Position numbers and translations under genes: made by a program. Shown one piece after another: positions 1 to 64,000 of a DNA stretch of 64,000 bases. The stretch is taken from NCBI GenBank assembly GCA_020853105.1, contig JADYZM010000025.1, forward strand, positions 1 to 64,000, written 5' to 3'. Source of the DNA: Flavobacteriales bacterium (GTDB taxonomy: Bacteria; Bacteroidota; Bacteroidia; Flavobacteriales_E; Vicingaceae). The notes below the pieces were generated by a model that saw nothing but the letters and a program-made list of their open reading frames with translations, was not told the DNA's origin and ran no database searches. Positions within the stretch are counted from its first letter, which is position 1. Each line of letters opens with the position of its first letter.

Positions 1-132
1 AACATCACCTATACGCAAGCAGGGGTTTCGTGCTTTGTAGGACAGAAAAGTGGTATATTTGAAGTTCAGTTCTTCGTAGGAAGTTCAGTGGTAAAAATCC
101 CTGCCTGCGTATAGCTGAGAACCGTTACAAGC
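1..132 (+). repeat. attC-like cassette site A (left end cut by window)
   Basis: An imperfect inverted repeat has a left arm at 9-24 (CTATACGCAAGCAGGG) and a right arm at 99-114 (CCCTGCCTGCGTATAG), pairing at 15 of 16 positions across a 74-bp spacer. It is followed by CCGTTACAAGC at 122-132. The GTT at 124-126 sits where an integron integrase would cut an attC site. GTTACAAGC is the exact reverse complement of GCTTGTAAC at 1500-1508, the start of the next repeat, which is the relation expected between the two ends of one cassette. The AAC at 1-3 may be the inner end of the left core site. The integron interpretation is inference. Confidence 0.6.
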
Positions 133-157
133 AAGTTTAACAAAAAACCAAAATAAC

Positions 158-415
158 ATGGGACAATTTGACAAAAACAGTAAAGAGTACATTGGCAACG
201 GACATTACAGAATTAACGACGTTGATTTTATGTCTGTATGGACATTCAAGAAGAAACACGGCATAGAACCAAATAACAATAACGCTAATGGAAGCGAAGG
301 ACAAGATTTAAATAAGTTGGGGTTTAATATTCATTCTTCAACTCCTGATTTTGGTGGATTTTCAACTATCTATATTTATCCTGTCGAAGAATTAGAGAAG
401 TATTATGGGGTATGA
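158..415 (+). CDS. Small hypothetical protein, first gene of cassette 1
   Basis: This 85-residue protein is not recognised. It has no signal peptide or membrane segment. It is polar and Asn/Gly-rich in the middle (residues 37-49) and ends in an alternating hydrophobic/aromatic stretch, FSTIYIYPVEELEKYYGV. The ATG lies about 33 bp inside the proposed cassette boundary at 124/125, a short leader of the kind seen in gene cassettes. The stop codon lies inside the next gene, which starts 11 bp before this one ends, so the two are probably translationally coupled and functionally linked. It could be a partner, inhibitor or antitoxin-like regulator of the downstream fusion enzyme, but nothing in the sequence proves this. 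Confidence 0.6.
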   Translation: MGQFDKNSKEYIGNGHYRINDVDFMSVWTFKKKHGIEPNNNNANGSEGQDLNKLGFNIHSSTPDFGGFSTIYIYPVEELEKYYGV

Positions 416-1490
416 CTCAAATAACGAAGAACTGCCTTTTGAATCTCAATATCGAAATCTCATAAAGGAACAAACCGAAATTGATTACCTAATCATTGGA
501 CAGGATCCATATCCAAGAAAGCCAAATGGAGATGAAGGTGGAAATGGAGTTGCGTTTTGTAAAAATTCCCATTATGAGTTTTTTCAAGAGAGTTGTTGCG
601 GGAATTACGTAACAACTTCATTGGGTTTGTCAAAAGACGTAATTAAAGCAGAGTACAAAAATCCGAAAGTACTATTCATGGATTTACTTTTGACAAAAGG
701 CATTTGCTTTATCAATGTAAGTACTAAACTGCTTTCAGAATTAAAGGAAACCGAATTAGAAAAAGTAATCTACGACTCAAAATCAAGCAATCTCGACGCG
801 TTACAGAAAGCAAAAAAAATCATTTTGCTTGGTAGAGGTAAAACTCAAAGCTATTTTAAAAAATACTACTCAGAATTCAAATTTGACCATGTGCTTTTAC
901 ACCCGTCAAAAAATGCAAAAGCGGACAATGAAAATGAATGGAATGAATTGTGGACAACAAACTATATCGAAAAAAACATTTTAAGTCAGGACAGTAATCA
1001 AAAAGGGGTTGGTTTAAACGTTGTTGGTAGGATTGACCTTTCAAAATTTGAAAAACCAAAAAAGGAAATCAAAAAAGACAAGGAAAACTTCTACATCATT
1101 GACACAAATGTTTTTGTAGATTATCCCGATATTATTTCTAGAATTGACAAGCAATATTCTATCGTTTTATCTGCGAAAGTAATAGACGAATTAGACTATT
1201 TGAAAACTTCATTGACAGAAGAACAAAAAAGAAATGTTCAAAAAGCTTTAAGACAAATAAACGAAAGCATAGACAAGCGAAATATCAGAATGGAAACAGC
1301 AGATTTGAGCTTGCTTCCAGACGATTTTAGTAAGAAATCTCCAGATAATTTTATTTTGTCGGTAGCGTTAAAATTCTTTGGAGAAAACCCAATTATGCTA
1401 ACATCTGACAACGGACTTCAAATTAAAGCCAAGGGTTTAGATATTACGACAATAACATTAAAGAACTTTTTGAAGCAAACGAAGTATTAA
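405..1490 (+). CDS. Uracil-DNA glycosylase-like / PIN nuclease fusion protein
   Basis: This 361-residue protein appears to join two nucleic-acid enzymes. Residues 15-200 resemble the uracil-DNA glycosylase fold: GQDPYP at 32-37, where the family water-activating Asp would be D34; then GNGVAFC at 46-52; and HPS at 166-168, matching the second catalytic motif. Proline in place of the usual His in GQDPYH recalls the poxvirus-type motif GIDPYP. Residues 228-361 resemble a PIN-domain RNase of the PhoH-associated type, with D233 (IIDTNVF), E262 (DELDYL), D314 and D335 (TSDNGL) supplying the acidic metal site. A lysine-rich linker at about 210-225 separates them. The gene overlaps the preceding small ORF by 11 bp and ends 10 bp before cassette repeat B. 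A defence or DNA-modification-sensing role is plausible inference; family assignment is from motifs only. Confidence 0.75.
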   Translation: MGYDSNNEELPFESQYRNLIKEQTEIDYLIIGQDPYPRKPNGDEGGNGVAFCKNSHYEFFQESCCGNYVTTSLGLSKDVIKAEYKNPKVLFMDLLLTKGICFINVSTKLLSELKETELEKVIYDSKSSNLDALQKAKKIILLGRGKTQSYFKKYYSEFKFDHVLLHPSKNAKADNENEWNELWTTNYIEKNILSQDSNQKGVGLNVVGRIDLSKFEKPKKEIKKDKENFYIIDTNVFVDYPDIISRIDKQYSIVLSAKVIDELDYLKTSLTEEQKRNVQKALRQINESIDKRNIRMETADLSLLPDDFSKKSPDNFILSVALKFFGENPIMLTSDNGLQIKAKGLDITTITLKNFLKQTKY

Positions 1491-1499
1491 TCAAAACCA

Positions 1500-1582
1500 G
1501 CTTGTAACAGGCGTTTAGCTCCATTTTTCTGCCGCAGGCGTAACACAGAAAAACGGCGCCAAGCGCCAAACCGTTATATGCT
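1500..1582 (+). repeat. attC-like cassette site B
   Basis: The arms at 1510-1531 and 1546-1567 pair at 18 of 22 positions. They are bounded by GCTTGTAAC (1500-1508) on the left and CCGTTATATGCT (1571-1582) on the right. The left boundary is the reverse complement of the start of cassette 1 (124-132). The right boundary, GTTATATGCT, is the exact reverse complement of 3002-3011, the start of the repeat closing the next cassette. Mismatched, folded-strand symmetry plus conserved AAC/GTT ends is the hallmark of attC sites. The predicted exchange point is 1573/1574. Confidence 0.7.
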
Positions 1583-1623
1583 ATGCTAAAAGACACGTCA
1601 CAAAAAAATAAACAATAACGACA

Positions 1624-2985
1624 ATGGGACTATTTGACTTTTTAAAGAAAAAAGAATTCGAGGAAATTGCTCAATTGAAATCTCAACTTGAACGGTATAA
1701 ATCTATCACGGACATAGAAGCTGAGTCAAAGAAACAACGAGAACAACTTGATAAACTTATTACCGACAAAGAATCGGAAATTAAAAGCATTCAAGACAAT
1801 TTAGTAAAGCTAAATTCAGACTATCAAGGTGCACTCGACACATACACAAGACTAAGAAAAGAAATCAGTTTATTTGAAAATAAACTAGACCTAATTGAGT
1901 ACGGTGTTTACGAACCAATATATGAGTTTGAAAAATCTGACGAATATCGACAAGAGCAAAACAGAATTATTGAGCTTCAAAAACAAATGATAAGTTCAGA
2001 GAGAGCAGCTATTTGTAGGACAAATTGGACTATTGACGGTAGTGAAGCAAAAGGACGAGCAAGCACAAAAAGATATATCAAGCTGACTCTACGAGCATTT
2101 AACGGAGAATGCGAATCACTAATTGCCAAAGTAAAATGGAACAATGTTAATCAAATGAAGGAACGTATAAAAAAATCATTTGAGACGATTAACAAAATTG
2201 GCGAAAGTCAAACGGTAACAATACAACCTGAGTATTTGGACTTGAAATTGAAAGAGCTAACATTAGAGTATGAATATCAATTAAAGAAACAGAAGGAAAA
2301 AGAAGAATTACGAGCTGCTCAAGAAGCATTACGTGAAGAAGAAAAAGCAAGACGTGAATTTGAACAAGCCCAAAAAGAAGCTGAAAAAGAAGAAGCTAAT
2401 TATCAAAAAGCATTGGACAAAGCACGTAAAGAGATGGAACAAGCTACAGGTGACAAACACGACAAACTTTTAGCTCAAATTCAAAAATTAGAACAAGAAT
2501 TACAAGAGGCACACGATAGAAAAGAACGTGCATTATCAATGGCTCAGCAGACTAAAAGAGGACATGTTTATATTATCTCAAACATTGGTTCTTTTGGTGA
2601 ACAAGTTTATAAAATTGGAATGACACGAAGACTTGAACCTGAAGACCGAATAAAAGAACTAGGAGACGCTTCAGTTCCTTTTCAGTTTGACATTCACGCA
2701 ATGATTTTTTCAGAAGACGCACCAAACTTGGAGAACGAACTACACAAAGCTTTTGCTAACAGGAAAGTAAATATGCTTAATTATAGGAAGGAATTTTTTA
2801 AAGTTACATTGGAAGAGATTGAACAAAAGGTTAAGGAAATCGGACTTGAAACAGAATTTATTAGGATACCAGAAGCAATGGAATACCGAGAGACAATTGC
2901 AATCTTGTCTAAACTAAATTCTACAGAACAACCAAAGACAATTGAACAAATTGTTGCAGACGAATTTCCGACTAGTTTGACATGA
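1624..2985 (+). CDS. DUF4041-like coiled-coil protein with T5orf172 GIY-YIG domain
   Basis: This 453-residue protein has three visible parts. A coiled coil covers about residues 8-95. A globular segment (about 96-215, containing YGVYEPIYEF and CRTNWTIDGSEAKGR) matches my knowledge of DUF4041. A second long charged coiled coil covers about 220-310. The C-terminus (about 314-410) looks like the GIY-YIG-related T5orf172/Mug113 domain: GHVYIISNIGSFGEQVYKIGM, then RIKELGDASVPFQFDIHA and a late conserved Glu/Asn helix. Such proteins occur in phages and mobile regions, and their biochemical role is not settled. The ATG lies 50 bp inside the cassette boundary at 1573/1574, and the stop is 16 bp before site C. 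It is the only gene in cassette 2. Confidence 0.75.
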   Translation: MGLFDFLKKKEFEEIAQLKSQLERYKSITDIEAESKKQREQLDKLITDKESEIKSIQDNLVKLNSDYQGALDTYTRLRKEISLFENKLDLIEYGVYEPIYEFEKSDEYRQEQNRIIELQKQMISSERAAICRTNWTIDGSEAKGRASTKRYIKLTLRAFNGECESLIAKVKWNNVNQMKERIKKSFETINKIGESQTVTIQPEYLDLKLKELTLEYEYQLKKQKEKEELRAAQEALREEEKARREFEQAQKEAEKEEANYQKALDKARKEMEQATGDKHDKLLAQIQKLEQELQEAHDRKERALSMAQQTKRGHVYIISNIGSFGEQVYKIGMTRRLEPEDRIKELGDASVPFQFDIHAMIFSEDAPNLENELHKAFANRKVNMLNYRKEFFKVTLEEIEQKVKEIGLETEFIRIPEAMEYRETIAILSKLNSTEQPKTIEQIVADEFPTSLT

Positions 2986-3001
2986 CAACAGAAAGTAGCA
3001 C

Positions 3002-3135
3002 AGCATATAACAGCCGTTTGGCGTCATGCGGGGTGACGTACTTACATTCAAGTTCAGTTTTCCAATTGGGCTTTTGTGGTAGGTTGACAGTTTTGTGCTC
3101 CGAAAACCCGCACGAACGCAAAGCCCGAAAACGTC
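3002..3135 (+). repeat. attC-like cassette site C (degenerate right arm)
   Basis: The site starts with AGCATATAAC (3002-3011), the exact reverse complement of the first ten bases of cassette 2 (1573-1582). The left arm at 3013-3034 (GCCGTTTGGCGTCATGCGGGGT) pairs only loosely with 3106-3130. It ends in GAAAACGTC rather than a clean GTTRRRY, so the outer core may be eroded. The loop contains AAGTTCAGTT (3050-3059), also present twice in part in site A. This appears to be the last cassette site of the array. With the relic transposase start below, it fills the non-coding interval 2986-3310. Confidence 0.55.
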
Positions 3136-3254
3136 AAACTGTCTAAAAACCCCTGATTATATTTAACACATTGAATGTTAATAACTTATGTGTTATTTTG
3201 TTTGTTATGTGTTTGATTATCAGTATATTTATATTGTAATTAAATGTACTGACT

Positions 3255-3314
3255 ATGAAGTTTATCAAAGGCAAAGACCGCAATCAAACCGCTTACTTTT
3301 TGTGGCTATCTTAA
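3255..3314 (+). pseudogene. Relic of IS1182-type transposase N-terminus
   Basis: A 19-codon ORF with an ATG at 3255 encodes [19 protein letters not shown] and then stops. MKFIKGKDRNQT closely resembles the conserved N-terminus of IS1182-family transposases of Bacteroidota. The similarity ends after about 12 residues at the 3' end of accD. No terminal inverted repeat or remaining transposase was found, so this would be a severely truncated remnant. The call rests on recall of the family consensus and a very short match. Confidence 0.35.
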
Positions 3315-4156
3315 TTGTTAAACATGTTGATGAGCTTAGAAATTGTAGATTTCAACTCGTTGCGTTTAACAATCAAGTCTAAAAAACCATGTTCAAGAAC
3401 AAATTCAGATGTTTGAAAATCTTCCGGTAAATCTCTACCAATGGTTTCTCTAACAACACGAGGTCCTGCGAATCCAATTAAAGCACCGGGTTCAGCGATA
3501 TTTAAATCACCAAGCATTGCAAAAGAAGCTGTAACACCACCTGTTGTTGGGTCAGTTAATAGGGAAATGTATGGAACTTTTGCCTTTGCCAATAAGGATA
3601 ATTTTACTGAAGTTTTTGCCATCTGCATTAGTGAAAATGCAGCCTCCATCATTCTTGCTCCACCGGATTTAGAAATCATTAAAAATGGTATTTTATTTTT
3701 GATAGAGTAGTCAATGGCTCTTGAAATTTTTTCACCAACTACTGAACCCATTGAACCTCCAATAAAATCAAAATCCATACAAGCTATAACTAAATCTTGT
3801 TTGTCAATTTTTCCAACTGCAGTGCGGACGGCATCTTTTAAATTGGTTTTCTTTTGTGTGGCTACTATTCTATCAGAATATTTTTTAGTGTCTTCAAAGT
3901 TTAACGGATTGCTTGAGGTCATTTTAGCGTCAAGTTCTTTGAATTTGTTGTTATCGAACAAAATGTTGAAGTATTCTTTTGAGCCTATTTTATCGTGATG
4001 TCCACACCCCGGGCATATATAAAATGAATTGGCATGTTCTTCGGTAGAAACCACGTTTTTACATTCTGAACATTTGTACCAAAGCCCTTCCGGTGTTTCT
4101 TTTTTTTCTGTAGTAGGAGTAATTACACCTTTTAATTTTCGTTGAAACCAAACCAT
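3311..4156 (-). CDS. accD: Acetyl-CoA carboxylase carboxyltransferase subunit beta
   Basis: This is the beta subunit of the carboxyltransferase that moves CO2 from biotin carrier protein to acetyl-CoA, giving malonyl-CoA for fatty-acid synthesis in the cytoplasm. The 281-residue length is normal. A four-cysteine zinc ribbon is intact at C29, C32, C48 and C51. The crotonase-like carboxyltransferase domain follows, with [11 protein letters not shown] and [11 protein letters not shown] (acyl-CoA and oxyanion site), then [14 protein letters not shown] and GFAGPRVV. It lies 41 bp downstream of fbaA on the same strand and is probably co-transcribed with it. The stop codon abuts the accessory region. 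Confidence 0.97.
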
Positions 4157-4197
4157 TTTCTTCTAATTTTTATAATAAATCGACTGTTGATTAGCTT

Positions 4198-5265
4198 TTA
4201 GAGTGTGTTTACATTGTTTAAATCTACAAACGCTTGCTTTAGTCGATTTTTGAAAGTTTTTTCACCTTCACGCAACCAAACCCTTGGGTCATAAAATTTT
4301 TTGTTTGGTTTATCGTCGCCTTCAGGGTTACCGATTTGTGTTTTTAGATAAGCTGATTTTGCTCCCATATAATCTCTTACTCCTTCTGTGAAAGCAAATT
4401 GTAAGTCGGTGTCAATATTCATTTTTATAACACCATAAGAAATAGCTTCGCGAATTTCTTCAACCGAAGAGCCTGAACCACCGTGAAAAACAAAGTCAAC
4501 AGGATTTTTATCGGTATTGTATTTCTTTTGAATATATTCTTGAGAATTTCTTAAAATTTTTGGGGTCAAGTGAACATTTCCGGGCTTATAAACACCATGT
4601 ACATTTCCAAATGCTGCTGCTATGGTAAATTGGTTGCTCACTTTTAATAGCTCCTCATAAGCATAAGCCACTTCTTCGGGCTGAGTGTATAGTTTATTAT
4701 TCTCAACATCTGAATTATCAACTCCATCTTCTTCACCGCCTGTAATTCCTAACTCTATTTCTAGAGTCATACCAATTTTACTCATTCTTTCCAAGTAGCG
4801 TTTGCATATTTCAATATTTTCATGAATCGGCTCTTCAGACAAATCAATCATGTGGGAACTATAAAGCGGATATCCATGTTGGGCGTAAAATTTTTCACCG
4901 GCATCTAATAAACCATCAATCCAAGGTAACAGTTTTTTTGCACAATGGTCGGTATGAAGTATTACGGCTACTTTATACAATTTAGCCAATTCGTGAATGT
5001 GTTTGGCTCCTGCAATACCCCCTGCAATTGCAGCTTGTTCATTTTCATTGCTCAATCCTTTTCCGGCGTTAAAGTGGGCTCCACCGTTTGAAAATTGAAT
5101 AATAACGGGAGCATTCATTTCTTTTGCAGTTTCCAAAACAGTATTCACAGTGTTTGATCCTGTTACATTTACAGCAGGTAGGGCAAAGTTTTTTTCTTTT
5201 GCCAACTTAAAAATTTCTTGAACTTGTTTACCAGTAATAACTCCGTATTCTGTTGTTTTTATCAT
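4198..5265 (-). CDS. fbaA: Class II fructose-bisphosphate aldolase
   Basis: This zinc enzyme interconverts fructose-1,6-bisphosphate with dihydroxyacetone phosphate and glyceraldehyde-3-phosphate in glycolysis and gluconeogenesis. Its 355 residues match the long class IIA (E. coli FbaA) type. Visible motifs are ILHTDHCAKK (the catalytic Asp and a zinc His), ELGITGGEEDG, FGNVHGVYKPGNV (zinc His), VFHGGSGSS (zinc His and phosphate loop) and KMNIDTDLQ (phosphate binding). It leads an apparent fbaA-accD pair, and a TAnnTTTG box lies upstream at 5285-5292. Confidence 0.97.
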   Translation of the reverse strand: MIKTTEYGVITGKQVQEIFKLAKEKNFALPAVNVTGSNTVNTVLETAKEMNAPVIIQFSNGGAHFNAGKGLSNENEQAAIAGGIAGAKHIHELAKLYKVAVILHTDHCAKKLLPWIDGLLDAGEKFYAQHGYPLYSSHMIDLSEEPIHENIEICKRYLERMSKIGMTLEIELGITGGEEDGVDNSDVENNKLYTQPEEVAYAYEELLKVSNQFTIAAAFGNVHGVYKPGNVHLTPKILRNSQEYIQKKYNTDKNPVDFVFHGGSGSSVEEIREAISYGVIKMNIDTDLQFAFTEGVRDYMGAKSAYLKTQIGNPEGDDKPNKKFYDPRVWLREGEKTFKNRLKQAFVDLNNVNTL

Positions 5266-5284
5266 AATGCTGATTTTAGACCGA

Positions 5285-5292
5285 CAAATTTA
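5285..5292 (-). promoter_or_regulatory. Candidate -7 box for fbaA
   Basis: On the minus strand this reads TAAATTTG, matching the Bacteroidota -7 consensus TAnnTTTG. It would start transcription about 12-14 bp before the fbaA ATG. No good -33 TTTG is seen at the right distance, so support is modest. Confidence 0.35.
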
Positions 5293-5350
5293 GGAAAAAA
5301 TGATAGATATACTTTTTGATTAGTTAAAAAGTGAAATTAACAACTCCATT

Positions 5351-7687
5351 TTAGAAAGGATAGCCGATACCTAAGTTCAGCGTGGTTCGTTTAATTTCTA
5401 TTTGATAGGCGTAGGGGTTGATTTTTGATGGGTCTTTTAATGGTACAGCACCGTCTAAACGGAAAATAAAAAAGCTAAAGTCTAATCGCAAGCCCATTCC
5501 AACGCCTATCGCAAGGTCTTTGTATAATTTGTTTAGTTCAAATTCTGCATTTGGTCTGTAAATGTCTTTCTTTAATATCCAAACGTTTCCCGCATCAATA
5601 AAAAATGCACCTTCAAACAACTTCGTAATGTCAAACCTATACTCCAGGTTTGCTTCAATTTTCAGCTCACCTATTTGGTTTACTGGGCTAAGTAATGAAT
5701 CTGCCAATGAGCCGGGTCCTAATCGTCGTGCAGGCCATGCACGAACACCGTTTGAACCACCACCAAAGTATCCTTTTTCAAAAGGCAACACATTTAAGTT
5801 TCCATAGGGAACACCAACACCAACAGCTAATCGTTCAACAAGTGATGCGTGGTCTTGTACTTGATAAAATCGAGAGTCAAATTCTGCTCGAACATATTCT
5901 GCATAACGTATTCCAACAAAATTATAACTGTTTGTAACTGCATCTTTTGGTGCGTTTGTCATTCGATTATAAGTGGATAGCATGTTCCCCGATGTTTCGG
6001 CATTAAACCTAAAATATTGGTAGTTTTTTTTGTGCTGAAAATCTTGGTTGTTAAAAATAAAACTGTATTGTATGGCACTGATAAAATGGTCGGTATATGA
6101 ATTTAATAAAAACGGATTGTTTTCAGCAATAATCTTGTTTTTAAAGTCTTCTGTCAGATTCAACTTAACAAAGTAAATGTTAAATGGAGTGATGAAGTGT
6201 TTTTTAGTTTTACTTTCGCTCCAAGAATAACCAAATGTGCCTTGTATCAAATTTCGTGAGTATTCAGGTCGTTGTTGAAAGTTAAATGCTGTGGTTATAT
6301 TTGTTTGAGGGTTTGCTCGTTTAGAAAAGTTTTCCATGTTTATTGGCAGTAAGAAACGCGGAATTTCCAAGCTCACTTCCGGACCAAATTCAAGGGTATT
6401 GAATGGAGTTCCAAAGAATTCATCGTTTTTATCTTGTGAAACTCCAACCACTCGTTGAATTTCCATACCTCCTTTTAGTTTGATGTTTAAAAATTCAGCA
6501 CCTCTAAATATGTTTTTGTTTTGGTAAATAATATTTCCCTCAACTCCCAAATCACCACCGGTATTGGTGCCAATACCCTCCAAAGTAAAAGATTTCATTA
6601 CAGATGGGTTTATGTATAAATTGGCAACCAACCGGTTGGAATCTGTTTCCTCATAAATGAAACTGATGTTTTTGAAAACCCTAAGCTCGTTTAATTGTTT
6701 GTAAGTGTCGTTTTGATCTTGTAAAGAGTATATTTCTTTAGGTTTGAAATTTATAGTGTGTGTTAAAATTTTTGGCCTGAATTTTAACTTATCTGAATAA
6801 ATAATCGAAACCGAATCATAAACTAAAGTGTCTAAATTTTCAGCCTTTTCAATTTTTGATTTTGTACCTAAAAGTAAATTGGTTGAGTGTATATAATATT
6901 TTTTATGAGAACCGATTGTGTCTGAATAATCCGTTCTAATGTCGCTGTTGTGAACAACTAATGTTAAATTAACTTTTTGATTTCCCTGTGTAGTATCGAC
7001 TTTATAGGTTATGTAATTGTTGTTAAAATAATAATACCCATAGTTTTTTAATTCGTTTTTAATTCGCTCTCGTTCTTTATCTAATACGTCAATATCAAAG
7101 TTTTTTCCATTAACAAGTAATGACTTTTCTTTAGTCAGTAAAACATAATCTTTTATAGATTCATCATTAAACTGATAGTGAATATCATTTATTAAATAGG
7201 GTAGTCCTGTTTTGATTTTATAAAGTTGTGTTACTTTTCTTTTGTTGATTTTTTTTTCAGCAACCACCTCGTTTTGAAAATACCCTCTATTTTCTAAAAA
7301 CAGTTTCATTTGAGAAACTGTTCTTTGGGTCTGTAGCGAATCATAAACTACAGGAGGTTCACCAATTTTACTAACACCATCTTTACTAAACATATTGAAC
7401 CAACCCAAATGAAATCGTACAATACCCAAAATTTTTTTGTTCGGTTTTTGTTTAATTATAGCGTTTAATTCTTCTTTGTCAATTTTTTTATTATCAAGTT
7501 CGAGCTTATTGGATAGAAGTAATTCTTCATTTTCCTTGAGTTTTTTTGTAGGGTTGCAACTGAAAAGCAAAGCAATACTGACTACAACTAAGGTTGTAAT
7601 GCCCTTATTTTCAATGAATTTATGACTTGAAAAATACAATTTTATATTTTTAAAGAATTGATTACGTTTGCAATTAATAATTTGCAA
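5351..7687 (-). CDS. tamL: TamL-like outer-membrane lipoprotein of the BamA/TamA superfamily
   Basis: This is probably the Bacteroidota TamL, an outer-membrane barrel lipoprotein working with TamB in envelope assembly. The 778-residue product has a lipoprotein signal ending in LLFSC, with the acylated Cys at about residue 44. POTRA-like regions cover about 100-340. A D15-type 16-strand barrel follows at about 400-778, with GGSNGVRAWPARRLGPG as the lid-lock-like motif, and it ends in an aromatic residue (LNLGIGYPF). The N-terminal segment before the hydrophobic core is unusually long, and the start lies only 25 bp from the divergent gene. A later start, such as the TTG at residue 17 (position 7639), is possible. 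tamB lies at 38211. Confidence 0.85.
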   Translation of the reverse strand: MQIINCKRNQFFKNIKLYFSSHKFIENKGITTLVVVSIALLFSCNPTKKLKENEELLLSNKLELDNKKIDKEELNAIIKQKPNKKILGIVRFHLGWFNMFSKDGVSKIGEPPVVYDSLQTQRTVSQMKLFLENRGYFQNEVVAEKKINKRKVTQLYKIKTGLPYLINDIHYQFNDESIKDYVLLTKEKSLLVNGKNFDIDVLDKERERIKNELKNYGYYYFNNNYITYKVDTTQGNQKVNLTLVVHNSDIRTDYSDTIGSHKKYYIHSTNLLLGTKSKIEKAENLDTLVYDSVSIIYSDKLKFRPKILTHTINFKPKEIYSLQDQNDTYKQLNELRVFKNISFIYEETDSNRLVANLYINPSVMKSFTLEGIGTNTGGDLGVEGNIIYQNKNIFRGAEFLNIKLKGGMEIQRVVGVSQDKNDEFFGTPFNTLEFGPEVSLEIPRFLLPINMENFSKRANPQTNITTAFNFQQRPEYSRNLIQGTFGYSWSESKTKKHFITPFNIYFVKLNLTEDFKNKIIAENNPFLLNSYTDHFISAIQYSFIFNNQDFQHKKNYQYFRFNAETSGNMLSTYNRMTNAPKDAVTNSYNFVGIRYAEYVRAEFDSRFYQVQDHASLVERLAVGVGVPYGNLNVLPFEKGYFGGGSNGVRAWPARRLGPGSLADSLLSPVNQIGELKIEANLEYRFDITKLFEGAFFIDAGNVWILKKDIYRPNAEFELNKLYKDLAIGVGMGLRLDFSFFIFRLDGAVPLKDPSKINPYAYQIEIKRTTLNLGIGYPF

Positions 7688-7712
7688 AATAACTATTATT
7701 AACTAAACCAAG

Positions 7713-9812
7713 ATGAAAAAAATTACCACGTTATTAACTATTCTTTTATTGATATCTTCTGTTCAATTATTTTCCCAATCAGATACACTCAACAATAAAA
7801 AAGCCAAAGAATTACTAGATAGAGCTGACTTGGATTTTGAAGATGGAAAGTACATAGATGCATTAGACAAATACAAACAATTATTCGAGTATAAACCCTC
7901 TGATTTATATTATAAATTGATGATGGGAATTTGCTACAGCTATTCTCCAAACGAAAAAGCAAAATCAATAGAAATTATTGAACAAGTCAAAACAGTTAAC
8001 CCTGAGTACAATTTAGTTAACTTTTATTTAGCAAGAGCTTATGCAGTTAATTATCAATTTGAAAAAGCGGTTGATTTGTTTAATATGTTCTTGACAAGAA
8101 GCACACCTGAAGAAGCCGAGGAACAAGCAACTGCTCAAAAAATGATTCAAAATTGTAAAAATGCAATAGAAATTTTAAAAGATACAATAAAAGAAAATAT
8201 TGTAGAAAACATTCAAGCTCCAGTTAACTCTCAATATTCAGAATATGTACCTGTTATTTCAGCAGATGAATCAGTTATGATTTTCACGTATCGAGGAGTT
8301 AAAAGCAAAGGTGCGGAAAAACTTCCGGTTTCTATGAACTCAGAAACCTATAGCGAAGATGTTTTTGTTTCTTATAATAACAATGGGGAGTGGACTGAAC
8401 CTGTTAGCATTGGTGATAATATCAATACAGAAGGACATGATGCTGCAATTGCCCTTTCTGTTGATGGTCAAACTTTATTTATATATAAAAGCGAAAAAAA
8501 CAACAACGGTGATATATATGTAAGCAGGTTAACCGGCAAAAGCTGGTCAAAACCTGATTTACTGAAAGGTGATGTAAATAAAAATGATAGTTGGGAGGGT
8601 AGTGCAAGCTTATCTGCAAATGGAAAAGTATTGTATTTTGCAAGCAATAGATCAGGAGGTTTGGGAGGTAGAGATTTGTATAAGGCTGAACTACAGTCGG
8701 ACGGAAGTTGGGGAAATGTGCAAAATTTAGGTTCTAAAATCAATACCGTTTATAATGACGATGCTCCATTCATTCACCCGGATAACCAAACTTTTTATTT
8801 CAGTTCTGAAGGTCACACCAGCATAGGCGGATATGATATCTTTTATAGCAAATTAGATGAATATAGTTCTTTTAGTGATCCTCTAAATATGGGCTATCCA
8901 ATTAATACTATTAATGATGACCGCTATTTTGTGCTGTCTGCCGATGGAAAAACAGGTTATTATTCCGGTGGTGGAGAAAAAAGCATTGGAGAACAAGATA
9001 TTTTCAGAATTATTGCCGGAAAAGTTCAAAAACCGGTATTAGCACTTTTACTAGGAAATGTTTATTACAATGATGCTCCTGTAGGTTCGTATATGCACCT
9101 ATTCAAAGGTGATGATGCAAACTTAGAAGGTTCGTTTAAATCAAACGAAGAAACAGGTAAATATGTTATGGCTCTCTCTCCCGGTAGATATGAAATTGAG
9201 GTAGAACTTGCCACAGGTGAAACTGTTAGAGATTCTATTAATTTAGAAGAAATTAAAGAATATGTTGAACTGTATAAAGACTTTAGAATTTACAGCGATT
9301 CGAACTTAGTAGATAAAAACAATATTGCTCTACAAGAACTGTTAAAGAAAACTATGAGCGGAGAGCCTAAAACTATTGATACTCTTTTTACTGACAATGC
9401 CGGAAAACCAAAAGATGTGAAACCTTTGGAGCCTGGACGTAGTTTTGTTTTGAATAATATATATTACGATTGGAATAAATATACCCTAAGACCCGAATCA
9501 AGAAAAGAATTAGACAATTTAGTTGTTATATTAACCGAAAACAAAGAAATCAAAGTTGAAATATCTAGCCATACAGATTCTAGGGGCTCAGATGCGTTGA
9601 ATCAAAACCTTTCTAAACAAAGAGCCAATGAGGTAGTTAAGTACTTAATTTCTAAAGGTATTAAAAAAGATAGGTTGGTTGCAGCCGGTTATGGAGAAAC
9701 TCGTTTAGCTGACGATTGTACAAAATACAAAGATTGCGGAGAAACTAGAAATGATGATTGTGATTGCCACCAAAATAATCGAAGAACAGAATTTAAAGTG
9801 TTGAGTAAATAA
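7713..9812 (+). CDS. OmpA-family protein with TPR, PD40 propeller and CRD domains (PorE-like)
   Basis: This 699-residue protein is predicted to be periplasmic or outer-membrane associated. It has a signal peptide (about 1-22), TPR-like helices (30-150) and PD40 beta-propeller repeats (about 180-430, for example GKVLYFASNRSGGLGGRDLY). A carboxypeptidase-regulatory-like domain (about 445-525) precedes a C-terminal OmpA-like peptidoglycan-binding domain (575-699, with ISSHTDSRGSDALNQNLS and NRRTEF). The order TPR, propeller, CRD, OmpA is that of the T9SS component PorE, so peptidoglycan anchoring of a secretion or gliding complex is plausible. The Cys-rich insertion before NRRTEF is common in Bacteroidota versions. 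A second gene of the same layout lies at 50471. Confidence 0.85.
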   Translation: MKKITTLLTILLLISSVQLFSQSDTLNNKKAKELLDRADLDFEDGKYIDALDKYKQLFEYKPSDLYYKLMMGICYSYSPNEKAKSIEIIEQVKTVNPEYNLVNFYLARAYAVNYQFEKAVDLFNMFLTRSTPEEAEEQATAQKMIQNCKNAIEILKDTIKENIVENIQAPVNSQYSEYVPVISADESVMIFTYRGVKSKGAEKLPVSMNSETYSEDVFVSYNNNGEWTEPVSIGDNINTEGHDAAIALSVDGQTLFIYKSEKNNNGDIYVSRLTGKSWSKPDLLKGDVNKNDSWEGSASLSANGKVLYFASNRSGGLGGRDLYKAELQSDGSWGNVQNLGSKINTVYNDDAPFIHPDNQTFYFSSEGHTSIGGYDIFYSKLDEYSSFSDPLNMGYPINTINDDRYFVLSADGKTGYYSGGGEKSIGEQDIFRIIAGKVQKPVLALLLGNVYYNDAPVGSYMHLFKGDDANLEGSFKSNEETGKYVMALSPGRYEIEVELATGETVRDSINLEEIKEYVELYKDFRIYSDSNLVDKNNIALQELLKKTMSGEPKTIDTLFTDNAGKPKDVKPLEPGRSFVLNNIYYDWNKYTLRPESRKELDNLVVILTENKEIKVEISSHTDSRGSDALNQNLSKQRANEVVKYLISKGIKKDRLVAAGYGETRLADDCTKYKDCGETRNDDCDCHQNNRRTEFKVLSK

Positions 9813-9837
9813 AATTTAATGCTTTAGATTTTCACTC

Positions 9838-10560
9838 GTGTTAAGCAATCAACAAAGAAAATACGTTAAATCTTTGCAACTAAAAAAGTTCCGTACTCAA
9901 TACGGAACTTTTTTAGTTGAAGGAAAAAAGTTAATCGAAGAACTTCGAATGTCCGATTTTGAAATTGAACAAATTTATAGCACAGAAAATCTTCAACAAA
10001 TAAATAGTGTTGTTTCAATTTCTGAAGCAGAAATGAAGTCAATCTCCGCACTATCAACCCCAAGCCCTTTCTTGGCAGTAGTTAAACAAAAAAAGAACTT
10101 GGTTTATCAAGAAAAAAACAATCTTACTTTAGTGCTTGACCAAATTAAAGACCCGGGAAATTTGGGAACCATCATAAGAACAGCCGATTGGTTTGGTATT
10201 TCACAAATTATTTGCTCTCACAATTGCGTCGATGTGTATAATCCCAAGGTTGTTCAAGCAACTATGGGCTCTATTTTTAGGGTTAGTGTTTTTTATGACG
10301 AACTGGAAGAATTCTTTAAAAAGAATAAACAAATTCCTGTATTTGCAGCTGATTTAGATGGAAAGAATGTTTTGAAAACTCCAATTTTTCAAAAAAAATC
10401 ATTTATGCTTATGGGTAGTGAATCTTTTGGCATCACCAAAAATTTACATCAATTCATTACACAAAAAATAACTATTCCAAGTTATGGAAGTGCAGAATCT
10501 CTTAATGTGTCTGTTGCCACAGGAATTTTGTGCTCAATTTACCGACAACAATTCACATAA
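9838..10560 (+). CDS. SpoU/TrmH-family RNA 2'-O-methyltransferase
   Basis: This is a 240-residue SPOUT methyltransferase that probably methylates a ribose 2'-OH in rRNA or tRNA using S-adenosylmethionine. An N-terminal substrate-binding domain (1-85) is followed by the knotted catalytic domain. Three SpoU motifs are clear: LDQIKDPGNLGTIIRTADWF (motif 1, catalytic Asn and Arg), LMGSESFGI (motif 2) and IPSYGSAESLNVSVATGIL (motif 3). The start is GTG at 9838; the frame offers no nearby ATG. It follows the OmpA-family gene by 25 bp. A strong hairpin sits inside its early codons (9877-9919). Confidence 0.9.
   Translation: MLSNQQRKYVKSLQLKKFRTQYGTFLVEGKKLIEELRMSDFEIEQIYSTENLQQINSVVSISEAEMKSISALSTPSPFLAVVKQKKNLVYQEKNNLTLVLDQIKDPGNLGTIIRTADWFGISQIICSHNCVDVYNPKVVQATMGSIFRVSVFYDELEEFFKKNKQIPVFAADLDGKNVLKTPIFQKKSFMLMGSESFGITKNLHQFITQKITIPSYGSAESLNVSVATGILCSIYRQQFT
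9877..9919. other. Perfect 19-bp hairpin inside the methyltransferase CDS
   Basis: CAACTAAAAAAGTTCCGTA (9877-9895) is perfectly complementary to 9901-9919 across a CTCAA loop. It covers codons 14-28 of the methyltransferase. The flanking A and T runs give it terminator-like character in both directions. It could reduce expression of the gene or act as an RNA-level control element. Confidence 0.8.
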
Positions 10561-10666
10561 CAGTATTTGAATGAGCCAAAATGTCATGAAAATTTCATTG
10601 GCATATACTTTGAAAAGCATTCATCATTCTAAAATAATTTATTCACAACATAAAAAAGCAAGAGAT

Positions 10667-12553
10667 ATGTCAAAAGGAAAAATTAAGGTATCAACAGAAA
10701 ATATTTTCCCCATAATCAAAAAATTTCTATACTCTGACCATGAAATTTTTTTAAGAGAACTAATTGCCAATGCCACAGATGCAACAAAAAAACTTCACAC
10801 ACTATCATCATTAGGTGAATTCAAAGGAGAAATAGGAGATGACACAATAGAAGTAATAGTTGACAAATCTGCTAAAACAATTACTGTTAAAGACCGTGGA
10901 ATTGGAATGAGTGAAGAGGAAATAAAAAAATACATCAATCAAATTGCATTTTCAGGGGCAGAAGAATTTGTTAATCAATTTAAAGACAAAACAGACACGG
11001 GCAATATCATCGGTAAATTCGGATTAGGGTTCTATTCGTCTTTTATGGTTGCTGAACGAGTTGAAATTGTTTCTAAAAACTATAAAGATGAACCTGCAGC
11101 TCATTGGGAGTGCGATGGCAGTCCAGAATACACATTGAAAACTACTGAAAAAACCGAAAGAGGAACAGAGATTATTTTACATATAGCAGAGGATTCTACT
11201 GAATTTTTAGAGGATATTAGAATCAAAACTTTATTGGAAAAATACTGCAAGTTTATGCCTGTTGCCATAAAGTTTGGTACGAAAACCGAACAAGTTGAAA
11301 ACACAGAAGGAAAAAAAGATAAAGACGGAAATATTGAAAAAGTAGCAGTTCAAGTTGACAACATCATAAATAATCCAAATCCTGCATGGACAAAATCGCC
11401 ATCTGCTTTAACAGATGAAGATTATAAGAATTTTTATAGTGAACTATACCCATTTAATTTTGAAGAATCCTTGTTTCATATTCATCTAAATGTGGATTAT
11501 CCGTTTAATTTGACCGGAATTTTATATTTTCCTAAAATTAAGCCTAACATGGAGGTTCAAAAAGATAAAATTCAATTGTATTCACGACAAGTATTTATTA
11601 CAGACTCGGTTGAAGGAATAGTTCCTGACTTTTTAACATTACTACACGGGGTTATCGACTCTCCTGATATTCCGCTAAATGTTTCACGTTCATACTTACA
11701 AAGCGATGGAAATGTGAAAAAAATTTCAAGTCATATCACCAAAAAAGTATCTGACAAGTTAGAAGAACTTTTCAAAAAAGACAGAGAAGATTTTGAGAAA
11801 AAATGGAACGACATTAAAATATTTATTGAATACGGCATGCTTTCAGACGAAAAGTTTTTTGAAAGGGCTCAAAAGTTTGCTTTGTATAAAACAACTGACA
11901 ATAAGTATTACACTCTTGATGAACTGACTGAGAAAATTAGAATTGCCCAAACCGATAAAAACGACAAGTTGGTATTTCTATACACAAACGATGTAGATAA
12001 CCAATATTCATACATTCAATCGGCTAAAGAAAAAGGATATGATGTTATTGTTATGGATTCCCCACTATCATCGCACCTAATAGGCAGATTGGAACAACAG
12101 GTTGAAAAATCAACTTTCTCACGAGTAGATGCAGATACTATTGAAAAACTGATTGATAAAAATGAAGAGATTCCGTGTAAACTAACAGATAAACAAAAAG
12201 AAGAACTTAAACCAATTATTGAAGAAGTAATATCAAAGGAGAAATTTACCATTCAATTTGAAAGCTTAAACGAAACAGAGCACCCCATAACCATCATTCA
12301 GCCTGAATTTATGAGGAGAATGAAAGAAATGAGTAAACTCAATAACGGTGGAATGTTTGGTGCATTTCCTGAATCGTACAACATGGTAGTTAATGCAAAT
12401 CACCCGCTTATTTCAAAATTATTGAATGAAAAAGACAGTAATAAACAAAAAGAAATAGCCAAACAAGCTGCCGATTTAGCTTTATTGTCTCAAAACATGC
12501 TAAAAGGAGAAGAGTTATCGAAATTTATTAAAAGAAGTATTGAATTAATTTAA
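10667..12553 (+). CDS. htpG: Molecular chaperone HtpG (Hsp90)
   Basis: HtpG is an ATP-dependent cytosolic chaperone that remodels non-native client proteins. From the chosen start it has 628 residues, normal for Bacteroidota HtpG. The GHKL ATPase domain shows ELIANATDATKK (with the catalytic Glu), VKDRGIGMS and IGKFGLGFYSSFMVAE. The middle domain has SRQVFITD and LNVSRSYLQSD. The ATG at 10667 (MSKGKIKVSTENIFP) was chosen because the frame open from 10571 adds 32 residues unlike the family N-terminus. It seems to be transcribed alone. Confidence 0.95.
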   Translation: MSKGKIKVSTENIFPIIKKFLYSDHEIFLRELIANATDATKKLHTLSSLGEFKGEIGDDTIEVIVDKSAKTITVKDRGIGMSEEEIKKYINQIAFSGAEEFVNQFKDKTDTGNIIGKFGLGFYSSFMVAERVEIVSKNYKDEPAAHWECDGSPEYTLKTTEKTERGTEIILHIAEDSTEFLEDIRIKTLLEKYCKFMPVAIKFGTKTEQVENTEGKKDKDGNIEKVAVQVDNIINNPNPAWTKSPSALTDEDYKNFYSELYPFNFEESLFHIHLNVDYPFNLTGILYFPKIKPNMEVQKDKIQLYSRQVFITDSVEGIVPDFLTLLHGVIDSPDIPLNVSRSYLQSDGNVKKISSHITKKVSDKLEELFKKDREDFEKKWNDIKIFIEYGMLSDEKFFERAQKFALYKTTDNKYYTLDELTEKIRIAQTDKNDKLVFLYTNDVDNQYSYIQSAKEKGYDVIVMDSPLSSHLIGRLEQQVEKSTFSRVDADTIEKLIDKNEEIPCKLTDKQKEELKPIIEEVISKEKFTIQFESLNETEHPITIIQPEFMRRMKEMSKLNNGGMFGAFPESYNMVVNANHPLISKLLNEKDSNKQKEIAKQAADLALLSQNMLKGEELSKFIKRSIELI

Positions 12554-12609
12554 TATTTTAACCAAAAAAAAGTAATTTCATCATAAACTTAAATAGATAA
12601 AACAGAAAT

Positions 12610-13200
12610 ATGAATAAATCATGGATAATATTAGGAGTGGTAGGTTTACTAATCCTTTTTTTAGTATTTTCAGTAGTAGGTTCGTACAACTCAATGGTTA
12701 CAAAAGACGAAGCAGTTAGCGGACAATGGTCTCAAGTTGAAAACGTATATCAACGAAGAGCAGATTTAATTCCAAACCTTGTAAACACAGTTAAAGGTTA
12801 TGCAGCTCACGAAAAAGAAACCTTAGAAGGTGTTGTTAATGCTCGAGCAAAAGCTACAAGCACATCAATTGATGCTTCAAAGTTAGATGCTGAAGCAATC
12901 AAAAAATTTACAGCAGCTCAAGATGGCTTAAGCTCAGCCCTTTCAAAATTAATGGTTGTGGTTGAAAAGTATCCCGACTTGAAAGCAAACCAAAACTTTT
13001 TAGAGTTGCAAGCTCAATTGGAAGGAACCGAAAACAGAATTACTGTTGAACGCCAGAAGTTTAACGAAGCCGCAAAAGATTATAACACATTCATCAGAAA
13101 ATTCCCTAGAAATATATGGGCAGGAATGTTTGGTTTTGATAAAAAAGATTACTTTGAAGCTGCTCAAGGCTCAGAAAAAGTTCCAACAGTACAATTTTAA
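12610..13200 (+). CDS. lemA: LemA family membrane protein
   Basis: LemA is a small membrane protein of poorly defined function, often linked to TPM-domain proteins. The 196-residue product has one N-terminal transmembrane helix (about 5-25) and then a long helical domain. Family signatures are QVENVYQRRADLIPNLVNTV and GYAAHEKETLEGVVNARAKA, plus FNEAAKDYNTFIRKFP near the C-terminus. A strong terminator follows immediately, and two TPM genes come next, the usual family neighbourhood. Confidence 0.95.
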   Translation: MNKSWIILGVVGLLILFLVFSVVGSYNSMVTKDEAVSGQWSQVENVYQRRADLIPNLVNTVKGYAAHEKETLEGVVNARAKATSTSIDASKLDAEAIKKFTAAQDGLSSALSKLMVVVEKYPDLKANQNFLELQAQLEGTENRITVERQKFNEAAKDYNTFIRKFPRNIWAGMFGFDKKDYFEAAQGSEKVPTVQF

Positions 13201-13203
13201 AAT

Positions 13204-13229
13204 AAAAAGCCTCCAAACGGAGGCTTTTT
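13204..13229 (+). terminator. Rho-independent terminator after lemA
   Basis: AAAAAGCCTCC (13204-13214), loop AAAC, GGAGGCTTTTT (13219-13229). The perfect 11-bp stem with a T-run starts 4 bp after the lemA stop. Its symmetry would allow activity in both directions. Confidence 0.9.
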
Positions 13230-13255
13230 ACTACAATTAAACAATAAGAAACATC

Positions 13256-13690
13256 ATGTCTAAAGACCTATTAAACCTTGTTGAAAAAAAACAACTAGAG
13301 TCAGCAATCAAAGAGGCTGAAAAAAATACTTCAGGAGAAATACGTGTGCATATTGAAAAAAAATGCGAAGGCGATGTTCTAGACCGTGCCGCCTATTTAT
13401 TTGATTTGTTAGAAATGCAAAAAACCAAACTCCGCAACAGCGTTTTGATATACTTAGCAGTAGATAACAGACAACTAGCAATATTGGGCGATGCCGGAAT
13501 CAATCAAAAAGTGCCTGTTGATTTTTGGGATAAAACCAAAGACTTGATGGTTGAACATTTTAAAAAAGGAGATTTCTTTGGAGGGCTTTCCGGTGGAGTT
13601 CTATCAGCCGGTAATCAACTTAAAAAGTATTTTCCTTCGGATAAATCAGATACAAACGAGCTGAATAACGAAATATCATTGGGCGACTGA
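13256..13690 (+). CDS. TPM-domain protein, soluble (TLP18.3/Psb32/MOLO-1 family)
   Basis: This 144-residue protein is essentially one TPM domain. The signatures are AIKEAEKNTSGEIRVHIEKKC and LIYLAVDNRQLAILGDAGI, then GDFFGGLSGGVLSAGNQLKKYFP. There is no signal peptide or membrane helix, so it is expected in the cytoplasm. It starts 27 bp after the lemA terminator and is followed 15 bp later by a secreted, membrane-anchored TPM paralogue. The lemA-TPM-TPM arrangement is common in Bacteroidota. The biochemical function is not established. Confidence 0.85.
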   Translation: MSKDLLNLVEKKQLESAIKEAEKNTSGEIRVHIEKKCEGDVLDRAAYLFDLLEMQKTKLRNSVLIYLAVDNRQLAILGDAGINQKVPVDFWDKTKDLMVEHFKKGDFFGGLSGGVLSAGNQLKKYFPSDKSDTNELNNEISLGD

Positions 13691-13705
13691 TTAAATAAAA
13701 AAATA

Positions 13706-14500
13706 ATGAAAAATAGTTTATTTCTATTTCTGGCAATTCTACTTCATTTCTCAGTTAAATCTCAGGAGTGTTTACTAAATCAAGCTCCAAAAAAAGATTT
13801 AGTTCAGGATTATGCAAACATACTCAGTGATGAGGAAGAGGAATATTTAAGACAAAAACTTACTGCTTTTAATGATACCACTTCAACACAAATTCTGGTA
13901 GTAACCGTTACAGATTTATGCGGTTACGATAAATCTGAGTTTACATACACACTGGGAGAAAAATGGGGTGTAGGACAAAAAGGAAAAAACAATGGAATTG
14001 TAATGATGGTTAAGCCTAAAGAAATAGATGGTAGAGGCGATGCTTTTATTGCTCCTGGATATGGTTTAGAAGGCGTTTTGCCAGATGCAATAGCAAAGCG
14101 AATTGTGGACAAAGATATGATACCCTATTTCAAGCAAAAGGAATACTATTATGGTATTCATCAAGGAGTTAATTTGATAATGGGTTTCACTTCCGGTGAA
14201 TTTTCAGCTGATGAATATGCAAAAACAGATTGGGCATCTTTTCTAATACCATTTGCTTTGATAGTGGTAGTACTTTTAATCACATTTCTATCCGCTGCAA
14301 AAAAAGCTAAAAGCTATTCCGTTGGGCATAATATTCCATTTTGGACAGCTTTTACATTGATAAATTCAATGGGGAAAAGTCACGGTGGATCATGGGGTAG
14401 TTTTACAAGCAGAGGTGGAAGTTTTGGCGGTGGAGGAAGTAGTTTTGGTGGTTTTGGAGGAGGTAGCTTTGGTGGCGGTGGAGCTGGAGGTAGTTGGTAA
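13706..14500 (+). CDS. YgcG-like TPM-domain protein with Gly/Ser-rich tail
   Basis: This 264-residue envelope protein has a signal peptide (1-19) and a TPM domain (about 28-160, with VQDYANILSDEEEEYLRQKL, EKWGVGQKGKNNGIVMMV and IAPGYGLEGVLPDAIAKRI). A transmembrane helix (about 178-197) and a low-complexity Gly/Ser/Phe-rich tail (about 225-264) follow. This is the standard YgcG layout. It sits 15 bp after the soluble TPM gene and is probably co-transcribed. The repetitive tail DNA (14380-14497) could slip in replication. Confidence 0.88.
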   Translation: MKNSLFLFLAILLHFSVKSQECLLNQAPKKDLVQDYANILSDEEEEYLRQKLTAFNDTTSTQILVVTVTDLCGYDKSEFTYTLGEKWGVGQKGKNNGIVMMVKPKEIDGRGDAFIAPGYGLEGVLPDAIAKRIVDKDMIPYFKQKEYYYGIHQGVNLIMGFTSGEFSADEYAKTDWASFLIPFALIVVVLLITFLSAAKKAKSYSVGHNIPFWTAFTLINSMGKSHGGSWGSFTSRGGSFGGGGSSFGGFGGGSFGGGGAGGSW

Positions 14501-14541
14501 AATATTTTTCTTTATCTTTGACTTTCAAAATGCAAATTTCA

Positions 14542-15021
14542 ATGAAAAAAAATATTCTCCTTTTTCTTTTTACTTTGATTCTTTTCTCGTGCTACAAAGA
14601 AAAAAAACTAGTTCCATCTCCTGCGGTTAATTCAAACACAAACACAACACCAACTCAAAAAACATACGTATATTCAGGAAATATGAATATTACAAAATAC
14701 GATTCGAGTTTCAACCTTATAACAACGTATTTTCGCCCGAGTACAATTTCAAAATTATCAGGAATTTCGCCAAACTATACACTTTCAACCACCTTTGATG
14801 CAACAGCATTGAAAGGAGAGACTAACCATTCAATTCCGGTAGAAATTTCTTCTGAACATTTTTCTGTTGTTACTCCTTCCGGAACCGGAATTTTTGCTGA
14901 TGGTGTTTTGGCTGGTTACAATAAGTTGGATACTTTGTACTACCGTGTTTTATACACTGACCTGTCAAATAAAAATAAAATATTTCTGGATTATACAGGG
15001 GATTTAATAAACAGCTATTAA
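14542..15021 (+). CDS. Hypothetical lipoprotein
   Basis: This 159-residue protein is not recognised. From the ATG at 14542 it has a lipoprotein signal peptide with the lipobox LILFSC (acylated Cys at residue 17). A Ser/Thr/Asn-rich stretch leads into a probable beta-rich domain with alternating polar and aromatic residues. The frame is open from 14494, inside the previous gene's stop region, but the extra 16 residues precede the signal peptide poorly. It may be co-transcribed with the TPM genes. Confidence 0.7.
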   Translation: MKKNILLFLFTLILFSCYKEKKLVPSPAVNSNTNTTPTQKTYVYSGNMNITKYDSSFNLITTYFRPSTISKLSGISPNYTLSTTFDATALKGETNHSIPVEISSEHFSVVTPSGTGIFADGVLAGYNKLDTLYYRVLYTDLSNKNKIFLDYTGDLINSY

Positions 15022-15057
15022 ACCATTCCAATAATTTTTTGTTGAAAAGTTATAATT

Positions 15058-15085
15058 CTTTAATTCAAATAAAATTGAATTAAAG
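15058..15085. promoter_or_regulatory. Palindrome upstream of purC (possible operator)
   Basis: CTTTAATTCAA (15058-15068) is perfectly complementary to TTGAATTAAAG (15075-15085) with a 6-bp spacer. It overlaps the candidate -33 element of the purC promoter, a position suited to a repressor site. No regulator can be named. Confidence 0.4.
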
Positions 15086-15106
15086 GAAATGGCATGTTTA
15101 ATTTTG
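15075..15106 (+). promoter_or_regulatory. Candidate purC promoter
   Basis: TTG at 15075-15077 and TAATTTTG at 15099-15106 fit the Bacteroidota -33/-7 pattern (TTTG and TAnnTTTG) with a 21-bp spacer. Transcription would begin near 15113, 10 bp before the purC ATG. Confidence 0.5.
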
Positions 15107-15122
15107 CTAAAAAAAATCAATT

Positions 15123-16073
15123 ATGCAAGCAAACGCTATTAAAGAAACAAAATTCAATTTTCCTGGTCAACAGGATTTGTACAAAGGAAAAGTTAGAGAT
15201 GTGTACAACATCAATGATAAACTGTTGGTGATGGTCGTGTCCGACCGTATTTCAGCCTTTGATGTTGTTTTGCCAAAAGCTATTCCTTTTAAAGGTCAAG
15301 TGCTGAATCAAATAGCTGCAAAATTTTTAAAAGCAACCGAAGATATTGTTCCAAATTGGGTGATTGATGTTCCTGACCCAAGCGTAACCATCGGTAGAAA
15401 ATGCGAACCTTTTAAAGTTGAAATGGTAATCAGAGGTTATCTTTCTGGTCATGCTTGGAGAGAATATAGTGCCGGAAAACGCACCTTATGTGGTGTTCAA
15501 ATGCCTGACGGAATGAAAGAAAACGATAAATTTCCACAGCCCATAATAACACCTACAACTAAGGCAAGTGTTGGGCATGATGAGGATATTTCCAGAGATG
15601 AAATACTCAAACAAGGAATAGTTTCAGTTGAAGATTATACCAAACTTGAAGATTATACTCGTAAAATATTTCAACGAGGAACGGAAATAGCAGAAAAAAT
15701 GGGACTTATTTTGGTTGACACAAAATATGAATTTGGAAAAGTTGGAGATACAATATACTTGATTGATGAAATTCATACACCGGATTCTTCTCGCTATTTT
15801 TATAAAGCAGGCTACGAAGATCGTCAAGCAAAAGGTGAAAAACAAAAACAACTCTCCAAAGAATTTGTTCGTGAGTGGTTAATTGCTAATGGCTTTCAAG
15901 GAAAAGACGGACAAAAAGTGCCGGAAATGACCGATGAATTTATTGAGCAAGTTTCAAACCGTTACATTGAATTATTTGAAAATATTACCGGAGAAAAATT
16001 TATTAAATCCGATGTGAGTGATGTGTTGAGGAGAGTAGAAGAGAATGTAATAAAAGCTATTGATAAATTATAA
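15123..16073 (+). CDS. purC: Phosphoribosylaminoimidazole-succinocarboxamide synthase
   Basis: SAICAR synthase joins aspartate to CAIR with ATP in de novo purine synthesis. The 316-residue product is of the longer eukaryote/Bacteroidota type. Recognisable segments are [20 protein letters not shown] (ATP-binding loop), [43 protein letters not shown] and [14 protein letters not shown] followed by [11 protein letters not shown]. The gene stands alone between a candidate promoter and a terminator. Confidence 0.97.
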
Positions 16074-16092
16074 GATTAAATAAAAATCATTC

Positions 16093-16123
16093 AAAAGGGT
16101 AAACACACGGTGTTTATCCTTTT
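16093..16123 (+). terminator. Terminator after purC
   Basis: AAAAGGGTAAACAC (16093-16106), loop ACG, GTGTTTATCCTTTT (16110-16123) form a stem with one G-U pair, then more T residues. It lies between convergent purC and the WG-repeat gene and could serve both. Confidence 0.85.
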
Positions 16124-16130
16124 TTTTATT

Positions 16131-18239
16131 TTACATTTTCTTGTAGAATACGTTGTTGTCTGTGGTTAGTCGTATAAGATTTGAATTTTCTAAAGCTTCA
16201 ATTTTTTTATAGTTAAACGGTATTAAGATTTCATTTTTACTGTTGATTAAACCAAATAAACCATCTTTTTTTGCTAAGTAAATATTATTTGTAAATAAAG
16301 AAAGTTCCGAATATCCGGCAGGAACAATAAAAACACCTTTATCATCAATGATTCCAAATAAATTGTTTGAAGATACTATTGCTTGTCCGTTAATAAATTC
16401 ATTACTTTCATCAAAATTATATGGAATAACCAGCTTTGCCTGATAATCACAATACCCCCACTTTCCTTTACGTTTTACAGCAATTAATTTCTTTGATACA
16501 GTTGCAATATCTTCAAAAATAGCAGGTAAAAATTCTTTACCTAAAGAATCAATTAAGCCAATTTTACCTTTACTTTGAAAGCGAGCAAATCCCTTAGTGT
16601 TAAACATGGCTAAATTATTCATACCTACTGAAAACACTTGTGAAAATGGTATTGTAAGTTTAGAATCTTGGTTCAAATATCCATAAAGACTGTCTTTTAC
16701 AATCATTGCTCGGTTGTTTTCCAATCCGGTGATGAAATTATAGATAGGTTCGAGAATATATTTACCTGTTTTATCAATAACTCCGTATTTTCCATTTTCC
16801 ATGATACGAATAAAATTTTGGTTGCTAAGATCTATCCAATCAAAGGTTGGTTTCACCACGTACATCAGGTTGGTGTCTATTATACCGTATTTTCCTTCTT
16901 TTTCTACATAAGTAATATTTTCTACAAAATCACCAGCACTTTCAAATTCAAAACCCACTTTTAGATTTCCCAGTCTGTCAATAAAACCATATTTTTCGTT
17001 CAATTCAACAGAAATTAAATTGCTTTTTGTATCGCCAATTTCATCGTAAATAGTAGGTACAAGTTCTTCACCAGTTCGATTTATGATGCCGTATTTTTGA
17101 TTTTCACTCACCACAGCCATACCGTTGTTGAAATTTTCAGCCTCATCAAATTCTATTGGAATTACAATTTCACCGGATTTATTAATGTACCCGTATTTGT
17201 TATTTTGAGAAACTGCTGCAACGCCTTCTGAAAAATCCATTACACCTTCATAAACAGTTGGTATAACAATTTGTAAACTATCATTAATAAAACCCCACAA
17301 TCCGTCTTTTTGAAATGTATAATATGTTGTGTTAGCCAATTTAAAATCTTCTTGAAGTTCATTTTTAAAGGGATAGTTTGGGTATTTTAAGATAAACTTT
17401 TCAATATTTTCGGAAGTTTGAACTAAAGTAGAAAGGTGATACAACATTCTCCAAGCTTGTGTAACAAATGGATTGTTAGGGTGGGTATGGATAAAATTTT
17501 CGTAAGTAGGAATGTTTTTTTGATGAGTTACAATGTCGTATATATTTTTGTGTGCTTTATTAATAAATGGATTTGAGGGATAATCAGCAATAAATTTTAG
17601 GTTATTTTCAACGGTGTTTATTTCTGTATATTCTTCAAACAATTTTTTTTCATAGATTGTTTTACACGCTGAATATTCGTCTGCTTCTGGATAGTTTGTT
17701 AAAAAATTGAGGTATGACTTTGATGTATTTTCTTGTTTTGCAAGTGTGAATGCAAGAGCATTTCTAAGTTCTACAGCTTTTTGCTGTTGTTTAGCAAATT
17801 TATTTTGTTCAATAAAATAATTATAAGATTCGATAGTGTTGGCTTCTAATGCTTTTTGGAAGCATTTTTCATCAATAAATTGGTGGTGCACATAGAGCAT
17901 TACAGAATCAATTTTATAATTGTTCCACTTTTTAACTGATGCAGCAGTTATTTTTTCTTGGAGTTTGAGAGTCAAATTTTTATAAGCATTCTGGCTTTGA
18001 TTGATATAAAACAGAGCAGAATCAAGGTTGTAAAAAGGATTATTATTTAATGAATAAATCAAACTCAAGCCGTAGGCAGATTCTGTAGTTTGTTTTTTCA
18101 AGCCTTTTTCGAAAATCTTTTTGGCTTTAAAATAGTCATGAATAGATAATGCCTCAAATGCTTTGGTTAAGTTTGCAGCTTCTAACCCATTAACAAGTAG
18201 AATAACAAGCAAAACAATAATTTTTTTACTATAAAACAT
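16131..18239 (-). CDS. WG-repeat protein with N-terminal TPR-like region
   Basis: From the ATG at 18239 this is a 702-residue exported protein with a signal peptide (about 1-22, ending near LEAA). An alpha-helical TPR-like half (about 25-330) is followed by about ten WG repeats of roughly 45 residues each. Each repeat carries a version of KYGFIDRLGN or KYGIIN followed by xxVIPxxYDE. WG repeats form beta-rich surfaces seen in many Bacteroidota secreted proteins; their partners are generally unknown. The frame opens at 18317, but that would overlap the divergent mltF start and add 26 residues before the signal peptide. Confidence 0.85.
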   Translation of the reverse strand: MFYSKKIIVLLVILLVNGLEAANLTKAFEALSIHDYFKAKKIFEKGLKKQTTESAYGLSLIYSLNNNPFYNLDSALFYINQSQNAYKNLTLKLQEKITAASVKKWNNYKIDSVMLYVHHQFIDEKCFQKALEANTIESYNYFIEQNKFAKQQQKAVELRNALAFTLAKQENTSKSYLNFLTNYPEADEYSACKTIYEKKLFEEYTEINTVENNLKFIADYPSNPFINKAHKNIYDIVTHQKNIPTYENFIHTHPNNPFVTQAWRMLYHLSTLVQTSENIEKFILKYPNYPFKNELQEDFKLANTTYYTFQKDGLWGFINDSLQIVIPTVYEGVMDFSEGVAAVSQNNKYGYINKSGEIVIPIEFDEAENFNNGMAVVSENQKYGIINRTGEELVPTIYDEIGDTKSNLISVELNEKYGFIDRLGNLKVGFEFESAGDFVENITYVEKEGKYGIIDTNLMYVVKPTFDWIDLSNQNFIRIMENGKYGVIDKTGKYILEPIYNFITGLENNRAMIVKDSLYGYLNQDSKLTIPFSQVFSVGMNNLAMFNTKGFARFQSKGKIGLIDSLGKEFLPAIFEDIATVSKKLIAVKRKGKWGYCDYQAKLVIPYNFDESNEFINGQAIVSSNNLFGIIDDKGVFIVPAGYSELSLFTNNIYLAKKDGLFGLINSKNEILIPFNYKKIEALENSNLIRLTTDNNVFYKKM

Positions 18240-18316
18240 CAAACGTAAACCAATTTTAGGCGTATAATGACAAATTGAACTTTTTACAAAAATACTTTTT
18301 ATAACCCAATCCCTCA

Positions 18317-19741
18317 ATGTTAAAATTCATTTCATATTTCTCTTTTTTTCTATCAATATTCTTGCTTGGTTGTTCTAATTCCGAGGAAGATAATACAATT
18401 GAAAGAGATTTTAATGAAATAAAAACCGAAGGAAAACTAAGGGTAATGATTCACTACAGTTCTACCAGCTATTTTATTTATAAAGGTATTCCGCAAGGGT
18501 TTGAATATGAACTTTTAAATAATTACGCAAATCAAATTGGAGTGGCACTGGAGGTGATTCCAATTAAAAATATGGATAGTATTTTCTTTGATTTAAACGA
18601 GGGGAGAGCGGATATAATTGCAGCAAACCTCACAGTTACTCCTGAGAGAAAAGAAATAATAAACTATACACTTCCTGTAATATTTACTAAACAAGTGTTG
18701 GTACAAAGAAAACCACAAGATTGGAAAAAGATGAAAAAAACAGAGATTTCCAAACAGTTAGTAAATTCAGTTGAACAGTTGGCAAGTAAGAAAGTTGTTG
18801 TACGTGAAAATTCTTCTTTTTATGGGGAACTAAAAAAACTTAACAAAAAAAATAAAATTGATATTGGAATTGAGCTTGTTTCAGGTGAATACACTTCCGA
18901 AGAATTAATTGAAATGGTTGCCGAAGGTCAAATAGAATATACAGTTGCCGATAAAAATATTGCAGAAGTAAATTCGTGGTATTACCCGATTTTAGATGTT
19001 AAAACAGAATTGAGTAACTATCAAGATATTGCTTGGGCTGTAAGACAAAATTCAGACACATTGGTTTCTTCGATTAACAGTTGGTTACATGAGTTTAAAA
19101 AGACACGAAAATTTAAAGCCATTTACAATAAATATTTTCGCAATCAGCAATTAGTAAAAAAAAGATATAATCATGATTATTTTACTCTGGAATCCGGAGC
19201 TATTTCGCCTTATGATAAAATATTTAAAAAACATGAAGTTGATTTTGGTTGGGATTGGGAACTTTTAACTTCCCTTGTCTATCAAGAATCGCACTTTAAT
19301 AATGCTGCACGTGGTTATGGAAACTCATTTGGATTGATGCAGTTTATGCCTGAAACAGGAGCAAAATTTGGCGTTGACACCAACTCAGGACCCGAACAAA
19401 ATATTATTGCGGGGATTAAGTATATCAATAGGTTAAATGAAATATGGGAAAAAGAAGTGGAAGACAAACAAGAACGAATATATTTTATTTTAGCCAGTTA
19501 TAATGCCGGTCCGGGTCATGTAATCGATGCTAAAAATCTAGCTGATAAATATGGTAAAAATCCTCAAAAGTGGTCTGATGTAAGTTTTTATCTGCGTAAC
19601 AAATCTAAACCTAAATATTATAACGATGAGGTTGTTAAAAGTGGATATTGTAAAGGATTTATTGCCTGTGATTACGCAGATGAAATCATGGAGAGATTCC
19701 ATCACTATCAAAACATTACTCAAACAATAGGAGAGAAGTAA
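18317..19741 (+). CDS. mltF: MltF-like membrane-bound lytic murein transglycosylase
   Basis: This protein cleaves peptidoglycan glycan strands to 1,6-anhydromuropeptides at the outer membrane. The 474-residue product has a lipoprotein signal (lipobox LLGC, Cys19). An N-terminal periplasmic solute-binding type 3 domain (about 38-275, for example GIPQGFEYELLNNYA and ADIIAANLTVTPERK) follows. The C-terminal SLT catalytic domain (about 300-450) has LVYQESHFNNAARG with the catalytic Glu, GLMQFMPETGAKFGV and ASYNAGPGHVIDA. This two-domain layout matches MltF. Confidence 0.9.
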   Translation: MLKFISYFSFFLSIFLLGCSNSEEDNTIERDFNEIKTEGKLRVMIHYSSTSYFIYKGIPQGFEYELLNNYANQIGVALEVIPIKNMDSIFFDLNEGRADIIAANLTVTPERKEIINYTLPVIFTKQVLVQRKPQDWKKMKKTEISKQLVNSVEQLASKKVVVRENSSFYGELKKLNKKNKIDIGIELVSGEYTSEELIEMVAEGQIEYTVADKNIAEVNSWYYPILDVKTELSNYQDIAWAVRQNSDTLVSSINSWLHEFKKTRKFKAIYNKYFRNQQLVKKRYNHDYFTLESGAISPYDKIFKKHEVDFGWDWELLTSLVYQESHFNNAARGYGNSFGLMQFMPETGAKFGVDTNSGPEQNIIAGIKYINRLNEIWEKEVEDKQERIYFILASYNAGPGHVIDAKNLADKYGKNPQKWSDVSFYLRNKSKPKYYNDEVVKSGYCKGFIACDYADEIMERFHHYQNITQTIGEK

Positions 19742-19743
19742 GG

Positions 19744-21477
19744 TTACTCAGAAAGCATCATCTTTTTAATATGTTTTACGGGTGCAGAACCAAAGGAGAG
19801 AAACTTTTCATGAAATTGTTTTAAATCAAATTCTTTTCCTTTCTTTTGCTTGTATTCTTCTCGAAAATCAACGATTTCTTTAAATCCTGTGAAATAACTG
19901 CAAAGTTGAACTTGTGTTAGTGTAGCTCGCTTCCATTTTCCTTCTGCCTCAGCAGTTTGCTGAAAAGCTTGATTAATCAATAAATTCATTGCTTCGTCTT
20001 TGCTCATGTTTAATGAATGTACACTATAATCTAAAATGGTATTGCAAACGGTTCTTAAATTCCATTTGTAATACATCAGCCACATTTCAGGTTCGTTGTT
20101 TCCATAGCCATTTTCCAACATCATTAGTTCCGTATAAACAGCCCAACCCTCAATCATAGCTCCATTTCCTAATATTGATTTTATTAAACTGGGTGATTGA
20201 TTGCTGTATATCAATTGTGTGTAATGTCCAGGTATTGCTTCGTGAATATTTAAAATTTGTAAAATATAATGGTTGTATTCTCTCAAGTAACTTTCTGCTA
20301 GTTCAGCAGACCAATCCTCCATACTTCCTACATTGTAATAGGTGTTCCCTTCTTTGTCATAGGGTCCGGGAGATGAAATTGAAGCTCCGGCAACACCGGC
20401 CATATAAGCGGGTTCTTTTCTTACCACCAATGGTTTTGATGGGTCAAGATAAATAAGATTTTTTTGATTGATAAAATCAACTAAAATTGGAATTTGTTGT
20501 TCTATTGCAGTTTGGAATGAATCGGGTGTGGTGTGCTTACCAGAAAGCTTGTCAATCATGGTTCTGATGGCAACAAGTGTATCCTGTGGAATGGGCTGTT
20601 TAAAATAATTATTCCACAATTGAAAGGTAATTTCCGCCATTTTATGGTGTAATTCTGATTTGCGTTCAATAGCTTTATTATAGACTTCTTCAGCAGTATA
20701 TCCGGATTGAATATCGAATTCAAATTTTTTAGTGTGTAGCTCTTTCCCTATTCTAAATTCTCTGGGGTTTTCGTTTTTTAAATTTTTTAACCAATCTGCA
20801 TAATTCTTAATTGCAGAAACAGATTTCGAGGCATTTTCTAAAATTGTGTTTTTAACAGAACCCTCGAGTTTTGATTTCGACAAAGCATCTTTTAAATCCG
20901 TTTCAAAAACTGAAAGACCTCCTAAATTTTGTGCAATAGCTAATTGCGTATGTTCAATTGTTGGGTTTTTTATCAGTTTTTTTGCCGCCTCATAATAGGT
21001 TGGTACATTTATCATTCTTTTATTAAAAACAACCAATCTGTTGTCTAATGAATCGAATTTTGAATTTAATATTTCGGCAAATGAACCGCAAACATTAAAG
21101 TTAGATGGATCCCATTCATACGATTTAAAAACAGTAGAATACCAAATGGTACTATTCAAATGATTTTCAATTAACAAATAATCGGTTTTATTACTGGAAG
21201 TAAGGCTATCAATCGGATATTTTTTTAAGGAGTCCAATTGATTTTTACAGAATGAAATCTCTTTTTGAATAGTTTCTTCATTTGGAATGGATAATATGCT
21301 GTCGTAGTCGTGTTTTCCAACGCTAAGTGCCCAACCCGGATATGTTTTCCACAATTCATGAATAAATGTGTTTTTGTATTCTTCAAAATTTTGGTTAAAA
21401 TCAATGGTTGTTGATTTATTTTTGGAATTACACGCTATCAAGATGCCGATTGCTATTAATAAAATAATCTTTTTCAT
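19744..21477 (-). CDS. DUF885 family lipoprotein, probable metallo-enzyme
   Basis: This is a 577-residue exported lipoprotein of the DUF885 family. The lipobox is IGILIAC (Cys16). The family hallmark HEAIPGHYTQL is present at about residue 418, with ENGYGNNEPEMWLMYYKWNLRTV and the late IGFGSAPVKHI-like LSFGSAPVKHI. The HExxxxH-like pattern suggests a metal-dependent hydrolase acting in the envelope, but the substrate is not known. It converges with mltF with only 2 bp between their stops. Confidence 0.85.
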   Translation of the reverse strand: MKKIILLIAIGILIACNSKNKSTTIDFNQNFEEYKNTFIHELWKTYPGWALSVGKHDYDSILSIPNEETIQKEISFCKNQLDSLKKYPIDSLTSSNKTDYLLIENHLNSTIWYSTVFKSYEWDPSNFNVCGSFAEILNSKFDSLDNRLVVFNKRMINVPTYYEAAKKLIKNPTIEHTQLAIAQNLGGLSVFETDLKDALSKSKLEGSVKNTILENASKSVSAIKNYADWLKNLKNENPREFRIGKELHTKKFEFDIQSGYTAEEVYNKAIERKSELHHKMAEITFQLWNNYFKQPIPQDTLVAIRTMIDKLSGKHTTPDSFQTAIEQQIPILVDFINQKNLIYLDPSKPLVVRKEPAYMAGVAGASISSPGPYDKEGNTYYNVGSMEDWSAELAESYLREYNHYILQILNIHEAIPGHYTQLIYSNQSPSLIKSILGNGAMIEGWAVYTELMMLENGYGNNEPEMWLMYYKWNLRTVCNTILDYSVHSLNMSKDEAMNLLINQAFQQTAEAEGKWKRATLTQVQLCSYFTGFKEIVDFREEYKQKKGKEFDLKQFHEKFLSFGSAPVKHIKKMMLSE

Positions 21478-21542
21478 AGTGAATGTTTTCTAATAAAGGC
21501 GAAATTACTTTTTTTATACTAGAATAAATCAGCTGAATAGAG

Positions 21543-23714
21543 CTATATTCTGATACCCATTACACAAACATCATCAACTTGCTCTAGATTGCCTTTCCAA
21601 CTTTCAAAAGCATTGTTTAATAATTCTTTTTGTTTGTCCATATTGTCGGATTGAATGGAGAGAAGAATTTGTTTAAAATTAGATGTTTTTAATTTTTTCC
21701 CTTTTTCACCTCCAAATTGGTCTGCAAATCCATCTGTAAAAAGAAAGATTGTATCGCCTTTTTCAAGGGTTAATTCATGATGAGAAAAAGGTTTTGTTTG
21801 AATAAACTTACCAATGGGTTGCTTGTCTCCGGGAATTTCACATAAACTAAAATTACTGTTGCTAACTGTAGAACTCATGGCACATACACCATCTTGAATT
21901 TTGTTTTTTGAACTATAAATCCATAGCGGATTATTTGCTCCTGCCCATTCAATGCGTTTATTATCTCCTGAATTTAGGAAGAGTTTACAAATCGAAATAT
22001 CCATACCATCTCTTACATCAGAGCCACTTTTTGTAAAATGCTCAATAACTAATTCTCTGGTTTTATTTAATATTTCAGATGGTTTTTCTATGCCAAATTC
22101 GTTTACCACACGGTTTAATGCGTTTGAACATACAACACTGACCATAGCACCAGGAACTCCATGTCCGGTACAATCGGCAGCAGCAAAAAGCATAGAGTTT
22201 TCTTTTTGAATCATCCAGTAGAAGTCTCCAGCTACAATATCTTTTGGTTTGTAAAGAATAAAAGATTCAGGAAAAACTTTTTTAAAATCATCAAGCGAAG
22301 GCAAAATAGCATTCTGGATTAAGCTTGCATACTGAATACTGTCTGTTATATCCTTGTTTTTAGATTCAATTTCTTTATTTTTTTCTTCGAGGATAAGTGC
22401 ATTTTTCTTCTTGTTGGAATAAATTCGGTACAGAAGAAAGAATGATAGAGTTAAAATTCCGATTCCAATGAAACTATAGTTTCTGATATTTTTTTGAGTA
22501 TCAAGTTCAACTTTCTTTTTGTTTATTTCAATTTCTTGTAGCAATTTCTCTTTACTCAACGATTCAATTTCTTTTTCTTTCTTTTCGCTTTCGTATTTTT
22601 CTTGAATTTCAGCAATTTGCTTGTTTGTATTCTCATTCACAATGGAATCTTGATATTGAGCATATAATATATGGTATTTGTAGGCATTGTCAAAGTTTTT
22701 TAATAAACTCTCGGTTTCAGCCATTTTCTTGTATAAATCACGAATCAAAGGCTTTAGCTGATTTTCTCTGGCAATATCCATACTTTTTTTATAGTACAGT
22801 AGGGCATCGAGATATTTTTTTTGAGCTTGATAAACATCACCAATCAAATAATTTGCGTTGATTATACCTGAGTTGTAGCCAATTTTTTGACCCACCAACA
22901 AGGAAAGATAAAGGTAATTCAAGGCTTCTGAATATTGGCTCAAACCAACATGGCAACGAGCTATATTGTTGAGAATTATTACTTGGTTTCGTTCAATGTT
23001 GTTTTTTTTGTAAAATGAATACGATTGTTTAAAGTTTTGTAATGCCTCATTAAATCTAGATTCTTCCAATAAAATTGCTCCTAAATTATTTTCTAACCCG
23101 GCAACTCCGGCAGAATCTTTTAAAAGTATTCGTAGTTGCTTCGCTTTTTCAAAATTCTCAAGCGACTTTTTATAATTATCTTGATAATAATATATACCTC
23201 CAATATTTGTGTAACATACCGCTTCTTTGTCTAAATCTTTAAGTTGAGTGGCAATTTCCAGCGATTGGAAAAAGTATAATGTTGCTTGGTCGTAATTTCC
23301 AAGAGAACGTTGAATCAATCCTAGAAAATTATAAATATCAAACCGATGAACTTTATTATTATCGTTCATAGGTAGTTTATGTAAAACATCTAAAAAAATT
23401 TCATTAGCCTGATTGTACTCAGATTTAAAGTATAATATTCTTCCGATTGATTTATTAATGATTGGAAGATATGAGGTTAACCTACTCTCAATTGCAATTT
23501 TTTTAATACTACTTGAAAGAGGGAGCGACACATCAAAGTTTCTTTCAACTTCTGGATTTTTGGAAAGATAATCCAAGGTTTTAATTATCTTTTCTTCGTT
23601 TCCGTATTTTGAAAAAGTATTTAATATACTATCGGCTTGCTCATTTGCAAAAGATAGAGTAGAACCATATATGCACAAAAAAAAGAAAATGATTGCAAAG
23701 TATAATCTACTCAT
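21543..23714 (-). CDS. TPR-containing SpoIIE-type serine phosphatase
   Basis: This 723-residue sensor-like phosphatase has a signal peptide (about 1-23) and extracytoplasmic TPR repeats (about 60-360, for example AVCYTNIGGIYYYQDNYKKS). A coiled coil (about 365-415) and a transmembrane helix (about 418-437) lead to a cytoplasmic second coiled coil and a PP2C/SpoIIE domain (about 490-723). The phosphatase motifs are IVAGDFYWM, ADCTGHGVPGAMVSVV, GANNPLWIY, GDTIFLFTDGFADQ and VDDVCVMGI, so the metal-binding aspartates are present. Such proteins dephosphorylate anti-sigma antagonist-type regulators. A SiaC-like protein, a member of a family controlled by such phosphatases elsewhere, lies 4.4 kb away. 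Confidence 0.9.
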   Translation of the reverse strand: MSRLYFAIIFFFLCIYGSTLSFANEQADSILNTFSKYGNEEKIIKTLDYLSKNPEVERNFDVSLPLSSSIKKIAIESRLTSYLPIINKSIGRILYFKSEYNQANEIFLDVLHKLPMNDNNKVHRFDIYNFLGLIQRSLGNYDQATLYFFQSLEIATQLKDLDKEAVCYTNIGGIYYYQDNYKKSLENFEKAKQLRILLKDSAGVAGLENNLGAILLEESRFNEALQNFKQSYSFYKKNNIERNQVIILNNIARCHVGLSQYSEALNYLYLSLLVGQKIGYNSGIINANYLIGDVYQAQKKYLDALLYYKKSMDIARENQLKPLIRDLYKKMAETESLLKNFDNAYKYHILYAQYQDSIVNENTNKQIAEIQEKYESEKKEKEIESLSKEKLLQEIEINKKKVELDTQKNIRNYSFIGIGILTLSFFLLYRIYSNKKKNALILEEKNKEIESKNKDITDSIQYASLIQNAILPSLDDFKKVFPESFILYKPKDIVAGDFYWMIQKENSMLFAAADCTGHGVPGAMVSVVCSNALNRVVNEFGIEKPSEILNKTRELVIEHFTKSGSDVRDGMDISICKLFLNSGDNKRIEWAGANNPLWIYSSKNKIQDGVCAMSSTVSNSNFSLCEIPGDKQPIGKFIQTKPFSHHELTLEKGDTIFLFTDGFADQFGGEKGKKLKTSNFKQILLSIQSDNMDKQKELLNNAFESWKGNLEQVDDVCVMGIRI

Positions 23715-23931
23715 TACGACAATTAAGAATTTAAAATTTGTTAATTGATACGACGGTTAGTTAGAAATGGTTTTGTTTCGAATGAATTAATTTTGAACGA
23801 ATGTAAATATACTTGTATTATGTTCTATAACTCATGATTATTAGCTTAAACAACCATATTGAACTACAAAATGGTGTAGAGATGAGATTAAGTATTTTAA
23901 ATTGATGTAAATTAAAATAAAGCGGTTTCTG

Positions 23932-23939
23932 TATATTTG
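23932..23939 (+). promoter_or_regulatory. Candidate -7 box for the subtilisin gene
   Basis: TATATTTG matches TAnnTTTG. Transcription would start near 23946, leaving a leader of about 45 nt before the ATG at 23991. The rest of 23715-23990 is AT-rich and shows no gene. Confidence 0.3.
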
Positions 23940-23990
23940 TTTTGGGTATTGAGAAAAAAACATTCTAACAACTCACTTTTTGCGTTTCCT

Positions 23991-26576
23991 ATGAAAAAGA
24001 TAAAGTCCAATTTGTTGTTTTTAACATTTCTTTTAAACTTATCTGTTTTTGCACAACAAGCAAAAATCAATTTACAATTAAAACATACGTTAAATCTATC
24101 AAAACCATCTGACAAAATAAGTTTGTTTGTTAGAGGAGATGTGCAAAAAATTAAACAAGAAGTAGAAAAATACGGAGGAAAAAGTAAGCTAAGTGCTAAA
24201 GATGCTGTTCAAGTTGTTTTACCCTGTCATCAAGTAGAACGATTTTCCTCAAATGATTTTGTGAAATACATTGAATATTCGTTTATGAAACCTACTGTTT
24301 TAAACGATACAATGACAATCCACAACAACATATTACCTGCACATCAAGGAGCATCTCCATTACCAACAGCCTATACAGGCAAAGGTGTGTTGATTGGGTT
24401 TATAGATACAGGAATAGATATTTTTCACCCTGATTTTCAAGATTCTCTTGGAAACACAAGGATTTTAGCAATTTGGGATCAAAACTTAGCTGATAATGGG
24501 TCAAGTATTTATGGCTATGGGCAAGTTTGGGATTCTGCAGCCATTAATAATGGAAGCTGTACTCATATAGACCAGCATATTGTTGGGCATGGCACTCATG
24601 TTTCCGGAGTCGCTGCCGGAAATGGTCTGGCTGTGGATAACTATAAAGGTGCTGCACCCGAATCCAACATTATTATGGTAGCCAGTAAAGGTGATACTAC
24701 AAATTGGTACGCAACTGTTGTTGATGCTGTTGAGTTTATCTACAATCAAGCAGACAATTATGGAATGCCATGTGTAATAAATGTAAGTATGGGAGATTAT
24801 TGGGGTTCTCATGATGGAACTGAAGCAGCCTCTATTTTAATTGATAGCTTAGTAAATTATAAATCCGGAAGAGCTTTTGTTTGTGCAGCCGGTAATGCAG
24901 GTCATTTGAATTGGCACGCCGAACATCAAATTACATCTGACACCACATTTACATGGTTTTTATACAATCCATCATCTGCTTTTGGTGTTGGTGCTGTTTA
25001 TTTTGAAGCTTGGGCAGACACAGTTGATTTTAATTCTGTTGATTTTGCTTTTGGAGCAAACCTGCCCACGGGAACTTATGAGCAAAGGGGAAGAACCCTT
25101 TTTGCAAATGTCCAAAACAGACTAGGACTCTATACGGATACTATTTTTAATGACACCAATAAATTGGCTGTTGTTGATACATATATTGAATTACAAGGTG
25201 ATAAATACTTGATTCAGGTGATGATGCAGGAGCCAGACTCCAATTCTTACTATTTTAGTTTATTGACAACAGGAAACGGAAAGTTAGATGTTTGGTCAGC
25301 TTCTTGGCTGGGTGTGTCTGATATGGTTGACAACCCATTGCCATCGTCCAGTATTCTTCCTGAAATAATTCATTATCAAAAACCAGACTCCTCCAAAACC
25401 ATGGTTAGTGGATTTCAAAATGTTCCAACTTTAATTACTGTTGGCAATTTTAACAACAGAGCCAGCTATTTAGATGTTGATTCTATTATCCGATATACCG
25501 GAAGAATACCGGGGACAAAAGCAAATTCAAGCAGTTGGGGACCCAATCGAAGAGGGCAAATGAAACCGGATATTGCAGCAACGGGTGACGAGTCAATCGG
25601 ACCTGTTTCTGCCGACATAATTACTGCCAACATGAATTCAACACCTGCAAACAGAGCTAAAATAGCTTTTGGTGCACATCATAGAAAAAATGGAGGTACT
25701 TCAATGGCTTCTCCCGTAGTTGCTGGTACAGTGGCTTTAATCCTTGAAAAATGCCCAAAAGCAACTATGGGTGAAATTAAAAATTCTCTAATTTTAACTG
25801 CTAAGCAAGATTCTTTTACTGGCAGTGTACCTAATACAGGCTTTGGATATGGAAAAATTGATGCTTTTGCTGCACTAAATTCAACTAATTATAATGTTTT
25901 GTTAGGCTCCGACATTCATATTTGTGAAGGTGATTCAGTGATTATAACTACACCAAATTCTTATTCAACATATTTCTGGTCAAATTCTGATACAACACCT
26001 TCAATTGTTATAGACACAAACTCTTTTATATTTGTTGAAGTTACCAACACTATGGGGTGTAAATCAAATAGCGATACACTTAACACCTTTTATCATACTT
26101 TGCCACCCAAACCGATAATTAATCAAAACGCAGGACTTGATACATTATGGATTTCATCAACCAATTCTATTCAATGGTACATGGATAATCTGCCAGTTGC
26201 TGGGGCTAATGATTCAATTTTAGTCGTTTCTCAAGATGGATTCTATTCAGTTTCAGTAACGGATAGCTTTTCATGTTCCAATTATTCAGATACTGTACAT
26301 ATTATTTTCTCAAGCACTTTAGAAAATTTTGTTAATCAAAATATTAATATTTATCCAAACCCGTTTAATGACAAGTTAGTCGTTGAACCAATAAACGGCA
26401 ATTCAATACTTGAGATTTTAATATTAGATTGTAACGGTAAAGTGATTTATAAAGATAATAATGAGTTCAACAGACAAAAAGAATTCCAATTTGGTAATTT
26501 AGCCCACGGATTATATTACCTGAAAATAATTACCCAAAATGGTATAGATTTTCATAAAATAATTTATAATCAATAA
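23991..26576 (+). CDS. T9SS-secreted S8 (subtilisin-like) serine protease
   Basis: From the ATG at 23991 this is an 861-residue secreted protease. A signal peptide (1-22) and a short prodomain precede the S8 domain with all three catalytic motifs: IGFIDTGIDIFHPDF (Asp), GHGTHVSGVAAGNG (His) and NGGTSMASPVVAGTVAL (Ser). A large insertion lies between the His and Ser blocks. Two Ig-like segments (about 635-780) precede a type A T9SS sorting domain (about 785-861, starting IYPNPFNDKLVVE and ending HKIIYNQ). It is expected to be exported through the outer membrane and attached to the surface or released. Confidence 0.93.
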   Translation: MKKIKSNLLFLTFLLNLSVFAQQAKINLQLKHTLNLSKPSDKISLFVRGDVQKIKQEVEKYGGKSKLSAKDAVQVVLPCHQVERFSSNDFVKYIEYSFMKPTVLNDTMTIHNNILPAHQGASPLPTAYTGKGVLIGFIDTGIDIFHPDFQDSLGNTRILAIWDQNLADNGSSIYGYGQVWDSAAINNGSCTHIDQHIVGHGTHVSGVAAGNGLAVDNYKGAAPESNIIMVASKGDTTNWYATVVDAVEFIYNQADNYGMPCVINVSMGDYWGSHDGTEAASILIDSLVNYKSGRAFVCAAGNAGHLNWHAEHQITSDTTFTWFLYNPSSAFGVGAVYFEAWADTVDFNSVDFAFGANLPTGTYEQRGRTLFANVQNRLGLYTDTIFNDTNKLAVVDTYIELQGDKYLIQVMMQEPDSNSYYFSLLTTGNGKLDVWSASWLGVSDMVDNPLPSSSILPEIIHYQKPDSSKTMVSGFQNVPTLITVGNFNNRASYLDVDSIIRYTGRIPGTKANSSSWGPNRRGQMKPDIAATGDESIGPVSADIITANMNSTPANRAKIAFGAHHRKNGGTSMASPVVAGTVALILEKCPKATMGEIKNSLILTAKQDSFTGSVPNTGFGYGKIDAFAALNSTNYNVLLGSDIHICEGDSVIITTPNSYSTYFWSNSDTTPSIVIDTNSFIFVEVTNTMGCKSNSDTLNTFYHTLPPKPIINQNAGLDTLWISSTNSIQWYMDNLPVAGANDSILVVSQDGFYSVSVTDSFSCSNYSDTVHIIFSSTLENFVNQNINIYPNPFNDKLVVEPINGNSILEILILDCNGKVIYKDNNEFNRQKEFQFGNLAHGLYYLKIITQNGIDFHKIIYNQ

Positions 26577-26583
26577 TTTTAAC

Positions 26584-26619
26584 AACATTTTTGTAAAATG
26601 TTAATTAAATATTAACATT
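26584..26619 (+). promoter_or_regulatory. Overlapping alternative hairpins upstream of dapA
   Basis: Stem 1 is AACATTTT (26584-26591) with AAAATGTT (26595-26602). Stem 2 is AATGTTAAT (26597-26605) with ATTAACATT (26611-26619). Both are perfect and share 26597-26602, so they cannot form together. This may be a weak terminator for the protease gene or a switch in the dapA leader. All pairs but two are A-T, so stability is limited. Confidence 0.3.
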
Positions 26620-26657
26620 TATATACAAAATATAACAATATTTGTAAAAAATAACAA

Positions 26658-27539
26658 ATGAATACATTCAAAGGAACTGGAGTAGCAATTGTAACACCTT
26701 TCAAAGATGATAGAAGTGTAGATTATATTGGGCTAGAAAAACTTGTTGAACATTTAATCTCAGGCGGAGTCAATTATCTAGTAGTAAACGGCACAACAGG
26801 TGAGTCTGCGACACTATCCAGACAAGAAAAGCTTGATGTATTAGCGTCTGTAATTAAATTCAACAATAAAAGACTACCAATAGTTTTTGGAATAGGAGGG
26901 AACAACACGCAAGATATAGTTGATTGCTTTAAAACCTATGATTTTACAGGGGTTGATGCAATATTATCTGTTAGCCCGTTTTACAACAAGCCAAGTCAAG
27001 AGGGAATTTATCAGCATTATAAAGCCATTGCAGAGGTTAGTCCGTTGCCACTTATACTATATAATGTGCCTGCAAGAACAGGTTCACACATGGAAGCAGA
27101 AACTGTATTGCGACTTGCAAAAGATTTTAAAAATATTATTGGAGTTAAAGAGGCTTCCGGTGTGATTTTCAACTCTATGAAAATTATTAAAAACAGACCT
27201 GAAGGATTTTTAGTGCTTTCCGGAGACGATATTCTAAACTTGCCAATAATAGCTAGTGGTGGAGATGGAATTATCTCGGTAATAGCAAATGCTTTTCCTA
27301 GCGATTATAGCAAAATGGTAAAATCAGCTTTAGCAGGTGATTTTAGAACTGCTCAACAGATGCATTACAAATATTTTGATATGGTTCATTATATGTTTGT
27401 TGATGGAAATCCACCGGGAATAAAAGCAACGCTTAAAATTTTAGGCATTTGCAAAGACACTTTAAGGTTACCTTTGGTTAATGTGAGCAGTGCTACCTAT
27501 CAAGCATTAGAAAATCTTATAAAAAATACTATCAATTGA
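26658..27539 (+). CDS. dapA: 4-hydroxy-tetrahydrodipicolinate synthase
   Basis: DapA condenses pyruvate with aspartate semialdehyde, the first committed step toward diaminopimelate and lysine. The 293-residue TIM barrel shows VNGTTGESATLSRQEK (substrate loop with Thr-Thr), LILYNVPARTG (catalytic Tyr and the following Arg) and NIIGVKEASG (Schiff-base Lys). SGDD and GGDGIISVIANAFP are in the usual places. It is followed by msrA with only 5 bp between the stop and the chosen ATG, so the two are likely one transcript. Confidence 0.96.
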   Translation: MNTFKGTGVAIVTPFKDDRSVDYIGLEKLVEHLISGGVNYLVVNGTTGESATLSRQEKLDVLASVIKFNNKRLPIVFGIGGNNTQDIVDCFKTYDFTGVDAILSVSPFYNKPSQEGIYQHYKAIAEVSPLPLILYNVPARTGSHMEAETVLRLAKDFKNIIGVKEASGVIFNSMKIIKNRPEGFLVLSGDDILNLPIIASGGDGIISVIANAFPSDYSKMVKSALAGDFRTAQQMHYKYFDMVHYMFVDGNPPGIKATLKILGICKDTLRLPLVNVSSATYQALENLIKNTIN

Positions 27540-27544
27540 AATCG

Positions 27545-28075
27545 ATGGAAACAACTACTCTTGCAGCAGGTTGCTTTTGGTGTGTTGAAGCAATTTTTTC
27601 CAGTTTGAAAGGAGTGGAAAAAGTGGTTTCTGGTTATGCGGGGGGTAGTGTAATAAATCCTACATACAAAGAAGTATGCGAAGGAAATACAGGTCATGCA
27701 GAGGTTTGTCAAATTACATTTGATCCAAAAATTATTAATTTTAGTGAAATTCTTGAGGTTTTTTGGCAAACTCATGATCCAACAACAAAAGATAGGCAAG
27801 GAGTTGATGTCGGAAACCAGTATAGGTCTGCAGTTTTTTATCATACCAACGAACAAAAACAAATAGCAGAAGAATTAGTGAATCACTTAAATTCCAACAA
27901 TGTTTTTTCTAACCCTATTGTAACAGAAATTAGCCCAATTCGAAATTTTTCACCGGCAGAAGACTACCACACTCAATATTTTGAATTAAACGGTGAAAAT
28001 CCATATTGTCAAGCGGTGGTAAAACCAAAAATTGAAAAATTTAGAAAGATGTTTTACAACAGATTAAAGAGTTAA
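27545..28075 (+). CDS. msrA: Peptide methionine sulfoxide reductase MsrA
   Basis: MsrA reduces methionine-S-sulfoxide in proteins. The 176-residue enzyme begins METTTLAAGCFWCVEAIF, with the GCFWC catalytic cysteine near the N-terminus. Conserved YAGG, GHAEVCQITFDP, FWQTHDPT and VGNQYRSAVFYH follow. The frame also has a TTG at 27536 overlapping the dapA stop. The ATG at 27545 is preferred because it gives the family's normal N-terminus. There is no signal peptide, so it is cytoplasmic. Confidence 0.95.
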   Translation: METTTLAAGCFWCVEAIFSSLKGVEKVVSGYAGGSVINPTYKEVCEGNTGHAEVCQITFDPKIINFSEILEVFWQTHDPTTKDRQGVDVGNQYRSAVFYHTNEQKQIAEELVNHLNSNNVFSNPIVTEISPIRNFSPAEDYHTQYFELNGENPYCQAVVKPKIEKFRKMFYNRLKS

Positions 28076-28125
28076 AACAGCCATTCGTCTAAAATGCATC
28101 TTTTTATTAACAAGTTCATTTCATT

Positions 28126-28153
28126 AACTTTATTTTTGTTATGAAATAAAGTT
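28126..28153. promoter_or_regulatory. Palindrome and -7 box upstream of the SiaC-like gene
   Basis: AACTTTATTT (28126-28135) is perfectly complementary to AAATAAAGTT (28144-28153), ending 3 bp before the ATG. TATTTTTG (28131-28138), a TAnnTTTG match, lies within it, so the element could be an operator over the start site. Confidence 0.35.
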
Positions 28154-28156
28154 GAA

Positions 28157-28534
28157 ATGAAATCACTTTTCATAGATGGAAAAACCAATACACCAACCGT
28201 TTCTTTCAGCGGCGATGGAGTGTTGTCTATTAGTGGCCGTTCAATACCGGAACATCCTATCAAATTTTATAAACCCATACAAATTTGGTTAGATGAATTT
28301 TTGTTAACATCTCCGATACGAGTTTTTTTTAGAATAAACTTAGATTATTTGAATACGCACTCCACAGAATGTATTTTTGCCATTCTAAAAAAACTTGAAG
28401 ACTATTATATTACTACAAAAGCAGATGTATCAGTTTCTTGGATTATCGATGAAGATGATGATGATATGGAAATCATCGGTAATGATATGAAAGCATTGCT
28501 TCAAATTCCAATTATAGTAGAAGAAGAAATTTAG
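28157..28534 (+). CDS. SiaC-like (DUF1987) regulatory phosphoprotein
   Basis: This 125-residue protein matches the DUF1987/SiaC family. The start KSLFIDGKTNTPTVSF and GVLSISGRSIPEHPIKFYKP are characteristic, as is LDYLNTHSTECIFAILKKLE, whose Ser/Thr region would hold the phosphorylation site. In Pseudomonas, SiaC is phosphorylated by SiaB, dephosphorylated by the PP2C phosphatase SiaA, and controls a diguanylate cyclase. No SiaB-like kinase is next to it here. Its stop overlaps the stop of the convergent membrane-protein gene by 4 bp. Function in this organism is inferred. Confidence 0.8.
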   Translation: MKSLFIDGKTNTPTVSFSGDGVLSISGRSIPEHPIKFYKPIQIWLDEFLLTSPIRVFFRINLDYLNTHSTECIFAILKKLEDYYITTKADVSVSWIIDEDDDDMEIIGNDMKALLQIPIIVEEEI

Positions 28535-29328
28535 TATTTTTTAAGATTATCTTCATTTTCGACAGATGTACTTCCGAGTTTCACAATATCGTCGTATGCA
28601 GCATAAAAAATTGTGTAGCTAAGTGGGATTGTAACTGCTAATCCTATAATCAAACAAGCCAAACCAATTAAATTTATAAAGGCTATTATGCATGTAAGTC
28701 CCAAAAAGTGAAAAAACTTTTTTTGGATAATTTTTCTACTGGCTTCCATGGCATCCCATGGTCCTAAATTGAAAAAATGAGCATTTGCTGCTGAAAAGGT
28801 ATATAAAATTTGGAAAATCATATATAAAATGGAGGTAATAACAACCATTAAAATTATTCCGTCTGCTTCAAACAACTGAAGCAAATCGTTTACTGATAGC
28901 TGATTTGTATCAAGTTTATTTAGAAATATTTCAGAAAATCCGGAGAACAAAATTGAAATTAAAAAAATTAAAAGCGGCATTAAAATTAATAATGCAATAC
29001 CCGTTAAAATCAATTGAATCAGTGCTATTCTCGTAATGGATTTAAATCCTGTGAAAAAATCGTTTAGTGATATTTCTGTATTGTTTTTTACTTTTTGAGC
29101 AGCAACAAAATATCCGACATAAAAAGTAAGACTCAGTATTTGGCTGGCAATACTCCCTACAAACGGGATAAATGATCCGGCAATTGTCATAAAAACAGAA
29201 ATAATAAAAAATCCGATAAATATCCAGGCTTGACTTTTAAAGTACTTATATCCATCATTTATGTATTTTCCAAAATCAAACGAGTACCCTTCATTAGAAA
29301 GTTGCTCAATTTTCTCGTGTATATTCAT
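28531..29328 (-). CDS. Multi-pass membrane protein of unknown function
   Basis: This 265-residue integral membrane protein has about six hydrophobic helices (for example about 33-58, 65-85, 100-135, 155-178 and 215-245). The cytoplasmic N-terminus (MNIHEKIEQLSNEGYSFDFG) is followed by FDFGKYINDGYKYFKSQAW. The pattern is like DUF975 or glycerophosphodiesterase membrane-domain proteins of Bacteroidota. No catalytic residues are apparent. The gene converges on the SiaC-like gene with overlapping stops and stands alone. Confidence 0.75.
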   Translation of the reverse strand: MNIHEKIEQLSNEGYSFDFGKYINDGYKYFKSQAWIFIGFFIISVFMTIAGSFIPFVGSIASQILSLTFYVGYFVAAQKVKNNTEISLNDFFTGFKSITRIALIQLILTGIALLILMPLLIFLISILFSGFSEIFLNKLDTNQLSVNDLLQLFEADGIILMVVITSILYMIFQILYTFSAANAHFFNLGPWDAMEASRKIIQKKFFHFLGLTCIIAFINLIGLACLIIGLAVTIPLSYTIFYAAYDDIVKLGSTSVENEDNLKKY

Positions 29329-29386
29329 GTTTTCACAAAAGAATTTGTTTTGTAAATATAAGAATATAAGCTGTTTAATTAAAAAA

Positions 29387-29410
29387 AAGACCTTGAATTT
29401 ACAAGGTCTT
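29387..29410 (-). terminator. Terminator after ahcY
   Basis: AAGACCTTG (29387-29395) pairs perfectly with CAAGGTCTT (29402-29410) across a 6-nt loop. On the minus strand it is followed by a run of eight U from 29380-29387, 23 bp past the ahcY stop. Confidence 0.88.
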
Positions 29411-29433
29411 AAAAATTGTTTTTTTAATTATTA

Positions 29434-30750
29434 CTAATATCTGTAGTGTTCAGCTTTGTATGGACCTTCAACCGCAACACCAATGTATTTTGCTTGTTCA
29501 GATGTTAATGTTGTAAGTTCTACACCAATTTTAGCTAGATGGAGTTTTGCTACTTTTTCATCTAGGTGTTTAGGAAGCATGTAAACTTCGTTTTTATATG
29601 CTGCTGAATTAGTCCATAATTCGATTTGAGCAAGAGTTTGGTTCGTAAACGAGTTACTCATCACAAATGAAGGATGACCTGTTGCACAGCCTAAATTAAC
29701 TAAACGTCCTTCAGCCAAAATGATAATTTCTTTACCATTAACATTGTATAAATCAACTTGAGGTTTGATAGTGTCTTTTGTGTGACCGTAGTTTTTGTTT
29801 AACCAAGCCATATCAATTTCATTATCAAAATGACCAATGTTACAAACTATGGTTTTATCTTTCATAGCTTCAAAATGTCTGCCAACAACAATATCTTTAT
29901 TTCCTGTAGTAGTAACAACGATATCGGCATCAGCAAGAGCTTTTTCTAGAGTGGTAACTTTAAATCCATCCATTGCAGCTTGTAGCGCACAAATTGGGTC
30001 AATTTCTGTAACTACAACTCTTGCTCCTGCACCTCTTAACGAAGCAGCAGAACCTTTACCAACATCACCATAACCGCAAACAACTGCCACTTTACCGGCC
30101 ATCATAATGTCTGTGGCTCTTCTGATAGAGTCAACCAATGATTCTTTACAACCGTATTTGTTATCGAATTTTGATTTGGTAACAGAGTCGTTTACATTGA
30201 TTGCAGGCATCACCAATGTGCCGTTTTTTAATCTTTCATAAAGTCTGTGAACACCTGTTGTAGTTTCTTCCGATAGACCTTTAATATCTTTTGTTAATTC
30301 AGGGAATCTGTCAAAAACCATGTTGGTTAAATCACCACCATCATCTAAAATCATGTTCAACGCTTTTCCGCCTTCAAAGGCAAAAATAGTTTGTTCAATA
30401 CACCAGTCAAATTCTTTTTCGTTCATACCTTTCCAAGCATAAACAGGAATTCCGGCAGCAGCAATAGCAGCAGCAGCATGGTCTTGTGTAGAGAAAATGT
30501 TACAAGATGACCATGTAACCTCTGCTCCCAGTTCGATTAATGTTTCAATTAAAACTGCAGTTTGAATGGTCATGTGTAAACAACCGGCAATTCTAGCCCC
30601 TGCGAGAGGTTTAGATTTTCCGTACTCTTCACGTAAACTCATTAAACCGGGCATTTCGGCTTCTGCTAATTTAATTTCTTTTCTTCCCCATTCTGCTAGG
30701 GTAATGTCTTTAACTTTGTAAGGTAATTTTTCCACAGCTGTGTTAATCAT
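29434..30750 (-). CDS. ahcY: Adenosylhomocysteinase (SAH hydrolase)
   Basis: This NAD-dependent enzyme splits S-adenosylhomocysteine to adenosine and homocysteine, clearing the product of methyltransferases. The 438-residue length is normal. Visible motifs are [39 protein letters not shown] (substrate Lys and Asp), the Rossmann NAD loop [18 protein letters not shown] and the C-terminal [10 protein letters not shown] with Lys and Tyr reaching the partner NAD site. It is a single gene, divergent from the phosphopantetheinyl transferase by 77 bp. Confidence 0.98.
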
Positions 30751-30827
30751 TTGAAGTTAGTTTTAATAATTAATTTTAATTTTAGGAGGTCAAATTTAAC
30801 TAAGTTATCTATATCAACAATCAATAA

Positions 30828-31433
30828 ATGCCAATTGTTCAAAAGAAAAATATTAATGAGAATATCAGATTAGGAATTTGGTGTATCAACGAATCAACTG
30901 AAGAGTTAATTATGTTGTTGAATAATAATTCATTAGAACTTGAAGTAAAAAGTAAAACTTCAAATGAAATTAGAATTAAACAATGGCTTTCTGTTAGACT
31001 TTTGTTGAAAGAATTTTATCCAGAATTAGAAATATTTTATACTGAATATGGAAAACCATACTTAAAAAATGGTACTGAAATTTCTATTTCTCACTCCGGA
31101 AAATACGTTGTTTTATTATTAAATACTCAAAAAAGTTGTGGAGTTGATATTGAACAAATTTCAGAAAAAGTAAATAAAATTAAATTTAAGTTCTTAAATA
31201 ACAAAGAATTAAATATGGCTAATTCAATCGAAAAATTAACTATTTTTTGGTGTTTAAAAGAAGCTTTATATAAACTTTATGGAAAAAAAGAGTTGATATT
31301 TAAAGAACAATTGTTAGTTGAGTCAATCACAGATTCGATTTATAAAGGAACGATAAAATTCAATAATACTGAAGAAATCCATGAATTGAGAGTGGAAAAA
31401 ATTGAAGATTTTATTCTTGTATATACTATCTAA
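30828..31433 (+). CDS. 4'-phosphopantetheinyl transferase superfamily protein
   Basis: This probably transfers phosphopantetheine from CoA onto carrier proteins. The 201-residue size fits a Sfp-type enzyme. Motifs are KPYLKNGTEISISHSGKYVV, CGVDIEQI (metal-binding Asp and Glu) and FWCLKEALYKLYGKK (the W-x-x-KEA-x-x-K signature). The gene opens a co-directional run of five genes ending in rnpB, with 19 bp to the next gene. Whether it serves the fatty-acid carrier or another pathway cannot be told. Confidence 0.9.
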   Translation: MPIVQKKNINENIRLGIWCINESTEELIMLLNNNSLELEVKSKTSNEIRIKQWLSVRLLLKEFYPELEIFYTEYGKPYLKNGTEISISHSGKYVVLLLNTQKSCGVDIEQISEKVNKIKFKFLNNKELNMANSIEKLTIFWCLKEALYKLYGKKELIFKEQLLVESITDSIYKGTIKFNNTEEIHELRVEKIEDFILVYTI

Positions 31434-31452
31434 TTGTTAATATTGCAAGACG

Positions 31453-32220
31453 ATGAACATAGGTAACATCTATAAATCAATACTAAAGAAGCAAAACGAA
31501 AATAAGAAAATGTTTTCTGTTTTGATAGATCCTGATAAGCAGAATTTCATGGAACTGCACAAAACCATTACTAAATGTAATGAATCTGAGGTCGATTTTT
31601 TTTTAGTTGGCGGTAGTATAATTACAAAAGGAGATATTTCAACAACAGTAAGATTCATTAAAGAAAATTCTAATATACCTGTTGTACTATTTCCGGGAAA
31701 TCACCAACACATTTCACAACATGCAGATGGCATTTTGTTCTTGTCGTTGTTGTCCGGAAGAAATCCGGCATTTTTAATAGGAAATCAAGTATTGGCGGCT
31801 CCTGTGATACAGAAAACAAGTTTGGAGGTTCTGTCAACAGGCTATTTGTTGGTGGATTGTGGAACTACTACAACTGCAATTTACATGAGTGAAACAATGC
31901 CAATTCCGTATAATAAATCTGAAATAGCTGCTGCCACTGCAATTGCTGGCGAATACTTAGGAATGAAAATGATTTATCTTGATGGAGGTAGCGGTGCTCA
32001 AAAAGGTATTTCTACCGATATGATTTCTAAAGTTAAATCGACCATTCAAATTCCACTAATAATTGGTGGAGGAATAAAATCGGCTCATCATGCAAATGAA
32101 GTTTACAATGCAGGTGCTGATATAATTGTAGTAGGAAACGGAGTGGAAGAAAACAGAAGTTTAATTCAAGAAATTTCTGATGTTAAAAAAACGTTCAATA
32201 TGCTTTCTAAACAAGCGTAA
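31453..32220 (+). CDS. Geranylgeranylglyceryl/heptaprenylglyceryl phosphate synthase family
   Basis: This 255-residue TIM-barrel prenyltransferase belongs to the GGGPS/PcrB family. These enzymes join a polyprenyl diphosphate to glycerol-1-phosphate through an ether bond. Signatures are FSVLIDPDK (phosphate and metal site), FFLVGGSII, VVLFPGNHQHIS, ADGILFLSLLSGRNP, YLDGGSGAQKGIS and IIGGGIKSAHHANEVYNAGAD with the standard phosphate-binding loop. Bacteroidota homologues form their own group; their physiological product is less certain than that of archaeal or Bacillus enzymes. It lies 19 bp after the phosphopantetheinyl transferase. Confidence 0.93.
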   Translation: MNIGNIYKSILKKQNENKKMFSVLIDPDKQNFMELHKTITKCNESEVDFFLVGGSIITKGDISTTVRFIKENSNIPVVLFPGNHQHISQHADGILFLSLLSGRNPAFLIGNQVLAAPVIQKTSLEVLSTGYLLVDCGTTTTAIYMSETMPIPYNKSEIAAATAIAGEYLGMKMIYLDGGSGAQKGISTDMISKVKSTIQIPLIIGGGIKSAHHANEVYNAGADIIVVGNGVEENRSLIQEISDVKKTFNMLSKQA

Positions 32221-32252
32221 AGCTTCATTTCTACCAAGAATTTCCCTTTTTT

Positions 32253-32711
32253 ATGTACTCTAAAGAAGAAACAAGATTAGTTAAACACGAGTTTTGGAAT
32301 AGCTTTAGTGTTATGATGAGAAAATATTCATCAAAATACGGAACCGTAAACTGGAGTAATTATAAAACAAAAATCAAAGATTTATATTTTCGACTCGATT
32401 TTACTGAAAATTATGCAACATTTTCTATTGAATTACAGCACCCGGAAAGTATAAGAGGGTTGTTTTATGAACAATTTATCGAGCTAAAAGTTCTGTTGGA
32501 AAAATCACTGGAAGAGAAATTAATTTGGGAAGAAGAGCATGTAAACGTTTACAAGAATACAATTAGTCGTATCTATATTTGTCTTCCTCATGTGAGTATT
32601 TACAATAAAGAAGATTGGCAAAAAACCCAAAATTTCTTGGAGAAAAAAATTACTCAAATGCATATTTTTTGGCTCGACTATCGTGAACTGTTCAAAAATT
32701 TGGAAAGTTGA
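32253..32711 (+). CDS. DUF4268 domain protein
   Basis: This 152-residue soluble protein matches DUF4268: EETRLVKHEFWNSFSVMMRKY and YKTKIKDLYFRLDFTENYATFSIEL, with the closing HIFWLDYRELFKNL. It is predicted to be mixed alpha/beta with many aromatic residues and no membrane segment. In some proteins DUF4268 sits at the C-terminus of nuclease-like domains, but here it is alone. Function is unknown. Its stop overlaps the TTG start of the next gene by 4 bp, suggesting coupled translation. Confidence 0.8.
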   Translation: MYSKEETRLVKHEFWNSFSVMMRKYSSKYGTVNWSNYKTKIKDLYFRLDFTENYATFSIELQHPESIRGLFYEQFIELKVLLEKSLEEKLIWEEEHVNVYKNTISRIYICLPHVSIYNKEDWQKTQNFLEKKITQMHIFWLDYRELFKNLES

Positions 32712-33469
32712 ACAATTCCTTCATTAACGAACTCAAACAATTAACTCAAAATCCAATACAGATTCATTTCACAGGAATTGGGTTTGTTGCAGAAATTAAA
32801 GGTTGCTTTTCTATTCATTTTATAGAATTAAAAAAATTAAATTACAACATCAGTTTACCAGAATTTTCTTTCACTTGTAACTTTCCTCAAATTACTCTTT
32901 TTGAGAATGACTGGAATGAAAAAAGAGAAATTGTCGTTTCACGTTTAAATTCATTACTCGGTTCAAATTGCAGAATTGCTGCACGAAAAACTAAATGCAA
33001 AAAAATCAATCGGTTAGATGCTTTTGAATTTTTATGTAAAAATCATTTTAATGTACCGGTTAAATCAAAATACAATTTTGGATTATTCTTTGAAAATGAA
33101 CTAGTTGCAATTGCTTGTTTTGGACCCATTATGCACAAGAAAAATGAAAATAAAGGAGAATATTCAGGCGAATTGATTCGATTTTGTAGTAAAAAAGGAT
33201 GTACCGTTACAGGAGCGTTGAGCAAGTTGCTAAAACATTTTACAAACATTTATTCTGTAAATGATATAATGACGTATATCGACAAAGATTGGTCAGACGG
33301 AAAAAGTTTTATAAAAGTAGGCTTCGAAAAAGTAGGTGAAAATAATCGATTTATTCATTTTTTTAATCCGACAACTCAACAATTTGAATCAGAAAGTGAT
33401 AAAACAATTGCAATAAAAAAGAACGGGCTATTAAAACTTATAAAAATTATTGAACCGGGTAACAATTAA
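32708..33469 (+). CDS. Unknown protein with phage endonuclease-associated C-terminal module
   Basis: This is a 253-residue protein with a TTG start that overlaps the DUF4268 stop. Residues 90-225 resemble a GNAT-like module that I know from the C-termini of phage endonuclease-type proteins. The ordered segments are CRIAARKTKCKKIN, FLCKNHFNVPVKSKYNFGLF, GELIRFCSKKGCTVTGALSK, LLKHF and TYIDKDWSDGKSFIKVGFE. The first 90 residues are not recognised and contain no visible nuclease motif. The function is unknown. It is followed 32 bp later by the Smr gene, so it lies inside a core operon rather than an obvious prophage. Confidence 0.65.
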   Translation: MNNSFINELKQLTQNPIQIHFTGIGFVAEIKGCFSIHFIELKKLNYNISLPEFSFTCNFPQITLFENDWNEKREIVVSRLNSLLGSNCRIAARKTKCKKINRLDAFEFLCKNHFNVPVKSKYNFGLFFENELVAIACFGPIMHKKNENKGEYSGELIRFCSKKGCTVTGALSKLLKHFTNIYSVNDIMTYIDKDWSDGKSFIKVGFEKVGENNRFIHFFNPTTQQFESESDKTIAIKKNGLLKLIKIIEPGNN

Positions 33470-33501
33470 ACTGTTTAAGAATTTAGTTATTTTTGGTTGA
33501 T

Positions 33502-34059
33502 ATGGAGATTAAGAAAGGAGATAAGATAAAATTCATTAACGATAAAGTTGAAGGATTTGTAATTGATGTTTTAAACAATAATAAAATTAAAATTAAAACG
33601 AGTGATGGGTTTGAATATGTAGTAGATATAAGCGAAATTATTATTGTTGGTGATGATAATTCAATTCATTACCAACCGGATAAAAAAGCCATAAAAAAGA
33701 AAATTTCCGAATCAAAAACAATTAGTGAAGGAAATTCTATACTTGACTCTTACCAAAAGAACTCAGAGGGTATAATCGAAATCGACTTGCATTTAGAAAA
33801 AATAGTAAAGAACCCTCAAAAATACGAGCCACAACTAAAACTACACAAACAACTTCTATATGCAAAGAAATGCATAGAAGCTGCACAAAGAAAAAAAATC
33901 AGTAAGTTAATTTTCATTCACGGAAAAGGCACAGGAGCTTTAAAATCTGGTCTTATCGAAATGCTTGAAAACACAGGATATATAAGCGTAAAAGAAGGCT
34001 CCAAAATGAAATACGGTGACGGTGCAATAGAAGTATCTTTAAAAAATATAACTTTGTAA
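33502..34059 (+). CDS. Smr-domain protein with N-terminal SH3-like domain
   Basis: This is a 185-residue protein from the ATG at 33502; an in-frame TTG at 33493 adds three residues. An N-terminal SH3-like beta domain (about 1-50, KKGDKIKFINDKVEGFVIDV) leads through a flexible linker to a C-terminal Smr domain (about 95-185). The domain shows IEIDLHLEKI (the xDLH motif) and KLIFIHGKGTGALKSGLIEML (the HGxG motif), features of nucleic-acid nicking or RNA-cleaving Smr proteins such as MutS2. Longer Bacteroidota relatives (DUF2027) have an extra middle domain that seems missing here. rnpB begins 3 bp after its stop. Confidence 0.85.
   Translation: MEIKKGDKIKFINDKVEGFVIDVLNNNKIKIKTSDGFEYVVDISEIIIVGDDNSIHYQPDKKAIKKKISESKTISEGNSILDSYQKNSEGIIEIDLHLEKIVKNPQKYEPQLKLHKQLLYAKKCIEAAQRKKISKLIFIHGKGTGALKSGLIEMLENTGYISVKEGSKMKYGDGAIEVSLKNITL
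34049..34056 (+). promoter_or_regulatory. Candidate rnpB -7 box inside the Smr gene
   Basis: TAACTTTG matches TAnnTTTG and lies 7 bp before the inferred 5' end of RNase P RNA (about 34063). It overlaps the last codons of the Smr gene. A matching -33 TTTG is not clear. Confidence 0.45.
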
Positions 34060-34062
34060 TTG

Positions 34063-34434
34063 AAAAAGCAAATCGTTCTATCGCCTTTTGTCTTGTGCAA
34101 GGGGAGGAAAGTCCGGACAGCAAAGAGCATCCAACCAAGGGAAACCTTGGGCAATTGTATGTAATGTATAATTGACAGATAGTGCCACAGAAAACAAACC
34201 GCTTCATCTTGTATGGAGTAAGGGTGAAAAGGCGAGGTAAGAGCTCACCGGCAATGCAGTAATGTATTGTGCTTGGAAAACCTTTGGAGCTGAAAAATCA
34301 AATAAACCAAGGCTTGAGGGCTGCTCGCCCAATCTTGGAGGGTAGATTGAACGAGGGTAGGTGCAAACCTACTCCCAGATAAATGATAGAAACCGCTTGC
34401 GGATACAGAACCCGGCTTACAGATTTGCTTTTTT
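34063..34434 (+). ncRNA. rnpB: RNase P RNA, bacterial class A
   Basis: This is the catalytic RNA of ribonuclease P, which matures tRNA 5' ends. The 5' conserved core GGGGAGGAAAGTCCGGACAG (34100-34119) is the standard RNase P signature. Internal landmarks include the GTGCCACAGAAA segment (34182-34193), AAAAGGCGAGGTAAGAGCTC (34228-34247) and GGTAGGTGCAAACCTACTCC. GATAGAAACCGCTTGCGGATACAGAACCCGGCTTA closes the core. The 5' end (AAAAAGCAAATC) pairs with the 3' end (GATTTGCTTTTT) as helix P1, which gives the boundaries; the T-run at the end can act as a terminator. ORFs called across this stretch are not real. Confidence 0.95.
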
Positions 34435-34475
34435 ATTTTATTCAACATTTTTTTTATTCGATTACATAAGTTCAA

Positions 34476-34508
34476 TTTGGATAGGCTTATTATTTATACC
34501 TAATTTTG
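34476..34508 (+). promoter_or_regulatory. Candidate glyA promoter
   Basis: TTTG (34476-34479) and TAATTTTG (34501-34508) with a 21-bp spacer match the Bacteroidota -33/-7 pattern. Transcription would begin near 34515, about 19 nt before the ATG. Confidence 0.5.
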
Positions 34509-34533
34509 GTTTTCAAAAAAATAAATTCCAATC

Positions 34534-35865
34534 ATGAAAAAAGATAAAGAAATATTTGATTTGATTAAGAAAGAACATGAACGCCAAAAAGAAGGTGTTG
34601 AACTTATTGCCTCTGAAAACTATGTCAGCAAAAATGTATTAAAAGCAATGGGAAGCGTTTTAACAAATAAATATGCTGAAGGTTTACCATTCAAACGTTA
34701 TTATGGTGGATGCCAAGTGGTTGATGAAATCGAACAACTTGCAATTGACCGAGCAAAACAATTATTTAATGCAGAATGGGTGAATGTTCAGCCTCACTCA
34801 GGAGCACAAGCCAACGCAGCCGTTATGCTTGGCGTATTGAATCCGGGCGATAAAATATTAGGTTTTGACTTGTCTCATGGCGGACATTTGACTCATGGTT
34901 CTCCAGTAAATTTTTCAGGTAAATTATATAAAACTTCTTTCTATGGTGTTGACAAAGAAACCGGAAGAGTTGATTTTGACAACATTGAGAAAATTGCCAA
35001 AAAAGAAAAACCAAAATTAATCATTGCTGGTGCTTCAGCCTATAGCAGAGATTGGGATTATAAACGAATGAGACAAATTGCAGATAAAGTTGGAGCTTTA
35101 TTGATGGCAGATATTTCTCACCCCGCAGGATTGATTGCCAGAGGTTTATTGAACGACCCAATCCCATATTGCCATATTGTTACCACAACTACTCATAAAA
35201 CCTTGAGAGGACCGCGTGGAGGTATGATTATGATGGGAAAAGATTTTGAAAATCCATGGGGAATAAAAACCCCGAAAGGAGAAACTAAAATGATGTCAGC
35301 CATACTTGATGGGGCAGTTTTTCCAGGAACTCAAGGCGGACCATTAGAACATGTGATAGCTGCTAAAGCTGTAGCTTTTAACGAAGCCCTCTCTGATGAG
35401 TATATGACTTATTGTATTCAGTTGATGAAAAATGCAAAAGTGATGGCTGCGGAACTTACCAAAAGAGGGTATGGAGTCATTTCTGGTGGAACTGATAACC
35501 ATTCTATGTTAATTGATTTGCGTTCAAAAAACATAACTGGAAAAGATGCTGAAAATGTATTGGTTAAAGCAGATATTACAGTCAACAAAAATATGGTACC
35601 TTTTGACGATAAATCACCTTTCGTAACTTCCGGTATTAGAGTTGGCACAGCAGCTATTACCACTCGAGGGGTGAAAGAAAAAGAAATCATCAAAATTGTA
35701 GAATTAATGGATAAAGTTATTCTGAATAAAGATGATGAAAAAATAATTGCAAAAGTTAAAAAGGAAGTGAATAAGTTGATGGAAGATTACCCGCTTTTTG
35801 ATAAAGAAAAAAAACAAGAAAAAGAAAAGAAAAAACACCACAAAAAAGATAAACATAAAAAATGA
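34534..35865 (+). CDS. glyA: Serine hydroxymethyltransferase
   Basis: GlyA is a PLP enzyme that interconverts serine and glycine and loads one-carbon units onto tetrahydrofolate. The 443-residue protein shows [47 protein letters not shown] and [14 protein letters not shown] with the PLP-binding Lys. [14 protein letters not shown] follows. It ends in an unusual tail of about 20 residues made almost only of Lys, Glu and His (after YPLFDKE), beyond the usual family end. It overlaps fahA by 4 bp (ATGA), so the two share a transcript. Confidence 0.97.
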
Positions 35866-37118
35866 TTGAAGCCAATAATCCTGATTTAAGAAGTTGGATT
35901 GAAGTTCCTCAAAATTCAGACTTTCCTATTCAGAACATACCTTTTGGTGTTGCAAAAAGTAAGAAAGGAACTGCCGTTGTTACCAGAATTGGCAACACAG
36001 TTATAAACCTTCACCAATTGGCACTGAAAAATCTAATTTCTTTCGACTCAAAAGTCTTTGATTCAGCCTCGCTAAATGCTATGATGTTGCTCGGAAAACA
36101 AGCAACTCGCGAAATTCGAAATCAGGTTTCCATGTTGTTCAGAGAAAGCAATCAAAATGCAAAATCGAATCCTGAAGTATTAGAGTCCCTTTTAAGCATA
36201 AATGAGGTTGAAATGCAATTGCCTATACAAATTGGAGATTACACTGACTTTTATTCGAGTGAACAACACGCATACAACGTAGGATGTTTATTTAGAGATC
36301 CAAAAAATGCACTACTTCCCAATTGGAAATACATTCCGGTTGGTTATCACGGGCGTTCCAGTTCTATTTTACCATCGGGAGTCCCAATTCATCGACCAAA
36401 GGGACAAAAAAAACCAAACCCAGACGGACTGCCTATTTTTGGAAATTGTTCGCTGCTAGATTTTGAACTTGAAACGGCATTTTTTACCTATCAAGGCAAA
36501 CCAATAGGAGAATCAATAACAACCGACGAAGCAGACGATTATATTTTTGGAATGGCATTACTCAATGATTGGAGTGCCAGAGATATTCAAGCGTGGGAAT
36601 ACGTTCCGCTTGGACCATTTTTAGCAAAAAATTTTGCTTCACATATATCTTGCTGGATAGTTACCCTTGATGCATTAGAACCGTTTAGAGTTTCCGGCCC
36701 TATTCAAGACCCAAAAGTTTTTCCATACTTAGAATACAAAGGAGATAAGCACATCGATATTAATTTAGAAGTAGCAATAAAACCAGAAAATTCAACTGAA
36801 ACAGTTGTTTGTAAATCAAATTACAAACACATGTATTGGAACATGAATCAACAATTGGCACACCACACTATAAATGGGTGTAATATCAGAGTAGGCGATT
36901 GCATGGGTTCAGGAACAATTAGCGGACCAAATGAAGGTGAATACGGGTCGATGCTTGAAATTTCATGGAAAGGAACAAAACCTGTAAAAATGAACGACGG
37001 CAGTGAGCGTAAATTTATTGAAGATAACGATACAGTTATTATTCGCGGTTATGCCCAAAAAAATGGGGTTAGAATTGGATTTGGTGAGGTATATAACAAG
37101 ATTTTACCCGCAAAATAA
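35862..37118 (+). CDS. fahA: Fumarylacetoacetase
   Basis: This enzyme hydrolyses fumarylacetoacetate to fumarate and acetoacetate, the last step of tyrosine degradation. The 418-residue product fits the long FAH family: an N-terminal SH3-like domain, then the catalytic domain with [19 protein letters not shown] (metal ligands and catalytic His), [38 protein letters not shown] and [12 protein letters not shown]. Coupling to glyA by a 4-bp overlap is noteworthy because it is not a standard pathway pair. It converges on tsaD with no bases between their stop codons. Confidence 0.96.
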
Positions 37119-38144
37119 TTACAGCAGCATTCTTGCTTGTGGAGTAGTTTTAAGGTTAGCAAAATCGCCTTTTAAATATTTGTAATAGCCGGCTATGGCA
37201 ATCATGGCAGCGTTGTCTGTACAGTATTCAAATTTTGGAATAAATACATTGTATTTTTGTTTTTCTAAATCCAGTATTCGTTTTCTAAGTTCGCTATTAG
37301 CTGAAACTCCACCGGCAACAGCAATTTGCGTTAAGTTTTCTTGTTTGAGAGCTTTAACCACATTATTGAGTAAAATATCTACAATGGTTTTTTGGATTGA
37401 AGCACAAATTTCATTTATATTTTGAGAAATAAAATCCGGATTTTTTTCCTGTTCTCTTTTTAAAAAATACAAAACAGAAGTTTTTAATCCACTAAAGCTA
37501 AAATTTAATCCACTCACTTTTGGGTGTGGAAAAATAAAACGATTTGGATTGCCGGACTGAGCATATTTATCAATCAAAGGTCCTCCAGGATATGAAAGTT
37601 GTAACATTTTTGCAACTTTATCAAATGCTTCACCTGCAGCATCATCAATGGTTTCACCAATTATTTGCATTTCAAAATAATCGGAAACCTTGACCAGTTG
37701 AGTGTGCCCACCACTAACTGTTAAACATAAAAACGGGAAAACAGGCATTTTTGTAGAATCTTCTTTTTCTTTAATAAAATGAGCTAAAATATGCCCTTGC
37801 ATGTGATTAATTTCTATCAAAGGAATGTTCAATGCCATTGAAAATGTTTTGGCAAAAGAACTTCCTACCAATAATGAACCTAACAACCCAGGACCATTGG
37901 TAAAGGCAACTGCTGTAATCTCATTTTTTGATATACCTGCTTTTTTGATGGCTGAGTCTATAACCGGAATAATATTTTGTTGATGTGCTCTAGATGCCAA
38001 TTCGGGAACAACCCCTCCGTAAACTTTATGAACTTCTTGATTTGCTATACTGTTGGCAAGAATTTTGCCATCACAAATTACAGCAGCAGCGGTATCATCA
38101 CAGGAAGATTCAATTCCTAAAATTATTATTGGTGATTGCTGCAT
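37119..38144 (-). CDS. tsaD: tRNA N6-adenosine threonylcarbamoyltransferase
   Basis: TsaD transfers threonylcarbamoyl from its AMP ester to A37 of ANN-decoding tRNAs. From the ATG at 38144 it has 341 residues. Motifs are GIESSCDDTAAAV (ATP fold start), GPGLLGSLLVGSSFAK, INHMQGHILAHF with the metal histidines, TVSGGHTQL, DDAAGEAFDKVAKMLQL, YPGGP and AGGVSANSELR, then TDNAAMIA. The frame extends 11 residues upstream, but the ATG at 38144 gives the normal N-terminus. It is divergent from tamB, a common Bacteroidota neighbour. Confidence 0.97.
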   Translation of the reverse strand: MQQSPIIILGIESSCDDTAAAVICDGKILANSIANQEVHKVYGGVVPELASRAHQQNIIPVIDSAIKKAGISKNEITAVAFTNGPGLLGSLLVGSSFAKTFSMALNIPLIEINHMQGHILAHFIKEKEDSTKMPVFPFLCLTVSGGHTQLVKVSDYFEMQIIGETIDDAAGEAFDKVAKMLQLSYPGGPLIDKYAQSGNPNRFIFPHPKVSGLNFSFSGLKTSVLYFLKREQEKNPDFISQNINEICASIQKTIVDILLNNVVKALKQENLTQIAVAGGVSANSELRKRILDLEKQKYNVFIPKFEYCTDNAAMIAIAGYYKYLKGDFANLKTTPQARMLL

Positions 38145-38210
38145 TAAATGTATTTTTGTTGGTTGAGCTAAGCACACAAAGTTATCAAAAAAAGAAAAAC
38201 AATAGGAGTA

Positions 38211-41200
38211 TTGATATCGGTAGTAATTCTATTGATTTCTTTGTTTTTTATTACTTTCACTAAGAGTTCTCGATTTCAAACAGCATTAGTTCAGGCATAT
38301 CTAAAAAACCTGTCCAAACAACTACAAACTGAAATTTCAGTCCAATCAGTTGACATTAGTTTTTTTACCGGTTTAACCATTAACAAATTATTTGTGAGAG
38401 ATTTACACAACGACACTTTGGTTTATATTGAAAAATTGAATGCAGATATTAAAGAGTTTTCGTTGCAGGAAAAAAATATTGTAATTGATGATGTCAGATT
38501 TGAAAACTCATATTTTAATATTAGAAAACATAAGCAAGACAGTGTTTTAAATCTTAATTTTATAGTAAACCACTTTGCGTCTAATGATACTACATCAAGC
38601 GAATGGAATTTTTCACTTAACAGTGTATCGTTTAAAAATTCAAAAATGGCTTATAACGATGATGATTATCTGCCGGTATCAGGAATTGATTACGACCACG
38701 TTATTTTGTCAAATTTTGATATGGATTTAGATGAAATTAAATTCATTCCTTCAGGAATAAATTGTATGATTAATCAATTGGCGTTTAAGGATAAAAGCGG
38801 TTTTGAAATAAATGAAATGAAAACAGAATTCAATATTTCGCCAAATGGAATCACTGCCCAACACCTCAAAATTAAAACCCCACATTCAAACATCAATGGC
38901 GATGTGAATTTTTTAACAAAAGATTATGGCGGATTAGCCGAGTTTATTGATAGTGTAAGTATTAATTCCTATTTTGAATCTACCAAAGTTAGCTTTAAAG
39001 ATATCTGTTTTTTCTCTACCGAAATGGATTGTTTTAACAAAACCGTTGACTTCCAGGGCGAAATAAGAGGTAAAGTAAATAACTTAAGAGCAAGAAAAAT
39101 TGAGTTAACTCTTGATGACGGTACATATTTCAAAGGCAATGTAAATATTACCGGTATTCCTGACGCAGAAAATATGTTTATGCATATCAAAGCCGACGAA
39201 TTGCTCACCTCAAAAGCACAATTAGAAAAATTTCCAATTTATCCGTTTAAAAACAACGAGTTCATTCAAGTTCCAGATAACTTTAAACATCTTGGGAAAA
39301 TTCGGTTCAAAGGCAGTTACACCGGTTTCTACCATGACTTTGTTGCCTACGGAAACTTTTATACAGATTTAGGCAGAATTGCAACAGATATAGCAATGAC
39401 ACTAAAAAATAACAAAACAATCTATAAGGGTTCCATAAAAACATCTCATTTCAATATGGGTAAATTTTTAGAAATTCCTGAACATATTGGAACAGCTTCA
39501 ATGGAGGTTAGTATAGATGGAAAAGAATTTGAGTTAAAGGACTTAGAAGCAAAATTAAAAGGGAAAATTCAGCAAATTGAAGTGAAAGGCTACAATTACC
39601 AAAACATTGATGTTGAGGGATTTTTTGCAAACAAAATATTCAATGGAAAAATGGATATTTCTGACGAGAATATTGATCTTGATTTTAAAGGAAGTGTTGA
39701 CTTTGCTGGCAAACTACCCGAAATGAAATTTGTTTCTCAAATTCATAAAGCAAAATTAGCCCAACTAAAACTTTACAACGATAGCAAACTAAATCCTAAT
39801 TTTTCAATGGATTTAAAAGTTGATATGATAGGGAATAGTGTTGATAATTTACTTGGAAATATAAATGTTATCAACCTAAGAATAAAAGATGAAATTGATG
39901 ACATCAAAGTAAAAAAAATAACCATACAGTCTGAAAAAATTGGAAATAAGAAAAATATTACTGTTGATTCAGATGTAATGGTAGGTTTTTTAGAAGGCAA
40001 TTATAACTTCGATGAGCTCATAGATGCCGGAGTTCATAACTTTACCAAATATTTTCCATCGTTTCAAATCAAACATGATGAACACCACCAAATAAAGAAT
40101 GATTTTGAGTTTAATATCACTGCATTAGAGTCTAGTTTATTGTCAAAATATTTATTTAACGGTGTAAAATTTGCTGAAAATACTGTGTTGAGAGGATATT
40201 TTAATTCAGAAACTCAATCGTTGTCGGTGGTTGGTAAATCCTCATTTATTGACGCTATGGGAACCCAACTTGTGAATGCATCATTAGAAGGAAAAACCAC
40301 GGACCAAAAATTAATTATTGATATAGGTGCTAAGAAAATCAGTCAAAGTGATAGTTTATATATTGAAAATTTTAAATCATGGTCAGTAGCAAACAACGAT
40401 TCATTACTCACAAAAATAGAATGGCAAAACAATGATACAATATTGAAAACAGAAGGAAAAATTAATCTTACAACAGTTTTTGAATCTCCCACAAAACTCA
40501 AAACTAAATTATCAGATTCTTATTTATACATTACTGATAGTTTATGGACTTTTAACAAAAACAATAACATCAGCCTTGATTTTACTGATTCTTTGGATTT
40601 GCGAATTTCAAGTTTAGGAATTTATTCAGGAGAACAATCATTGCTAGTTGATGGAAAAATTACAGGAAATCCAAAAGACCAACTAGACATAGCCCTCACT
40701 AATTTTAATTTAGATAACATACAAAAAATAGTCCCTAAAAATCAGTTGCAAATTGAAGGGGTTGTTGATGGAGTTGCTTCATTTAAAAAAGAATCTAAAG
40801 AAATCATTTTTACTTCAGACCTAACTTTTGATAAGTTAATCATCAACGAAACTCCTCTAGGAAATGGTAAAGTGAAATCGTCATGGGAACCATCGGAAAA
40901 AAACCTTTTTCTTGACGGTAAGTTTTTTAAAGGACATTTGCCAACTATAATCTTTAATGGCAATTATAAACCGTTTGTCGAAGACGATAATTTGAATTTG
41001 TCATTAATATTACAGCGAACAGACTTACAAGTGTTTAAAAATTACACAAATAATTATTTGTCGAACATGAGAGGAGTTGCATCTGCTGAATTATCTATTC
41101 TTGGAAGTCCATCAAATCCAAAATTTTCTGGATATGTAACTCTTCAAAAAACAAGTTTTGTTGTAAATTATTTAAATTCAAGTTTTTCTACCCCATCGTG

Positions 41201-42614
41201 CCAAATAAATATTCAACCCGATATGATTAGCTATGACAATGTATTGTTTTTTGATGAAAAAGGAAGCAAAGCATATAGTAACGGTACTGTTTTTCACGAT
41301 AATTTTAAAAAAGTTAGCATGGATATCGGTATGCAAGTTTCTAATTTTCAAGTGTTAAATACTTCTATCAAAGATAATGAACTTTTTAATGGAAAGGCTA
41401 TAGTTTCCGGTCTAATAAACGTTGGAATGTATAAAAATAAGTTAAATGTTGAGTTGGATTTGACCACCGAAAAAGAAACTGTTATTAATATTCCGTTAAA
41501 CACAGCAGAAGAGGTTTCAGAGAGTAATTTTATTGAATTTGTATCCAATGAAATTGAAGAAAAAGTAGAGGAAAAAGTAGATTTGTCTGACATTGAATTG
41601 AATTTTTCACTTCACGCAACTCCAGATGCTGAAGTCAGATTAGTATTTGACGAAAAGGTTGGTGACGTTATTCGTGCAAAAGGAGAGGGGGAACTGATGA
41701 TTAATATTACACCTCAAGGAGAATTTAAAATGTATGGCGATTACATTGTTAAAGATGGAGATTACTTATTTACTCTTCAAAATATAATCAACAAAAAGTT
41801 TAATTTGGAAGAAGGTGGAAAAATTTCATGGAACGGCAATCCACTTGAAGCACAATTAAATCTTACGGCTACATATAAATTAAGAGCGAGATTGTATGAA
41901 TTACTTGCAAACTTAGAGGATAGTTCAAGTGCCGAGGTTTACAAACGTAGAACTCCAATCAATTTAAAGTTAAACATAACCAATACCATGCTATCTCCCC
42001 AAATAGCATTTGATATTGATTTGCCATCTGCTGATGAAGCCACCAAGAATAAGGTTCGCAGTATTTTATATGTGAGTGACCAAAACGAAAATATTCAGGA
42101 ATTAAACAAACAGGTGTTTTCTTTATTGGTACTTAATCAGTTTATTCCACCTGATGGAGGGGGAACAGCCACGTATTCAAATGTAGGCTCAACAACTTCA
42201 ATGGAAATGCTATCCAACCAGTTGAGTAATTACTTATCTCAAATCAGTTCTAAATTTGACGTAGGTTTTAATTACCGTCCGGGCGACCAAATCTCAAGTC
42301 AAGAGGTTGAAGTAGCCTTGTCCACACAATTGTTTAACGATAGAGTGGTTATAGATGGAAACCTAGGTGTTTCTGATAATAAAAATTTGAGTCAGGGTCA
42401 AAAAACAAGCAATTTTGCAGGTGATTTTTCTATTGAATATAAAATAACAGAAGATGGAAAGTTGAGAATCAAAGCCTTTAACCAATCCAATCAGTTTTCT
42501 TTGCTCAGAAGGAGTAGTAACTACACTCAAGGAGCAGGACTTTTTTATAGGCGAGAATTTGATAAATTCTCAGATTTATTTAGAAAATCAGTAGCAAAAC
42601 GTAAAGATGACTAA
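38211..42614 (+). CDS. tamB: TamB-like translocation and assembly module protein
   Basis: This 1467-residue protein is a TamB/AsmA-superfamily member that spans the periplasm, probably moving lipids or aiding barrel assembly together with TamL. One N-terminal transmembrane helix (about 1-17) is followed by a very long beta-rich groove. The C-terminal DUF490 domain (about 1130-1467) includes FKMYGDYIVKDGDYLFTLQN, SWNGNPLEAQLNLTATYKL, FSLLVLNQFIPPDGG and the closing FYRREFDKFSDLF. The first start codon is TTG at 38211. Lysine-rich codons (KKRKTIGV) continue in frame upstream without any ATG, so the true start may be a rare codon slightly upstream. It overlaps the HD gene by 8 bp. Confidence 0.9.
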   Translation: MISVVILLISLFFITFTKSSRFQTALVQAYLKNLSKQLQTEISVQSVDISFFTGLTINKLFVRDLHNDTLVYIEKLNADIKEFSLQEKNIVIDDVRFENSYFNIRKHKQDSVLNLNFIVNHFASNDTTSSEWNFSLNSVSFKNSKMAYNDDDYLPVSGIDYDHVILSNFDMDLDEIKFIPSGINCMINQLAFKDKSGFEINEMKTEFNISPNGITAQHLKIKTPHSNINGDVNFLTKDYGGLAEFIDSVSINSYFESTKVSFKDICFFSTEMDCFNKTVDFQGEIRGKVNNLRARKIELTLDDGTYFKGNVNITGIPDAENMFMHIKADELLTSKAQLEKFPIYPFKNNEFIQVPDNFKHLGKIRFKGSYTGFYHDFVAYGNFYTDLGRIATDIAMTLKNNKTIYKGSIKTSHFNMGKFLEIPEHIGTASMEVSIDGKEFELKDLEAKLKGKIQQIEVKGYNYQNIDVEGFFANKIFNGKMDISDENIDLDFKGSVDFAGKLPEMKFVSQIHKAKLAQLKLYNDSKLNPNFSMDLKVDMIGNSVDNLLGNINVINLRIKDEIDDIKVKKITIQSEKIGNKKNITVDSDVMVGFLEGNYNFDELIDAGVHNFTKYFPSFQIKHDEHHQIKNDFEFNITALESSLLSKYLFNGVKFAENTVLRGYFNSETQSLSVVGKSSFIDAMGTQLVNASLEGKTTDQKLIIDIGAKKISQSDSLYIENFKSWSVANNDSLLTKIEWQNNDTILKTEGKINLTTVFESPTKLKTKLSDSYLYITDSLWTFNKNNNISLDFTDSLDLRISSLGIYSGEQSLLVDGKITGNPKDQLDIALTNFNLDNIQKIVPKNQLQIEGVVDGVASFKKESKEIIFTSDLTFDKLIINETPLGNGKVKSSWEPSEKNLFLDGKFFKGHLPTIIFNGNYKPFVEDDNLNLSLILQRTDLQVFKNYTNNYLSNMRGVASAELSILGSPSNPKFSGYVTLQKTSFVVNYLNSSFSTPSCQINIQPDMISYDNVLFFDEKGSKAYSNGTVFHDNFKKVSMDIGMQVSNFQVLNTSIKDNELFNGKAIVSGLINVGMYKNKLNVELDLTTEKETVINIPLNTAEEVSESNFIEFVSNEIEEKVEEKVDLSDIELNFSLHATPDAEVRLVFDEKVGDVIRAKGEGELMINITPQGEFKMYGDYIVKDGDYLFTLQNIINKKFNLEEGGKISWNGNPLEAQLNLTATYKLRARLYELLANLEDSSSAEVYKRRTPINLKLNITNTMLSPQIAFDIDLPSADEATKNKVRSILYVSDQNENIQELNKQVFSLLVLNQFIPPDGGGTATYSNVGSTTSMEMLSNQLSNYLSQISSKFDVGFNYRPGDQISSQEVEVALSTQLFNDRVVIDGNLGVSDNKNLSQGQKTSNFAGDFSIEYKITEDGKLRIKAFNQSNQFSLLRRSSNYTQGAGLFYRREFDKFSDLFRKSVAKRKDD

Positions 42615-43266
42615 TTCAGAATCGGAAAAATTAACAAAAACAAAAAACTTTGCTCACTCTTTTCATCATGGTGAAGGAACTGGTCATGATTGGTTTCATG
42701 TGCAAAGAGTTAATAAAATGGCAATTAAAATTGCTGAATTTGAGGGCGTAAACAGTTTTAAGGTAAGTATCATCGCTTTGCTGCATGATGTTGCTGACTA
42801 TAAACTGAATAATGGTGATGAAAATATTGGGTACCAAAAGATTAAAAAGTTTTTAAGTTCTATTGATTTTAATAATCAAGAAATAGAATCTATTATAAAA
42901 GATATTAAGGAGATATCGTTTATGGGAGGAAATAACATTGTTGATAATCAAAGCATAGAATCTAAAATTGTACAAGATGCCGACCGCTTAGATGCTCTTG
43001 GAGCTATTGGTATAGCAAGAGCTTTTGCTTACGGAGGTAGTAAAAATAGATTGTTATTTGACCCAAGTTGTAAGCCAAATTTAAATCAAACCAAAGCAGA
43101 GTATAAAAACAGTAATGCTCCAACCATTAATCATTTTTATGAAAAATTGTTGGTATTAAAAGATAAAATGAATACAAGTTATGCTATTCAAATAGCAGAA
43201 GAAAGACATGCTTTTTTGGAAATATTCTTAGAACAGTTCTACAAAGAGTGGGGAGATGAAAAATAG
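42607..43266 (+). CDS. HD-domain phosphohydrolase
   Basis: This 219-residue cytoplasmic protein belongs to the HD superfamily (YedJ/PduO-like group). Metal-binding motifs are GHDWFHVQRVNKMA (first His), ALLHDVADYK (HD) and QDADRLDALGAIGIARAFAYGG (last Asp). Such enzymes hydrolyse nucleotide or other phosphates, but the substrate cannot be read from sequence. The start codon lies inside the last codons of tamB (8-bp overlap), so translation is probably coupled. Confidence 0.88.
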   Translation: MTNSESEKLTKTKNFAHSFHHGEGTGHDWFHVQRVNKMAIKIAEFEGVNSFKVSIIALLHDVADYKLNNGDENIGYQKIKKFLSSIDFNNQEIESIIKDIKEISFMGGNNIVDNQSIESKIVQDADRLDALGAIGIARAFAYGGSKNRLLFDPSCKPNLNQTKAEYKNSNAPTINHFYEKLLVLKDKMNTSYAIQIAEERHAFLEIFLEQFYKEWGDEK

Positions 43267-43271
43267 AAAAA

Positions 43272-44048
43272 TCAATCTCTGCGTTTAATCAACATTCTCA
43301 ACGAAACAACTGGTATCACAAAGGGTTTAGGACTATATCTGTTTTGGCGGATATTATTCCAGAGGATGGGCATAACACCAATATTTAAAGCGTATTTTGA
43401 TTTTATAATAAATTTTAATCCTCCAGCACCTGTAAAAATAGAATAGTTTGTAAAATAGTAACCTTCTGCCATCAAAAATGTTTTTTTTGCAATTTGACGT
43501 TGAATTCCAAATGTTATACTGTGAAAATAAAACAGTTTATTTCGTTGAAGCAATTCCAAATTGGTTTTAATAGAATAAAACCCGGTTCCAAAACTCATGT
43601 TGTTTTCGTGATTGCCAATAGTATAAACAGCATCAGCACCACCAAACCAAATAGATGTGTCTTTTAATGCAGCCGTAAAATCGCCAAAGGAAGCTGATAA
43701 TGCAAATCGGTTATTCTCTCTAACATCAAAACTGTGTTTAATGGAGCCAATTATAGAGCCAAAAAGTGAAGTGTTTATGGAAACATTTGTTTTACCGGTT
43801 AACCCATAAGTGAGTTTGTAAAAAATAAAATCATTGCCGGCAATTCTAAAATCACGTTTGGTAATTGTAAAAGCTGTTGGGCTGATAAAATAAGACGTGT
43901 AATCCGGATTTTTATACTCGTATAAATCTTTTGAAAAGATTGGTTTTTTAGTGTTCTTATAGCTTTCTACATATTCCTCGTCATTTTGTGCTTGAACTTT
44001 AAAAAAAGAAAAAAGTATCAAACAAAAAAAAATCCATTTAAACTGCAT
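43272..44048 (-). CDS. Predicted outer-membrane beta-barrel protein
   Basis: This 258-residue exported protein has a signal peptide (1-20, ending VQAQ). Alternating hydrophobic/polar strands follow, for example FYKLTYGLTGKTNVSINTSL, YKFIIKSKYALNIGVMPILW and VVSLRMLIKR. The segment YFISPTAFTITKRDFRIAGN is recognisable in Bacteroidota barrel proteins. No enzymatic motif is seen. It lies 1 bp downstream of yqgE on the same strand, so the two are one transcript. Confidence 0.75.
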   Translation of the reverse strand: MQFKWIFFCLILFSFFKVQAQNDEEYVESYKNTKKPIFSKDLYEYKNPDYTSYFISPTAFTITKRDFRIAGNDFIFYKLTYGLTGKTNVSINTSLFGSIIGSIKHSFDVRENNRFALSASFGDFTAALKDTSIWFGGADAVYTIGNHENNMSFGTGFYSIKTNLELLQRNKLFYFHSITFGIQRQIAKKTFLMAEGYYFTNYSIFTGAGGLKFIIKSKYALNIGVMPILWNNIRQNRYSPKPFVIPVVSLRMLIKRRD

Positions 44049-44049
44049 T

Positions 44050-44643
44050 TCAATTTAGATTTGGATCTTCCGGGAAATTTGCAATCATAGCATGTTTTGG
44101 ACCTTGTTTTTGTAATACTTTTTGCCACAAATGTTCCGATTTGAAATCATTCAATGAAAAACCAAATGAATCGGCTATAAACCATGAATTGTTTTTAATT
44201 TCATACTGTAATTGTTCATATCCCCAGCCTGAATAGCCAACAAAAAACATTATTTCATGAGGAAAAATCAATTGTTCTTCAATTTTAGATTTTAAACTTT
44301 CGTAATTGCCCGACCAATACAGATTGTCGTTAATTGCAACGCTATCTTCGATTATATTTCCTTGCGAATGAATAAAAAACATACTGTCGTTTTGAACAGG
44401 TCCTCCCATAAAAACAGGAGAATTTACTATAGGAAAATCTCTCAAAGCATCATTAACATTAATATTAAGAGGTTGGTTTAGAATAAAGCCAATAGATCCT
44501 TCAGGCTTGTGTTCGGCTAACAATATCACAGATCTTTTAAAGTTAGGGTCATTCATAAATGGCTCAGAAACTAAAAGTCTTCCTTCTTTTAAACTTAATT
44601 TATTTAAAGCAGACATCGAAAAATCAAAAGGATTCAATTCCAT
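44050..44643 (-). CDS. YqgE/AlgH family protein
   Basis: This is a 197-residue protein of the YqgE/AlgH (DUF179) family. Signatures are GRLLVSEPFMNDPNFKRSVI, LLAEHKPEGSIGFILNQPL, FMGGPVQNDSMFFIHS and FFVGYSGWGYEQLQYEI. The family is widespread and conserved, with no agreed biochemical function. The first gene of a pair, it is followed after 1 bp by the barrel protein. Its promoter region is the 96-bp space shared with divergent pdxH. Confidence 0.93.
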   Translation of the reverse strand: MELNPFDFSMSALNKLSLKEGRLLVSEPFMNDPNFKRSVILLAEHKPEGSIGFILNQPLNINVNDALRDFPIVNSPVFMGGPVQNDSMFFIHSQGNIIEDSVAINDNLYWSGNYESLKSKIEEQLIFPHEIMFFVGYSGWGYEQLQYEIKNNSWFIADSFGFSLNDFKSEHLWQKVLQKQGPKHAMIANFPEDPNLN

Positions 44644-44739
44644 AATCGTAAATTTGTCCTATAAATTTAGCCAAAAAAATAATTTCATCAAAAATCTTGA
44701 TTTAATTAGTTTTGATTTGAATTGTTAATAATTTATGAA

Positions 44740-45390
44740 ATGGAAGATTTACAAAACTATCTGAATAGTGTCCGCAGGGAGTTTGCAGACAAGCCACTTT
44801 GTGAAAATTCGGTTAGTAAAAATCCTTTTCTCCAATTTTACACATGGTTTGATGAGGCGGTGAGTTCTCAAATTTTAGACCCCTATGCCATGTTGATTTC
44901 AAGTGTTGATGAGAATGGTCAGCCACATTCAAGAGTGGTGTATTTAAGAAATATTAGTGAAGATGGACTTGTTTTTTATACCAATTACAACAGCCAAAAA
45001 GGGAAAAACATTAGTTATTCAAACAAAATTGCAATCACTTTTTTTTGGGTTGAAATTGACCGTCAGATTCGAATTGAAGGGACTGTAAAAAGAGTTGAAG
45101 ATTCTGTATCAGATGCTTATTTTGATGCACGTCCAAGAGAAAGTCAAATAGGAGCTTGGGCATCAGAACAAAGCAGTTCAATACCCAACCGAGAGTTTTT
45201 GGAGGAAAGAGTGAAATTTTTTCTTGAAAAATTTAAAGATACTAAAGTTCCACGTCCTCCACATTGGGGGGGATTTCTTATTAATCCTACTCATTTTGAA
45301 TTTTGGCAAGGTCGTCCAAATAGGTTACACGACAGATTAGTCTATACTAAATCCGATACAGACTGGAAAATTTCCAGAATTGCCCCATAA
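44740..45390 (+). CDS. pdxH: Pyridoxamine 5'-phosphate oxidase
   Basis: PdxH is an FMN-dependent oxidase that makes pyridoxal 5'-phosphate from pyridoxine- or pyridoxamine-5'-phosphate. The 216-residue product from the ATG at 44740 has DPYAMLISSVDENGQPHSRV, VVYLRNISEDGLVFYTNYNS, KGKNISYSNKIAITFFW, ARPRESQIGAWASEQSS and the C-terminal WGGFLINPTHFEFWQGRPNR with the substrate-binding Arg. The frame can be extended to a TTG at 44722, but the ATG gives the typical N-terminus. Confidence 0.96.
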   Translation: MEDLQNYLNSVRREFADKPLCENSVSKNPFLQFYTWFDEAVSSQILDPYAMLISSVDENGQPHSRVVYLRNISEDGLVFYTNYNSQKGKNISYSNKIAITFFWVEIDRQIRIEGTVKRVEDSVSDAYFDARPRESQIGAWASEQSSSIPNREFLEERVKFFLEKFKDTKVPRPPHWGGFLINPTHFEFWQGRPNRLHDRLVYTKSDTDWKISRIAP

Positions 45391-45431
45391 AATTGTATTA
45401 TTCCTAGAGTGAATAAAAAAATACTGAGTTA

Positions 45432-45785
45432 TTAGTATTGATTCATCATTTCTTCCCAAGGCATAGATGTAAGTGCAGCACCAATGATTGAGATGTATAT
45501 GATTACCACAATTACGTATAGGCTAGAGAGACAAACGCCAATAATTCCACAAATTCTACCGGCTTTCATATTTTTATATGAACTTTCGGTATAACCCTGT
45601 GGATTTGATAAATACAGTTTGTTGGCTTTGCTCGCCATTACAATTGAAATTATACCTAAAGTAAGACCAATTATCCCGTAGCAAAAGCAAAAAACAATGG
45701 ATAAAATACCTAAAACCAATACTCCTGTTGAGTTTGGAAGGTCTTGTAATGAAGGTTGAGTTGTGTTGTTTTGAATTGTTTCCAT
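45432..45785 (-). CDS. DUF4190-like small membrane protein
   Basis: This 117-residue protein has two hydrophobic blocks (about 22-50 and 76-110). The first, VLGILSIVFCFCYGIIGLTLGIISIVMA, is typical of the Bacteroidota CCC-motif/DUF4190 group. A Tyr-rich loop with the pattern GYTESSYKNMKAGRICGIIG lies between. The function is unknown. It is downstream of another small membrane protein gene but separated from it by a terminator, so it probably has its own promoter or depends on read-through. Confidence 0.75.
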   Translation of the reverse strand: METIQNNTTQPSLQDLPNSTGVLVLGILSIVFCFCYGIIGLTLGIISIVMASKANKLYLSNPQGYTESSYKNMKAGRICGIIGVCLSSLYVIVVIIYISIIGAALTSMPWEEMMNQY

Positions 45786-45802
45786 GCAGTAAATGTAAAT
45801 AA

Positions 45803-45829
45803 AAAAAGGCTGCCTTTGGCAGCCTTTTT
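45803..45829 (-). terminator. Bidirectional-type terminator between small membrane genes
   Basis: AAAAAGGCTGCC (45803-45814), loop TTT, GGCAGCCTTTTT (45818-45829). The perfect 12-bp stem, with A and T runs on both sides, lies 12 bp after the stop of the DUF5684-like gene. Confidence 0.9.
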
Positions 45830-45841
45830 ATTAAAAAAATA

Positions 45842-46180
45842 TTAAGCAGCAGGTTGTCCTTGATATTGAGCATCTCCAAATCCTAAAATTGGATAGAAAA
45901 TGAAACTTAAAAATAATAATCCCAAAGTAAATCCTACACCTTTTCCAAAAGCTTTTGACAAGGCATTTATTATGATAATTAATGCAATAAAGTTTACAAT
46001 TGGTATTAACAGTAATACAATCCACCAAAGAGGTTTGTTTACTATTTTTAATAAAATAATCAAGTTGTAAATTGGCACAATACAAGCCCAACCAGGTTGT
46101 CCTGCTTTTGTATAAATTTTCCACATTGATGCAATCATAAATACAATGATTGCTACGTACAAGATAATTCCGATAATCAT
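45842..46180 (-). CDS. DUF5684-like small membrane protein
   Basis: This 112-residue membrane protein has about three helices (2-22, 32-45 and 50-100 in two segments). The family pattern is IYTKAGQPGWACIVPIYNLI followed by KPLWWIVLLLIPIVNFIALI and then GKGVGFTLGLLFLSFIFYPI. This matches DUF5684, thought to be signal-peptidase-like only by past misannotation; no catalytic residues are present. A 171-bp AT-rich space upstream shows no other gene. Confidence 0.8.
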   Translation of the reverse strand: MIIGIILYVAIIVFMIASMWKIYTKAGQPGWACIVPIYNLIILLKIVNKPLWWIVLLLIPIVNFIALIIIINALSKAFGKGVGFTLGLLFLSFIFYPILGFGDAQYQGQPAA

Positions 46181-46351
46181 AATTTTTCTGTTTTTTAGTT
46201 AATATTTAATTAATTTAGTTAGAGTCAACTAATTTATAACAAATTTTGGAATAGTAAAATTTTTAACGAAAAAAATATTCAATTTATCGAAAATAACATT
46301 GAATTGATATAAAATACTCGAATAAAAGAAAAAGAATTAAAATTTTAAACA

Positions 46352-48046
46352 CTATTTCTTTACTTTTTTCTTCTGAGAAATTTCAATAGAATAGTCTTTA
46401 AAAAACAAAGTTTTATCTCCCTGTAGTGTTATGTTTTTCAAAATACCTAGCTCTTTTTTTATGCTCAATGTTTGCTCTTCTTTGTTGAAATATGAACACC
46501 AATGTTCAAAATCATTATTCACCTTAAATTTATTTATTGCAATAATTTCATCATTTATTGAAATTCCTGATTTCTCAGCAGGAGAATTTGGGTAGATATT
46601 ATCTATTAAACACTTTCCGTTTTCGTATTTCACTTTTAAACCCAAGTAGCTCTCGTTGTAGTGTTTTGATGGTTTAACACTTAATTTATATCCCAAATAG
46701 TTTAAACCATCAACTATATATGGAGTAAAGTCTTCTTTTCCTTGAATGATTGAGTTGAATATTTTGTTGTAAGATTTTCTGGCAATTTGCTCTACTGCTC
46801 GTTTATAGTCATCACCGGTAATTCCTTTATCCTTTTTAGCAAAGGTTGTGTAAAGCAATTTCATCACATCATTTAACGATTTTTTATTCTTTGTGTTTTT
46901 AAGAATAAAGACATCAGTTATAAAAGCTATCAATGCTCCTTCGGTATAAATAGATGTTTTTCTACCGGGAACTCCTTTAGTATATCCATCTATCCATGTG
47001 TCAAATGAAGATTGTTCAACTGAGTAATTAAGTCTTCCTGTATTGTGGTAATGTTTAAATAATAGTTCATTAAATGTTTTTGCATATTGTTGAAAATCAA
47101 AAACACCAGATGTTAAAAGCATTTTATCGCCCATGTAGGTTGTAATACCTTCATATATATATCCAAGATTTGAATAGTTTTCTTTGCTATAGTTATAAGG
47201 GAGCATCTCCAATGGTCGAATTTGTTTTACGTTCCATGTATGATAAAGTTCGTGTGAACTTATTCCTAAAAATTCGTCATACCAATCCTTGTTAGTAAAA
47301 ACATCATAACCGGGTCCTATTGTAATTACTGTAGATTTACAATGCTCAACTCCGTGGTAGGCTTTAAAAGGCAATATTTGAATTAAAAAGTGATATTCTT
47401 TTACAGGAAATTCACCAAAAGATGTTATTTGAGTGCTACAAAACTTACTAAAGTCGGTTTCCAATTTTCTAAAATCAGGTTTGCATTCACCATTTAGCCA
47501 AATATGAAATAAGGTATTTTTTACTTTAAACTCATGATGTTTTAGCTCGATTGATGCAATTATTGGGCTATCAACCAATTCATGAAAATCTACAGCAACA
47601 AAAGAATTTTTTGATTTTTTTTGTAAGGAAGTTGCTATTTGAAAATTTTTAGGAATTTCCAACTTCAATTCACAAGGAGAATCGATGAATTCATCGATGT
47701 ATAATAAACAATTTATGGGATTCACATACAATTGATTCTCGTCTATAAATGATGATCCTGCATTAAGTTCAGCAGCATAATAATTATATTTTATTACAAG
47801 CCGTTTTGTGTTTTTTGTATCCACTTTCCAGCATTCTTTTGAAATTTTTTCGAAGTTTAATGTTTTTCCTTTTTCATCGAATGCAGACCATTTTTGGATA
47901 TTTTTTGCAAAATTTCCCATTTCATATCTTCCGGGTCGCCATGCCGGAAGTCTAACCAAAGTCTCATCAGTATTAATAGTTGTTGTATAAAATTCAATTT
48001 CAATATATTGCTGATTAGGGTTGTTATATGATATTTTATATTTCAT
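46352..48046 (-). CDS. M61 family metallopeptidase (glycyl aminopeptidase type)
   Basis: This 564-residue peptidase has the three expected parts: an N-terminal beta domain (about 1-165), an M1/M61-like zinc peptidase domain with SHELYHTWNVKQIRP (HExxH, about residues 262-266) and the downstream Glu in YIYEGITTYMGDKML, and a C-terminal PDZ domain (about 465-550, NSPAEKSGISINDEIIAINK). No signal peptide is seen, so it is probably cytoplasmic. It follows aroE by 12 bp on the same strand. Preferred substrates are not known here. Confidence 0.93.
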   Translation of the reverse strand: MKYKISYNNPNQQYIEIEFYTTTINTDETLVRLPAWRPGRYEMGNFAKNIQKWSAFDEKGKTLNFEKISKECWKVDTKNTKRLVIKYNYYAAELNAGSSFIDENQLYVNPINCLLYIDEFIDSPCELKLEIPKNFQIATSLQKKSKNSFVAVDFHELVDSPIIASIELKHHEFKVKNTLFHIWLNGECKPDFRKLETDFSKFCSTQITSFGEFPVKEYHFLIQILPFKAYHGVEHCKSTVITIGPGYDVFTNKDWYDEFLGISSHELYHTWNVKQIRPLEMLPYNYSKENYSNLGYIYEGITTYMGDKMLLTSGVFDFQQYAKTFNELLFKHYHNTGRLNYSVEQSSFDTWIDGYTKGVPGRKTSIYTEGALIAFITDVFILKNTKNKKSLNDVMKLLYTTFAKKDKGITGDDYKRAVEQIARKSYNKIFNSIIQGKEDFTPYIVDGLNYLGYKLSVKPSKHYNESYLGLKVKYENGKCLIDNIYPNSPAEKSGISINDEIIAINKFKVNNDFEHWCSYFNKEEQTLSIKKELGILKNITLQGDKTLFFKDYSIEISQKKKVKK

Positions 48047-48058
48047 ATCTAAAGTGTA

Positions 48059-48793
48059 TTATTCATTCCAAATTTTCCAAGATTTTTCTGCTTGAATTTT
48101 CAGCATTTGTAACCCATTAATTGTTGTTGCTCCTTTTTTTCTTCCTTCTTTTAAAAATTGAGTTTCATCGGGATTGTATATTAGGTCGTACAACAAATGT
48201 TTTGAAGTAATTTCATTGTAGCAAATTTCTGGTTTTTCATCAATTTTTGGGAAAGTCCCTATAGGGGTAGTATTTACGATAATTTGATGGTTTCTAATAA
48301 CATACTCATTCACATCGTTATAACTTATTTCGTTGTCTTTTTTTGGTGTTCTTGATACAAAAAGACAATTGATGTTTAATGAATTTAATACATAATAAAC
48401 AGCTTTAGAAGCCCCGCCAGTACCTAATATCAAAGCACGTTCTTGTGAAATTTCCAAAAATGGCTTCAACGATTGCTTAAATCCATAAATATCTGTATTG
48501 TAACCGGTCCATTTTCCATTGGTAATTTTTACGGTATTAACAGCTCCAACTTCAGCGGCTTCTGAATCAATTTTGTGAAGATATGGAATGATTTGTTCTT
48601 TGTATGGGATGGTAACATTAAAACCCATCAATTCAGGTGTATTATTAACAACTGTTTTTACTTGAGAAATATCTTTAATGTCAAAATTTTTGTAGGTACA
48701 GTTTGTGAGGTTTTCACGAATAAATTTATCAGTAAAAAATTGTTTGGAAAAAGAGTGATCAAGTGGGTGTCCAACAAGTCCGTATTGTTTCAT
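48059..48793 (-). CDS. aroE: Shikimate dehydrogenase
   Basis: AroE reduces 3-dehydroshikimate to shikimate with NADPH in aromatic amino-acid synthesis. The 244-residue product is slightly short, as is usual in Bacteroidota. Motifs are LVGHPLDHSFSKQFFTDKF (substrate Ser), GFNVTIPYKEQI (catalytic Lys), GAVNTVKI, NTDIYGF (catalytic Asp), the NADP loop LGTGGASKAV and NTTPIGTFP. It leads the aroE-M61 peptidase pair. Confidence 0.96.
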   Translation of the reverse strand: MKQYGLVGHPLDHSFSKQFFTDKFIRENLTNCTYKNFDIKDISQVKTVVNNTPELMGFNVTIPYKEQIIPYLHKIDSEAAEVGAVNTVKITNGKWTGYNTDIYGFKQSLKPFLEISQERALILGTGGASKAVYYVLNSLNINCLFVSRTPKKDNEISYNDVNEYVIRNHQIIVNTTPIGTFPKIDEKPEICYNEITSKHLLYDLIYNPDETQFLKEGRKKGATTINGLQMLKIQAEKSWKIWNE

Positions 48794-48886
48794 AGATTAA
48801 TTTGATACGCGGACAAAGATACAGAAACAATAATGACATAAAAAATACGTTATTGAAAATGTACTAACCTATCTAAATCCGATTTT

Positions 48887-49768
48887 ATGAAAACCCTTAA
48901 GCAATTGTGCTTTTTAAGCACACTGACATTTCTTTGTCTAATTTTTTCCTCATTCAATTCAAATAGTTGTGTGAATAAATACTACACTCAGTCAATTTCA
49001 ATTGAAGATGCACTAAAGAAAAATTTAATTAGTTGTGTAATAAAAAGCAAAGGAGGGCATCTTGGAGATTGTGTAGATATGAGCATGAAAAATGTTTCTA
49101 ATGAAAAAATTATAGTTCGGTTAGAATCGGGGAGAAATTTAGAATCAAACGATACAAATTTTCAAAACATTATTGTTGTCAGAGAAGAATATTTTGTGTT
49201 AAATCCTTTAGAAACGGATAAAAAGAACGTTTTTGGTTTTTGTTCTCAATCGCATAAATCTACTCCTAAAATCGAATCAACCTATTCGGTTGGAGAAATG
49301 AGCAATAAAACATTGGTTTTACTGGCTCAACACCTATCCAAAAATAAATATCCAACATCATCTATGCAAGAAGCCATTTGGACATTAACAAACGGAAGAC
49401 CTTTAACTTCTATATTTCACCCCAAAAGGGATTCCATTGAGAGTTTACAAAACTTCGTATCGAGTTTGTCCGAAGAAATGGCTCCATGGTATTCAATTGA
49501 ATATACAGAGCCTGTTAACGGGTTAACTTCAGATATAGCAAAGAAAGTTCATGGTGTTCTTGAGGCACGATTGTCTCAAAACACTGTCGTGAAAATCGTA
49601 ATATATGATAAGTATAACATTCCTCAACTCAGAACTGAATTTATAGCAACATCAAACGGCTTTAAACACCCTTTTAATGTAAACGTATTGTCGTTGCCTA
49701 AGGGAAGGTACCATATAGGCTTTTATACGCTTGGTGGTAGAATACAAGATAATGTGTTCAGTATTTAA
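48887..49768 (+). CDS. Secreted protein of unknown function
   Basis: This 293-residue exported protein is not recognised as a whole. A signal peptide occupies about 1-28. Two regions stand out. Residues 40-180 contain GGHLGDCVDMSMKNVSNEKI and the helix SMQEAIWTLTNGRPLTSIF. The last 75 residues look like a beta-sandwich with VKIVIYDKYNIPQLRTEF and LPKGRYHIGFYTLGG, reminiscent of T9SS-type sorting domains but without the usual YPNP start. Cysteines at about 28, 50, 62 and 118 could form disulfides. It stands alone between aroE and queE. Confidence 0.7.
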   Translation: MKTLKQLCFLSTLTFLCLIFSSFNSNSCVNKYYTQSISIEDALKKNLISCVIKSKGGHLGDCVDMSMKNVSNEKIIVRLESGRNLESNDTNFQNIIVVREEYFVLNPLETDKKNVFGFCSQSHKSTPKIESTYSVGEMSNKTLVLLAQHLSKNKYPTSSMQEAIWTLTNGRPLTSIFHPKRDSIESLQNFVSSLSEEMAPWYSIEYTEPVNGLTSDIAKKVHGVLEARLSQNTVVKIVIYDKYNIPQLRTEFIATSNGFKHPFNVNVLSLPKGRYHIGFYTLGGRIQDNVFSI

Positions 49769-49809
49769 TAAGTACAGAATTTTAATTCTTATCTGTAACT
49801 TCGCCAACA

Positions 49810-50463
49810 ATGGATTTTGAAAATATAAAAATCAGCGAAGAAGATAAGCAACAATTAAAATTGGGAAATAAATTGCCAATTATGGAAGAGTTTTATACCA
49901 TTCAAGGTGAAGGGTATAATACCGGAAAACCGGCATATTTTGTTCGTGTTGGTGGTTGTGATGTGGGCTGTCATTGGTGTGATGTGAAAGAAAGTTGGAA
50001 TCCAAATTTGCATCCATTGACTGATGTTTGGCAAGTTGTTGAAAACAGCAAGAAATTCCCGGCTAAAAGTATAGTTGTTACTGGGGGTGAGCCGTCAATT
50101 TATAATTTAAGTAAGATTACGCAATTACTTAAAAATGAACAATTTGAATTGTTTTTAGAAACATCAGGAGCGTATCCAATTACCGGTGAATGGGATTGGA
50201 TTTGTTTGTCACCCAAAAAAACTCAACCACCAATTTCTGAAAATTTCAAATTGGCAAATGAACTTAAAGTAATTATTTTTAATAAAGATGATTTTAAGTG
50301 GGCAGAAACTCAATCTCAACGAGTAGAAAATCAATGTAAACTATATTTACAACCCGAATGGAGTAAATTGGAACAAATATTGCCACAAATAATTGAATAT
50401 GTAAAAAATAATCCAAAATGGAATATTTCGTTACAAACTCACAAATACATGAATATTCCATAA
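49810..50463 (+). CDS. queE: 7-carboxy-7-deazaguanine synthase
   Basis: QueE is a radical SAM enzyme that forms the deazapurine ring of queuosine and 7-deazaguanine modifications. The 217-residue product has MEEFYTIQGEGYNTGKPAYF and the cluster motif GGCDVGCHWCD (Cx3Cx2C, three cysteines binding the 4Fe-4S cluster). VTGGEPSIYNL, ETSGAYPITGEWDWICLSPK and LQPEW follow. TAACTTCG at 49796-49803 is a possible -7 box. The PorE-like gene begins 7 bp after its stop, so both could share a transcript. Confidence 0.95.
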   Translation: MDFENIKISEEDKQQLKLGNKLPIMEEFYTIQGEGYNTGKPAYFVRVGGCDVGCHWCDVKESWNPNLHPLTDVWQVVENSKKFPAKSIVVTGGEPSIYNLSKITQLLKNEQFELFLETSGAYPITGEWDWICLSPKKTQPPISENFKLANELKVIIFNKDDFKWAETQSQRVENQCKLYLQPEWSKLEQILPQIIEYVKNNPKWNISLQTHKYMNIP

Positions 50464-50470
50464 CCATTTT

Positions 50471-52423
50471 ATGATAAAATCGATTGTTATATTACTTGTT
50501 GGAATTTTGATGCATTTTCAATATGCATTTTCACAACAAACATACACTGTAACTAATAAGAAAGCCATCAAACTGTTTGAAGAGGGAAAAGGATATTTTG
50601 ATGAACGAAAATCGGAGTTGGCTGAGTTGACTTTGCAACAAGCCTTGAGGGCAGAACCTAATTTTGCTGAAGCAGCATTGATTTTAGCTTATGTGTATGT
50701 TGAAAAAGGGGATTATGAAAATGCCATTATTTACTACCAAAAAACCATATCGTTACATCCCACCATGTTTCCTGAGGCTCACGCTACATTGGGATTGCTA
50801 CAATTCGAAATGGGTAAATATTCTGATGCTAAGCTAAATTTATCTAATTACTTAAAAATTGGAGGTATAAAATCTACCCTAAAACCTTTAGTTGAAAAAG
50901 CATTGATAGATTGTGATTTTGCTGAGATTGCATTGAAAAATCCGGTTTCGTTTCAACCAATCAATTTGGGAGAAGGCGTAAACACAGCGTTACCTGAATA
51001 TTTTCCGTCTATATCAGCCGATAACAAGTATTTATTATTTACAAGAAGATTAGACGATAAAAGTACATATACCGGATTTAATGAAGATTTTTTTATCAGT
51101 CAATTTGACGGGAACAATTGGAAAAAAGCAATTCCTCTTCGAGAAATAAACAGTCCGAATAATGAAGGTGCTCCGACCATTTCTCCCAACGGTCAGTTTT
51201 TGATTTTTACATCTTGTGAAGACCCCTTTGAAGGTTATGGGCATGGAAGAAAAGGTATAGGCAGTTGTGATTTGTTTTATGCGTATAAAGTTGGTGATAA
51301 ATGGACATCTCCAAAAAATTTAAATACACCCGTAAATACCCAGCATTGGGAAACTCAACCCACATTTTCTTCTGATGGAAAAACCTTGTATTTCATAAGA
51401 GGATTAAAAACAAGAGATGGAATTAAGAATCAGGATATTTATGTAACTGAACTTAGTGAACAAGGCACATGGTCAAATCCAATAAAGCTAAGTGATGTTG
51501 TGAATACCCCAGGCAGAGAAGAGTCAGTTTTTATTCATCCCGATGGAAAAACCTTGTATTTTTCGTCGGATGGGCATCCTGGAATGGGTGGGTTGGATAT
51601 TTATATGACCCAAAAAGACAGCATGGGAATATGGTCAAAACCTCTGAATTTAGGCTATCCAATAAATACATTTAATGACGAAAACAGTTTGCTTGTTGAT
51701 GCTAGCGGTAAGTTTGGATATTTTGCCAGCGATAGAGAAGGAGGTTATGGAAATTTGGATTTATATAAATTTGAAATTCCAGAAAAATTAAGACCAAACC
51801 GAGTTACATATCTTGCCGGAAAAGTATTTGACTCAGAAACCAGACAAGTTCTTCCTGCACGATTTGAATTGATTGATTTAAAAACAGGTAACATTGTGGT
51901 TCAATCCTATGCTGATGAAATTACCGGAGCATATTTGGTATGTTTACCTGAGAACAATGAGTACGCATTAAATGTTTCTCATGACGGCTATTTGTTTCAT
52001 TCGGAAAATTTTATGCTAATTAACGAATCGGACACGAAACCCTTTGAAAAAAATGTGGGATTGAATAAAATTAAAGTGGGAGAGAGTGTAGTTCTTAAAA
52101 ATGTATTTTTTGAAACTGCTAAGTTTGATTTGAAAGAAAAATCGAAGATTGAACTAAATAAATTGGTTCTGTTTTTAACCAAAAATCCATCAGTTAAAAT
52201 TGAAATCGGTGGACACACAGACAATGTTGGTGAAAAGAAAATGAACATGACACTATCTGTAAATAGAGCAAATGCAGTATTCAATTATATATTACAAAAA
52301 GGAATTGCAAAAGAGAGGCTGACTTCAAAGGGATTTGGTGATACTCAACCCATTTCAACAAACGAAACAGAAGAAGGTAGAGCTGAAAACAGAAGAACTG
52401 CTTTTAAAGTTACCGCCAATTAA
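50471..52423 (+). CDS. OmpA-family protein with TPR, PD40 and CRD domains (PorE-like paralogue)
   Basis: This 650-residue envelope protein has a signal peptide (about 1-21) and TPR repeats (about 30-130, LAYVYVEKGDYENAIIYYQK). The PD40 propeller (about 165-430) includes GKTLYFSSDGHPGMGGLDIY. A CRD-like domain (about 445-525) precedes a C-terminal OmpA-like domain (about 530-650, IGGHTDNVGEKKMNMTLS and NRRTAFKV). The domain order is the same as the gene at 7713. Peptidoglycan binding with a role in T9SS or gliding is plausible; redundancy or specialisation between the two cannot be told. Confidence 0.85.
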   Translation: MIKSIVILLVGILMHFQYAFSQQTYTVTNKKAIKLFEEGKGYFDERKSELAELTLQQALRAEPNFAEAALILAYVYVEKGDYENAIIYYQKTISLHPTMFPEAHATLGLLQFEMGKYSDAKLNLSNYLKIGGIKSTLKPLVEKALIDCDFAEIALKNPVSFQPINLGEGVNTALPEYFPSISADNKYLLFTRRLDDKSTYTGFNEDFFISQFDGNNWKKAIPLREINSPNNEGAPTISPNGQFLIFTSCEDPFEGYGHGRKGIGSCDLFYAYKVGDKWTSPKNLNTPVNTQHWETQPTFSSDGKTLYFIRGLKTRDGIKNQDIYVTELSEQGTWSNPIKLSDVVNTPGREESVFIHPDGKTLYFSSDGHPGMGGLDIYMTQKDSMGIWSKPLNLGYPINTFNDENSLLVDASGKFGYFASDREGGYGNLDLYKFEIPEKLRPNRVTYLAGKVFDSETRQVLPARFELIDLKTGNIVVQSYADEITGAYLVCLPENNEYALNVSHDGYLFHSENFMLINESDTKPFEKNVGLNKIKVGESVVLKNVFFETAKFDLKEKSKIELNKLVLFLTKNPSVKIEIGGHTDNVGEKKMNMTLSVNRANAVFNYILQKGIAKERLTSKGFGDTQPISTNETEEGRAENRRTAFKVTAN

Positions 52424-52431
52424 CAGCTAAT

Positions 52432-53268
52432 ATGATTAAAGAAATAGGACAGTTCATCGCTTTAAAAACAATAAAAACAACACCTCAAGGTGTTTATTTA
52501 CTTACTGAAGATAAATATGAAATTCTTTTACCGAACAAATATGTCCCTAAAAACCTTCAAATGGAAGATTCTATTGAAGTTTTTTTATACACAGATTCTG
52601 AGGATAGACCCATTGCAACAACCTTAATACCCAAGGTAAAATTAAATGAAATTGCCATGCTTAATTGTGTTGACGTTACAGATTTTGGAGCTTTTTTCGA
52701 GTGGGGAGTAGAAAAACATTTGTTAGTACCTTTTTCTGAACAAGCAACAAAAATTCAACAAGGAAAATCATATTTGGTTTATCTATACAAAGATGAATTA
52801 ACCAATCGTTTAGTAGGTACAACAAAATTTGATAAATTTCTAAAGAAAAATAAAGTTGAACTAAGTTCAGGAGACAAAGTGAAGTGTATAATTAGCGGTA
52901 TAACTGAATTGGGTTATAAAGTTATAGTTGAACAAAAGTACTTAGGGCTAATTTATAAAAATGAGTTGTTTAAAAAAGTGAATTATGGAGATGAACTTCT
53001 TGGTTTTGTCAGAACAGTTAGAGACGACAATAAATTAGACATTACGCTGAACTCATCAAACCTTGATGAAATTGAAAATATTGCCAACAAAATTTTTGAA
53101 AAATTACTCAAAGAAAAAGGAGCAATCAATATATCCGATAAAAGCAGTCCCGAAGAAGTTTATGAAATGTTTCAAGTGAGCAAAAAAGCATTTAAAAAAG
53201 CAATTGGAATATTGTATAGCCAACGAAAAATAAAAATAAATCCCAATAGTATTGTGCTGGTTTCTTAG
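52432..53268 (+). CDS. CvfB-like S1 RNA-binding protein
   Basis: This 278-residue protein belongs to the CvfB/YitL family, with three S1-like OB folds and a C-terminal winged helix. Features are LNEIAMLNCVDVTDFGAFFEWGVEKHLLVPFSEQ (second S1 domain), GDKVKCIISGITELGYKV (third) and SSPEEVYEMFQVSKKAFKKAIG (winged helix). It probably binds RNA and affects gene expression; in Staphylococcus CvfB influences virulence genes. It starts 8 bp after the PorE-like gene. Confidence 0.9.
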   Translation: MIKEIGQFIALKTIKTTPQGVYLLTEDKYEILLPNKYVPKNLQMEDSIEVFLYTDSEDRPIATTLIPKVKLNEIAMLNCVDVTDFGAFFEWGVEKHLLVPFSEQATKIQQGKSYLVYLYKDELTNRLVGTTKFDKFLKKNKVELSSGDKVKCIISGITELGYKVIVEQKYLGLIYKNELFKKVNYGDELLGFVRTVRDDNKLDITLNSSNLDEIENIANKIFEKLLKEKGAINISDKSSPEEVYEMFQVSKKAFKKAIGILYSQRKIKINPNSIVLVS

Positions 53269-53292
53269 GTTTTAAGCTAATCTAAAAAAATC

Positions 53293-53300
53293 TAATTTTG
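53293..53300 (+). promoter_or_regulatory. Candidate -7 box for mtaB
   Basis: TAATTTTG matches TAnnTTTG and ends 7 bp before the mtaB ATG, so the transcript would be nearly leaderless. No clear -33 partner is seen. Confidence 0.35.
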
Positions 53301-53307
53301 CAACATA

Positions 53308-54648
53308 ATGATTCCAAACAAAAAAGTATCACTTTACACACTGGGCTGTAAATTAAATTTTTCAGAAACTTCTTCCATAGCAAGAATGTTTGAAGAAGAA
53401 GGTTTTGCTCGTGTAGAATTTGATGATTGTCCTGATGTATATGTAATCAATACTTGTTCTGTTACTGATAATGCCGACAAAAAATGCAAGCAACTAATTA
53501 ACCGTGCATTAAAAATCAATCCAAATGCGTTTATCGCCATAATTGGGTGTTATGCCCAACTTAAACCGGAGGAAATTGCAAAAATCTATGGAGTTGATGT
53601 AGTTTTGGGTGCATCAGAAAAGTTTAAAATCATAGAACATCTTTCTAACCTTGAAAAAAAAGAAAAAGCGAGTATTTATTCATCTAAAATAAAAGAGGTT
53701 AATGAGTTTGTTCCTTCATTTTCAAAAGGGGATAGAACAAGGTCATTTTTAAAAATTCAAGACGGATGCGATTACTTTTGCTCGTTTTGTACCATACCAC
53801 TTGCCAGAGGAAAGAGCAGAAACAACAGCATTGAAGAAACAATTAAGGTGGCTAATGAAGTCGCTATATCCAATATTCATGAAGTAGTATTAACAGGTGT
53901 AAATATTGGTGATTATGGGCAAGGCAAAGGGGAAACTTTTTTTGAGTTAATTCAAGAATTAGATAAAATTAAAGGTATTGATAGATTCAGAATTTCATCA
54001 ATTGAACCTAATTTATTGACAAATGAAATCATTGAATTTGTGAGTAAATCAAATCATTTTATGCCTCACTTTCACATTCCGTTACAGTCTGGTTCAAATA
54101 AAATATTGGCTGCAATGCGTAGAAAATACAACCGCGAGCTGTATTCCGAAAGAGTTTTTGAAATAAAAAGACTTTTGCCTGTTGCTTGTATTGGAGTAGA
54201 TGTAATTGTTGGATTTCCGGGTGAAACCGAAGAAGATTTTTTGGATACGTATCAGTTTTTGAACGAATTGCCAATATCATATCTTCATGTTTTTACCTAT
54301 TCCGAACGTCAGAACACAACAGCAATCAAAATGGAAACCGTTGTACCCCCAGAAGAACGCAGTAAACGAAGCAAAATGTTACATATTTTATCCGATAAAA
54401 AACGAAGGTTTTTTTATAATGAAAACCTAGGTAAAACGCATAAAGTGCTTTTTGAAAGTGAGAATAATGACGGGTTTTTACACGGATTTACTGAAAACTA
54501 TATAAAAGTAAAAATTCCTCACAAACCCGAATATGAAAATACTATTCAGGAAGTTGAATTGTTAACTATTGACGGAGAAGGAACAGTAAACTGTAAGATG
54601 AGCAAAATGTCAAAAACTATTTTACCAAAACCGGTTATCAATTCTTAA
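53308..54648 (+). CDS. mtaB: tRNA t6A37 methylthiotransferase MtaB
   Basis: MtaB adds a methylthio group to t6A37 of tRNA (ms2t6A), using two iron-sulfur clusters. The 446-residue product has the N-terminal UPF0004 domain (TLGCKLNFSETSSIARMFEE, VINTCSVTDNADKKCKQLI and IGCYAQLKPEEI with three cluster cysteines). The radical SAM core has DGCDYFCSFCTIPLARGKSR (Cx3Cx2C) and HIPLQSGSNKILAAMRRKY, and a C-terminal TRAM-like domain follows. tsaD, which makes the substrate t6A, is also in this window. lgt starts 9 bp after its stop. Confidence 0.95.
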   Translation: MIPNKKVSLYTLGCKLNFSETSSIARMFEEEGFARVEFDDCPDVYVINTCSVTDNADKKCKQLINRALKINPNAFIAIIGCYAQLKPEEIAKIYGVDVVLGASEKFKIIEHLSNLEKKEKASIYSSKIKEVNEFVPSFSKGDRTRSFLKIQDGCDYFCSFCTIPLARGKSRNNSIEETIKVANEVAISNIHEVVLTGVNIGDYGQGKGETFFELIQELDKIKGIDRFRISSIEPNLLTNEIIEFVSKSNHFMPHFHIPLQSGSNKILAAMRRKYNRELYSERVFEIKRLLPVACIGVDVIVGFPGETEEDFLDTYQFLNELPISYLHVFTYSERQNTTAIKMETVVPPEERSKRSKMLHILSDKKRRFFYNENLGKTHKVLFESENNDGFLHGFTENYIKVKIPHKPEYENTIQEVELLTIDGEGTVNCKMSKMSKTILPKPVINS

Positions 54649-54657
54649 ATTTGACAA

Positions 54658-55812
54658 ATGTTTCCATTTCTTTCTGATTTAATCAATTATTTACTGGGTA
54701 CAAACATAATTCTTCCATTTCCTATGTTTGGATTTATGATGGCTTTGTCTTTTGTGGCTGCCCATTATGCGTTTGTTGCCGAAATGAAGCGTAAAGAAAA
54801 TCAAGGACTCATGCAAAGCTATGAAGAAACAGTTGTTATCGGCAAAAAAGCAAACATCGGAGACTTATTAAGCAATGCAATTTTTGGGTTTATTTTAGGA
54901 TTTAAAATGATTGGTGCAGCTCTGAATTATCAAGAACTAGCAGCAAATCCACAAACCTATATTTTATCTTCCAAAGGAAACTTTATTGGTGGAATACTTG
55001 TCGCATCAATTTTAACCTATTTAAAGTATAGGGAATCTGAAAAGAATAAATTACCCGAACCCAAAAAAGTAAAACAACAAATTCATCCGTACCAATTGGT
55101 AGGAAATATGACTTTTATAGCAGCAATAGGCGGAATAATAGGTGCCAAAATATTTGATACCTTAGAAAATATTCCGCAATTAATTGAGAATCCAATTGAA
55201 ACACTTATCTCAGGAAGTGGTTTGAGTATTTATGGCGGTTTGATTTTTGGTGGAGGTTCAGTTATCATTTATGCAAGAAAAAAGGGACTAAACACTTTAC
55301 ATGTTGTTGATGCTTGTGCACCAGCGTTAATGTTGGCGTATGGAGTGGGTAGAATAGGTTGCCAGTTGTCAGGTGACGGAGACTGGGGATTACCTAATGA
55401 CGCACCAATGCCTCAAATGATACAATTTTTGCCCGAATGGATGTGGGCTTTTGATTACCCAGGCAATGTTTTAGGAGTCAACTTGCAAGAAGAATTTACA
55501 TCAATGGGATTGGTTAGCATAACAGGGAAAGCATGGCCAACACCGTTTTACGAAACTTTGATGGCATTCGTTATATTTGGAATATTATGGGAAATAAGAA
55601 AAAAAATAACTTCACCCGGAGTCATGTTTTCTCTTTACCTAATGTTGAATGGCGTAGAACGTTTATTGATTGAAAAAATCAGAATAAACCCAAAATACAA
55701 TGTATTTGGCATGAATGTAACACAGGCTGAAATTATTGCTATTCTTTTTGTGATTGCAGGAGTTTCGGGTATCTTGTATTTTACCAAAAAACATCAAAAA
55801 CAAGTCGATTAA
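54658..55812 (+). CDS. lgt: Prolipoprotein diacylglyceryl transferase
   Basis: Lgt moves diacylglycerol from phosphatidylglycerol onto the lipobox cysteine of prolipoproteins. The 384-residue membrane protein is about 100 residues longer than E. coli Lgt because of an insertion at about 40-150. The signature GRIGCQLSGDGDWG is present with the essential Arg at R232. The position corresponding to the essential E. coli His103 is Tyr192 (SIYGGLIFGG), 40 residues before the Arg as in E. coli. At least seven hydrophobic segments are visible. Lipoproteins at 5351, 14542, 18317, 19744 and 62661 would be its substrates. Confidence 0.88.
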   Translation: MFPFLSDLINYLLGTNIILPFPMFGFMMALSFVAAHYAFVAEMKRKENQGLMQSYEETVVIGKKANIGDLLSNAIFGFILGFKMIGAALNYQELAANPQTYILSSKGNFIGGILVASILTYLKYRESEKNKLPEPKKVKQQIHPYQLVGNMTFIAAIGGIIGAKIFDTLENIPQLIENPIETLISGSGLSIYGGLIFGGGSVIIYARKKGLNTLHVVDACAPALMLAYGVGRIGCQLSGDGDWGLPNDAPMPQMIQFLPEWMWAFDYPGNVLGVNLQEEFTSMGLVSITGKAWPTPFYETLMAFVIFGILWEIRKKITSPGVMFSLYLMLNGVERLLIEKIRINPKYNVFGMNVTQAEIIAILFVIAGVSGILYFTKKHQKQVD

Positions 55813-55916
55813 TTTTGTTGAAAAATCAATTTTAAGTTTTCCCTTTTCACTGAAAGAAATTCTTATTTTGCAGAGGTCTTAATTTGAATAAAAAGACTTG
55901 ATTTTTAAGAAAAACC

Positions 55917-56366
55917 ATGTTGAAAATAGGAGATAAAGCACCAAACTTTGTAGCAGAAGACCAATTCGGTAAAAAACACAGTTTAACCGACTATAAAGGT
56001 AAAAAGTTAATACTCTATTTTTACCCAAAAGATTTAACACCGGGTTGCACGCTTCAAGCATGCAATTTAAGAGATAAATTTAAAGAACTTACATCAGCTG
56101 GTTATGTGGTTTTAGGTGTGAGTGCAGACACTCAAAAAAAACATGTCCAGTTCATTGAAAAACATCAACTTCCATTCTCACTCTTGGCAGATGTAGATAA
56201 AAAGATGGTTAATTTATATGGCGTATGGGGGCAAAAAAAATTTATGGGCAGAATATTTGACGGAATACATCGAAAAACATTTGTAATTGATGAAAACGGT
56301 ATAATTCAAAACATAATTGACAAAGTAGATACTAAAAACCACGCACAACAAGTGCTAAATAAATAA
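55917..56366 (+). CDS. bcp: Thioredoxin-dependent peroxiredoxin (Bcp/PrxQ type)
   Basis: This enzyme reduces hydrogen peroxide and organic hydroperoxides with thioredoxin. The 149-residue protein has GDKAPNFVAEDQFGKKHSL, LYFYPKDLTPGCTLQACNLR with peroxidatic Cys45 and resolving Cys50 in the Cx4C arrangement, VVLGVSADTQKKHVQFIEKH and SLLADVDKKMVNLYGVWG. It is cytoplasmic. recA follows after 25 bp on the same strand and may share the transcript. Confidence 0.95.
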   Translation: MLKIGDKAPNFVAEDQFGKKHSLTDYKGKKLILYFYPKDLTPGCTLQACNLRDKFKELTSAGYVVLGVSADTQKKHVQFIEKHQLPFSLLADVDKKMVNLYGVWGQKKFMGRIFDGIHRKTFVIDENGIIQNIIDKVDTKNHAQQVLNK

Positions 56367-56391
56367 TCAAACCAACTAAAAGAAAATAAAT

Positions 56392-57402
56392 ATGAGCGAT
56401 GCAAAACAAGAAAAACTAAAAGCACTCCAAATGACGATGGATAGGCTTGATAAAACCTATGGCAAAGGAACAGTAATGAAATTAGGCGATGCCCCAATTG
56501 TAGATGTTGATGTAATCCCTTCAGGTTCATTAAGTTTAGATGTAGCACTAGGTGTAAACGGATATCCCAAAGGTAGAATTATTGAAATTTTTGGTCCGGA
56601 ATCATCAGGAAAAACCACATTGGCTTTGCACGCAATTGCTGAATCGCAAAAAAAAGGTGGAATAGCTGCATTTATTGATGCTGAACATGCTTTTGATAAA
56701 ACTTATGCAGAAGCCTTAGGTATAGATGTCGGAAATTTATTGATTTCTCAACCCGATAACGGCGAACAAGCCCTAGAAATAGCGGACAATTTAATTCGGT
56801 CAGGAGCTATAGACATTATTGTGATTGACTCAGTTGCCGCACTCACTCCAAAAGCAGAAATTGAAGGAGAAATGGGCGATTCTCAAATGGGATTACAAGC
56901 CAGATTAATGTCAAAAGCTCTTAGAAAATTAACCGGCTCAATTAACAAAGCCAACTGTACCGCAATTTTTATCAACCAATTAAGAGATAAAATCGGTGTT
57001 ATGTTTGGTAACCCTGAAACTACCACCGGAGGAAATGCACTTAAATTCTACGCTTCTATTCGTATTGATGTTAGACGTTCGGCTCAAATTAAAGATGGTG
57101 AAGAAGTTACCGGAAATCGTACAAAAATCAAAATTGTAAAAAACAAAGTAGCTCCACCATTCAGAAAAGCAGAATTTGATATTGTGTATGGCGAAGGCAT
57201 CTCAAAGGTTGGAGAAATAATTGATTTAGGTGTTGATTTCAATATTATTAAAAAAGCAGGCAGTTGGTTTAGCTATGGCGACACAAAACTCGGTCAGGGA
57301 AGAGATGCTGTTAAGGATTTACTTTTAGATAATGAAGAGTTAATGGCAGAATTAGAACAGAAAATCATAGATGTGCTTAAAAAACAACCAATTCAGGAAT
57401 AA
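56392..57402 (+). CDS. recA: Recombinase RecA
   Basis: RecA forms the ATP-dependent filament that drives homologous recombination and SOS induction. The 336-residue protein has GPESSGKTT (Walker A), [20 protein letters not shown] (Walker B region), [40 protein letters not shown] (L2 loop) and a C-terminal domain ending KKQPIQE. No intein or truncation is seen. Its last 19 bases are part of the 136-bp direct repeat that recurs at 62598. Confidence 0.99.
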
Positions 57403-57519
57403 TAACTAACTTTGAGTCCCGTAAAACTACGGGACTTTTTTTTACTATGAAGTTTATTTATATTCTGATTTTACTGTTTTTCTCAGCTCTTTTTTCATGT
57501 AAAACGGATGCCAATCAAG
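57384..57519 (+). repeat. 136-bp direct repeat, left copy
   Basis: The sequence is identical to 62598-62733 except for one base (T at 57509, C at 62723). It contains the last 19 bases of recA, the recA terminator and the first 24 codons of a TPR lipoprotein gene. The two copies bracket a roughly 5.1-kb block with two T9SS cargo genes. The structure indicates a duplication that accompanied insertion. Confidence 0.97.
57415..57443 (+). terminator. Rho-independent terminator after recA
   Basis: AGTCCCGTA (57415-57423), loop AAAC, TACGGGACT (57428-57436), then a T-run. A TAACTTTG box (57407-57414) directly precedes it. The whole unit recurs at 62629. Confidence 0.92.
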
Positions 57520-57530
57520 ATTTTTTTTAA
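57447..57530 (+). pseudogene. Truncated 5' stub of the TPR lipoprotein gene
   Basis: This 27-codon reading frame repeats the lipoprotein signal peptide and first residues of the intact gene at 62661 (identical through residue 24, KTDANQ). It then runs into unrelated T-rich sequence and stops (DFF). It is the left-hand remnant of a gene now displaced by 5,214 bp. It could still yield a short lipopeptide. Confidence 0.9.
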
Positions 57531-57549
57531 CAAAGTAACATATTCACCT

Positions 57550-59406
57550 TTACCTTTTCACCAATTTACCTCTGCTTTTTACGTTATTTTGGTTAGTAAG
57601 TTCGTAAAAATACAACCCTGTGCTGAGATGTTTGCTTTTGTAGTTGTATTGTTTACCAGTAAAACTAATGTTATCAATTAATTTTCCGGCTAAATCAATA
57701 ATCTGGAGTTGATAAATACCATGTTCGGTTGTTGTAAATTGCACTTGAGTTGAAAACGAAGGATTGGGATAAACCGAGAAGTTTAACGGGTTTTCTATTT
57801 CTTCTACGCCAACAATGGTAATGGTAGCAAATACCGTATCCACACAAATACCATCTTGCACAATTAAACTGACTTGATAAGTTCCGGCAGTATCGTAAAC
57901 ATGGGTAGGAGAGAAATTCGCACTCGTGTTGCCATCGCCAAAGTTCCAGGTGTAAGCACTTGCTCCAACCGAAGTGTTTGTAAACTCAACCGTATCGCCA
58001 TTGACTGTAAAAGTAAAACCGCCCGTTACACTGCAAAAGCAATGCGTATAGCTTTGCATGGGCGAAAAAAACTCGGTAGTACTCGAAGGCGATTGAAACC
58101 CTTCGTTGTATGATTGCAAAGTAAACACCGAATCGTAAACCATTACAGGGTAGGTAGTTGCAAAGGTGTCTCGCTCAAAACAACCGCTATTACCGTATTT
58201 GTCGGTTTTGATGATGCCGACATAAGGATTGTTACCAATTACCAAATTTGGTATCTGACCACTATAAACAAACCCGCCATCACTAGTTTGTTGTAAGTTA
58301 GTAACGTTTGCTATATTGTCATTTATTTTAATCCATTCAAAATTCAAATTTTTGTCTAATTTGAACAACTCTGTTGTCCATGTTCCGCTTTGTGTTGTAA
58401 AAGCATAACCACTGTCTTGGGTTTGGATAATATTATTATTAAGAAAACTTAAAAATGAATTATAGGAAATAGCTTTAGAACTTATAACTTCACCCAAAGA
58501 ATTAAGTGTAGTAAACAAAAACCTACGTTCTAAAGCTATGGTATCAATATAACTTCCGATAAGTGTAATATTTCCATTTGACAAGGATTGTAGGTGTGAG
58601 AATAGAAAATCATATTTGCTTTTATTCTCCGCTGAAAAATATTTTACCCATAGTATGCTTCCATTTTCATCTATTTTCATCAAAAATGGATTACCTTCAC
58701 ACGGTAACGGAGAGATACAATATCCCCCTAGAATAAAATAACCACCATCAATGGAATTAAATGCTTTAAGACATCCAATATCTAAAGAATCCTTAAAAAA
58801 GACCTTACTCCATTGGAGCGTACCTAAACTATCTGTTTTAAACAGATAAATGGATCGTTTATTTTGTGAATCTGTAAAAGGGTTTGCTGCAATACTAATA
58901 ATATTGTTATTATTATCTATTGTCAAACTTTTGGTGTACATAGCTAAATTTCGTTGATTACCATATTTCCCATGCCATATAACATTACCGTCTAAATCTA
59001 TTTCAGCTAATTTTATTTTCCCTGTATCCCCTCCTCCTCCACAACTTCCTCCAATAAGGAAGCTATTATTTTTCTGAATCATATAGATATTATCATCAAA
59101 ATAGCTTGAAGAAATGTCTTTTCTGAAAATAACATTGCCTAGAGAATCTAATTTAATAAAAATGATATCAGTAGGGTCGCCTCCATTAACGTAAGCAGTC
59201 ATTCCAATTAATCTGTACGTACCATCATCGTTTTGAAATATATTAGTAGCGAAAATAGGCTCCAAATACTTGTGAAAATAAGTTTGGGCGTTTAACGGAG
59301 CAATAAAAACCATCAACACCATAAAAAGTGTTGTTCTCGATAATTTTCTTTCAGAAAAACTCGAACTGACACTTTTTATATTTGGTATTGATGGTTTGGT
59401 GTTCAT
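57550..59406 (-). CDS. T9SS cargo protein with PKD domain
   Basis: This 618-residue secreted protein has a long N-terminal region and a signal hydrophobic core at about 27-40 (ending LNAQ). A large repetitive beta-propeller-like region (about 45-420) follows, with repeated segments such as LFKTDSLGTLQWSKVF, KIDENGSILWVKYFS and KTDKYGNSGC. A PKD domain (about 460-535, ASAYTWNFGDGNTS) and a type A T9SS sorting domain (about 540-618, YPNPSFSTQVQFT to KSRGKLVKR) complete it. It is likely surface exposed or released. It lies within the insertion between recA and the TPR gene and is the downstream gene of a pair. Confidence 0.88.
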   Translation of the reverse strand: MNTKPSIPNIKSVSSSFSERKLSRTTLFMVLMVFIAPLNAQTYFHKYLEPIFATNIFQNDDGTYRLIGMTAYVNGGDPTDIIFIKLDSLGNVIFRKDISSSYFDDNIYMIQKNNSFLIGGSCGGGGDTGKIKLAEIDLDGNVIWHGKYGNQRNLAMYTKSLTIDNNNNIISIAANPFTDSQNKRSIYLFKTDSLGTLQWSKVFFKDSLDIGCLKAFNSIDGGYFILGGYCISPLPCEGNPFLMKIDENGSILWVKYFSAENKSKYDFLFSHLQSLSNGNITLIGSYIDTIALERRFLFTTLNSLGEVISSKAISYNSFLSFLNNNIIQTQDSGYAFTTQSGTWTTELFKLDKNLNFEWIKINDNIANVTNLQQTSDGGFVYSGQIPNLVIGNNPYVGIIKTDKYGNSGCFERDTFATTYPVMVYDSVFTLQSYNEGFQSPSSTTEFFSPMQSYTHCFCSVTGGFTFTVNGDTVEFTNTSVGASAYTWNFGDGNTSANFSPTHVYDTAGTYQVSLIVQDGICVDTVFATITIVGVEEIENPLNFSVYPNPSFSTQVQFTTTEHGIYQLQIIDLAGKLIDNISFTGKQYNYKSKHLSTGLYFYELTNQNNVKSRGKLVKR

Positions 59407-59418
59407 GTTTTGTTTTTT

Positions 59419-59485
59419 AACTCTCCCAAAACCCCTCTCTTTTAAAGAGAGGGGAAAGATTATCGAAGATAATCAGGGGTGAGTT
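59419..59485. repeat. REP-like folded repeat between the two T9SS genes
   Basis: An outer stem (AACTCTCCC at 59419-59427 with GGGGTGAGTT at 59476-59485) encloses two perfect hairpins: CCCCTCTCTTT/AAAGAGAGGGG (59432-59454) and GATTATC/GATAATC (59459-59475). Similar sequences are dispersed in many Bacteroidota genomes, and this resembles REP or MITE elements mobilised by RAYT-type transposases. No transposase is nearby. Confidence 0.65.
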
Positions 59486-59492
59486 TAAAATA

Positions 59493-62297
59493 CTAATGTT
59501 GAATAATAAATTTATTTACTTCATGTAATTTGCTGTTTACCATTACCCTGTAAAAATAAATACCGTTTGGTAACATTTTTACATCAAAGGACAATTTATT
59601 GCTGCCGCTGTTTAGTGGTGCCGAGGCATGCTCTTTGCCCATTAAATCAATAATAACTATCTGTCCGCTTTGTTCATCAGACAATTGAATTTCATAGTTC
59701 ACTTCGTCTTTGGCAGGATTTGGATACCATTTGCCTTTTGCAGTTGATGGTGTTGCTGCTGCTTCCATTTTTGCAGTATTCATCAAACGGTAGCCGTTGG
59801 TATTGTCCACACTGTAATCGTTTACATCAACCCCAAGCATAACTCTGGCTGAATAAATAGCCGAACCACACGCCAGTGGATCTTGTAGGGCAATGTTGGT
59901 TAACGTAGTGCTGTCGGATGGCGAAAACTCAAACACACTTTTTGCCCACGTGCGGAAATAAATTTCGTTTACCGTTTTATGGAATGCATCGGCACATTCT
60001 TTGGGGTTGATGCTGGCGTTGAGTTGTTCGGCAGCGAGGGTATCTTTGGCAGACATCAACCGATGTACTTCTGCGGTTAGTCCCACATTACTCAAAGCAA
60101 TGGTGTCAAGAAAAGCCTGTAAATCCTGCCCATCTGTGGTGTTTACATCCGGTACCAGCGAATCAGCCCAAACGGCTTTCAACACTTGTTCGTGCATCAA
60201 AAAACGCTGATTGCCTTGAATTTGGTCAAATGGATTTTCGTTACGGGCTATTTTGGCTAGTTTAGGTATTTTGCAGGTAGCAGGGTCGTAACACACTGTT
60301 TGGCAGAGTTCGTCGGCTTGGTTAAGAAAATTTATGGTAAGAGGAGTATTAGAAGCGGTTAAGATAGTATAAGGCGTGAGAGGAAATGGAGAAATATGAG
60401 GATTTTCAGGTGTAAAAGGATATCCACCAGGTACTCTCGTATAAAAAGCCGGAGAAAAAGAAGTGCCATATCCTTTAACAGCAGTAGAGCTACCAATAAG
60501 TGAGGGGTTGGTCCAGGAGTTGTCACTAGCTAAGCCATTGGGGTTAGCCACAGAAGGAGCTTCGCCTTGGTTGCCAATGTTTGCATTATCAATAACCAAA
60601 CCAAACCAGTTGTTGGTCATGGTGTTGCAACGATAACCGGCACCCGTGTAAAACCCACGGAAGCGAAATGCACTTCCTGTTTTTTTAACAGTGTTTTCAG
60701 TTAAAGAGGGGTTGGAAGCACTGTTTTCTACGCTAATGCCATACAAGGCATTTTCATAACCTGCCAAAGGGGCTGAACCAATTTTTTCAATGGTATTCAA
60801 ATGGATTTCTTCACGCTGACAGTTTTGGGTTCTGATTCCGAAATAAAACTCTGACAAAGTAGGGAAAATGTTGGCAGCAAAAGATATGGAGTTATTCATT
60901 ACTTGGGGGTTTCCTATGTTTATTATATGAATGCCTTTGTTGGCTCTTGCAATGCTGTTGTTTTCTATCTTCAATACCGTAGAAGTCGTAAATGTGTTTC
61001 CTGTTCCTGCTACATAAACAGCCGTATTACCTGAATACAGAATACTCTGGTTGTTGGTCATGGAGTTGATCAATACATCAACGGTTCCCATTCGGTTTTC
61101 GGTAGCGGAAATTGCTTTTCCGGTAAAGAGGTTGAATGAATTCTCCTTAGCTAAAAACTTGGCATCAGCGTTCGTGAAGTGAACAAACCCGTTAGCAATG
61201 TTAAGCAGCGAGTTTTTTTGGAGAGTAATAGTTGCATTGTTACATTCATTGGTATAAACAGCAACAGCGTTACTGCCAAAAAAAGTATTGGGTAGATTAA
61301 TGTTGAAAAATACGTTGTTTTCAACCCACAAATCATAACTTGAGGTGTGCGAAATACCGTTGTATAGATTTTTAAAAACATTGGCTTGATTGGTTCCGAT
61401 TCCGCCAATCACAGCTTTGTTTTTTTTGTGATTATAAATTGCCCAGCCTTTCGGAGCATTATCGCTGAATTCGTTGTTGTAACACGTATAATTTGAGTTA
61501 AAAGAATAAATACCTTTGTAGAGATATTTGAATTTGTTTTTTAAGGCAGGATTGCCGGTGTTTCCGATTAAAATACTGTTTACGGCATAAAGTTCAACAC
61601 CGATTTCAGCAGTTTGCGTTTGATAAGGAGCGTCCAGTAACCGTGAATTTGAGGTTGAAGTGATTGAAGGTCTTGAATCGAAAGTAGTATTTGAAATGCT
61701 ACTCGGGTGTGGATTGGTGGAGGAATAATTTACAACTTTAACACCTGTATAGTTTCGGTTAAACAAAGAATTGGAGATGGTAAATTTGGAAATTCCACCT
61801 AAATTGTCGGACAATACTCCCACTTTTGCATCTTCTATCAATGATCTGTTAAGAATCAGTTCGCCACCCGGTTGTATTTCAATGCCGTCCCACATGTCCG
61901 TTCCACAGGAATACAATTTAGATTTATTGATAATCAGGCGAGCTCCGGGCAACACAATGATTTTGGTATTGGGAGCCATCAAAAGGGTTTTGTTGTTAAC
62001 GGCAAAGGTGTTGTTGATTGTAAAATTACCGTTGATGGCTATGGTACTACCGCTAAAACTACTGCCATAAGTACTGGAATTGGCACCGGCAACAGGAACG
62101 GTAGTTGAATATCTGTTCGCTTTTATGACAGGTTGTGGGCTTTCGGAAGTAACTTTTATTCCGATGCAATTTCCAAAATACATGTTACTTTTAAGCAATT
62201 GAGAAAATGAAGAATGAGCTAAAAATAAAAGCAATAAAAACAAGCAGAATTTAGACTTTACTTGCGAAAAAGATATATATAGAATTAGTTTTTTCAT
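59493..62297 (-). CDS. Right-handed beta-helix protein with T9SS sorting domain
   Basis: From the ATG at 62297 this is a 934-residue secreted protein. A signal peptide occupies about 1-30. Parallel beta-helix repeats dominate about 60-570, with many Asn- and Gly-rich turns (VIDNANIGNQGEAPSVANP and NATITLQKNSLLNIANG are examples). A mixed region (about 640-830) contains several Cys. A type A T9SS sorting domain (about 850-934, KWYPNPAKDEVNYEI to HEVNKFIIQH) closes it. It is probably an adhesin or glycan-binding surface protein. By eye its DNA is richer in G+C than its neighbours (two 60-base lines at 60001 and 60061 have 32 and 27 G/C). A microsatellite lies upstream of the start. Confidence 0.88.
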   Translation of the reverse strand: MKKLILYISFSQVKSKFCLFLLLLFLAHSSFSQLLKSNMYFGNCIGIKVTSESPQPVIKANRYSTTVPVAGANSSTYGSSFSGSTIAINGNFTINNTFAVNNKTLLMAPNTKIIVLPGARLIINKSKLYSCGTDMWDGIEIQPGGELILNRSLIEDAKVGVLSDNLGGISKFTISNSLFNRNYTGVKVVNYSSTNPHPSSISNTTFDSRPSITSTSNSRLLDAPYQTQTAEIGVELYAVNSILIGNTGNPALKNKFKYLYKGIYSFNSNYTCYNNEFSDNAPKGWAIYNHKKNKAVIGGIGTNQANVFKNLYNGISHTSSYDLWVENNVFFNINLPNTFFGSNAVAVYTNECNNATITLQKNSLLNIANGFVHFTNADAKFLAKENSFNLFTGKAISATENRMGTVDVLINSMTNNQSILYSGNTAVYVAGTGNTFTTSTVLKIENNSIARANKGIHIINIGNPQVMNNSISFAANIFPTLSEFYFGIRTQNCQREEIHLNTIEKIGSAPLAGYENALYGISVENSASNPSLTENTVKKTGSAFRFRGFYTGAGYRCNTMTNNWFGLVIDNANIGNQGEAPSVANPNGLASDNSWTNPSLIGSSTAVKGYGTSFSPAFYTRVPGGYPFTPENPHISPFPLTPYTILTASNTPLTINFLNQADELCQTVCYDPATCKIPKLAKIARNENPFDQIQGNQRFLMHEQVLKAVWADSLVPDVNTTDGQDLQAFLDTIALSNVGLTAEVHRLMSAKDTLAAEQLNASINPKECADAFHKTVNEIYFRTWAKSVFEFSPSDSTTLTNIALQDPLACGSAIYSARVMLGVDVNDYSVDNTNGYRLMNTAKMEAAATPSTAKGKWYPNPAKDEVNYEIQLSDEQSGQIVIIDLMGKEHASAPLNSGSNKLSFDVKMLPNGIYFYRVMVNSKLHEVNKFIIQH

Positions 62298-62597
<300 letters not shown>

Positions 62598-62733
62598 ACA
62601 ACCAATTCAGGAATAATAACTAACTTTGAGTCCCGTAAAACTACGGGACTTTTTTTTACTATGAAGTTTATTTATATTCTGATTTTACTGTTTTTCTCAG
62701 CTCTTTTTTCATGTAAAACGGACGCCAATCAAG
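62598..62733 (+). repeat. 136-bp direct repeat, right copy
   Basis: The sequence matches 57384-57519 at 135 of 136 positions. Here it runs without a break into the intact TPR lipoprotein gene. Just outside the match on the left, the GCTTA of recA also recurs with a 3-base difference, so the homology may be slightly longer. Confidence 0.97.
62629..62657 (+). terminator. Duplicated recA-type terminator, now orphan
   Basis: The hairpin and T-run are identical to the recA terminator, but no gene on the same strand now lies upstream for more than 5 kb. TAACTTTG (62621-62628) before it could be a -7 box. In that case the hairpin would lie at the 5' end of the TPR-gene transcript. Confidence 0.8.
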
Positions 62734-63692
62734 TTGATGAATCTGAGCAAACCAATAAAAAAGATTCGCTTGAATTCGTTAGAAAATCTGAATTTGAGCC
62801 CATAAACGAAGAATTAAAAAACAACCCAAACAATCCCACATTATACATAAAAAGAGCTCGGGCTTATCAAAAGTTTAAGCAATCTGATTTGGCTGTCGAG
62901 GATATAGACAGAGCGATAAAATTGGATTCGCTGGTTCCTGAATACTATTTGTTAAAAGCAGAATTGCAAAAAGAAATAGGGAATTATGCTGATGCAAAAC
63001 GAACACTGGATAAATGTTTAATGATGGATAACCAAAACATACAAGCCAGAATAGAATTGGGTTGGATTGCATTTATTATTCAAAATTACGAGCAAGCCAT
63101 TGAATATGCTGATGCCGCTTTACGGTTAAACGTTTATGCAGCCGAAGCGTATTATTTAAAAGGAATGATTTTTTATGAACAAAACGATTCTTCAAAAGCA
63201 ATTTCAAGTTTCATAACTGCAACAGAACAAGAAGCAGACTATTACGAAGCATACATTCAACTCGGACTCCTACACATCAATCAACCCAATACTTTAGCAA
63301 AAGAATATTTTAAAAATGCTTTGAGAATAAAACCAACAAGTTCAGAAGCGCTATACAATTATGGATATACCTGTCAAATTCGCGGAGAATATCCTGAAGC
63401 CATTGCCACTTACCAAAAAATGGTAGAAATTGAACCTTTTCGAGAGCCTTATTTTAACCTAGGCTTCATTCACCAAGAATATTTAGGCAAATATGCTGAA
63501 GCGATAGAATACTACACCATAGCTATTCAATTATCACCCTTGTATTACGTAGCATATTACAACAGAGGATTATGCTACGAAAAACTTGGAAATCAAAATT
63601 TGGCAGAAGCCGATTTTAGAAAAACACTCAACATTAAATCTGATTATAGTTATGCAGGCATAGCTCTTGACAGGGTTTTAAAAAATAAATAA
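62661..63692 (+). CDS. TPR-repeat lipoprotein
   Basis: This 343-residue exported lipoprotein has the lipobox SALFSC (acylated Cys18). A charged linker leads into about seven TPR repeats (about 45-340). Typical repeats are AIEYADAALRLNVYAAEAYYL and YNYGYTCQIRGEYPEAIATYQKM; the last repeat ends close to the C-terminus. It is probably a scaffold at the outer or inner membrane facing the periplasm; no partner can be named. Before the insertion it would have started 44 bp after recA. The first 24 codons are in the direct repeat. Confidence 0.92.
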   Translation: MKFIYILILLFFSALFSCKTDANQVDESEQTNKKDSLEFVRKSEFEPINEELKNNPNNPTLYIKRARAYQKFKQSDLAVEDIDRAIKLDSLVPEYYLLKAELQKEIGNYADAKRTLDKCLMMDNQNIQARIELGWIAFIIQNYEQAIEYADAALRLNVYAAEAYYLKGMIFYEQNDSSKAISSFITATEQEADYYEAYIQLGLLHINQPNTLAKEYFKNALRIKPTSSEALYNYGYTCQIRGEYPEAIATYQKMVEIEPFREPYFNLGFIHQEYLGKYAEAIEYYTIAIQLSPLYYVAYYNRGLCYEKLGNQNLAEADFRKTLNIKSDYSYAGIALDRVLKNK

Positions 63693-63701
63693 ACATCTAA
63701 A

Positions 63702-64000
63702 ATGAATTATTTATCAGTCGAAGAATTAACCAAATCCTACGGAGAGCGTGTTTTATTTGAGAATCTGACGTTTGGAATTGAAAAAGGACAAAAAGTTGCT
63801 TTTGTTGCAAAAAATGGCTCAGGAAAAACAACATTATTGAAAATTCTCTCAGGCTTAGAAGGATATGATTTCGGTAAAGTGATTTTTAGAAAAGATTTAA
63901 AAGTTAGCTACCTTAGTCAAACTCCTGAATTTGATAAATCATCAACCATTTCAGAAGTTATTTTTAAAGGAACATCAAGAGAAATTATTGCCATTAAAGA
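63702..64000 (+). CDS. ABC-F family ATP-binding protein (5' part)
   Basis: Only the first 99 codons are inside the window. The N-terminus LSVEELTKSYGERVLFENLT and the Walker A motif AKNGSGKTTLLKILSG (about residues 35-50) identify an ABC ATPase. The lack of a membrane domain and the LSQTPEFD segment suit the ABC-F/Uup type, which acts on ribosomes or DNA rather than in transport. It starts 9 bp after the TPR gene stop. Confidence 0.85.
   Translation, partial: MNYLSVEELTKSYGERVLFENLTFGIEKGQKVAFVAKNGSGKTTLLKILSGLEGYDFGKVIFRKDLKVSYLSQTPEFDKSSTISEVIFKGTSREIIAIK

Follow-up and report, generated by a model that had tools for sequence, protein, structure and literature searches.

The window analysed here is a stretch of 64,000 nucleotides from the very start of contig C25 (G000:C25:1-64000). 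It appears, from its sequence and from comparison with other genomes, to carry the distal end of an integron-type array in a Bacteroidota chromosome, part of a complete system run by a tyrosine recombinase other than IntI; we put the probability of this reading at roughly 0.88. Integrons are gene-capturing systems that spread antibiotic resistance. In the proposed system each cassette would consist of one or a few genes with an attC-like site at the 3' end. A dedicated recombinase (about 380 aa, XerA/IntI superfamily, with an extra N-terminal domain and without the IntI-specific insertion) would have its gene on the strand of the array, upstream of the array head and ending ~40-115 bp before an attI-like site. 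The recombinase is predicted to insert circular cassettes at attI or attC sites with the crossover at C-G↓TT (arrow, point of exchange), and insertion would both displace older cassettes down the array and create the matching ends of each cassette.

The first-pass annotation had described three imperfect inverted repeats delimiting two short cassettes, each cassette starting with the reverse complement of its own end, and the strings on which it relied were found where it had placed them (GTTACAAGC at 124-132 with GCTTGTAAC at 1500-1508, and GTTATATGCT at 1573-1582 with AGCATATAAC at 3002-3011). Its interpretation of the repeats as attC-type sites flanking two cassettes is supported by covariation of the stem and by recovery of sites 1 and 2, both held out, with the covariance model described below. 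The limits of the third repeat had to be amended: it ends at about 3136-3141 rather than 3135, and its right core (3133-3136) reads GTCA instead of GTTA. The GTCA core recurs at other presumed array ends, and an identical GTCAAACTGTCTAAAAAC closes contig C9. Because the window starts at the first base of the contig, the array is cut there and site 1 is incomplete at its 5' side. The window holds the final two cassettes of an array running past the contig start, in agreement with the earlier suggestion of an array edge. The far end of contig C25 is another site (147851-147984), and numerous other contigs of the assembly start or stop in or near a site, as would be expected if the repeats break the assembly. 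The absence of an integrase, also stated earlier, holds for the window only, as the assembly has a candidate on contig C88. The features are collected in Table 1; by eye, the N-terminus of the 361-aa protein appears to contain a motif like that of uracil-DNA-glycosylases (GQDPYP), which is an inference.

Table 1. Features of the array end in the window, and the candidate integrase of the same assembly
Feature	Position	Strand	Evidence or remark
attC-like site 1	1..132	+	R1 81.2 bits, flagged as cut at the 5' end
Expected crossover of attC-like site 1	between G124 and T125	+	C before GTT in 111/111 sites
Cassette 1, integron convention (TTACAAGC... ORFs ...GCTTGTAAC, stem, G)	125..1573	+	ends GTTACAAGCAAGTTT / reverse complement of end GTTACAAGCTGGTTT
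85-aa ORF, no family matched	158..415	+	
361-aa protein, C-terminal PIN_4 domain	405..1490	+	Pfam PF13638, E=4.8e-21
attC-like site 2, short loop	1499..1581	+	R'' 1500-1508, R' 1573-1582; R1 46.8 bits, outside training set
Cassette 2	1574..3133	+	ends GTTATATGCTATGCT / reverse complement of end GTTATATGCTGTGCT
453-aa PD-Lambda-1 anti-phage defence homologue (DUF4041 + MUG113/T5orf172)	1624..2985	+	PADLOC PDLC03977, E=8.8e-189; Pfam PF13250, PF13455, PF10544
attC-like site 3, last in array	3002..3141	+	R1 106.8 bits (training-set member)
accD-like gene, chromosomal backbone beyond site 3	3311-4156	-	
Candidate integrase of the same assembly	contig C88, 10431-11576		

Twelve sites of the same genome, site 3 of the window and 11 others, were aligned (A1) and used for the covariance model R1. 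The A1 stem contains 13 pairs with compensatory changes, and its covariation score was higher than in all 500 column shuffles and in every slid register. R1 detected 48 sites in the 2.87-Mb genome, including the two held-out sites of the window. Sites were present in 38 of 41 genomes (this one and its relatives) and in 131 of 296 Bacteroidota genomes sampled; no Rfam family was matched at the window sites. The longest ORF lay in the direction of the array in 64 of 69 cassettes.

The arrays proved to be linked to one family of recombinases. R1 sites were present in the fetched flank of 16 recombinase loci and lay downstream, in the orientation of the recombinase gene, at 15 of these; Xer control loci (n=6, ~100 kb) had zero R1 sites; many of the remaining recombinase loci stop at a contig break less than 1.5 kb downstream. 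Two loci (L150:10776 and L177) were excluded, the DNA downstream resembling, by inference, an IS91-type transposase. In a separate collection the surroundings of 80 homologues, from Bacteroidota including the named isolates Algoriphagus ornithinivorans, Flavobacterium aciduliphilum, Winogradskyella ursingii and Zunongwangia mangrovi, gave 32 of 34 R1 sites downstream and co-directional. In the 296-genome survey of the phylum, 42 sites shared a contig with a recombinase at a distance of no more than 100 kb; 37 of them had this arrangement, several in closed genomes, and the five exceptions were upstream and opposite (G435, G058, G559). One closed genome (G213) carries 18 sites, all on a single strand, over ~33 kb downstream of the recombinase gene, and recombinase-headed arrays also occur on Chryseobacterium plasmids. 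Sites were detected in 75 of 94 genomes with the recombinase as against 56 of 202 without it (Fisher p=2e-17, not corrected for relatedness); 19 genomes have the recombinase and no sites. The earlier suspicion of an undescribed recombinase is thereby strengthened, as a distinct non-IntI family heads such arrays in many related genomes, and catalysis by this family is inferred.

The 56 genomes that bear sites but gave no family member above the chosen threshold, and the arrays found on contigs without a family gene, could also be explained if the arrays are of real integron type but depend in part on another recombinase that has escaped recognition, such as the host Xer, besides the co-located one. 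We consider this improbable: first-cassette junctions lie directly behind the family gene, Xer loci are without sites, and arrays lacking an integrase gene occur in classical integrons too (CALIN). In the assembly studied here the family recombinase (C88) and the window array (C25) sit on separate contigs, and that the former serves the latter is inferred. C88 shares 1714 bp at 100% identity with G013, a genome of another genus, so that a chimera or misbinning of the recombinase gene is possible. The family-wide evidence is independent of the placement of C88.

Members of the family are tyrosine recombinases of ~380 aa and were the best matches below threshold to the IntI model TIGR02249. No IntI exceeded the TIGR02249 cut-off in 41 Bacteroidota genomes (the own genome and 40 relatives), whereas the same search was positive in 6 of 12 other genomes. 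Family members scored 188-212 bits (cut-off 265), in two pieces with ~50 intervening profile positions unmatched. Aligned to VchIntIA (2A3V), they have 17 residues between two conserved blocks where VchIntIA has 60, indicating that the IntI-specific region is absent from the family. With NF040815, a broader XerA model that bears the NCBI name 'site-specific tyrosine recombinase/integron integrase', four members scored 224, 227, 233 and 219 bits at a curated cut-off of 220. A profile built from 28 family members (A3) gave mostly 400-538 bits over the full length for the family and at most 206 for Xer. On the tree, seven IntI (100/99), the Xer proteins (97/88) and the 28 family members (82/87) formed three separate groups, with the position of the root unknown. 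An AlphaFold model of the recombinase (pLDDT 85.8) shows an extra N-terminal alpha/beta domain, and its top PDB fold match is VchIntIA.

This fold match, together with the shared logic of cassettes, attC-like hairpins and attI, would agree with a classical IntI integron whose integrase the assembly lacks, or with a CALIN on which a normal IntI acts in trans. Such an explanation is very unlikely in view of the lack of IntI matches over the cut-off in the 41 genomes and of the co-located recombinase belonging to another clade. The sites also argue against it: GTTRRRY fits just 6% of 114 right cores, and the classical core criterion, RYYYAAC / GTTRRRY (PMC12901181), is unmet.

The rule of matching cassette ends was examined in 83 pairs of consecutive sites (no more than 9 kb to the next site) from the own genome and several others by comparing the sequence after GTT at the cassette start with the reverse complement of the end of the same cassette. 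Matches at positions 5-9, the five variable core positions, amounted to 84-90% as against 27-56% in mismatched pairs, so the rule proposed from two cassettes holds well beyond the window. Positions 12-14 matched in 64-83% (26-36% in mismatched pairs), and position 11 in only 5%: the cassette start has A there, and the reverse-complemented end mostly has G. In both window cassettes ~13 of 15 end bases match, with the constant mismatch at position 11, a longer match than had been noticed before. Every cassette thus possesses imperfect inverted ends of its own, ~15 bp long. The folded site displays an outer arm of ~15 bp with the constant mismatch, a spacer that is usually A opposite ~4 unpaired bases, and then an inner stem; the criterion for an attC hairpin (paired R and L arms, an unpaired central spacer and mismatched bases) is met. 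The C that invariably precedes GTT corresponds on the other strand to a G after AAC, which is also conserved in classical attC (PMC2727003). A single-strand mechanism is inferred from this site structure; neither strand was clearly favoured by folding energy (p=0.054).

The attI-like junction was located ~40-115 bp past the recombinase stop, commonly as TATAAACAA directly before GTT; in another recombinase subgroup a palindrome precedes the GTT. In three genomes (G000, G013 and G022) the attI flank is common up to GTT, and three different first cassettes diverge exactly at G↓TT. Two Chryseobacterium plasmids likewise have attI in common and diverge at GTT, and one of them has six R1 sites downstream. 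The system thus fulfils the integron criterion of an attI that adjoins the integrase gene and has its insertion point at G↓TT. The end-match of a first cassette was observed for 10 of 57 GTTR motifs behind recombinases versus 12 of 1510 control GTTR motifs. Cassettes common to G013 and G022 start exactly at GTTA and finish exactly at TAAC, and none of 47 related site pairs was alike in both neighbours. The two window cassettes themselves were not seen to be gained or lost precisely in relatives, a comparison that the first-pass annotation had proposed: a search of 395 genomes of the class gave only homologues of 67-81% identity in 9 other genomes, one of them beside an R1 site, and the exact junctions were seen at other cassettes instead.

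A recent duplicate is present in genome G645, in which a ~390-bp cassette with its 3' stem is 100% identical at two places, once behind a site within an array and once directly behind an attI-like ATATAAACAA followed by GTT; no recombinase gene was present in the fetched flank of this second copy. Judged by its sequence, the duplicate is the classical unit TT...ORF...stem...G. Together with the end-matching, this copy fulfils the integron criterion by which a site goes with the ORF before it. Older cassettes common to genomes often have a different downstream stem, which a simple model of the cassette carrying its stem does not predict without later stem replacement, so that stems seem to have been replaced or exchanged in ways that remain unresolved. 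An early impression from these older cassettes, that the stem stays behind, was abandoned because the recent 100% copy carries its stem. One pair with an identical left flank and a different stem was identified by reading as an IS110-like insertion. Stem likeness was 0.67 with the preceding cassette versus 0.58 with the following one (p=0.016, pairs not independent).

Matched ends with TIR-like arms of 15 bp, and stems that differ in several common cassettes, could also be produced by small transposons bounded by imperfect terminal inverted repeats of 15 bp, with a transposase acting in trans and stems that are mere spacers. There is very little room for this, since the ends vary between cassettes yet match within one, the orientation is fixed, the stems are conserved with compensatory changes, the array is headed by a tyrosine recombinase and the attI junctions are precise to the single base, and in the recent G645 copy the stem travels with the ORF. 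That the sites, which are strong hairpins at gene ends, are only bidirectional terminators or other intergenic RNA hairpins in a coincidental recombinase neighbourhood is hardly credible, because terminators predict neither matching sequences across an intervening gene nor breakpoints at sites, and leave unexplained the same-strand position downstream of one recombinase family; the end-matching and the junctions contradict this reading.

The cargo of the putative integron-type arrays includes defence genes. The protein of window cassette 2 matches the PADLOC PD-Lambda-1 model over its full length (residues 11-450 on 32-494 of 496), and other cassettes of the same genome carry Shedu-like, PDC-S54 candidate, rhodanese and predicted permease genes as well as genes for lanthipeptide synthesis and export (a lanthipeptide cluster). 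The non-IntI integron-type system seems widespread in the phylum. No earlier description was found in open-access full texts, and one is not excluded, as preprints and most subscription journals were outside the search; surveys with IntI and classical attC models have found almost no Bacteroidetes integrons (one complete, IntegronFinder 2.0, PMC9024848). The system would add a large unsurveyed platform of gene exchange, with sites in 131 of 296 genomes, defence, lanthipeptide and permease cargo, and presence on Chryseobacterium plasmids. Integrases are held to have passed from double- to single-strand recombination by acquiring the I2 helix (PMC7790495), and a recombinase family without the I2 helix region bears on integrase evolution. 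We lean, with appreciable reservation, towards a separate integron lineage that is common among Bacteroidota and whose tyrosine recombinase, devoid of the IntI-specific insertion (I2 helix region), recombines folded cassette sites. If true, the I2 helix is not needed for integron-type cassette capture, and this trait either arose twice or is older than the insertion.

Among known systems, the complete integron of Salinibacter ruber, the sole one reported in Bacteroidetes by IntegronFinder 2.0 (PMC9024848), is from the same phylum. It was found by IntI and classical attC models, whereas the present system gave no IntI at the cut-off and no Rfam family. Taken alone the window fragment is like a CALIN, but its sites differ in sequence type from classical attC, and a candidate recombinase is encoded in the genome. 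Unlike classical attC, the Bacteroidota sites have GTTANNNNC instead of GTTRRRY as right core, outer arms that pair over ~15 bp except for a constant mismatch, a central spacer that is typically A versus ~4 nt, and often GTCA at the last site. The likeness to integrons such as the Vibrio cholerae superintegron and class 1 extends to a tyrosine recombinase gene with an adjacent attI, ORFs mostly in one direction with a site 3' of the ORF, matching cassette ends, imperfect hairpin sites with an unpaired central spacer and a crossover at G↓TT, IS110-family insertions at sites, and defence cargo. The gene of an IntI integrase is usually, though not universally, divergent from its array; the Bacteroidota recombinase gene is usually co-directional with it (37/42), and its product, which is without the IntI-specific insertion, does not group with the IntI clade. 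With XerA/XerH-type recombinases (NF040815) the family shares the catalytic domains, and the scores of its members, 219-233, lie on both sides of the cut-off of 220; it differs from them in an N-terminal domain of ~80-100 residues, in a C-terminal SPLDxL motif as in IntI, in its linkage to attI and cassette arrays, and in its position apart from Xer on the tree.

The recombinase gene, a member of the approximately 380-aa tyrosine recombinase family, and its attI-like sequence were found on two Chryseobacterium plasmids (NZ_CP041688.1 and NZ_CP094530.1, loci L298 and L299), and the cassettes differ between them. These plasmids are mobile versions of the recombinase/attI/cassette system. A stretch of 1714 bp, including the recombinase, attI and two tRNA genes, was identical across two genera, between contig C88 of the genome that carries the window (G000; locus L045, 9980-11693) and contig C18 of genome G013 (L158, 8924-10637). 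This identity could be explained by recent transfer, by a chimera or by misbinning. A fresh cassette copy was also located behind the attI-like GTCTGACGAAGTCAGACATATAAACAA|GTT in genome G645 (L288 ~14579; G645:C54:524579), with no recombinase gene near it in the fetched flank.

At the presumed array-terminal sites, GTTA is replaced by GTCA (window 3133-3150; L047 of contig C9, ~5580). GTCAAACTGTCTAAAAAC was common to two arrays, and GTCAGGTTGTG to contig C31 and one site in contig C10 of genome G001. As to cargo, a single ~12 kb cassette interval of G000 (L146, 1721-13007) holds a gene cluster of lanthipeptide type, with a dehydratase and a C39-peptidase ABC transporter.

Cassette cargo and insertion-bearing sites
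Feature	Location	Genome	Support
PD-Lambda-1 anti-phage defence homologue, cargo of a cassette	window 1624-2985	G000	PADLOC E=8.8e-189
attC-like site with IS110-like insertion	L277 1184-1320 (reverse-complement coordinates)	G213	
attC-like site with IS110-like insertion	L277 16299-16436 (reverse-complement coordinates)	G213	

Lower-scoring family members in genomes G435, G058 and G559 are located upstream of the nearest sites in opposite orientation, like intI in classical integrons, and possibly form a subgroup. The array of plasmid locus L298 contains an annotated IS110 transposase. The two IS110-like elements in G213, identified by reading and 100% identical to each other, are inserted at attC-like sites and recall the IS1111-attC elements of classical integrons.
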